Assembly (NCBI GenBank): GCA_016182385.1
Contig: JACPGV010000002.1
Span: 1-55,552 of the forward strand
DNA length: 55,552 nt
From: Candidatus Moraniibacteriota bacterium
GTDB taxonomy: Bacteria > Patescibacteriota > Minisyncoccia > Moranbacterales > UBA1568
Direction of reading: 5' to 3'
Part shown: positions 1 through 55,552 of the stretch, piece after piece
Numbering within the stretch: position 1 is the stretch's first letter
Layout: every line of letters begins with the position of its first letter
Program-made: the position numbers and the translations under genes
Notes under the pieces: generated by a model
What the model was told of the DNA's origin: nothing
Databases searched by the model: none
What the model saw: only the letters and a program-made list of their open reading frames with translations

Positions 1-143
1 AAGGAAACAAGAGAAAAATACCACAAAGAAGCATCTTTGAGAGAAAGGAGAGAAAAGGGAGAAAAGAGGAAGAAGGCATACGAAAGAAAGAGTTTTTGAC
101 CTCTTTAGTATACCGTACTTTTCTGTGGTGTGGGAAGGGAGCT

Positions 144-1340
144 TTACTTATAACGGAGGGCATCAAGTGCGTCAATATGAGAGGCTTTGCGTGCCGGAAA
201 GACACCGGTGAGAAAGCCGACAAAGGCACCGAAAGCAATAACTGTTGAAATAAACCAAAGCGGACTGAAGAAAAGATCGACAGATTCTCCGCCAAAGCGA
301 CTGGCCACGAGGTTGATAAGAGCATTGAGCACTTGTCCTTCAATGTATCCTAAAATGACCCCGCCGAGCGCTCCCAGAAAACCCATAAGAGTCGATTCCA
401 TAATGAACATCATTGAAATACTCATGCGAGAAGCGCCGATAGCTTTCATGATACCAATTTCTTCGGTGCGTTCAAGCAACGCTATGGTCATGGTATTAAA
501 CATTCCGATAGCGGAAACAACGAGAGCAATCATACCAAACACCATAAGAACAATTTGAACGGCACGGAATACCTTGTTTGCTTGATCAATGGTCTCAGAA
601 ATAGAAGATGCGATGAATCCGCGTTGTTCAATTTCTTGACGTACCAAATTGAGGATATCTGTAGAACGGCACTTCACTTTAAGTTTCGTGTAGCTAGTAA
701 GAGGAAATCCAGTGAGCGAATCAAGAGAGAGATACACGATATTTTCTTCTCCTGAAACAACGCCGACGATGGTATAAGTATTTTCAGGAGTGAAAGAAAG
801 GCCCTGACTTGTTTGTTCGCTTTCTTCGTTTTGAAACAAAGCAAGAGTAACGGGTGTTCCGATCATTTCTTCCGCTGGCTTGCTAAAGACTTGCGCGACG
901 GCGGTGGTGATAACAATACTGGTTGTTTCTTCTTTCGTAAAAAGCTTGCCCTCTTGTATTTTGAGACCTTCGTTTTTGAGAAGAGAAGCAGTCGAGCTTA
1001 CGGTGTTAACGTCGAGCGTGATATCACCGAATTTTCCTTGGCCGGCCAGTTCCAATATCGGAATAACGTCGGCAACGTTGGGAATATTTTTTATTTCCGC
1101 GATGGTGGCACTGTCGAGTGCCTCCGGTCCGTTTTCATCGCCTAGTGTGACATCGAGCGTAACAAGGGCGTCAGAAGTAGTAATTTTTTTGAGGAGGGTG
1201 TTTTGCAATCCATAGCCGAAAGAAACGAGAAAAATAATGGCGGCGATACCGACGCTCATACCGAGAATAGTCAAAAGCGTTCGCATGGTGCGTGCTTTAA
1301 ACATACGGAGAGAAAGTTTGAGGATATCGAAGAAGCGCAT
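144..1340 (-). CDS. ABC transporter permease, MacB/FtsX-like
   Basis: 398 aa; N-terminal TM, periplasmic domain, C-terminal FtsX-like TM block (ALLERTEEIGIMKAIGASRMSI); adjacent to ABC ATPase. Confidence 0.9.
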   Translation of the reverse strand: MRFFDILKLSLRMFKARTMRTLLTILGMSVGIAAIIFLVSFGYGLQNTLLKKITTSDALVTLDVTLGDENGPEALDSATIAEIKNIPNVADVIPILELAGQGKFGDITLDVNTVSSTASLLKNEGLKIQEGKLFTKEETTSIVITTAVAQVFSKPAEEMIGTPVTLALFQNEESEQTSQGLSFTPENTYTIVGVVSGEENIVYLSLDSLTGFPLTSYTKLKVKCRSTDILNLVRQEIEQRGFIASSISETIDQANKVFRAVQIVLMVFGMIALVVSAIGMFNTMTIALLERTEEIGIMKAIGASRMSISMMFIMESTLMGFLGALGGVILGYIEGQVLNALINLVASRFGGESVDLFFSPLWFISTVIAFGAFVGFLTGVFPARKASHIDALDALRYK

Positions 1341-1343
1341 AGA

Positions 1344-2648
1344 TTAACTGTATTTTATAAGCATAATAATCTCTATTTCACGCACTATTTTTTCGGCGGT
1401 ATGTTTATGAAGTCCGGCACCGCCCTTGGCAACGGGCGTATCGAAATATTTTGCGAGCTCCACTTGTCCTACTTGGCTAGCAAGGCGCATCTGCAGGGCC
1501 TCCTCGAAATTTTTTTCTTGCTCAGTGGAGAGATGAAGATTGAACAATTCTTTGAGATAGCGGGAAAGAGAAGTGGTCGCTTGCCCCGGTTTTTCTTTGA
1601 GTGTTTGTGATTGTTCGATGATTTGATTTGTACGTATGGCAAAAGAATTGGCGCGTAATTTGTTCCAGCCAGCCCCACCATCATCGAGATCAAGATCGAG
1701 GCGATCGGCAAATGTTTCGGTAGTAATATTTTTGAAGAGGAGTTCTTTCAGGAAGGCTTCCGCCATACTAATTTGTTCTTCGGTGAGTTGCGAGAGAAGG
1801 TGTGCAAGAAGCTGTTTGGCTTTGAAGGGAACAAGGAGCACGTCAACCTGTTGAGGAAGAAGACTCTTGAAGGAATTCATAAGCATTTGCAATTCATTTG
1901 ATTCTGGAGATTTTTCGACCTCTGTTTTTTTGACGGATTCGATGGGCCGTTTTTCTTTGTGAACCTCTTCTTTGATAATGCGACCGTCTTTCATGTAAAT
2001 AACCCGATCCGCGTAAGGGAGATGTTCCGGGTTATGCGTTACCATGATGACGGTTTTTTTGTCGACCTCATTCAACTCTTTGAGAATTTTGAGTACGTTT
2101 TCAGCGCTTTCGCTATCGAGGTTTCCGACCGGTTCGTCGGCAAGAATAATTTCTGGATTATTGACAAGAGAGCGGGCGATAGCAACACGTTGTTTTTGAC
2201 CGCCGGAAAGTTGACTGGGAAATTTGTCTGCTTGTTCGACAATGCCGAAACGACGTAGGAGCTTGATACCTGATTGCTTGCGTTCACGAGGAGCTTCCCC
2301 GATGAACATTTTTGGGAGACAGACATTTTCGAGAATGTTGAGTGAGGAAATGAGATAAAATGCCTGAAAGATCATGCCGATCTTATTTTGATGAAGATCG
2401 AGCTCTTCTTTGCGGGACATTTTGGCGATAGAAATTCCCTGGATGGAAACGTCTCCGTACGTGGGAGATTGGAGCCCGGAAATAGAGTAAAGGAGCGTTG
2501 ATTTACCACAACCCGAGGGACCAAAAATAATCACATATTCATGTGGATAAATGGCGAGATTTGTTTCTTCGAGTGCGCGCGTTTCGTTGGATTTTCCCTG
2601 ATTGTAGATAATGCGCAGTTTATCAACAACAATAATAGGTTCACTCAT
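1344..2648 (-). CDS. ABC transporter ATP-binding protein (LolD/MacB type) with long C-terminal extension
   Basis: Walker A GPSGCGKS, signature LSGGQKQRVAIARSLVNNPEIILADEPVGNLDSES; likely start at MSEPIIVV (2648) rather than 2696; ~200 aa extra C-terminal region. Confidence 0.88.
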   Translation of the reverse strand: MSEPIIVVDKLRIIYNQGKSNETRALEETNLAIYPHEYVIIFGPSGCGKSTLLYSISGLQSPTYGDVSIQGISIAKMSRKEELDLHQNKIGMIFQAFYLISSLNILENVCLPKMFIGEAPRERKQSGIKLLRRFGIVEQADKFPSQLSGGQKQRVAIARSLVNNPEIILADEPVGNLDSESAENVLKILKELNEVDKKTVIMVTHNPEHLPYADRVIYMKDGRIIKEEVHKEKRPIESVKKTEVEKSPESNELQMLMNSFKSLLPQQVDVLLVPFKAKQLLAHLLSQLTEEQISMAEAFLKELLFKNITTETFADRLDLDLDDGGAGWNKLRANSFAIRTNQIIEQSQTLKEKPGQATTSLSRYLKELFNLHLSTEQEKNFEEALQMRLASQVGQVELAKYFDTPVAKGGAGLHKHTAEKIVREIEIIMLIKYS

Positions 2649-2738
2649 GATTTTTCTTTCAGTAATGTTTTTATCATACCACATATTTTTTCTCATATTA
2701 AGCCTTTTTGTTTGCTCAGCAGTTTATTTTTTGATAAT

Positions 2739-2834
2739 ATGAAAGACATGAAAGAATTGCGTGTTGTGATATTATTCGGGATGGTGCAGGTCATTTTTTT
2801 GACTCTTTTGGGTATATTTTTTCTTTGGTTTTGA
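2739..2834 (+). CDS. Small single-TM protein (31 aa, MKDMKELRVVILFGMVQVIFLTLLGIFFLWF)
   Basis: In-frame ATG, hydrophobic helix, stop overlaps start of next ORF; sequence only. Confidence 0.3.
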   Translation: MKDMKELRVVILFGMVQVIFLTLLGIFFLWF

Positions 2835-3568
2835 TAAAAATGCTTACGATACTATTGCACAAGTTGTTTTTTGCTCATGATATTGCGAGCGGCATTCTTG
2901 CCAGACATCTTTTTTTTGTAAAACGATTCTTGCTATTCATTGCTCACGCAAGCCTTTTGGGATTCTTGTTTCCGGAATGGAGGAAGGAGTTTGGTTCACT
3001 TGCGGCTACAGTGCTTATTATTATTTTGTTTTTAAGTCCGCTTGCCAAAATATCGGGAATGCGATTGTTGGCGCAGTGTTTGGCCTTACGACGAGAACTG
3101 GGGATTTTGATGGGATATCTTGCTTTGGTGCACGGACTCGGGTTTTTATTGGATCCAAGATTTTTTCATCGTTTTATAGAGCCGTTTCTTTGGTCGGAAG
3201 TTTTTTTTATCAATCCCGGAATTCTTTTTGGTGGCGTAGCTCTTTTTGTAACATTTCCCCTTTTGTGTACCTCTAATGATCTTGCTTTGCGATTTTTAGG
3301 TGGAAAAAAGTGGAAGCTGCTGCATCGTTTAGTGTATGTCCTTTTCGCTACCGCTCTTTTTCATCGTTTTTTTATGCGAAGCGGACAAGCTCTGGATGTC
3401 GTAAGTTTGTTACAGGCTTTTCTACTTGGAGGAGGATATGTTTTAGTAAAAATACTGGCGTGGAAGAATTTTTCTCCTTCTTTGGAGAAAGGAATTTTTT
3501 TTGTAGCGAATCAATATAAAAAATATACGGAAAACAAGATAATGGTAAGAGGAGAAGAAAATAAATAA
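2825..3568 (+). CDS. Ferric reductase-like transmembrane protein (MsrQ-like)
   Basis: 247 aa multi-TM protein with paired His in TM helices (YLALVHGLGF, LLHRLVYVLFATALFHRFF) typical of haem-binding ferric-reductase-like domain. Confidence 0.6.
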   Translation: MVLIKMLTILLHKLFFAHDIASGILARHLFFVKRFLLFIAHASLLGFLFPEWRKEFGSLAATVLIIILFLSPLAKISGMRLLAQCLALRRELGILMGYLALVHGLGFLLDPRFFHRFIEPFLWSEVFFINPGILFGGVALFVTFPLLCTSNDLALRFLGGKKWKLLHRLVYVLFATALFHRFFMRSGQALDVVSLLQAFLLGGGYVLVKILAWKNFSPSLEKGIFFVANQYKKYTENKIMVRGEENK

Positions 3569-3589
3569 ATTACTGATTTTATGTAGAGT

Positions 3590-4816
3590 ATGCGATACGC
3601 GTTGTATTTTTTGGGATTCTTTTGGGTATATTTTTTTTCGGTGCCGGTTTTGGCGAGCGAGGTTGTTTTTCCGCCTGTTTCCATAGATGTTTTTGAGCGA
3701 CAAGATTGCGCTCATTGCCAGGCAGAAAAAGCCTATCTTCTTGATTTGCAAGGAAAACGTGACGATTTTGCTGTTCGTTTTATTGATATTGATACAGAAG
3801 AAGGAAAACAATTGTTTGATCGTTTTACCGCCTCGCAGGAGCTTTCTCGAGCGACGCCCATCACCGTTATTCACGGTACCGTGTTGCAGGGTTTTGATAG
3901 CAAAGAAACAACCGGTACGCGCATTGAAGCTCTTGTGGAGATTGCTTCAGGGGCGGATGCTATCACGATTGACGATCTTCTTTCGGGAAAAAAAAGCACC
4001 ATAGAAAAATCCCAAGGAGCGATTTGTGATAGCGAGACGGGTATTTGTACTATGCCAAAAGCCGATTCTTTTTTGATAACACTTCCATTTTTTGGCACGG
4101 TCATCGATGTGGCTGAATATTCTCTCCCTGTTCTTTCCGGAGTTTTGGGACTTATTGATGGCTTTAATCCTTGCGCTATGTGGGTATTGGTTACGTTTCT
4201 TATTGTCTTGGTTCAGATGGAGTCACGTGAACGCATGTTCATGGTTGCCGGGCTTTTTATTGTGGCGGAGGCTATCATGTATTATCTTATTTTAAATGTA
4301 TGGTTTACCGCGTGGGATTTTGTTGGGCTTGATCGAATCGTGACGCCTATCGTTGGTATGGTAGCGGTCGGTGGTGGATTATTTTTTCTTTACGAGTGGT
4401 ATACATCGGATGGGACATGTAAGGTGGTTGATCTTGAGGGACGAGCGAAGATTTCCGGCAGAATAAAAAAATTAGCAAGCGAACCTTTCACGTGGATGAC
4501 GGCTTTTGGGGTGATAGCGCTTGCATTTTCCGTGAACGTAATCGAATTTGCTTGCTCGATCGGTATTCCGCAGGCTTTTACCAAGATCATTGAAATAAAC
4601 AATCTTGGTTTTTGGCAGACGCAATTCTATATGTTCGATTACATTTTCTTTTATATGGTTGATGATTTCCTTGTTTTTGGGTTGGCGTTTTGGGGCTTTG
4701 AAAAGCTTCATTTGACGGAAAAATATTCCAAGTGGTCGAATCTTATCGGGGGAATTCTCATGATTCTTTTGGGATATTTGCTTATTTTTGAGCCGGCGTT
4801 TTTGCGTGTTCTCTAG
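3590..4816 (+). CDS. Membrane protein: N-terminal thioredoxin/glutaredoxin-like domain (CAHC) fused to CcdA/DsbD-like TM region
   Basis: Signal peptide, VFERQDCAHCQAEKAYL motif, then multi-TM with LGLIDGFNPCAMWVL and EFACSIGIPQAF. Confidence 0.75.
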   Translation: MRYALYFLGFFWVYFFSVPVLASEVVFPPVSIDVFERQDCAHCQAEKAYLLDLQGKRDDFAVRFIDIDTEEGKQLFDRFTASQELSRATPITVIHGTVLQGFDSKETTGTRIEALVEIASGADAITIDDLLSGKKSTIEKSQGAICDSETGICTMPKADSFLITLPFFGTVIDVAEYSLPVLSGVLGLIDGFNPCAMWVLVTFLIVLVQMESRERMFMVAGLFIVAEAIMYYLILNVWFTAWDFVGLDRIVTPIVGMVAVGGGLFFLYEWYTSDGTCKVVDLEGRAKISGRIKKLASEPFTWMTAFGVIALAFSVNVIEFACSIGIPQAFTKIIEINNLGFWQTQFYMFDYIFFYMVDDFLVFGLAFWGFEKLHLTEKYSKWSNLIGGILMILLGYLLIFEPAFLRVL

Positions 4817-4872
4817 GAAGATTACGCAATAAATGCTATACTGTGACGGTAAGTTATAATTATCAATATTTT

Positions 4873-5712
4873 ATGGAGACAGAAAATCTTCCAGTTTCGC
4901 CAGAAACGGAAAAAAGAAGTTGTGTTTGTGGTGCCAGTAAAGATGCGATGGTCATTGCCGGAGCTATTCTTTTGGGGAGTCTTATTATTGCCGGAGTGCT
5001 TTTTATGACACTCTGGAAACCCGTTTCTGAGAGCGCGGTGCCGACTACTAAACAGGAAGAAGCAAAAAAACCGGAAAAGCCGGAAGTAACCATGGATGCC
5101 ATCAAAGCACTCTTTAATGAGAGAAATCTTGTTTTTGGTGATAAAGAAAGCAAGGTATTGTTTGTTGAGTTTAGTGATCCAAGTTGTCCTTATTGTCATG
5201 TTGCCGCTGGAAAAAATCCCAATTTGAATAAAAAGATTGGCACGCAGTTTACCATGGTTAAGGACGGTGGAGCGTATGTGCCGCCGGTTTTGGAAATGAA
5301 GAAATTGGTGGATGCCGGAAAGGCCGGATTTGTTTGGTTGTATACCAATGGTCATGGGAATGGCGAGATGGGAACCAAGGCTATGTATTGTGCTCATGAG
5401 AAGGGAAAGTTTTGGGAAGTGCATGATTTGCTCATGAGCGCGGCCGGATACGATGTTTTGAATACCACGGTAAAAAATGAAAAAAGTAAAGCTAATGTTT
5501 TGGCAAACTTTTTGAAGAGTGCTGTAGCGCCTACTGATATGAGAAGCTGTTTGGAAAGCGGTCGTTATGATGACCGTATTGCTGAAAATAGCGCCGCGGC
5601 CGGAAGTCTCGGTGTTGGTGGTACCCCGAATTTTTTCGTGAACACAGCCAATTTTACAGGGGCATACAGTTTTAAGGATATGCAACCGATTGTTGACCAG
5701 TATTTGCAGTAA
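4873..5712 (+). CDS. DsbA-family thiol:disulfide oxidoreductase, membrane anchored
   Basis: FSDPSCPYCHVAAGKNPNL (CPYC), VGGTPNFFVN (cis-Pro loop); likely start METENLPV at 4873. Confidence 0.85.
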   Translation: METENLPVSPETEKRSCVCGASKDAMVIAGAILLGSLIIAGVLFMTLWKPVSESAVPTTKQEEAKKPEKPEVTMDAIKALFNERNLVFGDKESKVLFVEFSDPSCPYCHVAAGKNPNLNKKIGTQFTMVKDGGAYVPPVLEMKKLVDAGKAGFVWLYTNGHGNGEMGTKAMYCAHEKGKFWEVHDLLMSAAGYDVLNTTVKNEKSKANVLANFLKSAVAPTDMRSCLESGRYDDRIAENSAAAGSLGVGGTPNFFVNTANFTGAYSFKDMQPIVDQYLQ

Positions 5713-5730
5713 GAAAGATTTGATAGACGA

Positions 5731-5757
5731 GAGCGGCCCCTGTAAGGCCGCTCTTTT
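5731..5757 (+). terminator. Intrinsic terminator after DsbA-like gene
   Basis: GAGCGGCC-cctgtaa-GGCCGCTC followed by TTTT. Confidence 0.75.
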
Positions 5758-5795
5758 CGTTTCTTCTGAAAGCGAAAATTGCTATACTGATAGAT

Positions 5796-7337
5796 ATGAA
5801 AATGACATTACAGGATGTATTGCGACAATGGAGAGATAATCAGGCTCGCATGGAGGGAGTGGAGGGTTTTCGTGTTTTACCGAACGCCACTCTTTTTTCT
5901 TTGGCCGAAAAAAAACCGCAAACAAAAAACGACCTACTTTCCATAAAGGGCATCAAAGAAGGAAAATGCAGAAAATATGGCGCTGCATTGTTACGTATCA
6001 TCGAAGAACAAACTATCGAGAAAGAGACAGGAGAAGAATTTTTTCAGGAAGGAGCCGAGAAGTCTTCTCGCGGCGAGAGCGATATTTTGTCTGTTGGTCA
6101 ATTTCTTGATGGTGTTAATGCCGAACTTTCTGGAATGGCGGCTCGAATACGTGGCGAGGTATCAAGCGTCGATGAGCGTGAACGAGTGGTTTATTTTACA
6201 CTCAAAGATGAGGAAGGAACCCTCTCCTGTCTCATTTTTCAGTATCAATATCGAATATCTGGCGTGATGCTTAAGATTGGTGACGAAGTTATTGTTGAAG
6301 GAGTTCCGGAAGTATATAAACCAAACGGTCGTTTAAGTCTTCGGGTGGGAGTCATTGAGTTGTGCGGTGAGGGTGCTTTACAGAAGGCCTATGACGCGTT
6401 GAAATTAAAATTGGAACAAGAAGGGGTTTTTTCTCCTGAGCGGAAACGTCTTTTACCCGAGCTTCCCCAGCGTATCGCGCTTATTACGTCCGAACAAGGT
6501 GCGGCTATTGGTGATTTTACTACCAACCTTGGGAGACACGGATTGACTGTGCATTTTTGTCCGACAAGCGTTGAAGGAAAAAGAGCGACAGTTGAAATTA
6601 TTGAAGCCATTCGTTTTTTTCAACGACAGAAAGAATCTTACGATATTCTCGTTCTTGTTCGTGGTGGAGGAAGTCTGGAGAGTTTACAAGCATTTAATAA
6701 TGAAATGTTGGTGCGGGAAATAGCTTCTTCAAAAATACCAACGCTTCTTGGGGTTGGTCATGAAAAAGATATCACTTTGGCCGCTCTTGCTGCCGACACA
6801 ATGGTATCTACGCCCACCGCCGCCGCACGAACACTTTCTTTTTCTTGGGAAAAGGCGAGTGGTCTGTTGCGGCAGATGGAACAGCATATTTTTCAGGCAT
6901 ATGAAAAGGCTTTTCTGGTAACCAAGTATCGTTTACGTCAATATGCTCAAAATCTCTCCGAACAACTTGATGTGTATATTAAAGTACAGAGTGGTTTTCG
7001 GGAGAGACTCTTTCTTTGTTTTTCAAAAATAGAGTATGCTTTACGGGAACAGAGACAAAAAAGCATATTTTTCCAGGAAACGTTATTGCGGCGTTTTGCC
7101 GTGGCGCTTGAGACAATAGGGCAATCCTGTAAGCATACTGAGGAGGCGCTTCATCGATACGATCCAAAGCGAGCGCTTCGTTTGGGATACAGTCTCATTA
7201 AAAAAGAAGGTCAATTGGTGCGGAGCGTACGCGCGGTGCGTGCGGGAGATATGCTTTCTGTCCGCTTGGCTGACGGACGATTGGATTCACAGGTATTGAA
7301 CGTGTATAATGAAGAGGCTGAAACAGAAACCCTATGA
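5796..7337 (+). CDS. xseA: Exodeoxyribonuclease VII large subunit with N-terminal HRDC-like domain
   Basis: OB-fold (IRGEVSSVDERERVVYFTLKDEEGTLSCLIF), VLVRGGGSLESLQAFNNE, STPTAAA; first ~75 aa HRDC-like (LRQWRDNQARMEG...LLSIKGIKEGKCRKYGAALLRII). Confidence 0.93.
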   Translation: MKMTLQDVLRQWRDNQARMEGVEGFRVLPNATLFSLAEKKPQTKNDLLSIKGIKEGKCRKYGAALLRIIEEQTIEKETGEEFFQEGAEKSSRGESDILSVGQFLDGVNAELSGMAARIRGEVSSVDERERVVYFTLKDEEGTLSCLIFQYQYRISGVMLKIGDEVIVEGVPEVYKPNGRLSLRVGVIELCGEGALQKAYDALKLKLEQEGVFSPERKRLLPELPQRIALITSEQGAAIGDFTTNLGRHGLTVHFCPTSVEGKRATVEIIEAIRFFQRQKESYDILVLVRGGGSLESLQAFNNEMLVREIASSKIPTLLGVGHEKDITLAALAADTMVSTPTAAARTLSFSWEKASGLLRQMEQHIFQAYEKAFLVTKYRLRQYAQNLSEQLDVYIKVQSGFRERLFLCFSKIEYALREQRQKSIFFQETLLRRFAVALETIGQSCKHTEEALHRYDPKRALRLGYSLIKKEGQLVRSVRAVRAGDMLSVRLADGRLDSQVLNVYNEEAETETL

Positions 7338-7540
7338 CCACAAAAAAATCTCTCAATGAATCTTTGAAGAAACTGGAAACGATTGTTCGCTGGTTTGATG
7401 ATCAGGAGGCAGTAGATGTCGAGCAGGGTTTGCAAAAGGTCAAAGAAGGAGCGCTTCTTATTCAAGAAAGCAAGATCCGACTCAAAGAGATTGAGAACGA
7501 ATTTATAACAGTAAAAAAAGAATTGGAAAAAGAAGAATAA
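7334..7540 (+). CDS. xseB: Exodeoxyribonuclease VII small subunit
   Basis: 68 aa; SLKKLETIVRWFDDQEAVDVEQGLQKVKEG; overlaps xseA stop. Confidence 0.88.
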   Translation: MTTKKSLNESLKKLETIVRWFDDQEAVDVEQGLQKVKEGALLIQESKIRLKEIENEFITVKKELEKEE

Positions 7541-7563
7541 GTTTTATTGATTCAATCATCTTT

Positions 7564-8799
7564 ATGGGACAACTTCTTCAATTTTTGCGGGTAGTATTGT
7601 TGCAAGCGGCCGGACTGGTGATTGCTTTTGGAGCCGGCTTCGGATTCGCTTGGTCTTTGTTGAAAAGAATTTTTATTACCAGAACACGGAAAGTATTGTT
7701 TGTGGTATTTTTGTTTGGTGTCGGCCTTTTTTTCATTTCTTCGCAGGTGCTTCCCAATACGGTGGAATATCCGTTATTTATGAAAACGTTCGGACCGTCA
7801 ATGACTCATCCGGGGTTGCCGTTCAAAAATATTATAAGTTTTTTTCGTCATCTTGACGGATTTGAGAGAGTGGAAAACATCGCTCGCAATCCGAATGAAG
7901 TACCGGCACCGATTTCCCGTGATCATGAGGAAACGGTAGATGTTTTTTTGGAAACAAAAGAAGTGATTGCGGAAATCGCTCCCGGAATTTTTTATAATTA
8001 CTGGACATTTGATGGAAAAGTTCCCGGCCCCTTTTTGCGGGTGCGGGAGGGCGATAAGGTACGGGTGCATATAAAGAATAATGACACGAGTTTACATCCG
8101 CATAACGTTGATTTTCACGCTGTTACCGGACCGGGTGGTGGTGCAACGGTTTCTACAGTGATGCCCGGGGAGACAAAAGAATTTTCTTTTAAAGCGCTTC
8201 AGCCGGGACTGTATATTTACCATTGTGCGATTCCCAATGTGGCGGTGCATATGACCCATGGCATGTATGGACTTATTTTGGTAGAGCCAAAAGAAGGATT
8301 GCCGAAAGTGGACAAGGAATTGTACGTGGTTCAGGGGGAGTTTTATTCGACGGGAGCGCTTGGCAAGGAAGGATTGCAGGTATTCGATGGTGAGGCCATG
8401 CTTGATGGTCATCCGCAGTATATTGTATTTAATGGAAAAACCGGCGCTCTTGTTGATACCATGGAAGCAAAAGTTGGTGAGCGGGTACGTGTTTTTTTCG
8501 GAAATGGTGGAGTGAATCTGATTTCGTCGTTTCATGTGATTGGAGAGATATTTGATAGGGTGTATTCGGAAGGCGGCATTGGTGGAGATGTGCATCATAA
8601 TGTTCAGACGACACTTGTTCCGGCCGGTGGAGCCACGATGGTAGAGTTCACTCTTGAAGTTCCTGGAAAGTACATGTTCGTTGATCATGCGCTCGCGCGT
8701 TTGGATCGAGGGTTATGGGGGGTGCTTTCGGTAAGCGGGGAAGAAAACAAAGAAATTTTTGATGGCGTCATGGACACCCGTCCAATAACCGGCCATTAA
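7564..8799 (+). CDS. nirK: Copper-containing nitrite reductase, AniA/NirK-like, N-terminal TM region
   Basis: LHPHNVDFHAVTGPGGGA, IYHCAIPNVAVHMTHGMYGLILVEPKEGLPKVDKE, SSFHVIGEIFDRVY, FVDHALAR: type-1 and type-2 Cu ligands in NirK context. Confidence 0.88.
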   Translation: MGQLLQFLRVVLLQAAGLVIAFGAGFGFAWSLLKRIFITRTRKVLFVVFLFGVGLFFISSQVLPNTVEYPLFMKTFGPSMTHPGLPFKNIISFFRHLDGFERVENIARNPNEVPAPISRDHEETVDVFLETKEVIAEIAPGIFYNYWTFDGKVPGPFLRVREGDKVRVHIKNNDTSLHPHNVDFHAVTGPGGGATVSTVMPGETKEFSFKALQPGLYIYHCAIPNVAVHMTHGMYGLILVEPKEGLPKVDKELYVVQGEFYSTGALGKEGLQVFDGEAMLDGHPQYIVFNGKTGALVDTMEAKVGERVRVFFGNGGVNLISSFHVIGEIFDRVYSEGGIGGDVHHNVQTTLVPAGGATMVEFTLEVPGKYMFVDHALARLDRGLWGVLSVSGEENKEIFDGVMDTRPITGH

Positions 8800-8822
8800 A
8801 GAAAAAATAAAAGGAGGGTGAT

Positions 8823-10526
8823 ATGAAACATTTTTCAGGCGATATTTCTATCGTTTTGGGCGGTGCGGCGGGACAAGGAGTGCAAACCGTTGAAGAGTTG
8901 CTGGTAAACGTTCTCAAACGCGAGAAGTATAATGTTTTTGCGTGCAAAGAGTATATGTCTCGTATTCGTGGTGGATCGAATTCGACGGAGATCCGCGTGA
9001 CAGATAAGAAGCGCGCAGCCTTTGTCAATCGCATCGATTTTTTATTTGCGCTTGATAAGGATGTGTTACCGCACTTGAAACATCGAATTTCTTCCAAGAC
9101 GGTTGTGCTTGGAGAAAAAAATAAAATTGTTGATACACAAGAACTGCATGTTATTGATGTGCCGTTTACGCGTTTTGCTCATGAGTTGGGAAATCCTCTT
9201 TATACGAGCACGGTAGCGGTTGGTGTGGCACTCGGATTACTCAAGGCAGACGTGGTGATTTTTCAGGAATATTTACGGACACATTTTGCTCGTAAAGGAG
9301 ATGATATCATAAAGAAAAATCTTGAAGCGGCGGAGAAGGGGTATGTGTTTGGCAAGCATCTTGCCTATAGCGAGGGTATCGAGGTAGTTATGAAAAAAAA
9401 TGAAACGGTAAAAAACGAATTGCTTCTTGATGGACATGAAGCGGTCGGATTGGGAGCGCTTGCCGGTGGATGTGATTATATTTCTTCGTATCCGATGACA
9501 CCAGGAACAGGCGTACTGACATTTCTTGCGCAAAAAGGGAGAGCTCTTGGTGTTATCGTCGATCAAGCGGAAGACGAGATTGCCGCTATCAATCAGGGAT
9601 TGGGTGCGGGATATGCCGGAGCGCGAGCTTTAGTGACAACATCTGGTGGAGGATTTGATCTTATGACAGAGGGAGTGAGTCTTGCTGGAATGATTGAAAC
9701 ACCAATAGTCATTCATATTGCAGGGCGCCCAGGACCCTCGACGGGGTTACCGACGCGGACAGAACAAGCTGATTTGAATTTGGCTTTGTATGCCGGACAT
9801 GGCGAATTTCCACGGGCTATTTTTGCTCCCGGAACGTTAGCTGAGGCTTTTTCTGTTATGGTACAAGCATTTCATATTGCTCATGCTTATCAGATCCCGG
9901 TTTTTATTCTTACGGATCAGTATTTTGTTGATGCTCTCACTACTGTTGCTGAAGAAGATTTTCCTTTTATCGCGTGGCAACAGCATATTGTGAAAACAGA
10001 TGCTTTGTACAAGCGTTATGCTGTTACAGAGAATGGAGTTTCTCCTCGTGGTATTCCCGGCTATGGAGAGGGATTGGTCGGTGTTGATAGTGACGAACAC
10101 GACGACGAAGCGCATATTACGGAAAGCGCCGTCGTACGCGTCGCGATGCATGAAAAGCGTTTGCGAAAAATATCCGGCATAAGAGATGAAGCGTTTTTAC
10201 CGACGGAATTTGGTGATGTGAAGCGCGCGGATACGATTGTGGTTTCGTGGGGATCCAATCGAGGGGTATTGGAAGAGGCATTGGAACATCTCTTGCGTGA
10301 CGACGTGGCGGGAGTGCATTTTTCTCAGGTATATCCGTTGCCGAAAGCGGCAAAAAAAATATTTACTCGCAAAGAGATTATTGTCATTGAGAATAACGCC
10401 AGCGGGCAATTTGCCGAATTATTACAGCAAGAATACGGAGTGAAAGTAAAGAAAAGAATTTTGCAATATGATGGATCGCCGTTTTCGGTTGAGGAAATTA
10501 TTGAAAGAGTAAAGATACTTTTATGA
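8823..10526 (+). CDS. korA: 2-oxoacid:ferredoxin oxidoreductase, fused gamma+alpha subunit
   Basis: N-terminal gamma domain ([17 protein letters not shown]), alpha domain ([39 protein letters not shown]). Confidence 0.88.
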
Positions 10527-11383
10527 TTGATAAGAAACTATATGATATGCCACTCCATACGGATATTGCATGGTGTCCGGCGTGTGGAAATTTTCCTATT
10601 TTGACTATCGTGAAACATGCTTTGGCCGAGCTTGATATTGCGCCGCAGGAGGCCGTTATTTGTTCCGGCATCGGTCAGGCGGCGAAAACACCGCACTATT
10701 TGCGTGTTAATTATTTCAATGGTTTGCATGGACGAGCGCTCCCACCAGCGATAGGAATCAAAAATGCCAATCCGAAACTTACCGTCATCGCGGAATCGGG
10801 TGATGGCGATACCTATGGCGAGGGGGGCAATCATTTCCTTCATACGATTCGGCGCAATCCCGACATCACGAACATCGTCCATAACAATATGATTTACGGA
10901 CTGACGAAAGGACAAGCGTCGCCGACGTCTGAAAAAGGCTTGAAAAATCCGCTTCAGCCGAATGGCGTCGTCGTGGAACCGTTCAATCCGGTAGCGGTAG
11001 CGCTCGCGGCCGGAGCGACATTTGTGGCACGTGCATTTGCTGCGGATATCGCTCAGTCCAAAGAAATCGTCAAGGCGGCCATTTTACACAAGGGGTACGC
11101 GCTCGTCGATATTTTCCAGCCCTGTGTGGTATTCAACAAACAAAACACGTATCAGTGGTTCAAAGAACATACGTACTCTCTCGATGAAACGTATGACAAG
11201 ATGGACAAGATGAAAGCAATGGAACTCGCCTTCGATCAGGAAAAGTTCGCCTTGGGCGTGATATATCAAGAAACCGGCCGCCCCACCTATGAAACTCTTG
11301 TTCGTGAGGGTGAGGAACCTTTGTTTTTACGTAAACAAAACAACGCGGAAATGTTTCAGCAATTATTGCAAAGTTTCAAATAG
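10523..11383 (+). CDS. korB: 2-oxoacid:ferredoxin oxidoreductase beta subunit
   Basis: TPP-binding [57 protein letters not shown]; overlaps korA stop. Confidence 0.92.
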
Positions 11384-11400
11384 CGTCGAGAACACAGAAT

Positions 11401-11430
11401 AAAAAGAGGTCTCTACGGACCTCTTTTTAT
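11401..11430. terminator. Bidirectional intrinsic terminator between convergent korB and sufT-like gene
   Basis: AAAAAGAGGTC-tctacg-GACCTCTTTTT. Confidence 0.85.
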
Positions 11431-11750
11431 TATTCCAAACCTAATTGTATTCTCGCTTCGGGGGATATTTTTTCCGGTGTCCATGGTGGATCGAAAACAA
11501 GATCAATTTTTACATCTTCAATATCGTCAATTTCCATTATTTTATCCTCAATTTCTTTTTGGATCGTACCGAAAAGGGGACAGCCGATAGTGGTGAGAGT
11601 CATCGTGATAAGACAGACACCGTCTTTGGAAATGGCAATAGCATAAATGAGCCCCAAATCCCAAATGGAAATACCAAGTTCAGGATCCATTACCTTTCTG
11701 AGTTGGTCTTGGACGGCGGTTTTTAAATTTTTTGATGATTTTTGCTTCAT
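11430..11750 (-). CDS. SufT/MIP18 (DUF59) family Fe-S assembly protein
   Basis: VMDPELGISIWDLGLIYAIAI ... TIGCPLF ... VDLVFDPPWTPEKIS. Confidence 0.88.
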   Translation of the reverse strand: MKQKSSKNLKTAVQDQLRKVMDPELGISIWDLGLIYAIAISKDGVCLITMTLTTIGCPLFGTIQKEIEDKIMEIDDIEDVKIDLVFDPPWTPEKISPEARIQLGLE

Positions 11751-11858
11751 AGGCAGATGAATATGGAACGCAGTAGAGAGAATATAATTTTTTTGAACAA
11801 CGATCCTTCATAGAGAGGACCGTCTCTATACTCTCCAGTATTCAATATTCCTGAAGGT

Positions 11859-12128
11859 CTAGGCGGGGAAAATAATTTTCCCAGTTTCGTCCTTGATGAT
11901 GATAGCGGCGACGGGGCAGGCGCGCGCGGCATTGAGAATAGTTTCCTGATCATCCTGATCGACAGAGGAAAGGATGTTGGCTTTGCCGGCATCGTTTAAG
12001 GCAAACGTGTTTGGTGCCATAGCGGTACAAGGGGCCGCACCGATACAGACATTTTCATCGACTTCCACGGTCCAGCCGTTTTTGAGAGTTACCGGACCCG
12101 CGGGTTTGCTTTCATCTTTCCAAGCCAT
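11859..12128 (-). CDS. Ferredoxin, [3Fe-4S]-type ligand pattern (CIGAAPC ... CP)
   Basis: VDENVCIGAAPCTAMAPNTF...ARACPVAAI: the second Cys of the usual CxxCxxC is Ala. Confidence 0.8.
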   Translation of the reverse strand: MAWKDESKPAGPVTLKNGWTVEVDENVCIGAAPCTAMAPNTFALNDAGKANILSSVDQDDQETILNAARACPVAAIIIKDETGKIIFPA

Positions 12129-12198
12129 ATTTTTATGATTACATTGTTACATAGCTACAGTGCTTTATTGTTTTTCAACCATAAAACAATCTAACCAT

Positions 12199-12567
12199 TC
12201 AACGGGTATTTTTTAGAAACGCCTTCTTGAATGTCTCGAGCGAGAGAAGACCGCATTTGAGCCGCGCAGGGGAAAGCGTCACGCCGAGGAGTTCAAATAC
12301 GTTTTTTGGTTCGAGAGCGAGGGCTTCTTTTACGGATTTGCCTTTGATCGCTTCGGTAAGAAGTGAGGCGCTGGCCTGTGAAATAGCGCACCCAGAACCG
12401 GAAAACTTCACGTCTAGAATAGTATCATTTTTTACGAGAATGTGCATCCCAAGCCGGTCGCCGCAGGTGGGATTATTCGCTTGTGCGCTATGCGTGGCGT
12501 GTTTCAATTCGCCACGATTGCGGGGATTGCGGTAGTGGTCGAGGATGAGATCGTGGTAAATACTCAT
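12199..12567 (-). CDS. sufU: Fe-S cluster scaffold SufU/IscU-like
   Basis: YHDLILDHYRNPRNRGEL, NPTCGDRL, GSGCAISQASASLL, RLKCGLL: three conserved Cys. Confidence 0.92.
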   Translation of the reverse strand: MSIYHDLILDHYRNPRNRGELKHATHSAQANNPTCGDRLGMHILVKNDTILDVKFSGSGCAISQASASLLTEAIKGKSVKEALALEPKNVFELLGVTLSPARLKCGLLSLETFKKAFLKNTR

Positions 12568-13784
12568 AGGATTTTTCTTATTTCCTTCAATCGTTTGATC
12601 AGTCTATCAATGTCTTCTTTTGAATTATAAACCGAGAACGAAAGCCGGGTCGTCGCGTCGAGATTAAGGGCGCGGTGGAGAGGAGCGGCGCAATGTTCGC
12701 CGGCGCGGACGCAGATGTTTGATTCGCCCAAAAGGTGCGCGATATCGTGCGGATGCATACCGTGAATAGCAAAAGCGATGATACCACTACGCTTTTTCGC
12801 ATCTTTCGGGCCAATGAGGCGGATCGTTTTACCGAAAGCTCCGCTCAGTTTTTCGAGAGCGTATTTTGTGAGGGTTTCTTCGTGTGCGCGGATATTTTCG
12901 ACACCGATATTTTTCATAAAATCGATAGCCGCGCCCCATGCGATGACACCTCCGATGTTTGGCGTACCGGCTTCGAAACGAAAGGGGATTTCTCGGTATT
13001 TTGGTGTTTCCGCACAGCTCTCAAGCACCATTCCGCCGCCGAAAGAAACGGGGGGAAGCGTTTCAAGAAGCGCTTCTTTGCCGAAAAGTACGCCGACACC
13101 GGTCGGACCGAATGCTTTGTGTGCGGAAAAGGCGACGAAGTCGGCGTTCCACAAGGAAACATCGATTGGTTGGTGCCCGATCGCCTGTGCCGCATCGACG
13201 ACGACGACAGCGTGTGGATTTTTCTCTTTGATGCGCTTCACGATCTCGGAAACCGGATTGATGCCGCCTATGACATTGGAGACGGCGGAGAAAGCAACAA
13301 TTTTTGTGTGTTCGTCCGTCATATCGACAAGGGCGTCTCTGTCGACGCATTCGTCCGTATCGATCGGCGCGACACGGAATTCGGCGCCCGTTCTTGTGGC
13401 GAGTTCTTTCCACGGAAGGAAATTGGAATGGTGCTCGAGCACGGTTGCAAGGATGTTGTCTTTCGGAGTGACGAGGGATTCGAGGAGTCTCGCGGCGAGG
13501 TTGAGCGAGGCAGTGGCACCATCCGTGAAGATCACCTCTTTTTCGTTTCGAGCGCCGATAAAGGCCGCTGTTTTTTGGCGTGTCATTTCGAACGTGTCCG
13601 TCGCTTTTTCGGCCAGGGGGTAGAGTCCGCGTCCGACATTCGTGGAATACCGTTCCAGATATTCCCGTTCGGCGTCGATTACTGTTTCCGGTTTGAGCGT
13701 CGTCGCGGCCGAATCGAGGTACGTCAAATCAGGATGGTGGCGGAAGATGGGGAAATGGTTTCGAATATCGCTTGTATAGGCCAT
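12564..13784 (-). CDS. sufS: Cysteine desulfurase SufS
   Basis: FPIFRHHPDLTYLDSAATTLKP, DFVAFSAHKAFGPTGVGVLFGK, CVRAGEHCAAPLHRAL. Confidence 0.95.
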   Translation of the reverse strand: MAYTSDIRNHFPIFRHHPDLTYLDSAATTLKPETVIDAEREYLERYSTNVGRGLYPLAEKATDTFEMTRQKTAAFIGARNEKEVIFTDGATASLNLAARLLESLVTPKDNILATVLEHHSNFLPWKELATRTGAEFRVAPIDTDECVDRDALVDMTDEHTKIVAFSAVSNVIGGINPVSEIVKRIKEKNPHAVVVVDAAQAIGHQPIDVSLWNADFVAFSAHKAFGPTGVGVLFGKEALLETLPPVSFGGGMVLESCAETPKYREIPFRFEAGTPNIGGVIAWGAAIDFMKNIGVENIRAHEETLTKYALEKLSGAFGKTIRLIGPKDAKKRSGIIAFAIHGMHPHDIAHLLGESNICVRAGEHCAAPLHRALNLDATTRLSFSVYNSKEDIDRLIKRLKEIRKIL

Positions 13785-13851
13785 AAAATAGAAAAACAGA
13801 CTGAAAGAGTCCGAATTACACTACTCACAAAGATAACATAGCTTCTCGTAA

Positions 13852-13880
13852 TTGACAAGAGTCACAAAAAGTGCTATAAT
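13852..13880 (+). promoter_or_regulatory. Consensus sigma70-like promoter of the DGR target gene
   Basis: TTGACA (13852-13857), 17 bp spacer, TATAAT (13875-13880), ~88 bp upstream of ATG 13968. Confidence 0.85.
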
Positions 13881-13967
13881 GAATCGTTTCGTAGTCATTG
13901 TTTTATTCGACTGCAAACCGCATCTTCCCGGGCGTATCGGGAATGTACTTTTGAAAAGGAGACTGCG

Positions 13968-14672
13968 ATGACGACTCAGTCGATCACGCAAGACCAGGAA
14001 AAGCAACTGAAGCGTTTTCTCGAAGACGCTTCCGTATCAGCGACTCGCTCGGCCCTCGCCCAAGTGCCTCTCGACAAGGAAGGCGCACAGCAGGTCATCG
14101 AGCGGGGGGACGCACTCAAGGCCGAAATCGAACGGGCCACCATCAACGCCCTGAAGAGACTCGGCTCGCGCTACCCGGTGCTTACGGAAACGCGGCTTCT
14201 CAAGCCCGTGGCCCAAGCAACCGTTCCGGCACGAACGAAGCCCTTCAATGTGGCGGAGTTCTACCAGACCGGCCCCGGCCTCTACGTCTACGACACCTTC
14301 GCAGACCGTCTCGACCTCCACGCCAGACAGGCGGTGGACTCGGCTCCCGAGCGTCCCTACGTGGCCTCGCTTCTCAAAGCGAACGCCTACGACAAGGACA
14401 TTCGCAAGGAACTGCCGGAAACCCACCTGTCGACGCTCGAAGACATCGCAGGCCTGATCGAAGCACAGCCCAACGGCAAGTCGGGCTTCCTGCTGAACAA
14501 CGGCTACGCGAACATCTTCTACGTCGAGGGCAAAAACGGTGAAGTCTTCGCCGTGGATGTCTACTGGGGCTCGGACGACCGCGAGTGGGACGTCGGCGGC
14601 TGGGAGCTCGACGAGGATGGCCACTGGGACGCTGACTTCCAGGTTCTCTGCCCAGGCAACGCAGCGCTCTGA
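13968..14672 (+). CDS. DGR target (variable) protein, 234 aa, VR at the C-terminus
   Basis: RBS AAAAGGAGACTGCG-ATG; 3' end forms VR paired with TR at +450 bp; markedly GC-rich (37/60 G+C in 14281-14340). Confidence 0.9.
   Translation: MTTQSITQDQEKQLKRFLEDASVSATRSALAQVPLDKEGAQQVIERGDALKAEIERATINALKRLGSRYPVLTETRLLKPVAQATVPARTKPFNVAEFYQTGPGLYVYDTFADRLDLHARQAVDSAPERPYVASLLKANAYDKDIRKELPETHLSTLEDIAGLIEAQPNGKSGFLLNNGYANIFYVEGKNGEVFAVDVYWGSDDREWDVGGWELDEDGHWDADFQVLCPGNAAL
14541..14657 (+). repeat. DGR variable repeat (VR)
   Basis: 117 bp aligned without gaps to 14991-15107; 17 mismatches, all opposite TR adenines (13 A>G, 3 A>T, 1 A>C). Confidence 0.95.
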
Positions 14673-14718
14673 CCCTTTCGCCACTTCGGCAAAGGACCCT
14701 TGGACCCTTAGTCTCTTA

Positions 14719-14760
14719 GACCCTTGGAACTACAACAAGTTCCCGGGGTCTTTTTCTTTT
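14719..14760 (+). terminator. Intrinsic terminator downstream of DGR target gene
   Basis: GACCCTTGGAAC-tacaacaa-GTTCCCGGGGTC (11/12 pairs incl. one G-U) then TTTTTCTTTT. Confidence 0.8.
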
Positions 14761-14972
14761 GATACAATGAAAGAGGTGTGTTGGAAATTTCTTTCGGCTA
14801 CGGCTGAAAGGTCAGGATACTGGAAGTGAAATGTGCCAGAGTAGTTGCGGAAACTTTCTTCAACTAGAGTGCCACTTTGTTTTCAAAAAATATAATGCGT
14901 TGGTGTCTTGAACTGGCGGACTTCTATGTCCCGCATACGATACAATCCTAAGAGTATTCAAAGGGTGGTGGA

Positions 14973-15134
14973 ATGGATGGTTCAAGGCACAAAGTCTTCG
15001 CCGTGAATGTCAACTGGAACTCGGACAACCGCAAGTGGAACGTCAACGACTGGAAGCTCGACGAGAATGGCAACTGGAACGCTGACAACCAGGTTCTCTG
15101 CCCAGGCCACGCTTCAAATTTCTCTCGTCTTTAA
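14973..15134 (+). ncRNA. DGR template repeat RNA region; exact 5' end unknown
   Basis: TR 14991-15107 followed by a hairpin+T tract; TATAAT at 14892-14897 is a possible upstream -10. Confidence 0.65.
14991..15107 (+). repeat. DGR template repeat (TR)
   Basis: Reads KVFAVNVNWNSDNRKWNVNDWKLDENGNWNADNQVLCPG in the VR frame: 10 AAY codons at positions varied in VR; 3' end CAGGTTCTCTGCCCAGGC identical to VR (IMH-like). Confidence 0.95.
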
Positions 15135-15152
15135 GGCGAGAGTTTTGTTTTT
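15122..15152 (+). terminator. Intrinsic terminator after TR (also overlaps 3' end of minus-strand avd-like gene)
   Basis: Near-perfect palindrome CTCTCGTCTTTAAGGCGAGAG followed by TTTTGTTTTT. Confidence 0.8.
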
Positions 15153-15515
15153 AGGCCTTTCTTCCAGCCCCCAAGCATCCGACCGATTTCCTGAAGTTCC
15201 GTAGAGAGTCCGAGGTATTTTTTGTTATCGATTAGCTTATTTTCCCAGCCGATTTGTAGGAAGAATTTGAGAAGATCGGTTTTACCGATGATAGCGGTCA
15301 GATACTGGATTTTAGTTTCCGGCTTTGCGTATTGGGCTCGGAAGAGGAGCTCAAGCGTATCGAGGAAGAGACGATCGATTTTTTCGCCAAATGTGTAACG
15401 ATGAATTTTTGGAATATGAGCGATAAAACTTTGCCACAGCTGATAGGCGGCCTTCAGTTGAACAATGACGCTGATTTGTCCCGATCCTGCGGGGGGGGGT
15501 ATTTCCAGGAATCAT
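15131..15515 (-). pseudogene. avd-like DGR accessory (four-helix-bundle) gene, frameshifted at a C9/G9 tract (15491-15499)
   Basis: Manual minus-strand translation: ISVIVQLKAAYQLWQSFIAHIPKIHRYTFGEKIDRLFLDTLELLFRAQYAKPETKIQYLTAIIGKTDLLKFFLQIGWENKLIDNKKYLGLSTELQEIGRMLGGWKKGLKTKLSP*; removing one C restores MIPGNTPPAGSGQ- from ATG at 15515. Confidence 0.85.
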
Positions 15516-16556
15516 TATAGGAAAAAGAAGAAAAAATTAGTCGTTTCTTATGATGATATCATATCCCTCGAGAATCTCCTTGCCGCGTGGAAGGAATTCC
15601 TGAAAGGAAAAAGGAACAAAAAGGACGTCCAGGAATTCGAAGCACATCTTATGGACAATCTCTTCGTGCTCTACGAAGATCTGAAAAACAAGACCTACGA
15701 GCACGGCGGCTATCAGGCTTTTAAAATCAATGATCCGAAGCCGCGCGATATTCACAAGGCGTCAGTGAGAGATCGTCTCGTACATCGCGCCATTTACCGG
15801 ATTCTCTATCCGTTCTTTGACACGCTCTTCATCGCTGATTCGTATTCCTGCCGAGAGGGGAAGGGCACGCACAAGGCACTCGATCGTTTCAGGGTCTTTT
15901 CCCGAAAGGTTTCTTGCAACCATACCAAGACCACTTGGGTGCTCAAGTGCGACATCCGGAAATTTTTTGCATCGATCGATCAGGATATCCTCTTGCGTAT
16001 TCTTCGTGAGTGGATCCAAGACGAAGATATTCTGTGGCTGCTGGGGAAGGTAGTACGAAGTTTTTCTTCTTCGACAGCGCGAAATGTCGGATTGCCGCTT
16101 GGCAATCTTACCTCACAGCTTCTCGTGAACATCTCTATGAATGAATTTGATCAATTCGTGAAACATCGATTGCGGGCAAGATATTACATTCGATACGCCG
16201 ATGACTTTGTCATCTTGTCTCGGGACAAAGTATGGTTAGAGTGTATCTTGGCAGAGATAGGGAGGTTCTTGGATGAAAGGCTACATCTCAAATTGCATCC
16301 GGACAAAGTGTTTATCCAAACAGTCGTTTCGGGTGTCGATTTTCTTGGCTGGATGCACTTTTCTGATCATTGCGTGCTGCGGACGGTGACAAAAAAGAGG
16401 ATGTTCCGGAAACTCTGCGAGAAGAACATTTTCTCGTATCTCGGATTGCTTTCGCATGGGAACGGGTATCGGTTGCGAAGAAAACTCACTTCCTTATTTT
16501 TCAGCGATGGAAAGAAACTGTCTGAGGGTAGGGAGGATATCTTTTTCGACGAGTAG
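15465..16556 (+). CDS. DGR-type reverse transcriptase
   Basis: VLKCDIRKFFASIDQ, GLPLGNLTSQLLVNI (DGR-type xGxxxSQ), YIRYADDFVIL, LKLHPDKVFIQ, VDFLGW; RT homology begins near 15540 so true start is uncertain. Confidence 0.92.
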   Translation: MTLICPDPAGGGISRNHYRKKKKKLVVSYDDIISLENLLAAWKEFLKGKRNKKDVQEFEAHLMDNLFVLYEDLKNKTYEHGGYQAFKINDPKPRDIHKASVRDRLVHRAIYRILYPFFDTLFIADSYSCREGKGTHKALDRFRVFSRKVSCNHTKTTWVLKCDIRKFFASIDQDILLRILREWIQDEDILWLLGKVVRSFSSSTARNVGLPLGNLTSQLLVNISMNEFDQFVKHRLRARYYIRYADDFVILSRDKVWLECILAEIGRFLDERLHLKLHPDKVFIQTVVSGVDFLGWMHFSDHCVLRTVTKKRMFRKLCEKNIFSYLGLLSHGNGYRLRRKLTSLFFSDGKKLSEGREDIFFDE

Positions 16557-17090
16557 CTTCATTTTTTCCAAAGTTTCATTGAAGAATCCGTCGACTAGAA
16601 GTTGTTGTGCTTGTTTTTTTGAAAGACCTCTCGACTGGGCGAAGAAGAGCTGTTTTGGATCGAAAGATGCGATAGCAGCGGCGTGGTGACATTTCACGTT
16701 ATTCGTAAGAATTTCGAGCGTCGGCTTGGCGGATGCTTGGGCGAACGGCGAGAGAAGGAGCGCACGACATTCGTATGAGGCGTCACTTCTCGCGGCCTTT
16801 TTTTCAATTTTTATCAATCCTTCCGAAGAAAACGTCGCCTCATCGAAGAGAGCCGTTTTTACGATCGCACGGGAGACGGTATTGGGCGCGGAATGTTTTT
16901 GGACGAGAGAAAGAGTTTTTTGTTCCGTATTTTTTCCCGTGAAAAGGGCGAAAATATGCGCCTCGGCGCCAATGTCTGTGAGTTCGAACGTGATACTTCC
17001 AAAACGATTGAGAAGAAAGAAAACAGCCTTCTCATTCTTTTTGAGACGATAGGTGTTGTTTGTGTCGGTTGAAATATCAAGAAATCGCAT
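16494..17090 (-). CDS. sufD: SufD-like Fe-S assembly protein (short form)
   Basis: SufBD C-terminal core: ILTNNVKCHHAAAIASFDPKQLFFAQSRGLSKKQAQQLLVDGFFNE; directly downstream of sufB. Confidence 0.85.
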   Translation of the reverse strand: MRFLDISTDTNNTYRLKKNEKAVFFLLNRFGSITFELTDIGAEAHIFALFTGKNTEQKTLSLVQKHSAPNTVSRAIVKTALFDEATFSSEGLIKIEKKAARSDASYECRALLLSPFAQASAKPTLEILTNNVKCHHAAAIASFDPKQLFFAQSRGLSKKQAQQLLVDGFFNETLEKMKLLVEKDILPTLRQFLSIAEK

Positions 17091-17101
17091 AGAGAGGATG
17101 T

Positions 17102-18508
17102 TTATCCGATGGCGTTTTCCATCTCGAGATTGATCAGGCGGTTGAGTTCGATGGAATACTCCAAAGGAATTTCTTTGACGATGGGGTCGATGAAGCCGTT
17201 CACGAGGAGTCCCGTGGCATCTTCTTTTTTTATGCCGCGTGAGGCGAGATAGAAAAGTTTTTCTTCGTCGATTTTTTCGGCGGTGGCCTCGTGTTCAACG
17301 CGCGCGCTCGCGTTTTTTACGTTCATTGTTGGAAACGTATCGGAGCGGGAGCGTTCGTCAAGGATGAGCGCGTCGCAAACAACAGAAGACTTCGCGTTTT
17401 TCGCGCCTTTGGCGATGTGGACGAGACCGCGATAGGAAGAGCGGCCGCCGTCTTTGGAAATGGATTTGGAGATGACGCGCGAGCAGGTATCGGGTGCGAG
17501 ATGGATCATCTTGGCACCGGTGTCTTGATGCTGGTGGCGCCCGGCGTAGGCGATAGAAAGCACTTCACCGCGTGCGCCTTTGCCCGCGAGGTAGACAGCC
17601 GGATATTTCATCGTGACACCGGACCCGATGTTGCAGTCCACCCATTCCATCACGGCGTTTTCTTCGGCCCGGGCGCGTTTGGTGACGAGGTTATAGATGT
17701 TTTTGCTCCAATTTTGAACGGTGGTGTAGCGGACGCGCGCGTTTTTTTTGACGAAGATCTCCACGACGGCGGAATGGAGTGACGAGGTGCGATAGATGGG
17801 AGCGGTGCAGCCTTCGATGTAATGCACGTAGCTTCCTTCTTCCGCCACGATGAGCGTGCGTTCGAATTGGCCGAAAGATTCGGCATTGATACGGAAGTAG
17901 GCCTGGAGAGGGAGGGTGACGTGGACGCCTTTGGGGATGTAAACGAACGAGCCGCCCGACCAGACGGCGGAATTGAGCGCGGCGAATTTGTTGTCTTGGG
18001 GCGGAATAAGCGTGCCGAAGTATTCCCGAACGATGCTCGGATATTTTTTTACCGCCGTGTCCATATCGCAAAAGATGACACCTCTTTTTTCCAATTCTTT
18101 GTGGACGCTTTCGTAGACGACCTCCGATTCGTATTGCGCGCTGACACCCGCAAGAAAATTCTTTTCTGCTTCCGGTACGCCGATCCGGTCGTACGTTTCT
18201 TTGATTTCTCGGGGAAGATCTTCCCAATTTTTTGATTGTCGGTCAGTTGCTTTGAGGTAATAGGTGATGGCATCAAAGTCGATCGTCGAAAGATTGGCAC
18301 CCCACTTCGGGAGCAGCTTTTGTTTGAAGATCTCATAGGCACGCAGACGGAAATCGCGCATCCATTTCTCTTCGCCTTTGACGCGGGAGATTTCCGTGAC
18401 GACTGCTTTACGCAAACCGACATTTGTTTTGTGAACGGATTTTTCCGGCATGGAAAAACCAAATTGATAGTCGAAGTCGATTTTCTTATGTTGCTTCTTG
18501 TTCTTCAT
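17102..18508 (-). CDS. sufB: Fe-S cluster assembly protein SufB
   Basis: SGGSFVYIPKGVHVTLPLQAYFRIN, GCTAPIYRTSSLHSAVVEI, FPTMNVKNASARVEHEATAEKIDEEKLFYL. Confidence 0.95.
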   Translation of the reverse strand: MKNKKQHKKIDFDYQFGFSMPEKSVHKTNVGLRKAVVTEISRVKGEEKWMRDFRLRAYEIFKQKLLPKWGANLSTIDFDAITYYLKATDRQSKNWEDLPREIKETYDRIGVPEAEKNFLAGVSAQYESEVVYESVHKELEKRGVIFCDMDTAVKKYPSIVREYFGTLIPPQDNKFAALNSAVWSGGSFVYIPKGVHVTLPLQAYFRINAESFGQFERTLIVAEEGSYVHYIEGCTAPIYRTSSLHSAVVEIFVKKNARVRYTTVQNWSKNIYNLVTKRARAEENAVMEWVDCNIGSGVTMKYPAVYLAGKGARGEVLSIAYAGRHQHQDTGAKMIHLAPDTCSRVISKSISKDGGRSSYRGLVHIAKGAKNAKSSVVCDALILDERSRSDTFPTMNVKNASARVEHEATAEKIDEEKLFYLASRGIKKEDATGLLVNGFIDPIVKEIPLEYSIELNRLINLEMENAIG

Positions 18509-18562
18509 GAGAAAAATAAAAATATCAAAAATGGAAAAAAATGAACGTTTGAACTTTTGATT

Positions 18563-19282
18563 TTAAATAGGGATCACATCAAAACCAAAACGTTCGATTT
18601 TTTTTGCCAGTATCACGCTCCCGGTTTTTACCAGTCGCCCTTCCTTCATGACGAGCACGTGATCCGGTTTTACGTATTGTAAGAGTTTGGCTGAGTGCGT
18701 GATAAAGACGCGGGTTGTTTTTTTTGGGAGATGTTTTTTGAGAAATTGAGTTATTTTTTTTAGAGCATCGACATCAACGCCGGTATCAACTTCATCAAAA
18801 AGAGCGAATTGTGGCGCAAGTAATACGGCCTGGAGCGCTTCCATTTTTTTCTTTTCACCGCCTGAAAAACCGTCATTGAGCGAGCGCCGAAGAAGCTCTT
18901 CTTTGATATCGAGCTCTTTGGCATATTCTTGTATTTTTTTGTGGAGCGTTACCGGATCAATTTTTTTTTCAAGCGCCAGTCGCAGAAGATCAAAAATGGT
19001 TACACCGGGAAGCGCTAGCGGTGTTTGAAAGGAAAGAAAAAGACCGAGCGTCGCACGTTTGTTCGGAGAGAGTGATTGTATGTTTTTTCTCTGAAAAGTG
19101 ATTTTTGCGTTACGAGAAAGTAAAAAATTCGGATGACCAAGGAGGGTAGATGCCAGTGTCGATTTGCCGGAACCGTTGGGGCCGAGAATGGCATATGTTT
19201 TTCCCGGTTTGAAATCGAAAGAAATATCCTGGAGAATTTTTTTTCTTTCGATGGAAACAGAGAGGTTTTTGATGGAGAGCAT
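18563..19282 (-). CDS. sufC: Fe-S cluster assembly ATPase SufC
   Basis: GPNGSGKSTL, LNDGFSGGEKKKMEALQAVLLAPQFALFDEVDTGVDVDAL. Confidence 0.93.
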   Translation of the reverse strand: MLSIKNLSVSIERKKILQDISFDFKPGKTYAILGPNGSGKSTLASTLLGHPNFLLSRNAKITFQRKNIQSLSPNKRATLGLFLSFQTPLALPGVTIFDLLRLALEKKIDPVTLHKKIQEYAKELDIKEELLRRSLNDGFSGGEKKKMEALQAVLLAPQFALFDEVDTGVDVDALKKITQFLKKHLPKKTTRVFITHSAKLLQYVKPDHVLVMKEGRLVKTGSVILAKKIERFGFDVIPI

Positions 19283-19288
19283 AGGGGG

Positions 19289-19681
19289 TTATATCAATGA
19301 AGCAAGTGTAATTTTTGAAAGTGAGCGTTCAATTTCATTTTCAAATTTTCGTAGTACTTCGTTTGTTTGGCAATGACTGACGTTGAGACAGGGGAGTTCT
19401 CCCCGAGTGAAAAGTGAAAATGTTCGCAGTGGTCCGTCGAGTTCGCGAATAACATCCCACGCGGAGATTTTTTGTGCCGGACGAGCAAGCAAATATCCCC
19501 CCTCAACGCCTTTTTTGGCTTCAACGATACCGGCCTTTCTGAGTTTTTGAAATATTTTTTCAAGATAATCTTCCGGCAGATGTTCCTTTTTTGCGATGGC
19601 GTGGATAGAAAGTGATGTTTTGGCTTGCGCAAGGGTTAAAATTGCACGCAATCCATAATATGTTTTTTTTGAGAGTTTCAT
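19289..19681 (-). CDS. Rrf2/IscR-family transcriptional regulator
   Basis: KLSKKTYYGLRAILTLA, HLPEDYLEKIFQKLRKAGIVEAKKGVEGGYLLAR, CLNVSHC; heads suf operon. Confidence 0.9.
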   Translation of the reverse strand: MKLSKKTYYGLRAILTLAQAKTSLSIHAIAKKEHLPEDYLEKIFQKLRKAGIVEAKKGVEGGYLLARPAQKISAWDVIRELDGPLRTFSLFTRGELPCLNVSHCQTNEVLRKFENEIERSLSKITLASLI

Positions 19682-19829
19682 ATAATTCGGACTAAAATTG
19701 TCTGCTTTTAAGACTAACAGGAAGAAAAATGATTGTCAATAAAAACAATTTCTAGACAAAAAAGATATTTGATGATAATGAAGAAGAGTGTAAACGCGAG
19801 TTCCTTGAATCTTTTTTGGAGGAAAAAAA

Positions 19830-20339
19830 ATGAACGATCCTATAATGATGTTTCCCTCTTACGGGGAACCGATTGTTATGAAAAGACTGAGTGTTGACTC
19901 CGTTCGGGGAACTTTTCCCGTCCAGCCCTTCCTCGGCATCAAGCCCGCAGAAGGAGTGTATCCGCCACCGGAAATTGGTCCTGGATTCATATGGCGACAC
20001 GAAGAAAAACCAAGAGTTGTCTTTGTCTCTTTTGTTGTTTCTCCTCATCGGAGACAGCCAGAGTTTTCCGTTGAGCATTTATTGCGCGCGGTGCGCGCGG
20101 TGTATAGCGTAGAAACAATCGACATCTTCCACCCAATGGAGAACACACTGTGTTTTTGTTGGGGAGTAGCCAAGAAACATCTTGCGCCGGAGTGGGAGCG
20201 TACCCTGCAAGAAAAGCTGGGAAGAGAAGTGTTTCAGCAGTTGCGGGAAGAAGTCTTTCATCGGTATCAACCGGATGAAGAAGAGCGTGTTCGCCTTACG
20301 CAAGCCTTGATAGCACATCGAATTCCTTTCACGCAGTAG
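19830..20339 (+). CDS. Hypothetical protein, 169 aa
   Basis: GGAGG RBS upstream; no recognised family. Confidence 0.6.
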   Translation: MNDPIMMFPSYGEPIVMKRLSVDSVRGTFPVQPFLGIKPAEGVYPPPEIGPGFIWRHEEKPRVVFVSFVVSPHRRQPEFSVEHLLRAVRAVYSVETIDIFHPMENTLCFCWGVAKKHLAPEWERTLQEKLGREVFQQLREEVFHRYQPDEEERVRLTQALIAHRIPFTQ

Positions 20340-20441
20340 GCGTACATGATAAAAAACGTAAAGAAAAAAAGCATAATCCCGTCCGTAACAATGGTCGGGG
20401 TTTATTTTTGGTAAAAAATAGAGTACACTGATCGGACGTTT

Positions 20442-21692
20442 ATGATACGACCAGAAACAATTGAAATTATGTCTCCGGCTGGGAGTTTTGAGAGTTTGGC
20501 AGCGGCCATAAAAGGTGGTTGTCACAGTGTTTATTTTGGCGTGACACAGCTTAATATGCGGGCGCGAGCGGCGGCTAATTTGACGCTTGCCGATTTACCC
20601 GAGTTTATGCGTCTCTGTCGGGAAAAAAACGTGAAAGCATATCTTGCTCTCAATACTCTTTTGTATGATCATGATGTGACGGTGATGCGTTCGCTCGTTG
20701 ATGCCGCGTGTGCGCAGGGAGTGCACGCTGTTATTGCTTTTGATTTTGCAACGATACAGTATTGTAATGAAGTGGGCATGCCCGTACATGTTTCTGTGCA
20801 GTTTTCCGTTTCTAATTATGAGTCTCTGGCTTTTTTTGCGACGATGACCAACCGTGTTGTTTTGGCACGAGAATTGACTATTGAACAAATTCGGGCAATA
20901 CATGAGCGTATTGAAAAAGAACAATTGATAGGGAAAGAAGGGCGTTTGATGGAAATTGAAGCATTTGTCCACGGAGCCCTTTGTGTCGCGCAATCAGGCA
21001 GATGTTTTATGAGCCTGTATACTGATAATGCATCGGCTAATCGTGGTGCGTGTTTGCAGAATTGTCGTAAGCAGTACCTCGTGACTGACGTGGAGACAGG
21101 GAAGGAATTGGTCGTTGATAATCAATACGTGATGAGCGCGGCCGATATTTGCACGATAGATTTTTTGCCCGAGCTTATAGCTTCCGGCATAGGCGTATGG
21201 AAGATTGAGGGTCGAGGACGCTCGCCGGAATATGTGTACACCGTGACGAAAACGTATCGAGAGGCGCTCCAAGATATTATTCGTGGAGAGTATACAAAAG
21301 AAAAGGTGAAGAAATATCTTGAGTGTTTGCGTACGGTATATCATCGCGGGTTATCTCATGGGAATTATTATCTTGGTCGTGAGTTGGAGGCATATAGTCA
21401 TACGTATGGTTCTCAAGCGGAGAAAGAAAAAAAATTTGTTGGTACGGTAAAAAAATATTTTTCTCGAGCAGGTGTCGCGGAGATGATGATGGAAGCCGGA
21501 GAAATTGCTCTTCATGATGAAATACGAATTATGGGGATTACGACCGGCGTTTATGAGGGGAAAATAGAATCTTTGCGAAATGGTGGCGCTGTGTCGGTAC
21601 AAAAAGCGATAAAGGGTGAGACGATAACTTTTCCGGTGACTGAGCGAGTGAGAGTGAATGATAAAGTGTATATTTGGAAGGATCGGAAATAA
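20442..21692 (+). CDS. U32-family peptidase-like protein (TrhP/YegQ-like tRNA hydroxylation family)
   Basis: MSPAGSFESLAAAIKGGCHSVYFG, FVHGALCVAQSGRCFMS, NRGACLQNCRKQY, WKIEGRGRSPEYVYTV. Confidence 0.9.
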   Translation: MIRPETIEIMSPAGSFESLAAAIKGGCHSVYFGVTQLNMRARAAANLTLADLPEFMRLCREKNVKAYLALNTLLYDHDVTVMRSLVDAACAQGVHAVIAFDFATIQYCNEVGMPVHVSVQFSVSNYESLAFFATMTNRVVLARELTIEQIRAIHERIEKEQLIGKEGRLMEIEAFVHGALCVAQSGRCFMSLYTDNASANRGACLQNCRKQYLVTDVETGKELVVDNQYVMSAADICTIDFLPELIASGIGVWKIEGRGRSPEYVYTVTKTYREALQDIIRGEYTKEKVKKYLECLRTVYHRGLSHGNYYLGRELEAYSHTYGSQAEKEKKFVGTVKKYFSRAGVAEMMMEAGEIALHDEIRIMGITTGVYEGKIESLRNGGAVSVQKAIKGETITFPVTERVRVNDKVYIWKDRK

Positions 21693-21707
21693 TGTTTATC
21701 GGAGTAT

Positions 21708-21941
21708 ATGGGCGTAAAAAAAATCACGATTTGTCATAAGCGGAATGACTGTATTGGTTGCGGTTCGTGTGTTTTGCTTTCCCCGCATTGTTTCGTTATG
21801 AATCGTGACGATGGCAAGGCGGATTTGGTAGATGGCGTTTGGAAGGGGAAGGAGTTTGTGGTGGCAAAAGCGGATGAGGAACGTTTCCTTGAAAGTAAGC
21901 ACGCGGCAGATGCTTGCCCTATGGGAATTATTCGTGTATGA
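21708..21941 (+). CDS. Ferredoxin, single [4Fe-4S]
   Basis: RNDCIGCGSCVLLSPHCF ... DACPMGIIRV. Confidence 0.9.
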   Translation: MGVKKITICHKRNDCIGCGSCVLLSPHCFVMNRDDGKADLVDGVWKGKEFVVAKADEERFLESKHAADACPMGIIRV

Positions 21942-22927
21942 AGTCATATCTTGGATTTTGGGAACAATTACAGAAACCGTTTTTTGTCTTGGCCCCGATG
22001 GCGAATGTCACGGACGTCGTGTTTCGTCGCATGATCGCGAAATATGGTCGACCGGACGTGATGTGGACGGAATTCGTTTCAGCGGACGGACTGTGTCATC
22101 CGAAAGGGCGACAGGCGCTTTTGCGCGATCTTGAATACGTCGAGTGTGAACGACCAATTGTCACACAACTTTTTACCGCGCATCCGGAAAAAATGTATGA
22201 AGCGGCAAAGTTTGTCGCGAGTCTTGGTTTTGATGGCATAGACATCAATATGGGATGTCCGGACAAGAATGTGATGAAGCAGGGCGCCGGGGCGAGCCTC
22301 ATGAAAGATCCGGCACTCGCGCAAGCGGTCATCCTCGCGGCGATGGAAGGAGTGGAGGCTTCCGGAAAGCGTATTCCCGTGTCTGTGAAAACGCGTCTCG
22401 GTTTCAATGAGGATACTTTGGATGAATGGTTACCGAAATTATTGGAAACAAAGCCGGCGGTGATTACGGTACATTGTCGGACGAAAAAAGAAATGTCCAA
22501 AGTACCAGCCAAATGGGAGCGCGTGAAGCGGGCGGTAGAAATCGCGCGCGGATCAGGCACGCTCATCGTCGGCAATGGCGATGTACGCGATTGTGCCGAC
22601 GCGGAAGAGAAAGCGCGTGAGACCGGCTGCGACGGAGTGATGCTTGGGCGGGCAGTATTCGGCAATCCGTGGCTGTTTGATCGAAAGAAACAGGATGTGA
22701 CGGTGCGGGAAAAATTGGAAGTGGCGATCGAACATACAAAGCTTTTTGAAGAAACGTGGCGTGATACAAAAAGTTTTGATTTAATGAAAAAACATTATCA
22801 GGCGTACATCAATCATTTTCCTTTGGCCAAAGAATTGCGAGTGGAATTGATGATTTGTCAGAACGCCGAAGATGTAAAAAAGAGTATTGAGAAATTTTTG
22901 AAAACGCACGGTGACATCGCCGCGTAA
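21938..22927 (+). CDS. tRNA-dihydrouridine synthase (Dus family)
   Basis: LAPMANVTDVVFRRMIAKYGRPDVMWTEF, INMGCPDKNVMKQGAGASLM, GNGDVRDCADAEEK, GCDGVMLGRAVFGNPWLF; likely start 21938. Confidence 0.93.
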   Translation: MKSYLGFWEQLQKPFFVLAPMANVTDVVFRRMIAKYGRPDVMWTEFVSADGLCHPKGRQALLRDLEYVECERPIVTQLFTAHPEKMYEAAKFVASLGFDGIDINMGCPDKNVMKQGAGASLMKDPALAQAVILAAMEGVEASGKRIPVSVKTRLGFNEDTLDEWLPKLLETKPAVITVHCRTKKEMSKVPAKWERVKRAVEIARGSGTLIVGNGDVRDCADAEEKARETGCDGVMLGRAVFGNPWLFDRKKQDVTVREKLEVAIEHTKLFEETWRDTKSFDLMKKHYQAYINHFPLAKELRVELMICQNAEDVKKSIEKFLKTHGDIAA

Positions 22928-22935
22928 ACTCTCGT

Positions 22936-24156
22936 ATGAACACTGCAGTACTGGTATCCGGTGGGGTGGATAGTTCGGTAGCGCTCAGGCTTTTGCAAGA
23001 AGAAGGGCAGACGCTTTCTGCTTTCTATCTCAAAATTTGGCTGGAAGACGAGTTGTCTTTTCTCGGGGAGTGCCCATGGGAAGATGATTTGTCATATGTG
23101 CGAGCAGTGTGCGAAGAGGCGGGTGTACCGCTTACCGTGGTACCGTTTCAAAAGGAGTATTGGGAACGCGTGGTATCGTATGTGATTGGTGAGGTGAAAG
23201 CGGGTCGCACGCCCAATCCGGATATGCTTTGTAATGCGCGGATCAAATTCGGCGCGTTTTATAACGCGTTCGGGCGTGATTTTGACAAGGTGGCGACGGG
23301 GCATTACGCGCAGGTGGAGGCAGATGAGATTCCTTCGCAAGATATTTTTTTCTCGTCTTCAAAACTCATCGGCGCTTCCGATGACCGAAAAAATTCCCTC
23401 ACTCGACGGCAACCAATGGAATTTTTTCGAACTGCAAGCGCCGCTTCAGACACGTTGAAGATAGCGAAAAAAACACTTGCGAAACAATCTCAAAAAAACA
23501 TATTTCGATTGAAAATGTCCCCTGATTTGGTGAAGGATCAGACCTATTTTCTCTCGCAGCTTTCGCAGGAACAGGTGTCGAAAGCGCTGTTTCCGATTGG
23601 TGGATTCGAGAAAAGAGAGGTGCGGCGATTAGCAGAAAAATTCGAATTGCCCAATGCTAAGCGCAAAGACAGCCAAGGCATCTGTTTTCTTGGCAAGATT
23701 CCGTTTGATAAATTCCTCGAATACCATCTCGGCAAGCGGCCGGGCAAGCTGATCGAATATGAGACCAGTAAGATCTTGGGTGAGCACGATGGCTTTTGGT
23801 ATTTTACGGTGGGGCAACGCCGCGGTATAAGACTCTCCGGCGGCCCGTGGTACGTGGTGGCAAAGAATTCTGAGACGAACGAAGTGTTTATTTCGCACGG
23901 TGAGCATCACGAGCTCATCGCGCGCGATACGTTTATGGTCGGTGGACTGAATTGGATTTCCGGTATGACGCCGGAGAAACAAGAGTGTATGGTCAAGGTG
24001 CGCCACGGCGCCAAAATATATCCGGCGAGCATCAAGTATATCGGGAACGACAAGTTGAAAGTGACGCTCAAAGAAAAAGATTCAGGAATTGCCGCGGGTC
24101 AGTTCGCCGTATTTTACGATGGAAAATACTGTCTTGGTGGCGGTGTGATTTTGTAA
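22936..24156 (+). CDS. mnmA: tRNA-specific 2-thiouridylase
   Basis: VLVSGGVDSSVALRLL, TPNPDMLCNARIKFG, DQTYFLSQLSQEQ, KDSQGICFLGKIPF; Ser-rich insertion after VATGHYAQVE. Confidence 0.93.
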   Translation: MNTAVLVSGGVDSSVALRLLQEEGQTLSAFYLKIWLEDELSFLGECPWEDDLSYVRAVCEEAGVPLTVVPFQKEYWERVVSYVIGEVKAGRTPNPDMLCNARIKFGAFYNAFGRDFDKVATGHYAQVEADEIPSQDIFFSSSKLIGASDDRKNSLTRRQPMEFFRTASAASDTLKIAKKTLAKQSQKNIFRLKMSPDLVKDQTYFLSQLSQEQVSKALFPIGGFEKREVRRLAEKFELPNAKRKDSQGICFLGKIPFDKFLEYHLGKRPGKLIEYETSKILGEHDGFWYFTVGQRRGIRLSGGPWYVVAKNSETNEVFISHGEHHELIARDTFMVGGLNWISGMTPEKQECMVKVRHGAKIYPASIKYIGNDKLKVTLKEKDSGIAAGQFAVFYDGKYCLGGGVIL

Positions 24157-24157
24157 G

Positions 24158-24294
24158 AAAAAAACCACCAGAACTGCGTCAAGATGATACAAGTCCGCGT
24201 TGCAGGACTTCCTTGACTCTGGTGGTGGCCGTTAGACCATGACGCCTGTAATGCTTTATCAGGTGGTGGGAACTTGGCCCATTCCCACAGGTCT
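24158..24294 (-). ncRNA. Unidentified structured small RNA (~137 nt)
   Basis: Minus-strand promoter TTGACA-17-TATTCT (24329-24301), three-way-junction-like domain (AGACC/GGTCT, GTGGGAA/TTCCCAC, CCTG/CAGG) plus long terminal hairpin ACCACCAGA...TCTGGTGGT followed by TTTTTTT. Confidence 0.75.
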
Positions 24295-24300
24295 AAAAAA

Positions 24301-24329
24301 AGAATAATATAGTGAACTTTGTATGTCAA
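24301..24329 (-). promoter_or_regulatory. Promoter of minus-strand ncRNA; -35 overlaps mutY start codon
   Basis: Reverse complement reads TTGACA-TACAAAGTTCACTATAT-TATTCT. Confidence 0.8.
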
Positions 24330-25309
24330 TTGCGAAAGAAAAAATCGTATGGTTCGAGAAAAGGATAGCTGATTTTTTCAAAAAAGGCGGACGGGAGCAT
24401 CTGCCTTGGAGAAAAAAGAGAGTCTTGGCCTATGAGGTGTGGGTGAGCGAGATTATGCTCCAGCAGACCCAAGCGTCACGCGTCATTTTGTATTATGAGC
24501 GATTTTTGAAAAAGTTTCCGACTATCGAAGCACTCTCAAAAGCGAGTTGGGAAGAGTTTCTTTTGTACTACGCGGGACTCGGCTACTATGCGCGTGGGCA
24601 CAATATGCTTGAAACCGCGAAAACGGTAATGAAAGAATATGGGGGAATTTTTCCCCGCGATCGGAAATTACTTGAGAAATTGCCCGGGATTGGTCCTTAC
24701 ACGGCGGCAGCCATTTTGAGTTTTGCCTATGATGGCGATTATTTGGCATGGGATACGAACCTCAGGCGCGTTATGGGTAGATTTTTCTTTGGCGGAAAAC
24801 ATCTTGTTTCTGATGAAACATTTTGGGAGAACAAATACGCGATGCCAAAAAAGGAAATGAACGCCGCGCTGATGGATTTTGGAAGTTCTCTGTGTGTCGC
24901 GCGTCCGAAATGTGAGGCGTGTTCGCTCAAAACGCGGTGTGTGTATTATCGGGAAAAAGGAAAACGGGAAAAAATGACGCAGAAACGGAAGAAATGGACA
25001 TTGTCCGGTAATCCAAAGGATATGCGGGCCATCGTCTATCTTCACGAGTGTCACAAGAAGTATTTCTCTTCCGTAAGGGAATCGTACAAACCGTTTTTTC
25101 TTCCGGTCGGGTACGCCACACGTGCCGGTATCAAGGAATATTTCAAGAAAACATATGGGCTCGACGTCTCTGTCCGTCCGCCACATAAGAGAATTTTGGT
25201 GAATAAAAAGTCAGCGATTTTGATTCGTGCCCAGATTCTTTTAGGACGGCCCTGTTTCAGAGTGTTCCCCCGCGAGGCTATTAGCAAAAAAATTTTGGAA
25301 ATGTTATAA
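24323..25309 (+). CDS. mutY: A/G-specific adenine glycosylase MutY
   Basis: HLPWRKKRVLAYEVWVSEIMLQQTQASRV, LPGIGPYTAAAILSFAYD, CEACSLKTRC (4Fe-4S). Confidence 0.93.
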   Translation: MSIAKEKIVWFEKRIADFFKKGGREHLPWRKKRVLAYEVWVSEIMLQQTQASRVILYYERFLKKFPTIEALSKASWEEFLLYYAGLGYYARGHNMLETAKTVMKEYGGIFPRDRKLLEKLPGIGPYTAAAILSFAYDGDYLAWDTNLRRVMGRFFFGGKHLVSDETFWENKYAMPKKEMNAALMDFGSSLCVARPKCEACSLKTRCVYYREKGKREKMTQKRKKWTLSGNPKDMRAIVYLHECHKKYFSSVRESYKPFFLPVGYATRAGIKEYFKKTYGLDVSVRPPHKRILVNKKSAILIRAQILLGRPCFRVFPREAISKKILEML

Positions 25310-25321
25310 TAAGGGAAAAGT

Positions 25322-26380
25322 ATGGAACTTCGCGCATTTAATGTTTATTTCTTTTTCTTTTTATTTTTTGCCGTGGGGACGGTTGTTTTTTTCATTTTCC
25401 AGCCATTTTTGACCGCTATTATCGCCGCCGCTATTTTGACGGCTTTGTTTAAGGGGCCGTATCATTATTTTGAACGTTTTACGCGCGGACACCGTGGGTG
25501 GAGCGCTTTTCTTACCTGTCTTTTGGTTATCCTTATTATCGTAACCCCGATATTTTTTGTTTTGAGCTTGGCGATCAGCGAGGCAAATACCCTGTATCAC
25601 GCTCTTGGAGAGGAATCGTCTCTTGAGCGAGTCGTCGGGCAGGTAGTGGGAGCTTTACAGTCTCTGCCATATCTTAATATTTTTTTTGATACCGAAACCT
25701 TTCATCAAGAGCGTATTTTGGAGGATATCAAAAATTTTGGTCAAAACGCTCTTGGTCTCATTCAGGCGGCGTATCAGGGGGTTACGCATTTTGTTTTCTG
25801 GGTGTTTGTGATGTTTTTTACCTTGTTTTATTTTCTTATTGATGGGAAGAAAACATTAAGATTTCTTATGCAGCTTTCTCCGCTTCGTAATGAGCACGAC
25901 GCGCTTCTTATCAAAAAATTTATCTCTATCAGTCGGGCGGCGCTGAAAGGAACTATTGTTGTTGGTATGGTGCAAGGTTTTCTGGGAGGTATCGCTTTCT
26001 GGATCGCCGGTATTCCATCCCCGGCCATTTGGGGTTTGGTCATGGTGCTTTTTTCCATCATACCAATGGTCGGTTCGGCCATTGTATGGGTACCGGCGGG
26101 AATTATTATGCTCCTTCTTGGTTACGTGTGGCAGGGAGTTTTTGTTCTTGTTGTCGGTGCCGGAGTTATTTCCGTCATTGATAATATTTTGCGCCCAAAA
26201 TTAGTCGGGAAAGACACACAAATGCATCCGCTTATGATTTTCTTCGCCACTCTTGGAGGAATTTCTTTGTTTGGTTTACCGGGATTTGTCATCGGACCAA
26301 TCATCGTTTCTCTTTTTATGGCTCTCGGCGAAATTTACAGTATTGAATTTAAAGAGCAACTAAAAGAGTACAATCAATAG
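25322..26380 (+). CDS. AI-2E family transporter (TqsA/PerM-like permease)
   Basis: Multi-TM; VPAGIIMLLLGYVWQGVFVLVVGAGVISVIDNILRPKLVG, MHPLMIFFATLGGISLFGLPGFVIGPI. Confidence 0.9.
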   Translation: MELRAFNVYFFFFLFFAVGTVVFFIFQPFLTAIIAAAILTALFKGPYHYFERFTRGHRGWSAFLTCLLVILIIVTPIFFVLSLAISEANTLYHALGEESSLERVVGQVVGALQSLPYLNIFFDTETFHQERILEDIKNFGQNALGLIQAAYQGVTHFVFWVFVMFFTLFYFLIDGKKTLRFLMQLSPLRNEHDALLIKKFISISRAALKGTIVVGMVQGFLGGIAFWIAGIPSPAIWGLVMVLFSIIPMVGSAIVWVPAGIIMLLLGYVWQGVFVLVVGAGVISVIDNILRPKLVGKDTQMHPLMIFFATLGGISLFGLPGFVIGPIIVSLFMALGEIYSIEFKEQLKEYNQ

Positions 26381-26449
26381 ATTTTTTATTTGGCAGAAGA
26401 TTTTTGGAAAAGACGGGGAAGGTGAAACGAAGGCGAGAAATTCAAAAAT

Positions 26450-27310
26450 ATGGAGAAGTGGCAATATATTCCTTTGCTTCTTGACCCGATCGCTTTTACG
26501 ATCGGTTTTTTTTCTGTTCGTTGGTACGCTCTCTTTTTTCTGGGAAGCGCTTTTCTGGTGTTTTTTTTTATGCGAAGAAATATATTTTATGAGGGCACTC
26601 TTTCTCAAGAGCAAAGAATAGATCTTTTTTTCATACTTTTTTTTGGTGCTTTTATTGGTGGACGTGTCGGGTATTTTGTTTTTTACTCTCCAGAAAGTTT
26701 TTTTGAGAATCCTTTGAGTATTTTTTCCCCCTATGATTTTGAAAGAAAATTGTGGGTTGGACTATCGGGAATGAGCTATCATGGCGGAATTCTTGGCGCT
26801 CTTTTTTCTTTGCGATGGTTTACTTGGAAAAAGAGACTTTCTTTTTGGCGGATAGCAGATAGCGTTATTCTGTTTGTTCCGCTTGTGACATTTTTTGGTC
26901 GTGTAGGAAACTTTTTTAATCTGGAACTTTTTGGTAGGGTAACGGAAAAACCATGGGGAATGTTTTTTTTGGATACGTCGTCGGGAAACATCTTGCGCCA
27001 TCCCTCTTCCTTGTACGAGGCGTTTTTTGAAGGATTGTTTCTTTTTGGTGCTATTTTTTTCTTAAGAAGATTTATTCGCATCGATGGTTTGTTGACGTGT
27101 TTGTATATACTGCTGTATGCGGTAGTTCGTTTCGGCGTGGAATATTTTCGTGAGCCAGACGCATTTTACGGCATCTTTTTCTTGAATATCTTTCCTTATG
27201 GTCTTTCTTTTGGCCAGATACTTTCCTTTTTTATGTTTCTTTTGGGGAGTATTTTATTTTGGTGGCTTCAGAGAAAGAAAAATGATACAATAAAAACAAG
27301 TAATAATTGA
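26450..27310 (+). CDS. lgt: Prolipoprotein diacylglyceryl transferase
   Basis: RWYALFFLGSAF, GMSYHGGILGAL, GRVGNFFNLELFGRVTEKPWGMFF, HPSSLYEAF. Confidence 0.93.
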   Translation: MEKWQYIPLLLDPIAFTIGFFSVRWYALFFLGSAFLVFFFMRRNIFYEGTLSQEQRIDLFFILFFGAFIGGRVGYFVFYSPESFFENPLSIFSPYDFERKLWVGLSGMSYHGGILGALFSLRWFTWKKRLSFWRIADSVILFVPLVTFFGRVGNFFNLELFGRVTEKPWGMFFLDTSSGNILRHPSSLYEAFFEGLFLFGAIFFLRRFIRIDGLLTCLYILLYAVVRFGVEYFREPDAFYGIFFLNIFPYGLSFGQILSFFMFLLGSILFWWLQRKKNDTIKTSNN

Positions 27311-27316
27311 TATCAT

Positions 27317-27718
27317 ATGCCAGATAAAAAATTTTTGTTTGTTTTCGGAGGAGCGTTTTTGTTGATTGTTGCCCTTATTTGGTGGGGACTTGGTGAAGAT
27401 CAGGCAAAAGACGATCCCGCCGCCATTGTCTATTATTATGGTGAGGGGTGTCCGCACTGTAAAACGATTAATGAGTTTCTTGAAGAAAACAAGGTATCTG
27501 AAAAAGTTTCATTTGAAAAAAAAGAAGTGTGGGGCAATAAAACGAACGCCCGGGAGCTTGATCGTCGTGCTCAAGCGTGCAAGGTAAGCCCTGAAGGTAT
27601 GGGCGTGCCGTTTGTCTATGGTGGTGATGGACGTTGTTATATTGGCGAACCTGATGTGCGAAAGTTTTTTAGCGAAAAAGCCGGAATAGATCTTTCCTCT
27701 GGCGAGAAAAAAGAGTAG
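27317..27718 (+). CDS. Membrane-anchored glutaredoxin/thioredoxin-fold protein
   Basis: IVYYYGEGCPHCKTINEFLEEN, GVPFVYGGDGRCYIGEPDV. Confidence 0.8.
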   Translation: MPDKKFLFVFGGAFLLIVALIWWGLGEDQAKDDPAAIVYYYGEGCPHCKTINEFLEENKVSEKVSFEKKEVWGNKTNARELDRRAQACKVSPEGMGVPFVYGGDGRCYIGEPDVRKFFSEKAGIDLSSGEKKE

Positions 27719-27781
27719 GGGGCAAAAGAGAGAGGAGAGCTCGTTTTGTTGTTGGGGGGATAAAATTAAAAATCATTTTCA

Positions 27782-28753
27782 ATGAAGAACAAAAACTTCA
27801 ATCAAAAAAAAATTGAAAATTTTCATACAAAACGTGTCCAGTCTTTTGATATACGGACAACACGCCTTGGAAGAACCAAGGTTTTTCTGAATACCGTAAA
27901 AAAAACATCGAGGACGACAAAGGAAACCGTTGGACAACGGACGGTTGATGGAATATGTCGAGAACAAAAAGTTCTTTTGGCAATCTTTCGTGAGCAATCT
28001 TTTCGTGATATCTTGTGGCGGGTATTTCGTCGCGTGGAAATGTATGCACGACGGGTGAGAAGAATTATCTTGCAAGCGCTTCCCGATATCGCTCCGCGCA
28101 AGATGCTTTACGGATCTCTTATGGGAGGAGTTATGTTTGGTATGATTTCAATGGCTTTTATGGAACATTATTTTGGTCCGGGAGTTTTCGCTCGGTTTCA
28201 GGAAGCCGACCAACCGGTGACAATACCGGAAGAAGTAAGTATGAATGAGTCAGAAACGGTCATATCCCCTCAGGCATATGAGGGCGGGGCAGATATTTTT
28301 TTTGAGTATTTTAACGAGGCGGCCGACCAAGAGTATGAAGAAAGCGTTCGCTCCATGGTAGAGGGGTACCCGATTGAGGCGATGCTCCCATACATCTTTG
28401 AACAAGATCGGTTGACGGCGGCTTTTCTCGTGGGTATCGCCAAAAAAGAAAGCAATTGGGGGAAGCGCGTGCCCGTGCTCGATGGTCAGGATTGTTTCAA
28501 TTATTGGGGATATCGAGGAATACGACGAATGATGGGGACGGGTGGTCACACATGTTTTAATAGTCGAAAAGATGCCGTGGAAACGGTTGCTAAACGTCTC
28601 AATAAACTTATTCATTCTGAAAAGCTCAATACGCCTGAAAAAATGATTATTTGGAAGTGCGGATTTAGCTGTCAGGGTCATAGTCGGGAAAGCGTCAAAA
28701 AATGGATCAGTGATGTGGATATGTATTTTCAAAAGCTGAATCAGGAAGAGTGA
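27782..28753 (+). CDS. Membrane-anchored glucosaminidase/lysozyme-like domain protein (paralogue 1)
   Basis: TM helix then FLVGIAKKESNWGKRVPVLDGQDCFNYWGYRG...HTCFNSRKDAVETVAKRL; paralogous to next gene. Confidence 0.65.
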   Translation: MKNKNFNQKKIENFHTKRVQSFDIRTTRLGRTKVFLNTVKKTSRTTKETVGQRTVDGICREQKVLLAIFREQSFRDILWRVFRRVEMYARRVRRIILQALPDIAPRKMLYGSLMGGVMFGMISMAFMEHYFGPGVFARFQEADQPVTIPEEVSMNESETVISPQAYEGGADIFFEYFNEAADQEYEESVRSMVEGYPIEAMLPYIFEQDRLTAAFLVGIAKKESNWGKRVPVLDGQDCFNYWGYRGIRRMMGTGGHTCFNSRKDAVETVAKRLNKLIHSEKLNTPEKMIIWKCGFSCQGHSRESVKKWISDVDMYFQKLNQEE

Positions 28754-28771
28754 AAAGTTTCAGAGAATAAA

Positions 28772-28803
28772 AGAAAAAATCCCTTATAGAAGGGATTTTT
28801 TTG
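28772..28803 (+). terminator. Intrinsic terminator between the two paralogues
   Basis: AAATCCCTT-atag-AAGGGATTTTTTT. Confidence 0.8.
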
Positions 28804-28832
28804 ATGTTTTCTGTATTTTTTTGTTGACAATA

Positions 28833-28861
28833 TATTAAAAATTTGGTATGTTAAGACCTGT
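28833..28861 (+). promoter_or_regulatory. Promoter upstream of paralogue 2
   Basis: TTGACA-17-TATGTT; approximate coordinates. Confidence 0.6.
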
Positions 28862-29738
28862 GTCTTTGAGAGAAAGAAGGATGGAAGTATCTTACGATAT
28901 GCATCAAAGAAGAGAGTCTTACGGTAGTGACGAAAGCCAGTTGTCCGGAGGGAACGCCTTGGTAAGTCGAATTCTATCGCAAAAAAAATACCTTCTTACC
29001 TACAAGCTTTTTTTTGAGAAAAGCCTGTTTTTTTCTATTATTTCTCTCGTTTTTGTTGGGGTAATTTCCTTTTTTCCCGGAGCGGATGGTGTTTCTGGTG
29101 CCGTGGCGCAGGAAGAAAAAAAGCAATCTGATAAGGAGGGTGAGTGGTGCCGTTGGCGAGAAGACGTGCAGATATTTTCTTCTTTTTTGGGAAATGACGA
29201 TCAAAAACAATCAAAAATTTCTTGTTCTGAGAATCGCGCGTTACGCGAACGGATAGAAAAACAATCAAAGGCACATGTATCAAAAAAAGATACCGGAGAG
29301 AAACAAGATATTGAAGCAATGCTTGAGGATATTGTTGTTGGATATCCTATTGAAAAAATGATTCCGACCATCGCCACATATGACCGGGAAATAGCGGCAC
29401 TGCTTATCGGTATCGCCAAAAAAGAAAGCAATTGGGGGAAGCGTGTCCCGCTTGATAAAAACGGCGATGATTGTTTTAATTACTGGGGATATAAGGGTGC
29501 CGGTAGTCGTGGTGTCGCTATGGGGCACAGTTGTTTTGGAAGTCGGGAAGAGGCCGTCAAAACAGTAGGCAATCGTTTGGCAAAATTGGTAGAGTTGAAA
29601 CAAACGAGTGACCCGAAACACCTGATCGTTTGGAAGTGTGGATCAAGTTGCAAAGGACATAGTAGCGAAAGCGTTAAAAAATGGATCAGTGATGTGGATC
29701 TGTATTATCGAAAAATTACCGAACAAGAACGTCTCTAA
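28848..29738 (+). CDS. Membrane-anchored glucosaminidase/lysozyme-like domain protein (paralogue 2)
   Basis: LLIGIAKKESNWGKRVPLDKNGDDCFNYWGYKGAGSRG...HSCFGSREEAVKTVGNRL...HSSESVKKWISDVDLYY; true start may be downstream (METSYD-like ATG at ~28881). Confidence 0.65.
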   Translation: MLRPVSLRERRMEVSYDMHQRRESYGSDESQLSGGNALVSRILSQKKYLLTYKLFFEKSLFFSIISLVFVGVISFFPGADGVSGAVAQEEKKQSDKEGEWCRWREDVQIFSSFLGNDDQKQSKISCSENRALRERIEKQSKAHVSKKDTGEKQDIEAMLEDIVVGYPIEKMIPTIATYDREIAALLIGIAKKESNWGKRVPLDKNGDDCFNYWGYKGAGSRGVAMGHSCFGSREEAVKTVGNRLAKLVELKQTSDPKHLIVWKCGSSCKGHSSESVKKWISDVDLYYRKITEQERL

Positions 29739-29872
29739 CAGACGTTTTTTTGTTTTATGAGGTATAATGAAGATAAGGTGAAAGAGAAACGTTGTCAGGG
29801 TATTTAAATTCCGTTGCTCGTCTCAAGGGGAAATAAGCGTTCGCTTGTGACTCACTAAGAATTACAAAAAAT

Positions 29873-30811
29873 ATGTCGTGGACATTTGTGGCATTGGCAG
29901 GGTATTTTTTTAATGCGGTTGCCGCTTTATTTGATAAATATCTTTTAGCTGATCGTATCAAGGCGCCAGCGGTGTACGCTTTTTTTGTTTCTCTTTTTAG
30001 TTTGTTCGCTCTTGTTTTTGTGCCGTTCGGTTTCCAGTTTTTTAGTTGGTATAATACGTTTATTTTACTTTGTTCCGGATTCCTTTTTTTATACGGGCTG
30101 GTGGCTTTTTATGTGGCCGTCAAGGGCAATGAAATATCGCGAGTGGCTCCTTTGGTAGGAACGGTTGTTTCGCTTACGGCACTCCTTGTTGTTTTTTTTC
30201 CGAGCGCGTTAGAAATGCATGGCATAACGAGTGGGCAGGTTTTCTCGTTATTTCTTCTCATCGCCGGCGGACTTTTACTTTCTTTTGATTTACCACTTCG
30301 TAGAGACGAGCGCATTCCGGGACTTGTTTTGGTAGCGGGGGTGCTTATGGCTTTTTCTCTTTTGTTACTCAAATATGGTTATGCGGAGGCAAACTTTGCG
30401 AGCGGTTTGGTGTGGTCACGCTTGGGAATATTTTTGGGTGGACTGACGCTTCTTTTTGTTCCGTCTTATCGAAAACATATTTTCGCTGATTGTTGTCATT
30501 TTTCCAAACCGACGCGTTTCGCCATCGGCACGGGAGCTATTTTTGTTGTGAATAAGATTTGTGCCGGCGTGGGAAGTTTTCTTATCGCGTATGCCACGTT
30601 TCTTGGTCCCGTAGCTTTCGTACAGGCGCTTTCCGGCATGCAGTATGTGTTTCTTCTTGTTTTGGCCTTGCCGCTTGCCGCACGGTATCCGTTTGTGTTT
30701 GATGAAAAATTGTTTTTTTGGGACTGGTTTCAGAAGATATTCGCCATTACGCTTATCGCCACCGGCATCTGGATCGCTTCGATGAGCGGTATTAAATTAT
30801 TGACGATATGA
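29873..30811 (+). CDS. EamA/DMT-superfamily membrane transporter
   Basis: ~10 TM, two repeats; FFNAVAALFDKYLL, VKGNEISRVAPLVGTVVSLTALL. Confidence 0.8.
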   Translation: MSWTFVALAGYFFNAVAALFDKYLLADRIKAPAVYAFFVSLFSLFALVFVPFGFQFFSWYNTFILLCSGFLFLYGLVAFYVAVKGNEISRVAPLVGTVVSLTALLVVFFPSALEMHGITSGQVFSLFLLIAGGLLLSFDLPLRRDERIPGLVLVAGVLMAFSLLLLKYGYAEANFASGLVWSRLGIFLGGLTLLFVPSYRKHIFADCCHFSKPTRFAIGTGAIFVVNKICAGVGSFLIAYATFLGPVAFVQALSGMQYVFLLVLALPLAARYPFVFDEKLFFWDWFQKIFAITLIATGIWIASMSGIKLLTI

Positions 30812-31836
30812 AACATTTTTTGAAGGTCAGTATCATTATTATGAGTGGCGTGGGCATATTGCTTGGGCTGCTTTTTTGGTACTTGAATCTCCCCGGACCG
30901 CAACCGCGTGAAGATGTCCATTTGGGTATGACGTTTTCGTCGCGGTACGCGAGTGACTTGGGTCTTGATTGGCGTGAGACATACGAGGCGCTTCTTGATG
31001 ATATGAAGATAAAGAAAATGCGTATTCCTGTTTATTGGGATCTTGTGGAACGTACGCCCGGGCAGTATGATTTTTCCGATGTTGATTGGCAGGTGGCAGA
31101 AGCTGAACAGCGTGGTGTTGAAATTATTCTTACTCTCGGACAGCGTGTACCGCGGTGGCCAGAGTGTCATATACCATCATGGGCAAAAAACGATGAAGTG
31201 ATACGTCAGGCAGCGCTGCTTCGTTTTATGACCGCTACCGTGGAACGTTATAAAGATGCGAAAACCCTTCGGATGTGGCAGGTCGAAAATGAACCATTTC
31301 TTGTTTTTTTTGGAGAATGTCCACCGCTTGATAGTGATTTTTTGGATTGGGAAGTTTCGTTGGTGAGAACCCTTGACCCGACTCGTCCGGTGCTTCTTAC
31401 CGATAGTGGCGAGCTTTCTATTTGGATACGAGCCGCCAAAAGAGGAGATGTTTTTGGTACGACGCTGTATCGCCATATTTGGAGTAAAAACACCGGTGGC
31501 TACTTCACCTACCCTATTGGTCCGAACTTCTTTCGATTGAAGGAGCTTATGGTACGCGTGCTCACGTCACAGAAAAATTTTATCGTTATTGAGTTGCAGG
31601 CAGAACCATGGGCATCGGGTTGGATCGCTACCGTACCGCTTGCTGAACAATTTCGTACTATGGATGAGACAAAATTACGAGAAAATGTCGAATATGCCAA
31701 ACGTGTTGGTTTTTCGGATATCTATTTATGGGGAGGAGAATGGTGGTATTGGATGAAAACGAAAAAAGAATACCCAGCTTTGTGGGAAACCGGAAAAATG
31801 ATTTTTCAAGATAATGCCAAAGAAGAAAGCAGATAA
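30808..31836 (+). CDS. Membrane-anchored glycoside hydrolase-like (TIM barrel) protein
   Basis: RIPVYWDLVERTPGQYDFSDVDW, MWQVENEPF (acid/base), FIVIELQAEPW (nucleophile-like). Confidence 0.75.
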   Translation: MKHFLKVSIIIMSGVGILLGLLFWYLNLPGPQPREDVHLGMTFSSRYASDLGLDWRETYEALLDDMKIKKMRIPVYWDLVERTPGQYDFSDVDWQVAEAEQRGVEIILTLGQRVPRWPECHIPSWAKNDEVIRQAALLRFMTATVERYKDAKTLRMWQVENEPFLVFFGECPPLDSDFLDWEVSLVRTLDPTRPVLLTDSGELSIWIRAAKRGDVFGTTLYRHIWSKNTGGYFTYPIGPNFFRLKELMVRVLTSQKNFIVIELQAEPWASGWIATVPLAEQFRTMDETKLRENVEYAKRVGFSDIYLWGGEWWYWMKTKKEYPALWETGKMIFQDNAKEESR

Positions 31837-32323
31837 AAAAATTGTTTTGATTATCCATAACGTGCGGAGCGCTCACAATGTTGGGGCGATGTTTCGGACG
31901 GCAGATGGCGCCGGAGTGGAGCGTATTTTTTTGACCGGGTACACGCCGTGCCCGCCAAAAAAAGAAGCTCTCTATCGAACAGGAGCAGAAAAAGCCTTTT
32001 GTAAAACGGCTTTGGGGGCGGAAAAATATATACCATGGAAAAAAAATGTTTCTTTCGCGAAAGTTGCCCGGGCTTTGAAAGAGGAGGGTTACGCGCTCGT
32101 TTCTTTGGAACAGGCTACGGGAAGCACGGCATATGATGCTTATAAAAGTACTTCGCGAACGGCGCTTGTCGTGGGGAATGAGGTGACCGGTATAGACAAA
32201 AAGATTCTTCGACAGTGTGAAACGATTTTAGAAATACCGATGCACGGTAAAAAAAACTCTTTGAATGTTTCGGTGGCAACGGGTATTGTTTTGTATGAAC
32301 TTCGTCGTCTTTTGAGAGGGTAG
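31814..32323 (+). CDS. TrmH/SpoU-family RNA methyltransferase
   Basis: VLIIHNVRSAHNVGAMFRTADGAGVERIFLTGYTPCP, ALVVGNEVTGIDKKIL, EIPMHGKKNSLNVSVATGIVLYEL. Confidence 0.92.
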   Translation: MPKKKADKKIVLIIHNVRSAHNVGAMFRTADGAGVERIFLTGYTPCPPKKEALYRTGAEKAFCKTALGAEKYIPWKKNVSFAKVARALKEEGYALVSLEQATGSTAYDAYKSTSRTALVVGNEVTGIDKKILRQCETILEIPMHGKKNSLNVSVATGIVLYELRRLLRG

Positions 32324-32372
32324 ATTTTTTCCGCGATCCCGTTTACAATGGTGAAAGAAGTGTGATATTGAT

Positions 32373-33077
32373 ATGACTACCAAGAAAAACAAGATAGCTG
32401 TGTTTGATATTGATGGAACGATTTTTCGAAAAAATCTTCATTTTGAGTTGATCAATGAACTTTCTTGGATGAAAATTTTTCCGGTGGACGTACGGAATAC
32501 GTTGACGGAGATTTATACTAATTGGTTGGAACACGAAGGAACATACGAGGATTATCGCAAAGCCTTGGTTCAGCTTTATGCCAAGTATATCAAAGGATGT
32601 TCACAGGAGGACGTTTTTCGGGCAAGCAAAATTGTCATTCCATTTCACGCGAAACGGACCTATATTTTTGCCGAGAAACTTATCAAGAAACTTCGAGCCG
32701 AAGGGTACCACCTTATTGCTGTTTCTGGTTCGCCTACGGAGATTGTTGAAGAATATAATCGTCATTATCTCAAGTTTGATAATGTTTTTGGGAGCGTCTA
32801 CGCGATGGATAAGGATAAAAAATATACTGGCGAAGCTTCTTTTGAACCATCAAAAAATAAGGGACACTTGGTGGAGCAGTATATTTACGAGCATAAATTT
32901 TCTTTGAAACATTCATACGGGGTTGGAGATACGGAATCAGATATCAGCTTTCTTGATATTGTGGAATACCCCATCGCCTTTAATCCGAATCAAAATTTGA
33001 AAGAGGTGGCTGAGCGGAAGAATTGGCGCATCGTTGTTGAAAAAAAGGATGTTGTTTATGAAATAAAAAACTCATAA
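32373..33077 (+). CDS. HAD-IB family phosphatase (SerB-like)
   Basis: IAVFDIDGTIFRKN, AVSGSPTEIVEEY, GVGDTESDISFLDIV. Confidence 0.88.
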   Translation: MTTKKNKIAVFDIDGTIFRKNLHFELINELSWMKIFPVDVRNTLTEIYTNWLEHEGTYEDYRKALVQLYAKYIKGCSQEDVFRASKIVIPFHAKRTYIFAEKLIKKLRAEGYHLIAVSGSPTEIVEEYNRHYLKFDNVFGSVYAMDKDKKYTGEASFEPSKNKGHLVEQYIYEHKFSLKHSYGVGDTESDISFLDIVEYPIAFNPNQNLKEVAERKNWRIVVEKKDVVYEIKNS

Positions 33078-33091
33078 AAAAATCGTTGCTT

Positions 33092-33208
33092 ATGGATCTT
33101 ACAAAAATTCTGGATAACTTTCTTAAGAAGACATTGTGGCTTTGGTTGCCCCTCTACGCTTTTTTTGATTTGTTGAAAGCGTTAAGCGAGCGAACAGAAA
33201 AAAAATAA
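33092..33208 (+). CDS. Small amphipathic/membrane protein, 38 aa (MDLTKILDNFLKKTLWLWLPLYAFFDLLKALSERTEKK)
   Basis: Manually translated; fits gap between HAD and VanZ genes; below ORF-track length. Confidence 0.5.
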   Translation: MDLTKILDNFLKKTLWLWLPLYAFFDLLKALSERTEKK

Positions 33209-33212
33209 ATAC

Positions 33213-33617
33213 ATGGCACCGTCTTTTTCAAAAAGAGTTTGGGGAATATTGTTTTTTCTGTGGATGGTGGTGATTTTTATTTTTTCTTCATTTCCTGGGA
33301 GCGAATATCCTTTTGATCCACCTCTTTGGTATTATCTCGAGCGTAAAGGTGCACATGTTTTTGAATACGCCGTTCTCGCCGTTCTCGCCGCCTATTTTTA
33401 TTCAGCGATGTTTCCAAAAGAAAAAAGGTATTCTATCGCTGTTCTTTCTTTGGTGACCGCTATCGCTTACGGTATAAGCGATGAATTGCACCAATATTAC
33501 GTTTTATATCGTGGATCGAGAATAGGCGACGTTTTTTTTGACGCGGCTGGGGCGTTGCTGGGATGTTTTTTCTGGTATAAAAACTTTTTTCTTCGAAAAA
33601 AGCCTTATAAAAGGTAA
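33213..33617 (+). CDS. VanZ family protein
   Basis: IFIFSSFPGSEYP, RKGAHVFEYAVLAVLAAY, YGISDELHQYYVLYRGSRIGDVFFDAAGALLG. Confidence 0.9.
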   Translation: MAPSFSKRVWGILFFLWMVVIFIFSSFPGSEYPFDPPLWYYLERKGAHVFEYAVLAVLAAYFYSAMFPKEKRYSIAVLSLVTAIAYGISDELHQYYVLYRGSRIGDVFFDAAGALLGCFFWYKNFFLRKKPYKR

Positions 33618-33766
33618 AGGTGAGGCATATTGACAAAAGAAGGATTTTTTAGTACCATAGAAGAGTAAAAGGTAAGCGTCTGTGGTCGATGGGTTCGCGT
33701 AAGCGAGCTTTTTTTGTTCCAAAGTCGCTTTTCTCTTTTTTCTAATTTATTTACATAGAGAGCAGT

Positions 33767-35074
33767 ATGCCAAAGAAAAAAAATACGACCGAGGAGGTTT
33801 CGCAAGATGAAGGGACTCTTTCCGGGCGTTTGGGAGAGTTTGGAAGCGCGGTCATGCAGATTGCCGAGGAAAAAGGTATTTCCAAGGAACGAGTTCTTGA
33901 GGTTGTTGAGGCAGCACTCTCAGCGGCATATAAAAAAGATTACGGTAAAAAAGGGCAAGTTATTCGTGCTGAATTTGATGAGGTAAAAAAAGACGCGAAG
34001 TTTTTTCTTGTGAAAGAAATAGTTGATGAGACTACTCGAGAGTTTGTTGAAGAGACGGAAGAATCTCATGACGAGAAAACTGAATCTGGGCGGGGAGCCG
34101 ATGCGACAAAGGAAGTGAAAGAGGAGTTGATTGTTGAAGAAAGTGATGAGGATCGTTTGCCTCGTTTTAATCCCGAAAGAGATATTCTTCTTGAAGAAGC
34201 AAAGAAGCTTAAGAAGAGCAGTAAAATTGGTGAAACGATTGAGCTTCCTCTTGAATCGCATAGCGAATTCGGACGGGTGGCCGCGCAGACTGCAAAGCAG
34301 GTGATTATTCAACGTATCCGTGAAGCAGAACGAGAGACGATGTTTCAGGAGTATAAAGAAAAAGAAGGTCAAGTCGTGAATGGTCAGGTGCAGCGCATCG
34401 AAGGGCGAAACGTGTTTGTTGATTTGGGGAAATCTATTGGAATTTTGTTTCCGTCTGAGCAGATTGAAGGTGAAAACTACCGCGTTGGTCAACACTTGAA
34501 GGTTTACCTCGTGCGTGTCGAGTCGGATACCAAAGGACCGGGACTCCTGTTGTCGCGCGCTCATCCGGAAATGGTGCGACATCTGTTCACTCTTGAGGTC
34601 CCAGAGATTTTTACCGGCACAGTGGAAATAAAGGCTATCGCCCGGGAAGCCGGATCGCGAACAAAAATCGCTGTTTTTTCGGCGGAAGAAGGGGTTGACC
34701 CGATCGGTTCGTGTGTCGGACAGAAAGGAACTCGAGTGCAGGCTATCATTGATGAGCTTGGTGGTGAAAAAATTGATATTATTGAATGGCGTGATGATCA
34801 AGAAAAGTTTATCAGCGCCGCTCTTTCGCCGGCGAAGGTGCTTTCCGTTGAGTTGTTTGAAGAGGAGAAGCGCGCTTTGGTGAAGGTGCCGAGCGATCAA
34901 CTGTCACTTGCTATTGGAAAAAGAGGACAAAATGTTCGTTTGGCGGCGAAGTTGACGGGATGGAAGCTTGATGTTGTTCCGCCTGAAGAAGGAAGCGAAA
35001 CGGAGAAAGAATCTGCTGAAGAAGGAACTGTTACGGAAAGCGATTCTTCCGAGAAGAATGAGGCAGAAAAATAA
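33767..35074 (+). CDS. nusA: Transcription termination/antitermination factor NusA
   Basis: AAQTAKQVIIQRIREAERE, VDLGKSIGILFPSEQ, SRTKIAVFSAEEGVDPIGSCVGQKGTRVQAIIDELGGEKIDIIEW, LSLAIGKRGQNVRLAAKLTGWKLDV. Confidence 0.96.
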   Translation: MPKKKNTTEEVSQDEGTLSGRLGEFGSAVMQIAEEKGISKERVLEVVEAALSAAYKKDYGKKGQVIRAEFDEVKKDAKFFLVKEIVDETTREFVEETEESHDEKTESGRGADATKEVKEELIVEESDEDRLPRFNPERDILLEEAKKLKKSSKIGETIELPLESHSEFGRVAAQTAKQVIIQRIREAERETMFQEYKEKEGQVVNGQVQRIEGRNVFVDLGKSIGILFPSEQIEGENYRVGQHLKVYLVRVESDTKGPGLLLSRAHPEMVRHLFTLEVPEIFTGTVEIKAIAREAGSRTKIAVFSAEEGVDPIGSCVGQKGTRVQAIIDELGGEKIDIIEWRDDQEKFISAALSPAKVLSVELFEEEKRALVKVPSDQLSLAIGKRGQNVRLAAKLTGWKLDVVPPEEGSETEKESAEEGTVTESDSSEKNEAEK

Positions 35075-35097
35075 GTATAATTTTTAAGAAAAAAAGT

Positions 35098-35628
35098 ATG
35101 AATCTTTGGCACGAAATTTCCGCGGGTGATGATGTTCCAAACGTTGTGAATGTTATCGTTGAGTGTCCGAAAGGAACAAAGAATAAGTATGAAATTGACA
35201 AGGAAACAGGATTGATCAAGCTTGATCGAGCAATGAAGACGAGTCAGGATTATCCTTTTGACTATGGTTTTGTGCCACAAAGTTTGTGGGAGGATAATGA
35301 CCCGCTTGATGTGGCGCTTTTGACGACCTACCCGCTTGCTCCCGGCATTCTTGTTGAAGCGCGGCCAGTTGGTATTATGAATATGATAGATTGTGGGGAG
35401 GGAGACGATAAAATTATCGCCGTTCCCAAAGACGATCCTCGTTTTGATGATATCATTGACCTTGATGATATTAATAAGCACACCCTGAAAGAAATACGAC
35501 ATTTTTTTGAGACGTATAAAACGATCGATGGCAAAAAAGTCGTTGTGAAGGGATTCAAGAAGAAAGCACAGGCACTTTTGGCTATTAAGAAAGGTTTGCA
35601 AATGTATAGCAAAAAATACGCAAAGTAA
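35098..35628 (+). CDS. ppa: Inorganic pyrophosphatase
   Basis: ECPKGTKNKYEIDKETGLIKLDRAMKTSQDYPFDYGFVPQS, DDPLDVALLTTYPLAPG. Confidence 0.95.
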   Translation: MNLWHEISAGDDVPNVVNVIVECPKGTKNKYEIDKETGLIKLDRAMKTSQDYPFDYGFVPQSLWEDNDPLDVALLTTYPLAPGILVEARPVGIMNMIDCGEGDDKIIAVPKDDPRFDDIIDLDDINKHTLKEIRHFFETYKTIDGKKVVVKGFKKKAQALLAIKKGLQMYSKKYAK

Positions 35629-35750
35629 ATTTTTAATTTCCCGCCCACCAGCGGAACAGTTTCCAGAGAATATTTTCATGAGAATGAATTTCAAAGAGAA
35701 AGGCCGACTCATGTTTTGAAAGATTGGAAATTGAAAACTCGTAACAGTCT

Positions 35751-37040
35751 ATGGATGTCACAGTAAAAAAGCTTCCTCAGTCGAGAATAGAGTTGCATAT
35801 AACTTTGTCGTGGGACGAATGGAAGAATGAGAAGGATCACGCAGCGGAAGAACTTGCTCGGGAGAGTAATATAGCCGGTTTTCGCCCCGGAAAAGCACCA
35901 CGTGATCTTATTGAAAAACGTTTTGGGAAACAAGCGCTTCTTACGCAGGCGGCAGAGCACGCTGTGCATCATTCTTACCCTCAGGCGCTTGCCAAAGAAC
36001 ATGTGGAGGCTATCGGACAACCAGAGGTGCATTTGGGGACTTTTGCTGAAGGGGAGGCGATGGAATATACCGTTACGACAGCAGTGATGCCAGAAGTAGT
36101 GATTTCTTCATGGAAAAGCGCCATAGAAAAAATAAATAAAGAGTACGCGAAACAAGAAGAAGGAGTGCGTGATGACGAAGTGGAGAAAGAGCTTTCTAGG
36201 ATTGCTGAAATGCGAGCAAAACTAGTCACTGTCGATCGAGAGGCTCGTTTGGGAGACAATGTGCTTGTTGATTTCACTGTCTCGCAACAAGGAGTGATTA
36301 TTGAGAATGGTAAGAGTGAAAAGCACCCCTTGGTATTGGGAAAGGGGGCGTTTATTCCCGGGTTTGAAGAACAATTGGTGGGAATGAAAGAGGGCGAGGA
36401 AAAAACATTTGAACTTACTTTTCCTGATGCGTATCACGCGAAACATTTGGCGGGAAAGCCGGCAACTTTTTTGGTAAAACTTGGCGTGGTGCAGGAGCGT
36501 GAGATCCCCGTGGTGAACGATGAATTTGTCAAAGGATTAGGGCGCTTTGATTCTCTTGAGATGCTGAAGAAAAATATACAAAGCGGTATTTTGGAAGAAA
36601 AAAAGATGGCAAAAAAGGAAGAGTGGCGCACGAAGATTCTTGATGCGTTGACTGAGAAAACGACCATCGAATACCCGAGCATCCTTGTGGATGAAGAGAC
36701 AAAGAGGATGATTCATGAATTTGAGTCGCAAGTTCGTTCTTTGGGGTTTCATTTCGATGATTACCTTGCCCATGCGAAGAAAACACAAGATGACTTGAAA
36801 AAAGAATGGGAGCCTCAGGCTAAAAAACGTTTGGCAGCCCAATTTGTTTTGGGAAAGCTCGCTGACGAAGAAGAGATTATGGTGAGCAATGAGGATATCG
36901 AAGAAGAAATGAATAAAACGCTTCGTCAGTATGGTAATATAAAAGATGTTGAAAAAAACATTGACATGGAGCGTTTGTATACGGCTGTACGCGGACAGTT
37001 GCGTAACGAAAAGGTTTTTGAATTTTTGGAGAAGATCTAA
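35751..37040 (+). CDS. tig: Trigger factor
   Basis: REsNIAGFRPGKAPRDLIEKRFGKQ, FIPGFEEQLVGMKEGEEKTFELTFPDAYHAKHLAGKPATFLVKL. Confidence 0.93.
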   Translation: MDVTVKKLPQSRIELHITLSWDEWKNEKDHAAEELARESNIAGFRPGKAPRDLIEKRFGKQALLTQAAEHAVHHSYPQALAKEHVEAIGQPEVHLGTFAEGEAMEYTVTTAVMPEVVISSWKSAIEKINKEYAKQEEGVRDDEVEKELSRIAEMRAKLVTVDREARLGDNVLVDFTVSQQGVIIENGKSEKHPLVLGKGAFIPGFEEQLVGMKEGEEKTFELTFPDAYHAKHLAGKPATFLVKLGVVQEREIPVVNDEFVKGLGRFDSLEMLKKNIQSGILEEKKMAKKEEWRTKILDALTEKTTIEYPSILVDEETKRMIHEFESQVRSLGFHFDDYLAHAKKTQDDLKKEWEPQAKKRLAAQFVLGKLADEEEIMVSNEDIEEEMNKTLRQYGNIKDVEKNIDMERLYTAVRGQLRNEKVFEFLEKI

Positions 37041-37075
37041 ATAGGTGAAAGGAATTTTTTGAGAAACAGAAGAAT

Positions 37076-37666
37076 ATGAATGAAAAAAATCAATACCTTG
37101 TTCCCATGGTCGTGGAAAAAACAAGTTTTGGCGAGCGAGCGTATGATATTTACTCTCGTTTGTTGAAAGACAGAATTATTTTTATCGGTTCGCCGATTGA
37201 TGACGCGGTCGCCAATACGGTAATCGCAGAATTATTGTTTCTTGAATCGCAAAATACAAAAGAGGATATTAAAATGTATATCAATTCTCCCGGTGGAGCG
37301 GTAACGGCGGCTCTCGCTATTTATGACACGATGCAGTATGTTAAGCCGGAAGTGCAGACGATTTGTGTCGGTATGGCGGCATCGGCAGCGGCTCTTCTTT
37401 TGTCTGCTGGACGTAAAGGGAAAAGGATGATTCTTCCTAACGGCGAGGTGATGATTCATCAAGTGCTCGGCGGCGCTTCAGGACAAGCGACTGATGTCGA
37501 TATCCATGCCCGACATATTTTGAAGACGCGTGATCGTCTGAATAAGATTCTGGCCAAACATACCGGTCAAAAACTTACAAAGATTGAAAAGGATACGGAA
37601 AGGGATTATTTTATGAGTGCGGAAGAAGCTCTTAGGTACGGTATTGTTGATAGGGTAATAGCGTAG
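37076..37666 (+). CDS. clpP: ATP-dependent Clp protease proteolytic subunit
   Basis: [63 protein letters not shown]. Confidence 0.97.
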
Positions 37667-37679
37667 TTTTTATAGGAGA

Positions 37680-37715
37680 AAAAGCACCTGGCGGGCCGGG
37701 TGTTTTTTTTGTAAG
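37680..37715 (+). terminator. Intrinsic terminator after clpP
   Basis: CACCTGGCGGGCCGGGTG followed by TTTTTTTT. Confidence 0.65.
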
Positions 37716-37771
37716 GAAAACTCGTTTGTAGAATTCGAAAAAAGAGGTATAATGAAAAAAAATCTTCTTCT

Positions 37772-38020
37772 ATGAATAAAGAGATTCTTTCAAGGTTTTG
37801 CGGAAGAATAAAAAATCTTTTTTCGGCTCTTGAGTTTCGGCTTTTTATTTTTTTTCTTGCCCTTTTAGTGTTAAGTGGTCCGTTCATGGTTCCTTCGGCG
37901 GAACGGACACTCCACTTTCCTTTTGTGTATTATTTTTCCGTTTGGTGTGTTCTCATAGGTATTATCTTTGGAATCAATATTTGCAAAGAAGAGTCGGATG
38001 ATGATGATCCAAAAAAGTAA
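37772..38020 (+). CDS. Small two-TM protein, putative symporter partner
   Basis: 82 aa, two hydrophobic helices, directly upstream of SSS-family gene. Confidence 0.65.
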   Translation: MNKEILSRFCGRIKNLFSALEFRLFIFFLALLVLSGPFMVPSAERTLHFPFVYYFSVWCVLIGIIFGINICKEESDDDDPKK

Positions 38021-38029
38021 TTATATCCT

Positions 38030-40189
38030 ATGATTGATTCTTCCATCATTATTATCGTAACCGCCCTTTATTTGTTGGTTCTTTTTGCGGTCGCGTTTTT
38101 TTTCGAAAGAAAACATGCCCAGGGAAAGAACTATACTGACAATGCCTTTATTTATGTGTTGGCCTTGGCTATTTATTGTACGACGTGGACGTATTATGGC
38201 AATGTTGGTCTGGCAACTTCCAATGGGTATCTTTTTTTGGGGGTATATTTGGGACCAACACTCTTTTTTATCTTTTGGGCGCATATTATCAAGCGCATTT
38301 TGCGTTTGAAACGGGAATACAATATTACGAGTCTTGCCGAACTCATTTCCATTCGTTATGGGAAATCTGCAGGAGTGGCGGCACTCGTAACGATTATCGC
38401 GGTTATAGGCATTGTCCCGTATCTTGCCCTTCAGATTAAGGCAATCTCTTCCTCATTCGCCTATTTGACGACTGGGAGCGGTGTGGGACGTGTGGATACT
38501 TCCTTAGGAATCATTCTTTTGTCCGTTATCATTTTGTTTACTATTGTTTTCGGATTTCGAAAACTTGATCAAACAGAGCGTCACCCCGGGGTTATTATGG
38601 CCATCGCCGTTCAATCGGTAGTGAAACTTCTTGCCTTTCTCGTGGTAGGGGCTTTTATCGTGTACTTTGTTTATGATGGCTTTGGCGATATTTTTTCTCG
38701 TGTAAGCCAAAGCGGTTCATTTTTTTCTCAACAAAAAGCCAACGCTCCATCGTACTCGCTCTTTTTGGCGCACATTCTTCTGTCTATGTCAGCTATTATT
38801 TTTCTCCCGCGCCAATTTCAGGTGACCGTTATAGAAAACGTGAGGGAAAAGCATTTGGATATTGCTTCGTGGCTTTTGCCTATTTATTTTGCGTTAATTC
38901 TTCTTTTCGTTTTTCCACTTGCTATGGCGGCTATGTTGCAGGGATACGACATAAAGGCGGCTGATCTTTTTATGCTTATGCTCGCCAATGAAGAAGGCGG
39001 GCAATGGCTTGCTATCCTCGTCTTTATCGGAGGGGTTTCCGCTGCCTTGGGAATGATTACCTTTGAAACGATCGCTCTTACGACAATGACGTCGAATCAT
39101 CTCCTCCTTCCGTTTTTGGAAAGAGTCAAAATATTCGGATTTCTTCGACAGCATTTACTTTCGTTGCGGTGGATGATTGTGACGATCATTTTATTTGTAG
39201 CTTTTATTTTTGAGCGAGCCATCGGTTCTTCCTATCTCTTGGTAAAAATAGGCATGATTTCTTTCGCGGCGGTTTTTCAATTTGTCCCATCCGTTATTGG
39301 GGGTATCTATTGGAAAAAAGGATCGCGGGCGGGAGCGCTTCTTGGTATGACTGGCGGATTTCTTGTTTGGTTATATATGTCGGTATTGCCGGCGTTTGTG
39401 AAAAGCGGTTGGTTGTCTGGAACAATCCTTACTGATGGACCCTTTGGAGTGCGTTTTCTCCGTCCGGAACATTTGTTCAATATTACCGCTCTTGATCCGT
39501 TGGCGATGGTGGTCTTGTTCTCATTTGGTGTAAACGCGAGTCTGTACGTGATTGGCTCTCTTCTTTTTCCGCAAAATAAAAATGAGGATGATGCCACGGA
39601 GGAATTGGTGCGTATTATGGAAAAACGACAAGCCGCGTATGTTCCCGCCATTTCGCAAGAGGCAAACATTGGCGTTGCTGAAAAAAAAGAGATTCTCACA
39701 AATATTTTTGGAAGATACCTTGATAGAGATGAGGCCAAGCGACTCTCCCAGTCATGTTTTGAGAAGAGCGGATTGGAAGAAAAGGAGATAATGTTCGTGC
39801 ATGAACTGGTGACGCTCCGTGGAACGGCGGAAAAAATACTGGCCACGTATATTGGGACGCCCGCGGCCAATGAGGCGCTCAAAACAGGGGGGCTCTTTAC
39901 GGAAGAAGATACCAAAAATCTTTCGTCTGTGTATGTTCAAATGGCCGAACGGCTCAAGTTGACACCGGAAGAATTCAGTCAGAAAATAGATTATTATACG
40001 GAAAAAGAAAAACTTTTTTCGGAACAAAAGGAAGAGCTTGAGAAAAAAGTAAGGGAACGAACAAAAAAGATGGAAGAGGCAAATATTGAATTGAAAAAAA
40101 TCAACGATGTGGCGATTGGGAGGGAACTTAAAATGATTGAGCTGAAAAAGAAAATACATGAACTTGAAGAAAAAACCTCTCTTTCGTAG
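38030..40189 (+). CDS. Sodium:solute symporter-family (CbrA sensor-like) protein with C-terminal coiled coil, no kinase domain
   Basis: ~13 TM SSS core (YCTTWTYYGNVGLATSNGYLFLGVYLGPTL) then soluble ~200 aa ending in KKVRERTKKMEEANIELKKINDVAIGRELKMIELKKKIHELEEK. Confidence 0.85.
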   Translation: MIDSSIIIIVTALYLLVLFAVAFFFERKHAQGKNYTDNAFIYVLALAIYCTTWTYYGNVGLATSNGYLFLGVYLGPTLFFIFWAHIIKRILRLKREYNITSLAELISIRYGKSAGVAALVTIIAVIGIVPYLALQIKAISSSFAYLTTGSGVGRVDTSLGIILLSVIILFTIVFGFRKLDQTERHPGVIMAIAVQSVVKLLAFLVVGAFIVYFVYDGFGDIFSRVSQSGSFFSQQKANAPSYSLFLAHILLSMSAIIFLPRQFQVTVIENVREKHLDIASWLLPIYFALILLFVFPLAMAAMLQGYDIKAADLFMLMLANEEGGQWLAILVFIGGVSAALGMITFETIALTTMTSNHLLLPFLERVKIFGFLRQHLLSLRWMIVTIILFVAFIFERAIGSSYLLVKIGMISFAAVFQFVPSVIGGIYWKKGSRAGALLGMTGGFLVWLYMSVLPAFVKSGWLSGTILTDGPFGVRFLRPEHLFNITALDPLAMVVLFSFGVNASLYVIGSLLFPQNKNEDDATEELVRIMEKRQAAYVPAISQEANIGVAEKKEILTNIFGRYLDRDEAKRLSQSCFEKSGLEEKEIMFVHELVTLRGTAEKILATYIGTPAANEALKTGGLFTEEDTKNLSSVYVQMAERLKLTPEEFSQKIDYYTEKEKLFSEQKEELEKKVRERTKKMEEANIELKKINDVAIGRELKMIELKKKIHELEEKTSLS

Positions 40190-40270
40190 GGAGAGGGATT
40201 TTTTGCAGACGAAGCATTAAGAGATGAGCGTGGGAGTGCGGGATGGTGCTCGTTGAGTGATAAAAAGTTT

Positions 40271-41836
40271 TTATTGAAGGGCGGAAAGAAGACTTGTGCC
40301 ATTCATCTCTTCCGGTTTTTCTAGCTCCATAAGCTGAAGAACAGTGGGAGCAACATCGGAAAGAAGACCGTTGACTTCGTTTTGTTCCCGCATCATTCGT
40401 TCAGCGCTTTTTTCACGGTGATTGTTTGGCGTGATATACCAAAGAGGAATTGGATTGGTGGAATGTTCCGTATCTATTTCTCCGGTCACCACTTTTTTCA
40501 ACTCTTCCACGTTGCCATGATCGGCGGTGATAACGATAGCCCCGCCAACCTTAAGAATGGCAGGAATAAGAATAGAGAGGCTTTTATCGGTGGCTTCGAC
40601 TGCTTTGATGGAAGCTTCTTCATTACCGGTATGGGCTACCATATCCGGATTGGCATAATTGACAAGAATGAAGTCGTATTCATTTTTTTCCAGGATACCA
40701 AGGAGCGTTTCAGTAATTTGAGGCGAACTCATTTCGGGGATCTCATCAAAGTGAGCAACAGTAGGCGAGGGGATGAGGAGGCGGTCTTCTCCAGGAAAGG
40801 CTTTTTCTTTGCCACCGTTAAAAAAATATGTGACATGGGCGTATTTTTCCGTTTCGGCAATGCGGAGTTGTTTTTTACCGGCAGTACTGAGAATTTCACC
40901 GAGACTGTTGTGAATATCCTCTGGAGGGAAGGCAACATTAAGTGGGAGCCCGCGCTCGTACTCGGTAAGGGTGGTGAAATGGATGTCAAGGAGAGATCGT
41001 TCAAACCCATCAAATTCTGGAACGACAAAGGCCTTGGCTAATTCGCGAGCGCGATCTTCTCGAAAATTGAAAAAAATAACCGAATCTTTATCTTGGATAA
41101 GTGCTACGGGAGAGCCCTTTTCAGTGATTATGGTTGGTTCAATGTATTCATCCGTTACTCCTTTGGTGTAGGATCGTTCGAGGGTTATAAGCGGATCCTC
41201 GGTTGTTTCCCCAGCACCTTCCGTCAGAAGACGGTAGGTTTTTTCTATGCGATCCCAATTGTTGTTGCGATCCATGGAAAAATTACGACCGGAAAGACTG
41301 GCGATTTTTCCAATGCCAATGAGATGGGTTTCGCGAATAAGTTCTTTGATCTGTTGAATACCGGCTGTAGGAGCGGAATCTCGGCCGTCAGTAAAAATAT
41401 GTATATAGACCTCGTCTAATCCTTCATTTTTTGCCAAACGAAGAAGAGCCAGCAAGTGATCTTTGTGCGAATGTACCGATCCGGAGCTGACAAGACCCAT
41501 AACATGGAGTTTGCCACCATTTTTTTTGACAGCATTGACGGACTCAAGAAGAGTAGTGTTTTTAAAAAAACTGCCATCCTGAATGGAAAGGGAGATACGC
41601 GGCATGTTTTGATAGAGTACGCGACCGGCACCCATAGTCATATGGCCAACTTCGCTATTGCCGGCGGTATTCCATGGAAGACCAACAGAAATGCCCGATG
41701 CTTGCAGAGTCGTCATCGGATAGAAACGATTGAGTTTGTCAAAGGTAGGCAAGGTGGCTTCGCGGATGGGGTTTCCTTGAATACTATTACTTATGCCCCA
41801 ACCATCAAGAACAACAAGAACAACAGGCTTATACAT
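40271..41836 (-). CDS. gpmI: 2,3-bisphosphoglycerate-independent phosphoglycerate mutase
   Basis: VVLVVLDGWGISN, NTAGNSEVGHMTMGAGRVLYQ, FTDGRDSAPTAG, ITADHGNVEEL, STNPIPLWYI. Confidence 0.96.
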   Translation of the reverse strand: MYKPVVLVVLDGWGISNSIQGNPIREATLPTFDKLNRFYPMTTLQASGISVGLPWNTAGNSEVGHMTMGAGRVLYQNMPRISLSIQDGSFFKNTTLLESVNAVKKNGGKLHVMGLVSSGSVHSHKDHLLALLRLAKNEGLDEVYIHIFTDGRDSAPTAGIQQIKELIRETHLIGIGKIASLSGRNFSMDRNNNWDRIEKTYRLLTEGAGETTEDPLITLERSYTKGVTDEYIEPTIITEKGSPVALIQDKDSVIFFNFREDRARELAKAFVVPEFDGFERSLLDIHFTTLTEYERGLPLNVAFPPEDIHNSLGEILSTAGKKQLRIAETEKYAHVTYFFNGGKEKAFPGEDRLLIPSPTVAHFDEIPEMSSPQITETLLGILEKNEYDFILVNYANPDMVAHTGNEEASIKAVEATDKSLSILIPAILKVGGAIVITADHGNVEELKKVVTGEIDTEHSTNPIPLWYITPNNHREKSAERMMREQNEVNGLLSDVAPTVLQLMELEKPEEMNGTSLLSALQ

Positions 41837-41888
41837 CTTTATTTTCTAGTGGGAATTACCTTTGCATGATACTCTTTTTCGTGTCTTT

Positions 41889-41917
41889 TGACAAAAGGCG
41901 ATGACAAGACTATGATA
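41889..41917 (+). promoter_or_regulatory. Promoter of rny leader
   Basis: TTGACA (41889-41894), 17 bp, TATGAT (41912-41917). Confidence 0.75.
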
Positions 41918-42044
41918 GATGTGCATTCGTAAATAGTGATTTTGCTTTCGTTTTACAGTTGTGAAAGATGATGAGAAGCGCTTTATGATGAGAGATTCTT
42001 CTGACAATATCATTTTTGGAGAACATCTTTTTACCGGTCTATTG

Positions 42045-42071
42045 TGGTCTCGATAAAAAAGACCATTTTTT
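42045..42071 (+). terminator. Intrinsic terminator/attenuator in the rny 5' leader
   Basis: TGGTCT-cgataaaaa-AGACCA-TTTTTT, 46 nt before rny ATG. Confidence 0.7.
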
Positions 42072-42117
42072 CGTCTCTTTTCTTTTCGTACTGTTTAATT
42101 GAAGGCAATATATTCTT

Positions 42118-43653
42118 ATGTTGTCTTTTAGTGTTTTTTCCGTTATTTTCGCTTTAGGTTCTCTTGCTTTGGGAATTTTCTTGGGATATTTGACCCGTCA
42201 AAATCTTGCCAAGAAACAGCTCTCTACTGCCGAAGGTCAGGCGGCAAAGATGCTTTCTGAGGCGGAGGCTCAGGCGAAAGAAGTGACCTTGGAAGCGAAA
42301 AATAAGGCTATTGAAATCTTGGAAGAGGCAAAGAAAAACGAGCAAGCCCGCGAAGAAAAGTTTTTATTACAGGAACAGCGTATTGAGAAGCGCGAACTGC
42401 AGGTAGAGAAAAATTTGCAAGAGACAGAAACGGAAAAAAAGCGTCTTTTGCAAAAAGCTGAAGAAGTGAAGTCTATTCGCGAAGAAACGGAAAAGCTCCG
42501 AGAACAAGAGCTTTCTCGTTTGGAAAAACTTTCCGAACTTTCGAAAGAAGAAGCGTCTGAACGGATGTTTCGTTTGGTGGAGGAAGAAAGTAAGGATGCT
42601 TTGGTGAAACGCATGTCAAAGCTTGAAAAGGAAGGTCAAGAGGAGCTGGAGAAGCGTTCATTGAGTATCATGGCCACCATCATTCAGAAATATTCACGCT
42701 CACACGTTTCCGAGTTTACGACGACGACGGTGGTTATTCCCTCGGACGAAGTAAAAGGAAAAATCATCGGTAAAGAAGGGCGGAATATTCGAGCGTTGGA
42801 AAAAGAAACGGGAGTGGAACTTATTGTTGATGATACGCCGGAGACGGTCATTATTTCCGGTTTTGATCCGGTACGAAGAGAGATCGCTCGCATTGCTTTG
42901 GAAAAACTGATTACTGACGGACGTATTCACCCGGCTCGTATTGAAGAGGCGGTCGAAGAAGGAAAGAAAGAGATTGACACCAAGATAAAGGAGGCTGGAG
43001 AAGCGGCGGCTTATGATGCCGGTATCGCGGGACTCCACCCCAAGCTTCTGTACATTCTTGGCCGTCTTCGTTATCGCTATAGCTATAAACAAAATGTTTT
43101 ACTCCATTCTTTGGAGGTCTCATATTTGGCAGGGGCGTTAGCGGCTGAATTGGGCGCTGATGTTTCTTGTGCCAAGAAGGCCGGACTGTTACATGATATT
43201 GGCAAAGCGGTAGATCATGAAATTGAAGGAACGCACGTAAAAATCGGTATGCGTATTTTGGAAAAGTTCGGGCTGGGTCAAAATGTCATTGATGCCATGA
43301 AGTGCCATCATGACGAGTACCCGCATCAAACAATCGAGTCGTTTATTGTGACCGCCGCCGATGCCATTTCCGCCGCTCGTCCGGGAGCACGCAAAGAGAC
43401 CGCAGAAAAATATATCAAGCGTCTTGAAGAGTTGGAGATTCTGGTTAATTCTTTTCCGGAGGTGGAAAAGTCTTACGCGATTTCTGCTGGACGAGAAGTG
43501 CGCATTTTCGTCAATCCGGAAAAAACGGATGATCTGGGCGCTATGAAATTGGCGCGCGATATTGCCAAGCGTATTGAAGAAGAATTGAAATACCCGGGAG
43601 AAATCAAGGTGAATGTTTTTCGAGAAACGAGAGCCGTAGAATACGCTCGATAG
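42118..43653 (+). CDS. rny: Ribonuclease Y
   Basis: N-terminal TM+coiled coil, KH ([42 protein letters not shown]), HD ([19 protein letters not shown]). Confidence 0.96.
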
Positions 43654-43856
43654 AGAAAAGGAGTAAAAACTGTTTTTGGTAGCATTGATTTAGTGGCTTT
43701 TATAAGCCGTATATTTAAAAAATGGCTTGGGTATTGCATAGTTTAGAGAAATGGCTTATTATAGCGGACAGGAGGTTGTAATCTGTACTTTCTTTCTTTC
43801 TTCTTTCGTTCATCGCGATAAGAAGAGAAGATGGAGGTTCTAAACTAGAAAGGCAG

Positions 43857-44147
43857 GTGAGAAGTATGAAAAATGTAAACAAAGACACGCTCGTTCACGC
43901 GATCGTTGAAAAGACCGAACTCTCGAAGAAAGATGTTGAGGCTGTTATCGAGTGTATGGTTGATGAGATTACCGCGGAACTCCGTAAGGGGAACAAGGTA
44001 ACACTCACCGGTTTTGGTACGTTTAAAGTCTCTAATCGCGCCGCTCGTGAGGGTATTAATCCTCAAACGAAGGCTAAGATCACCATTCCGGCAATGACGG
44101 TTCCGAAATTTACCGCTGGAAAGACTTTGAAAGAGGCAGTAAAGTAG
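43857..44147 (+). CDS. HU-family DNA-binding protein
   Basis: KKDVEAVIECMVDEITAELRKGNKVTLTGFGTFKVSNRAAREGINPQTKAKI; likely start MKNVNKDTL (43866). Confidence 0.94.
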   Translation: MRSMKNVNKDTLVHAIVEKTELSKKDVEAVIECMVDEITAELRKGNKVTLTGFGTFKVSNRAAREGINPQTKAKITIPAMTVPKFTAGKTLKEAVK

Positions 44148-44202
44148 TTTTGAATGTTTGTGACGCTTTCGGCGTTTTCATCAAACAAAAAGATAGAGTT
44201 GT

Positions 44203-44242
44203 GACCCGTCTGCCACGGTTGGCGGACGGGTCGTAGCTTTTT
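44203..44242 (+). terminator. Terminator after HU gene
   Basis: GACCCGTC...GACGGGTC hairpin, short downstream T tract. Confidence 0.65.
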
Positions 44243-44302
44243 AAGAGGAAGGTGTTTTTAAGGATTTTTTTTGAGGACATATACAGTGAGCCATAATGGT
44301 AT

Positions 44303-44373
44303 CGGGGCATAGTATAGTGGTAGTACGAGTGGTTTGGGACCATTTAGTCTCGGTTCGATTCCGAGTGCCCCGA
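44303..44373 (+). tRNA. tRNA-Pro(TGG)
   Basis: CGGGGCA...TGCCCCG acceptor, loop TTTGGGA, T-arm CTCGGTTCGATTCCGAG; CCA not encoded. Confidence 0.93.
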
Positions 44374-44408
44374 CAGAATATTCAGAAAAACGGCAAAAAC
44401 ATATCTCT

Positions 44409-45431
44409 ATGAAAAAAGTCGTTACTATTGGTGGAGGGACAGGAAGCTTTACTCTTCTTTCTGGTTTGAAAAAATATCCAATTGATCTTTCAGCTATCGT
44501 TTCTATGGCGGACGATGGTGGATCAACGGGTGTATTGCGTGATGAACTTGGGGTTTTGCCTCCGGGAGATGTCCGTCAGTGTTTGGTAGCGCTTTCTGAC
44601 TCTTCGGAAAAACTTCGTGAACTCATGAATTATCGCTTTACTGAAGGTGGGTTATCCGGACATAGTTTTGGCAATCTTTTTTTATCGGCTTTGGAAAAGA
44701 TAGAGGGTGGATTTACCGCTGGCGTGGCGGAAGCGGCCAAAATATTGAATGTAAAGGGCGAGGTGATACCGGTAACGGCGACAGATACCAGTCTCAAGGT
44801 AAAATTGAAAAATGGTAAAATTCTTTCCGGAGAACACGAGATTAATACCAGTCTTGCGGTAGGAAAGGTAGGGGTTGAAAAAGTATTCCTCGATCCTGTT
44901 GCCAAAGGAAATCCGCGCGCTAGAGAAAAAATTTTGGAGGCCGATCTTATTGTTATTGGTCCGGGGAATCATTATTGTAGTATTATTCCCAATTTTTTGG
45001 TGAACGGTATTGCTCAGAGTATAAAAAAATCTCAAGCCAAGGTTGTCTATAATTGCAATTTGGTGAATAAGCGCGGACATACCGATGGATACACGCTTGA
45101 GAGATACGTAAAAGAGATAGAGGACTTTATCGGTGTTGATCGGATTGATTTTGTCACCTTTAATACTCGTTTGCCCGCTAAAAAAATAATGGAGCGCTAC
45201 AATAAAGAAAATGGAGAGCTTGTTTCTTTTGAAGCGAATGAGAGACTGAGCCGTCGATATCGTGTTTTTCAGGCGGATCTTTTGAGTCGTTGTGGTGTTG
45301 AGAATCGTCCCGGTGATACGCTTGCGGCGACGCGATCATTTATTCGTCATGATGCGGAAAAGCTGGCTAAAATGCTTATGATGGTGCTCGAACTGGGAGA
45401 ATACGAGAGTATTATTAAGGATATCGTTTGA
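44409..45431 (+). CDS. YvcK/CofD-family gluconeogenesis factor-like protein
   Basis: VVTIGGGTGSFTLLSGLKKYPIDLSAIVSMADDGGSTGVLRDELGVLPPGDVRQCLVALS. Confidence 0.92.
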   Translation: MKKVVTIGGGTGSFTLLSGLKKYPIDLSAIVSMADDGGSTGVLRDELGVLPPGDVRQCLVALSDSSEKLRELMNYRFTEGGLSGHSFGNLFLSALEKIEGGFTAGVAEAAKILNVKGEVIPVTATDTSLKVKLKNGKILSGEHEINTSLAVGKVGVEKVFLDPVAKGNPRAREKILEADLIVIGPGNHYCSIIPNFLVNGIAQSIKKSQAKVVYNCNLVNKRGHTDGYTLERYVKEIEDFIGVDRIDFVTFNTRLPAKKIMERYNKENGELVSFEANERLSRRYRVFQADLLSRCGVENRPGDTLAATRSFIRHDAEKLAKMLMMVLELGEYESIIKDIV

Positions 45432-45456
45432 CTTTTTTCATATTTAGGTGTATAAT
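45428..45456 (+). promoter_or_regulatory. Promoter for ncRNA candidate
   Basis: TTGACT-17-TATAAT (45451-45456). Confidence 0.7.
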
Positions 45457-45462
45457 ATAAGA

Positions 45463-45650
45463 GAGTAAAGCGTCCTTTTTTTGATCGGTAGACAAGTGTC
45501 TTTTTGTCAAAGAAGATAATTCTCTGCCGACCACACATTGATTGTTGTGGCGGTGGGTTTTGAAACAGGAGAAAGGAGGAATTTTTTAGCCCGAGCCCGT
45601 TTCTGCCCAAAGCGCCCCCAAGAAAAACACTTCTTGGGGGCTTTACATTT
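45463..45650 (+). ncRNA. Candidate structured small RNA
   Basis: Promoter upstream, TCGGTAGA/TCTGCCGA and CCACA/TGTGG hairpins, ends in GCCCCCAAG-aaaaacactt-CTTGGGGGC-TTT; no convincing ORF. Confidence 0.5.
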
Positions 45651-45653
45651 TTC

Positions 45654-45682
45654 TTGACATTTTATTTTAAAAGAGGTATTTT
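45654..45682 (+). promoter_or_regulatory. Promoter of 45727 gene
   Basis: TTGACA-17-TATTTT. Confidence 0.7.
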
Positions 45683-45726
45683 TTGAAAAAGTTCTTTGGT
45701 TTTTCAATCTCAGGAAGGAGCAGAAA

Positions 45727-46296
45727 ATGAGAGCCTGCACGTTTCGGGCAATGACCGGGAAGCTCTTTCAGGGCATCTCGTTCGTGGAAGTTTCCACGGC
45801 GGAAAGAGGTCGTCTTGCAAGAGGCGTCCTCTTGGGAGGAAAGGGGGGGAGTGAGAGAGTTTTGTTCGATGAATACATCCCTCCAACATTGTCGGGAGAA
45901 AGTATTTTCTCCATGGCCGGGGTTACTCGGATTATTTCTCAAGAGGGTTTTCAAAGAACCCTTATTCGTGCCTCCGAGGAGGATGGGAAAATTCTCATCT
46001 TTGTTTCTACCAGGGGTCTTGATGTCAAAGGGCGAAGCGGATTTATTCGTATCGCCGATGGACTTCCTGATTTTGTCGGGAAAGGTTTTGGGTGGTGTGG
46101 AGAGCCGAAAAACTTAAAATACGGGGTGCGTGAGATGCATCCTATAGGAAGATGGGAAGAGGCCCTGGTAGTACTTTCTTTTGGTGACGCTTTATTGGTC
46201 GCTGCGGAAGAGGGGTTCGTTTATCGAATCTCTTATGAAAGAGGGGAGGTACAAATAAAAAAAGAAAGTGAGATTCCACATCAGGTTCCCGCGTAA
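45727..46296 (+). CDS. Hypothetical protein, 189 aa
   Basis: AGGAAGGAG RBS; own promoter and terminator (CCCCTATACC...GGTACGGGGGTTTTG). Confidence 0.65.
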   Translation: MRACTFRAMTGKLFQGISFVEVSTAERGRLARGVLLGGKGGSERVLFDEYIPPTLSGESIFSMAGVTRIISQEGFQRTLIRASEEDGKILIFVSTRGLDVKGRSGFIRIADGLPDFVGKGFGWCGEPKNLKYGVREMHPIGRWEEALVVLSFGDALLVAAEEGFVYRISYERGEVQIKKESEIPHQVPA

Positions 46297-46400
46297 ATTT
46301 CGCCCCTATACCACAAAGATGGTACGGGGGTTTTGTTTTGGAAAAACCTTTGACAGAGGGAGAAAAAGACCATACAATAAGGAAAGATAAAAAAGAGAAT

Positions 46401-47141
46401 ATGGGCGTTTATACGGTACAATTAAAAGAAACGCATGACGTGGCCGACGGGACACGCATGTTTGTTTTTGAGAAACCAGAAGGGTATCAATTTTCCGCTG
46501 GCCAATACGTGGCTTTGACAGTGATGGTCCCTGAGGGTATGGTGGTTGATAATAAGGGTTTGTCGCGCTCTCTTTCCGTCGCTTCTGCTCCGTGTGAGAA
46601 AGATATAGCTTTTGTTATGCGTGAGGGTGAAAGCAGTTTCAAGAAAATCTGTTGGCAGATGCGTCCGGGAGATGTGGTTACCATTACCAAGGCGGTCGGT
46701 TTTTTTACTTTAGAGAAGGAGGATGTTTCACCGATTGTTTTTTTAGTGGGAGGCATTGGAATCACTCCGGTACGCAGTATTTTGAAACAGGCGGAAAGCG
46801 AACAAGACAATCGATCATTCACGCTTTTTTATGCCAATCGCTTTCTGAAAGATGCCGCTTTTCAAGAAGAGCTCCAAGAGATTTCTTTGCCACAGTTTCG
46901 TTTGGTGGCGGTGTTGAGTAAATCGCCTGATGTGTGTGCCGCAACCAATGATGAACGCGGATATATCTGTGGAGCTTTGGTACAAAAATATGTAAGTGAA
47001 ATTGCGAGTGCCTGGTATTATCTTGTTGGCTCACCACAATTTTCGGAGGCAATGGAAAAAATGCTTATTGAATTGGGTGTTCCAAAAGAGCGATGCAAGA
47101 AAGATCCGTTTACCGGTATTGTGTCGCAGTCGGCAAAGTAA
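46401..47141 (+). CDS. FAD/NAD(P)-binding oxidoreductase (ferredoxin reductase-like)
   Basis: FSAGQYVALTV, LSRSLSVASAP, FLVGGIGITPVRSIL, YYLVGSPQFSEAMEKML. Confidence 0.88.
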   Translation: MGVYTVQLKETHDVADGTRMFVFEKPEGYQFSAGQYVALTVMVPEGMVVDNKGLSRSLSVASAPCEKDIAFVMREGESSFKKICWQMRPGDVVTITKAVGFFTLEKEDVSPIVFLVGGIGITPVRSILKQAESEQDNRSFTLFYANRFLKDAAFQEELQEISLPQFRLVAVLSKSPDVCAATNDERGYICGALVQKYVSEIASAWYYLVGSPQFSEAMEKMLIELGVPKERCKKDPFTGIVSQSAK

Positions 47142-47150
47142 TAACAAAAC

Positions 47151-47225
47151 GCGGGCGTCGTATAGTGGCTATTATATCAGCCTTCCAAGCTGAGGATGCC
47201 GGTTCGATTCCGGTCGCCCGCTCCA
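47151..47225 (+). tRNA. tRNA-Gly(TCC)
   Basis: GCGGGCG...CGCCCGC acceptor, loop CTTCCAA, CCGGTTCGATTCCGG T-arm; CCA encoded. Confidence 0.93.
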
Positions 47226-47299
47226 AAAAAACACCCCATCTTGAAGAGGGGTTTTTAAATTCTTATTTTTTCCTGGGGGGTGTATAATGAGATATTCCT

Positions 47300-48565
47300 A
47301 TGGATTTTTCTTTTTTTCGAAAATTTTCTTTGTATAGCAGCACTCAATTTGTTGTTGTGGGTATTGGTTTTTTGGTAATGGGGGTATTTTTTTGGTTTTT
47401 CTTTACCCAAGAAAAAAAAGAGGAACGCGATCTTTCGGAAGAACCTTTGTCCGCATATGGTGAAATAACACCCCTTTCTGAATGGGTGGATGAAGAGCCG
47501 GTATTTGATAGTGGAAATGGGGTAAAAGTTGAAACGGAAGATGGCGATGAGGAAACGCTTCTTCCGCCACCACCTCCGCCTATAATGGAACGTATGAAAG
47601 CGCAGGGATGTGTTACGGACGGATTTTTGTCCGGATACGGTGGTGATATTAATAGCTCTATTGCTCTTGTGAATCGTTCGAAATGTTATTATTTGCATCG
47701 GGCGCTTGAGACATGGCTTCGCCCGCCAGATTTTAAATTGGCTCGAAAAATACAGAAAAAAGTAACTAAGCCAAATACCGTCTACGGAATGTTTATTGCT
47801 GAAGCGATTGATACCAAGGCAAATTATCATTATCCCGCGGAAGATCGAGACTTTGATTTTTCAGAGATGTGTCGTTCGGGAAGTAAGAATTATTGGGGGG
47901 AACACACATGTAAACCATCGCTTGAACGTGAGGAGTACCGGAAATACGTGCAGTATATCGCGGAGCAAGCGATGGACATGGGTATACAGAGTTTTCTTTT
48001 CGGACAGGTGTTTTATCAGGATACGAGCGATCTTTCCAAGACACGTATGCCGGAGATTATGCAAAATATGCGAGAGTATGCCGATTTTCGTGGGATAAAA
48101 ATTTTTATTGGCGCGCAAACAAATGATATTACGGACGAAAATTATTTGCGGTTGTTTGATTATATTGAAGGCGGAGTTGGATTGGCGTCGGATGGCAGCA
48201 TTGAAGAAGGACCGTGCTTTTCTCGTTGGTGGAAAAAACCGGGAGATTGGTGTTGGGCGCTTTTGTGGCACGAACAATTCTCTTCGCGCGTGAGCAATGT
48301 TTTTCTTCATTTTGATTGGAGCGGAAAACTCGGCGATGATATGGATGTTTTTACCAAAATGAACAAAGAAAAACGGGCCGAAACTCTTCGTTCGTTACAT
48401 CAATTTTTTCTCAAGAAAAAAATGGGATTTCTTTTGCCGATGCTTGCGACACTCCATAAAGACGATGTCGGCTGTCATGGTCCGAAAAAACGTTTTTATT
48501 CCGCCAGTCGTAAATATTCTTGTCAGGATGAAGACGCGATCAACGCGATCCTCTCGGGAAGATAA
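47300..48565 (+). CDS. Membrane-anchored hypothetical protein, Pro-rich linker, TIM-barrel-like
   Basis: N-terminal TM, PPPPPP linker, soluble ~320 aa domain; family not identified. Confidence 0.6.
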   Translation: MDFSFFRKFSLYSSTQFVVVGIGFLVMGVFFWFFFTQEKKEERDLSEEPLSAYGEITPLSEWVDEEPVFDSGNGVKVETEDGDEETLLPPPPPPIMERMKAQGCVTDGFLSGYGGDINSSIALVNRSKCYYLHRALETWLRPPDFKLARKIQKKVTKPNTVYGMFIAEAIDTKANYHYPAEDRDFDFSEMCRSGSKNYWGEHTCKPSLEREEYRKYVQYIAEQAMDMGIQSFLFGQVFYQDTSDLSKTRMPEIMQNMREYADFRGIKIFIGAQTNDITDENYLRLFDYIEGGVGLASDGSIEEGPCFSRWWKKPGDWCWALLWHEQFSSRVSNVFLHFDWSGKLGDDMDVFTKMNKEKRAETLRSLHQFFLKKKMGFLLPMLATLHKDDVGCHGPKKRFYSASRKYSCQDEDAINAILSGR

Positions 48566-48637
48566 TCAAAGAAAGATATTTTTTAATCAATCATTTTTCC
48601 TCTAGGGCACGCGCTTGTTATTTGCTATACTGAGAAC

Positions 48638-48964
48638 ATGTTCTCTGTTTCTATGGTAAGAATGTTTCAAAAAAAGATTGAAAACTTTCGGTGCGGTCAT
48701 TGTCATCAAGACGTCCGCGGGAATGGCTATACCAATCATTGCCCCCAATGTCTCTATAGTCGGCACGTAGATATATACCCCGGTGATCGTTTGGCAATCT
48801 GTGGTGGACTTATGGAACCGATTTCTTTGCAGGCACATGGGAAAAAACAGATACTCGTACATCGATGCCTTGTTTGCGGCCATGAAAAAAAGAACAAAGT
48901 TGATGCTGAAGATGATTTTGAGATGTTGCTTGCTCTTGCTAAAAAAAACGACAAACATTGTTAG
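48638..48964 (+). CDS. RNHCP-domain zinc-binding protein
   Basis: FRCGHCHQDV...GYTNHCPQCLYSRHVD..PGDR...CGGLMEP...HRCLVCGHEKKNKV. Confidence 0.85.
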   Translation: MFSVSMVRMFQKKIENFRCGHCHQDVRGNGYTNHCPQCLYSRHVDIYPGDRLAICGGLMEPISLQAHGKKQILVHRCLVCGHEKKNKVDAEDDFEMLLALAKKNDKHC

Positions 48965-48984
48965 AAAAAATACAAAAAGAGAGT

Positions 48985-51501
48985 ATGACATGGAAAAAAT
49001 TTTCCATTAAAGATATTGCGCAAATATTCTTGGAATTTCAAACCGCTGCGGGCGGTCTTGTTCCGTCCGTAGCGCATGATCGCTTGCAGAGAGAAGGGAA
49101 AAATAGTATTGAAGAGCAACCCTTTTCTTTGTCTGTTCTTGTGAAACGACGTTTTCGTTCCTCGTTTTTGTATATTTTGCTTTTAGCTTCTCTCCTTTCT
49201 TTTTTTCTGGGAGATCGTTTTGAAGCAGGTCTGATTCTTCTTTTTGTCGGTATCAATGTTTGTTTGGAAACATATCAGGAATATCGCTCGTTTCATGCTT
49301 CGAAACTGCTGAAACGGTATCTGGTAACTTTTGTTCGGGTACGACGAGAGAATCAGATTTTTTCGATTGAGAGTGAAAATGTTGTTCCGGGTGACATTAT
49401 TCTTCTTGAGCCAGGCAATCGTTTGGCGGCGGACGTGCGTTTTATTCATACCAACGGACTCGTTATTGATGAAAGTGTTTTGACCGGAGAATCCGTGTCC
49501 GTGCACAAGATAGCAGATACGGCTCTGGCGGAGCCAAAAGAGATGTCAGAGGCGAAAAATATCGGTTTTGCCGGCACTGTGGTGACGGCGGGTATCGGAG
49601 AAGGTGTGGTGTTCGCGACGGGACGACATACGGTTATTGGTGATATCGCCGCTCTTACGGAAGAGGGGGAACACAAGACGGAATTTGAAAAAGATATAAT
49701 TGAGTTTAATCGTTTCATCATCAAGTTGGTCTTTTTGACGATCACGCTCATTTTTTTGGCCAATATTTTTATTCGAGATGGAAGCATAGAAACCGCCAAA
49801 CTTTTTATTTTTTCTTTGGCCTTGGCGGTCTCTGTCATACCTGAGGCGTTGCCGGTCATCGTGACGGTGGCGCTTTCTCGCGGATCGCTTCGTTTGGCTC
49901 AGAAAAAAGTTATTGTCAAAAGACTTTCGGCAATTGAAGATCTTGGAAGCATTGAAGTTCTTTGTACCGATAAAACCGGAACGCTCACGGAGAATGTGCT
50001 TTCTGTGAGTCGCGTAGAGGCGGATGAGCCGAATCTTTGTTTGCGATTGGCGTTTGCGGCGGCACTGGTGACGCCAATGAAACGACAAGCGCTCCACGAT
50101 GCTTTTGATCTTGCTTTGTGGCATAAACTTTCCTCTGCGGAAAAAGAAGCGGTATGGCGCATGGAACGACTGGATCATATTCCTTTTGATCCGGAGCGCC
50201 GACGGAATAGTGTTCTTTTGAGCGTTCCTCGTGGGAAGAATGAAATCATAGTACGTGGCGCGCCGGAAGAAATTATGAAACGTTCTCACAATGTGGATAC
50301 TTTCGCCATAAAGCATCTTACGGAAAAGATAGAGGAGGCAGGACGAAAAGGGGAGAGGGTGTTGGCTGTCGCGCGTCGGATATTTCCTCATCATCGATAT
50401 ACGATGTTTGAAGAACAACAACTGGAATTTATCGGACTCATTTTTTTCGTTGATCAACTCAAAAAAACAGCTAAGCATACTTTGGATCAGGCCGCCTCTT
50501 TGGGTGTGGAGGTAAAGATTTTGACGGGAGACAGTAAAGAAGTGGCTGGTGCTATTGGGAGCGCCGTTGGGTTGATACAAAATTGTGATGATACGGTGAC
50601 GGGCGCGGAGCTTTTCGCTTTGTCCTATGAAGAGAGACGGCAGGTGGTTTTTGCCAAGAAAGTATTTGCACGAGTTTCGCCACGTGAGAAATATGAAATT
50701 ATCAAGATGCTTAAAGAACGAAAGACGGTTGGTTTTCTCGGGGAGGGAATTAACGATGCGCCGGCGCTCGGACTTGCCAACGTGGCGCTCGTCGTGCAAC
50801 ACGCTTCCGATATCGCGCGGGAAGCGGCAGATGTCGTATTGCTTCAAAAAAGTCTGGAAACGGTTATTGATGGTATCAAGGAAGGAAGAACTATTTTCGC
50901 TAATATTCGCAAGTATTTGAAAATTACGCTTGCCTCGAATTTCGGTAATTTTTATTCCGTAGCGTTGGCATCGCTTTTTTTGCCGTTCGTGCCTTTGTTG
51001 CCGATTCAGATACTTCTCCTCAATCTTCTTTCGGATTTTCCTATGATCGCTATCGCTACCGATACTGTTGATGAAGAAGAACTTGAACAGCCGAAAACAA
51101 CCTCAGTTCACTCTATTATTCTTCTGGCAACTTTTTTTGGTATGATCAGTTCCGTTTTTGATTTTATTTTGTTCGGATATTTTTCCCAAATTTCCGAGAC
51201 TGCTTTGCAGACAGCGTGGTTTTTTCTTAGTTTGGGAACAGAAATTATTCTCATTTTTTCTTTACGTACCAAACTTCCTTTTTTCTTTTCTCAGCCAGCG
51301 TCGTTTTTTTTACGAGGATTTTCCTTGTTTGCCGTTTTTTTGGGTATTGGTATTTTTTTCACCCCGCTCGGAGAGATGATGCATTTTTTGCGGCCGACAC
51401 AAGAACTGCTTATCGTGGTAATGGTTTTGATCGGTGGATATTTCTTGGTCACGGAGATTGCCAAGCGTTTTTATTATCGAGGAATTGGAAAAGTTGTTTG
51501 A
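48985..51501 (+). CDS. P-type cation-transporting ATPase
   Basis: DKTGTLTENVL, PEALPVIVTVAL, VLTGESVSV, GEGINDAPALGLANVALVV; likely start MTWKKFS at 48985. Confidence 0.93.
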   Translation: MTWKKFSIKDIAQIFLEFQTAAGGLVPSVAHDRLQREGKNSIEEQPFSLSVLVKRRFRSSFLYILLLASLLSFFLGDRFEAGLILLFVGINVCLETYQEYRSFHASKLLKRYLVTFVRVRRENQIFSIESENVVPGDIILLEPGNRLAADVRFIHTNGLVIDESVLTGESVSVHKIADTALAEPKEMSEAKNIGFAGTVVTAGIGEGVVFATGRHTVIGDIAALTEEGEHKTEFEKDIIEFNRFIIKLVFLTITLIFLANIFIRDGSIETAKLFIFSLALAVSVIPEALPVIVTVALSRGSLRLAQKKVIVKRLSAIEDLGSIEVLCTDKTGTLTENVLSVSRVEADEPNLCLRLAFAAALVTPMKRQALHDAFDLALWHKLSSAEKEAVWRMERLDHIPFDPERRRNSVLLSVPRGKNEIIVRGAPEEIMKRSHNVDTFAIKHLTEKIEEAGRKGERVLAVARRIFPHHRYTMFEEQQLEFIGLIFFVDQLKKTAKHTLDQAASLGVEVKILTGDSKEVAGAIGSAVGLIQNCDDTVTGAELFALSYEERRQVVFAKKVFARVSPREKYEIIKMLKERKTVGFLGEGINDAPALGLANVALVVQHASDIAREAADVVLLQKSLETVIDGIKEGRTIFANIRKYLKITLASNFGNFYSVALASLFLPFVPLLPIQILLLNLLSDFPMIAIATDTVDEEELEQPKTTSVHSIILLATFFGMISSVFDFILFGYFSQISETALQTAWFFLSLGTEIILIFSLRTKLPFFFSQPASFFLRGFSLFAVFLGIGIFFTPLGEMMHFLRPTQELLIVVMVLIGGYFLVTEIAKRFYYRGIGKVV

Positions 51502-51547
51502 TGGCAAGTTTTTTTTGATAAAAATCGTAACGATTACTTTCTTGAGT

Positions 51548-51590
51548 TTTGTAAAAAAAACAAAACCCGCTTTCTTTGAAAGCGGGTGGG
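51548..51590 (-). terminator. Hairpin terminator between P-type ATPase and minus-strand small gene
   Basis: ACCCGCTTTC-ttt-GAAAGCGGGT; minus-strand product followed by TTTTGTTTTTTT. Confidence 0.75.
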
Positions 51591-51600
51591 TGAAGAACAC

Positions 51601-51951
51601 CTAACAGCCCTGACAGAGGATTTTTCCCCTGCGCACGAGAGTCTTTTGGTTCAAAGCCCCCGTTTGCGCTTCGAGGTGACACTGGGACCGATGGGGGCAT
51701 TCTTCTCCCTCTTCGATGAGCGGCGGAAGCGTCCGATCAATGAAGAAGGGAGATGGCTTCGATCTTTTTTGATCGAATTTGCCATCATCATTCCAATCAC
51801 CATCTGTCTCGTCCTCTTCTTGGAAAAAGTGTGGGGATTGGGCGATTCGCCCACCCCAAGGAACAGTCATCGGCTCTTCGTTGTCGAAACAATGACCCAT
51901 TCCCGCTGGCGGAACAAACAGGCTCATGAGAGCCGTCACTGGCTGAGACAT
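51601..51951 (-). CDS. Hypothetical 116 aa Cys-containing protein
   Basis: Minus strand AAGGAGGGTATAAA-ATG RBS; CPHRSQCH and C-terminal ILCQGC; terminator downstream. Confidence 0.65.
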   Translation of the reverse strand: MSQPVTALMSLFVPPAGMGHCFDNEEPMTVPWGGRIAQSPHFFQEEDETDGDWNDDGKFDQKRSKPSPFFIDRTLPPLIEEGEECPHRSQCHLEAQTGALNQKTLVRRGKILCQGC

Positions 51952-52041
51952 TTTATACCCTCCTTACCCTGATGAAAAAAACCAACCATTTCTTCATTGA
52001 TACAGCGAAAGAAACGGTGTAAATAGCATAATTCTTTTTTT

Positions 52042-52076
52042 GAAAAAAAACAACCCCATCTTTTTGATGGGGAAGT
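52042..52076 (-). terminator. Terminator after thrS
   Basis: CCCCATC-ttttt-GATGGGG, minus strand followed by TTGTTTTTTTT. Confidence 0.8.
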
Positions 52077-52079
52077 GAA

Positions 52080-53339
52080 TTATTTTTTATTGGCGATTTC
52101 TTTGGCGAGTAAAGAAATGACGTCATTGAGTGGCATGGTGCCGATTTTCCCTTGGTCACGGCTTTCCAGAGTAACCGTATCATGTGAAACCTCTTCATCG
52201 CCAACGATAAGAAAAAAGGGAGTTTTTTGCATTTTGACGGTTCGGATACGCTTACCGAGTGATTCATCGCCCGCGCTTATTTCCGCGCGCAGTCCTTCTT
52301 GGAGGAGATTTTTGTGAATCTTTTTCGCATAAGCAAGATGTTTTTCGCTGACAGGGAGAACCATAATCTGTACGGGAGAAAGCCACAAGGGGAAAGCACC
52401 AGAAAAATGTTCGATAAGAAAAGCGATGACACGCTCAATGGCCCCGATAGAGGAACGGTGTACGACAACAGGACGTTTCTCTTTTCCGTCCGCGTCGATG
52501 TAGTTTAAATTGAAGCGATCTGGCATACAGAAATCGTATTGTACGGTAAAGGCCGTGTTTTCTTTTCCGCGAACATCTTTCATTTGGATATCGATTTTTG
52601 GACCGTAAAAAGCCGCCTCATTGGTCGCTTCGACAAATTTTCCACCGCGTTTCGAAAGAACGTCACGAAGCATAGCCTCTCCTTCTTCCCATGCCGTATC
52701 GTTTTTATAATATTTTTTTTCATCGTTTCTGTCACCGAGGGAGAGTCGATACCAGTAATCTTTCCCAAGTGTGAGATTGAAAACTGAGGCGATGTGTTCG
52801 ATGAGATCAAGTGCGCGACCAATTTCTTCGGCCGCCTGATTTTTGTCAGCGCAAATGACGTGAGCGTCAGCTAGACAAAAACTTCTCACGCGCACAAGTC
52901 CGGCGAGTTCTCCGGAACCTTCGTATCGATACAACTTGGAGAGCTCGGCAATACGCATGGGGAGTTCGCGGTAGCTATGGGGACAGCGGTTGTATACTTC
53001 AAAATGGTGAGGACAAGTCATTGGTCGGAGCATGAATTCATGTTCATCGATCTGAATGGGAGCATACATGGAATCCTTGTAGTACGGATAATGCCCTGAT
53101 TTTTTGTAGAGATCAAGTTTGGCAATATCTGGAGTGACGACATGTTGATAGCCCCAAGAGATTTCGGTATCGATGACAAAACGTTCAAGAATGCGGCGAA
53201 GAGTCGCTCCCTTGGGAAGCCAAAGGGGTAATCCTGATCCGACAAGGTCAGAAAAAGTAAAAAGATCCAATTCTTGACCTAAGCGACGATGGTCATTTTC
53301 AGCAAGCGATTCTTTATCTTTTTGTTCATGGGAAGACAT
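52080..53339 (-). CDS. thrS: Threonyl-tRNA synthetase, catalytic core + anticodon-binding domain only
   Basis: DHRRLGQELDLFTFSDLVGSGLPLWLPKGATLR, MLRPMTCPHHFEVY, RVRSFCLADAHVIC, HRSSIGAIERVIAFLIEH; no TGS/editing domain upstream. Confidence 0.93.
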   Translation of the reverse strand: MSSHEQKDKESLAENDHRRLGQELDLFTFSDLVGSGLPLWLPKGATLRRILERFVIDTEISWGYQHVVTPDIAKLDLYKKSGHYPYYKDSMYAPIQIDEHEFMLRPMTCPHHFEVYNRCPHSYRELPMRIAELSKLYRYEGSGELAGLVRVRSFCLADAHVICADKNQAAEEIGRALDLIEHIASVFNLTLGKDYWYRLSLGDRNDEKKYYKNDTAWEEGEAMLRDVLSKRGGKFVEATNEAAFYGPKIDIQMKDVRGKENTAFTVQYDFCMPDRFNLNYIDADGKEKRPVVVHRSSIGAIERVIAFLIEHFSGAFPLWLSPVQIMVLPVSEKHLAYAKKIHKNLLQEGLRAEISAGDESLGKRIRTVKMQKTPFFLIVGDEEVSHDTVTLESRDQGKIGTMPLNDVISLLAKEIANKK

Positions 53340-53365
53340 AGGAATGAAATCAATTTTTGTGTGAC

Positions 53366-54847
53366 TTAGCGGACTTTTTCCTCGACTGTTTGAATGGAAA
53401 GATTGATGTCTTTTTGCAGTTCCAGTGATTGAGTATACTCTTTTTCGTTTGTTTTGATAACTACGGTTACTGGAATGGTGCCGGCACCGGATTGTTTTTG
53501 AATGAGAAGGCGGTAATTTTCTACGGTGATAGTTTCCGGTAATTCATATTGTATCGAGGTTTCCAATGATCGTCCTATGAGAGCATCCACCTTGTATCCG
53601 AAAGCAGTTTTTTTGAGTTCATTGACATCTTGGCTAACAACGCCACCGGTATTTTTTCTGCTTTGTTCAATGTATTTTGCTCCCAAAGGCGCGAGAACAC
53701 GAGTGTAGCTGTGATAGTCGCTTGTGCGCCAGTCGCCTTTCGTCGCGGTATGATTGTAGGTGTAAGTGACAGTCGCTTTTGGTTTTTCGGCGGTAAAATC
53801 TATCAAATAATGAAGCGTGCGCTTGACGTAGTAATCTGATTTGAGAGCGCCGACGTTGGCATCAACGACCATGAGATAATCACCCGTCCAATCTTCGGCA
53901 ACACCGCCATCCCAGTGGACGCTTTCTACCAAGGACTGGAGTTGTTCATCATGAAAATAGAGCATAATATCTTTGGTACGGAGTTCATTTTGAGCGAATT
54001 GAGCGATTTTGGGAATATTGTCGATGTGATTGAGGCGCTTGACCATTTCCGCAGCGATGAGTTTCATGACGTTTTTTCGATTTTGTTTGAAAGGGGCGGG
54101 AATATCGATATCTTCATTAACGAGAAATTTTTTCTCCACAGCCTCTTCAAGGAGAAGAGTGCCATTTTCACTGGTAAATGTTTTTGTTTCCGTGCTTTTG
54201 GCGAAGGCTCCGTTGGCGTACGTGAATGTTTCCACCGGCACGGTGATTGGTCCGGTGAGTTCAAGCGCGTGATTGAAAACATCCGCGTTGACCGCTATGA
54301 CACCATCGAATTTTTCTCGGCCGCCGCCCAAGCGATAAAAATATTCAGCTTTGCTTACGTTGAAGGGAAAGTCCGGAGAAAAATTGGAATCGTGAAGAAG
54401 CCAGCGTTTGGCTTGCGCGTAGCGTTGTAATGGCCATGGAGGCGTGACTTTAATGTTGGCATCTTTGATGCGTTGATCGAGAATATTGGCATCTTCAACA
54501 ACAGTGGAAATAATTTCGGCGTTTTTTATTTTTACCACGGCATACTGTCCCAAGAAACCGCCACCGGGACGGAGTTCGTGATTATTTTGTAAAAGAACGA
54601 GAAATACTCTGACACGATTATCTTCTTGAGAGAGTTCCTGAATGAGAGCGTTGGCTACCTCGAGTTCTTTTTTGGTATCTGGTTCAAGAGGAAGAAGCTT
54701 GGATACTTTTTGCAAGATATCCAAAGAAGTGGCGGCAAATTCGGTTTTGTTGTTTTTGGCATAAGAAAAAAGATAAATGCCCGCCGCCGTAAGAATGATT
54801 ACAAAAACCAATAAAACAAAACGCCCCTTGGTAAAAAGTAAATTCAT
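53366..54847 (-). CDS. DUF4012-like membrane-anchored protein
   Basis: TM near N-term, VFLVLLQNNHELRPGGGFLGQYAVVKIKNAEI, DGVIAVNADVFNHALELTGPITV; likely start MNLLFTKG (54847). Confidence 0.8.
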   Translation of the reverse strand: MNLLFTKGRFVLLVFVIILTAAGIYLFSYAKNNKTEFAATSLDILQKVSKLLPLEPDTKKELEVANALIQELSQEDNRVRVFLVLLQNNHELRPGGGFLGQYAVVKIKNAEIISTVVEDANILDQRIKDANIKVTPPWPLQRYAQAKRWLLHDSNFSPDFPFNVSKAEYFYRLGGGREKFDGVIAVNADVFNHALELTGPITVPVETFTYANGAFAKSTETKTFTSENGTLLLEEAVEKKFLVNEDIDIPAPFKQNRKNVMKLIAAEMVKRLNHIDNIPKIAQFAQNELRTKDIMLYFHDEQLQSLVESVHWDGGVAEDWTGDYLMVVDANVGALKSDYYVKRTLHYLIDFTAEKPKATVTYTYNHTATKGDWRTSDYHSYTRVLAPLGAKYIEQSRKNTGGVVSQDVNELKKTAFGYKVDALIGRSLETSIQYELPETITVENYRLLIQKQSGAGTIPVTVVIKTNEKEYTQSLELQKDINLSIQTVEEKVR

Positions 54848-54966
54848 GGATGTATGAAAACAGAAATTATACTTTCTCAGTGTAGCAGGGGAAAGAGGGT
54901 TTGGGAAGCTGTACAGAGAGGGAAATATACGGTACAGTGGTGCAAAAGAAGGATATTTTGAAAAAT

Positions 54967-55037
54967 GCGGGTATAGTATAGTGGTAATACATGACCTTCC
55001 CAAGGTTAAGCGACGGGTCCGATTCCCGTTACCCGCT
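54967..55037 (+). tRNA. tRNA-Gly(CCC)
   Basis: GCGGGTA...TACCCGC acceptor, loop TTCCCAA, CGGGTCCGATTCCCG T-arm; CCA not encoded. Confidence 0.9.
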
Positions 55038-55230
55038 CACGTGTTGATTTTGAACATGGGTTCGAGCTTGGCTGTATGGATATTTCAGGTGACGGCTAGG
55101 CTTTTCATCAGTCTCTAGCCGGTCCGTATGTCGTTTGGTGTTCTAGACGAAGGATTATTGTTAAATTTCTTTAGAAAAAGACGCCTCGTGAGCGTCTTGT
55201 AATGTTTATCCCGTTTTTTGTAAGTAAGAG

Positions 55231-55552
55231 TTATTTTAATTCATAATCCCACCCCGGTTTCCATGCCTTTGTTTTTCGCCAATCTTCAGTAAATGCTTTT
55301 TCCCAAGTTTTTCCTTTAAGCAAAACATCAAGTGCAATCTGAGGGGCCTTATGCGCGATGAGGGCGATGTTTTTCCCTTCATAATTTTTTTTGAGAAAAT
55401 TGAGAAAATCGCTTATTCTTATTTTTACATCTTCATAGCTTTCGCCTTCGGGGAAACGATCAGTAATCATTTTTTCTTGCATGGGTTCAACGATACTCGA
55501 TGGTTGACCATTATATTTTCCATAGTTACATTCTCGTAATCGCGCGTCATGA
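55231..55552 (-). CDS. Histidine phosphatase (phosphoglycerate mutase-like) family, truncated at window edge
   Basis: Frame continues upstream of track start as HDARLRECNYGKYNGQPSSIVEPMQEKM...FPEGESYEDVKIRI...NIALIAHKAPQIAL. Confidence 0.8.
   Translation of the reverse strand, partial: HDARLRECNYGKYNGQPSSIVEPMQEKMITDRFPEGESYEDVKIRISDFLNFLKKNYEGKNIALIAHKAPQIALDVLLKGKTWEKAFTEDWRKTKAWKPGWDYELK

Follow-up and report, generated by a model that had tools for sequence, protein, structure and literature searches.

Diversity-generating retroelements (DGRs) are already known, including DGRs of the CPR/Patescibacteria, and so are SSR contingency loci, which mostly switch surface or modification genes. 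In the DGR of the Bordetella phage BPP-1 (mtd-avd-TR-brt), Avd is required for DGR activity, and its inactivation brings activity down to ~1e-9 (PMC12875486). DGR clade 2, as described by Roux et al. in 2021, is restricted to Patescibacteria and shows lower-than-average activity (PMC8144416); the words Avd and phase variation are absent from the main text of that paper. Among the full texts in PMC, a collection outside which subscription journals and most preprints lie, we found no paper that joins DGRs to repeat-based phase variation.

Here we describe a DGR in a window of 55,552 nucleotides from a Candidatus Moraniibacteriota bacterium (assembly GCA_016182385.1, contig JACPGV010000002.1, positions 1 to 55,552 of the forward strand). 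The locus has the same parts as the BPP-1 DGR, with adenine-specific change from the template repeat (TR) to the variable repeat (VR) and a reverse transcriptase (RT) of the xGxxxSQ kind. Unlike BPP-1, in which avd lies upstream of the TR, the window carries avd in antisense between the TR and the RT gene, a terminator-like hairpin follows the TR within tens of bases, and a simple repeat lies between the avd ATG and the Avd domain. As in DGR clade 2, the host is a member of the Patescibacteria, the element is cellular and the targets are without recognizable domains (PMC8144416); from the host and the RT relatives, rather than from a clade 2 tree, we infer that the locus belongs to this clade. 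The repeat tract is new here relative to clade 2 as described in PMC8144416. Like the SSR contingency loci of Neisseria, Campylobacter and Haemophilus, the loci studied here have homopolymers or 2-, 4- or 5-nt repeats near the 5' end of an open reading frame, and out-of-frame alleles are common. Unlike in the known SSR contingency loci, the switch would act on a gene that a targeted mutator cannot do without, and the repeat is located where two divergent genes overlap. Our reading, to which we assign a probability of about 0.83, is that slippage of the repeat phase-varies avd, and perhaps the RT in some loci, so that the mutator itself would be a contingency locus.

The VR (14541-14657, plus strand) aligns to the TR (14991-15107, plus strand) at a constant offset of 450 bp, with no indels over the 117-bp repeat. 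All 17 mismatches are opposite a TR adenine (13 A>G, 3 A>T and 1 A>C); with 34 adenines among the 117 TR positions, the hypergeometric p is 2.0e-11. The mismatch at 14541 is the edge of the repeat (the repeat finder begins at 14542), and the other 16 are fully internal. The pair reported in the initial annotation is thus borne out base for base in its coordinates, offset and mismatch counts, at p about 2e-11, and a recount from the sequence agrees with its 14 residue changes and 10 AAY codons. Among relatives, a TR/VR pair was present in 76 of 79, and 1356 of 1481 mismatches were at A. The TR/VR mismatches in the window prove past DGR activity. The annotation had gone further and taken the element to be actively diversifying its target, which the sequence does not show: the mismatches speak of past activity, and in this assembly a 9-G tract puts the start codon of avd in a different frame from its domain.

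The VR is located at the C-terminus of a target gene of 234 aa (13968-14672, plus strand); 17 other loci carry DGR targets homologous to it. Upstream of this gene is a promoter-like site, TTGACA-17-TATAAT (13852-13880, plus strand), which matches the consensus at 12/12 positions with an extended TG and is a consensus match only. No Pfam, NCBIfam or PHROG family scored above cut-off for the target; the Pfam family SU10_MCP (E 0.03, below cut-off) was taken as a chance match, and a PDB sequence search with the target profile returned nothing convincing. A C-type-lectin-like fold, raised earlier for the target, was not confirmed, as the predicted model had a mean pLDDT of 83.6 and a PDB fold search gave no match at E < 0.001. 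The VR and TR share their 3' end, CAGGTTCTCTGCCCAGGC, and there is a stable hairpin near 14718-14751 (z -1.9); the two are candidates for the IMH and for the hairpin that follows the VR.

The TR resembles a compact stand-alone transcription unit, both in the window (14869-15151) and in relatives. It comprises a promoter-like site upstream of the TR (14869-14896, plus strand; 10/12, a consensus match only), a leader with the motif GAGTATTCAAAGGGTGGTGG about 35 nt before the TR, which is also present in relatives, and a terminator-like hairpin with a T-run directly 3' of the TR (15122-15151, plus strand), between the 3' ends of the TR and avd. When only perfect stems were accepted, at least 38 of 76 relatives had a similar hairpin after the TR. 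The region 3' of the TR is much shorter than the BPP-1 spacer, and cDNA priming may therefore differ from that of BPP-1. An Rfam scan of 13800-16600 found no known RNA.

The RT gene (15465-16556, plus strand) encodes 363 aa if read from the ATG at 15465 through the G tract. Its product matches PF00078 at 92 bits (cut-off 29.6) and the PHROG RT family at 5.6e-111, and it contains a YADD box and the motif LGNLTSQ, as expected from the xGxxxSQ type first assigned to it. An avd-like gene had been listed as well, with no coordinates, strand or frame. Such a gene is present on the minus strand, at ~15131-15515, but it is not one frame with an ATG: the open frame (15131-15511, minus strand) has a Pro-Pro-Pro leader, a stop codon at 15131-15133 and no in-frame start at the present tract length. 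Its translation matches PF22296 at 49.6 bits (cut-off 40) and the PHROG Avd family at 1.8e-18; the NCBIfam Avd score of 64.1 bits is below the cut-off of 80 for that family. The AlphaFold model of Avd is a four-helix bundle (pLDDT 92) with a disordered Pro-rich N-terminus, and it matches BPP-1 Avd (4dwl) with a TM of 0.8-0.9, as well as 8ub7 and the DGR RNP structures (~0.8-0.9). With RT, TR, VR, target and Avd each positive, and the RT placed within the Patescibacteria DGR group, the earlier description of a complete DGR stands. The cassette apparently lies inside an Fe-S assembly (suf) cluster (12199-18508) of opposite orientation, between SufS-like (12564-13784, minus strand) and SufD/SufB-like (16494-18508, minus strand) sequences, names given by reading translations only; the SufD-like open reading frame and the 3' end of the RT gene share ~60 bp.

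The 5' ends of avd and the RT gene overlap head to head, and the repeat is inside this overlap, between the avd ATG and the Avd domain. In the window, it is a homopolymer of 9 G (15491-15499, plus strand; poly-C on the avd strand) that is conserved in relatives, and we propose it as the phase-variation tract. With this 9-bp G/C homopolymer between the two, the avd ATG (15513-15515, minus strand) is in a different frame from the Avd domain and yields a dead-end product of 54 aa. As computed, tract lengths of 8, 11 or 14 encode full-length Avd, whereas lengths of 9, 10, 12 or 13 do not. Nothing else in the locus is as unusual as the G tract; the initial annotation passed over both the tract and the antisense orientation of avd.

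The host genome is of the Patescibacteria type, with 775,714 bases and a completeness of 98.6%. It contains three DGRs of the same build, the other two being located at ~8.9 kb on C6 and at ~207.7 kb on C2, and exactly three Avd genes, one per cassette. The G tracts at the three avd/RT junctions differ in length: 9 in the window, 10 in a second cassette (avd in frame) and 11 in the third (avd out of frame). These junctions hold the only G9+/C9+ runs of the entire genome. Domains of MutS and MutL were not detected in this nearly complete genome, and 11 of 14 control genomes gave matches; slippage would thus go uncorrected.

Is the repeat a general feature of such loci? A first scan of genome contigs yielded 80 related RT loci, nearly all of them with a G run ~30-60 bp upstream of the conserved RT motif Y-x-x-I-I-S; in this first set, G/C8+ runs were ~1,000-fold enriched at the site. 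With the first 80-odd loci kept as the discovery set, searches at the order, class and phylum levels, together with fetched regions, gave 273 unique loci with an antisense avd, all processed with one script. Duplicate loci (L038/L016, L039/L009/L019 and L045/L017) were dropped by exact-sequence de-duplication before the counts. A repeat was found in 231 of the 273 loci: 200 had poly-G (6-14), 31 had another repeat, and the remaining 42 had none. The repeat units were of 1 nt (200 loci), 2 nt (29), 4 nt (1) and 5 nt (1), and no trinucleotide repeat occurred at the avd/RT site among the 231 repeat loci. The repeats other than poly-G include (GA)n of up to 18 units, (GT)12, (TG)14, (CT)10, (ATTG)7 and (TGTCC)8. 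Compared with the rest of the same loci, simple repeats are ~240-fold enriched at the site. The tract is absent in the controls, which were DGR RTs of viral contigs, more distant in sequence, and other DGR RTs. The same bacterial family also contains DGR-like RTs of another, more distantly related kind, without the tract (L013/L031, L026, L027 and L032); at least two of these cases, L013/L031 and L032, adjoin sequences ending in ...GFSVRC..., which resemble the TR/VR of a different target type.

We then compared the avd reading frame in loci with and without a repeat; a repeat that switches avd should leave it frequently out of frame in the former but not in the latter. The avd ATG was in frame in 56 of the 231 repeat loci versus 39 of the 42 loci without a repeat (p = 1.3e-17), which leaves 175 of the 231 repeat loci with no in-frame ATG. 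The held-out loci gave the same result, with an in-frame ATG in 30 of 127 poly-G loci versus 27 of 29 loci with none (p = 2.5e-12), and avd was in frame in 8 of the 31 loci with repeats other than poly-G. Of the three out-of-frame exceptions that lack a tract, two are N-masked at the site and one has a broken GAG/G tract. An ATG open to the repeat was located at most 60 nt upstream in 183 of 183 loci, compared to ~45% in shuffled sequence; with a looser repeat pattern, such an ATG was scored in 221 of 229 loci and not in the other 8. Judged by the nearest ATG, the avd frame was shifted by 1 in 87 loci, by 2 in 61 and by 0 in 35. The start codon also leaves a trace on the opposite strand. Near the RT N-terminus of many loci, the His codon complementary to the avd ATG is CAT in 151 cases and CAC in 1, versus a CAT:CAC ratio of 733:480 elsewhere in the RT. 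Out-of-frame avd is under purifying selection: the open reading frame is intact in 129 of 133 out-of-frame poly-G loci, and the dN/dS of out-of-frame avd has a median of 0.09, with 68 of 68 pairs below 1. Two features that mark an SSR contingency locus are present, namely, a repeat of non-3-nt units between start codon and gene body that is in frame at some lengths, and common out-of-frame alleles with the gene body kept intact.

The loci come from short-read metagenome assemblies with one genome per species, in which homopolymer miscounts are possible. A search of the public collections for near-identical loci that differ in tract length found none within a species, and length differences were seen between species only. 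The clearest pair is L319, with (GA)6 and avd in frame, versus L325, with (GA)8 and avd out of frame; the two avd genes are 95% identical. The genomes of these loci (G169 and G259, respectively) have been placed in separate families within the class, and an avd identity of 95% across families suggests recent transfer of the cassette or misbinning. On the RT tree, the poly-G label has at least 13 changes that are forced by supported branches. Because repeat labels change this many times, the association of repeat and frame is not the effect of one lineage. Phylogenetically independent pairs followed the expected direction in 6.1 of 8 (median p 0.07), which is suggestive only.

How might such a switch operate? 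In the mechanism that we propose, a complex of RT and Avd would copy TR RNA with errors at adenines, and the copy would replace the VR in the target gene. Replication slippage, in cells without mismatch repair, would change the number of repeat units, and, with units that are never a multiple of 3 nt, each gain or loss would shift the frame of avd, bringing it in or out. Retrohoming would follow Avd, since Avd inactivation abolishes most BPP-1 DGR activity (PMC12875486), and both Avd and mutagenic retrohoming would be ON in only a minority of cells. From the sequences we infer that tract length varies within populations, that out-of-frame cells lose Avd and that DGR activity changes with it.

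Most poly-G loci (118 of 172) have a separate RT start on the downstream side of the tract, so that only avd would be affected. Where the RT has no such start, as in the window, the same tract may switch the RT as well. There are 65 repeat loci, the window included, with no ATG, GTG or TTG between the repeat and the RT domain (in the window, none of the three is found in frame there), and in these loci the RT would need to be read through the repeat from its other side. An RT start was in frame in 12 of 12 of them when avd was in frame versus 22 of 53 when avd was out of frame (p = 1.7e-4), which suggests that avd and the RT are co-switched by one tract in a subset of loci. Co-switching is not simple in the window because the two ATGs require different tract lengths to be in frame: 9 G for the RT read from 15465, and 8 or 11 for avd. 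A wider proposal, which in our estimate falls a little short of even odds, is that one hypermutable repeat in an antisense head-to-head overlap stochastically switches targeted mutagenesis (Avd and, in a subset, the RT) in much of the Patescibacteria. Contingency would then operate on two tiers, with a random switch placed on a programmed gene diversifier.

The main rival to slippage of the DNA is slippage in transcription or translation, in which the genome would keep avd permanently out of frame and small amounts of full-length Avd would arise by transcriptional slippage or ribosomal frameshifting on the repeat. We consider this less likely and give it only a small chance. It would accommodate an in-frame share of 24%, which is below the 1/3 expected under free drift (p = 0.003), and the shared tract length of several close pairs, among them the closest (96% identical, G11/G11). 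If slippage takes place in the DNA, this in-frame share means that phase variation needs OFF-biased selection or another rule, and the several close pairs that keep one tract length mean that slippage may be slow. However, both wrong phases are common (87 and 61 loci), unlike what is expected of a programmed frameshift, and we rejected a single programmed frameshift for this reason. The repeat type also varies freely among (GA)n, (GT)n, (CT)n, (ATTG)7 and (TGTCC)8, a behavior that, to our knowledge, is typical of DNA slippage and not of frameshift signals. Finally, near-identical avd genes carry (GA)6 and (GA)8.

An ordinary DGR, in which the Pro-rich leader is neutral or distorted by assembly and avd is constitutive, with a non-ATG start or with homopolymers that were miscounted, is in our view very improbable. 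Homopolymers are indeed error-prone in assemblies, and the RT of the window is also without an obvious start downstream of the tract. Neutral Pro/Gly codons, however, would be expected to pick up third-position changes before long, whereas 200 loci retain pure runs. Miscounted homopolymers also do not account for the di-, tetra- and pentanucleotide repeats, which show the same out-of-frame excess. Conservation of the antisense ATG codon (151 CAT to 1 CAC) likewise argues against this explanation. The least probable reading of all is that the tract is a polypurine, triplex or G-quadruplex element for cDNA priming or RNP assembly that alters the frame of avd only incidentally. In its favor, the RT strand of most tracts is polypurine, either poly-G or (GA)n. 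We set such a role aside, however, once CT, GT, ATTG and TGTCC repeats were found at the same site [(GT)n, (CT)n, (TG)14, (ATTG)7 and (TGTCC)8]; DGRs of other kinds have no tract, and neither the in-frame avd of repeat-less loci (39 of 42) nor units that are never 3 nt would be expected of a structural element.

The restraint of protein hypermutators in bacteria is an open question. If the DGRs of Patescibacteria are phase variable through repeat slippage, this would explain the lower metagenomic activity of their DGR clade; the low activity of clade 2 fits a population that is mostly OFF, but it does not prove one. Tract length would then be a simple sequence readout of the cells able to diversify, and the idea can be checked by anyone with reads from such genomes. 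Slippage contingency loci and mutagenic retrohoming, two mechanisms of evolvability, would be joined in one locus.
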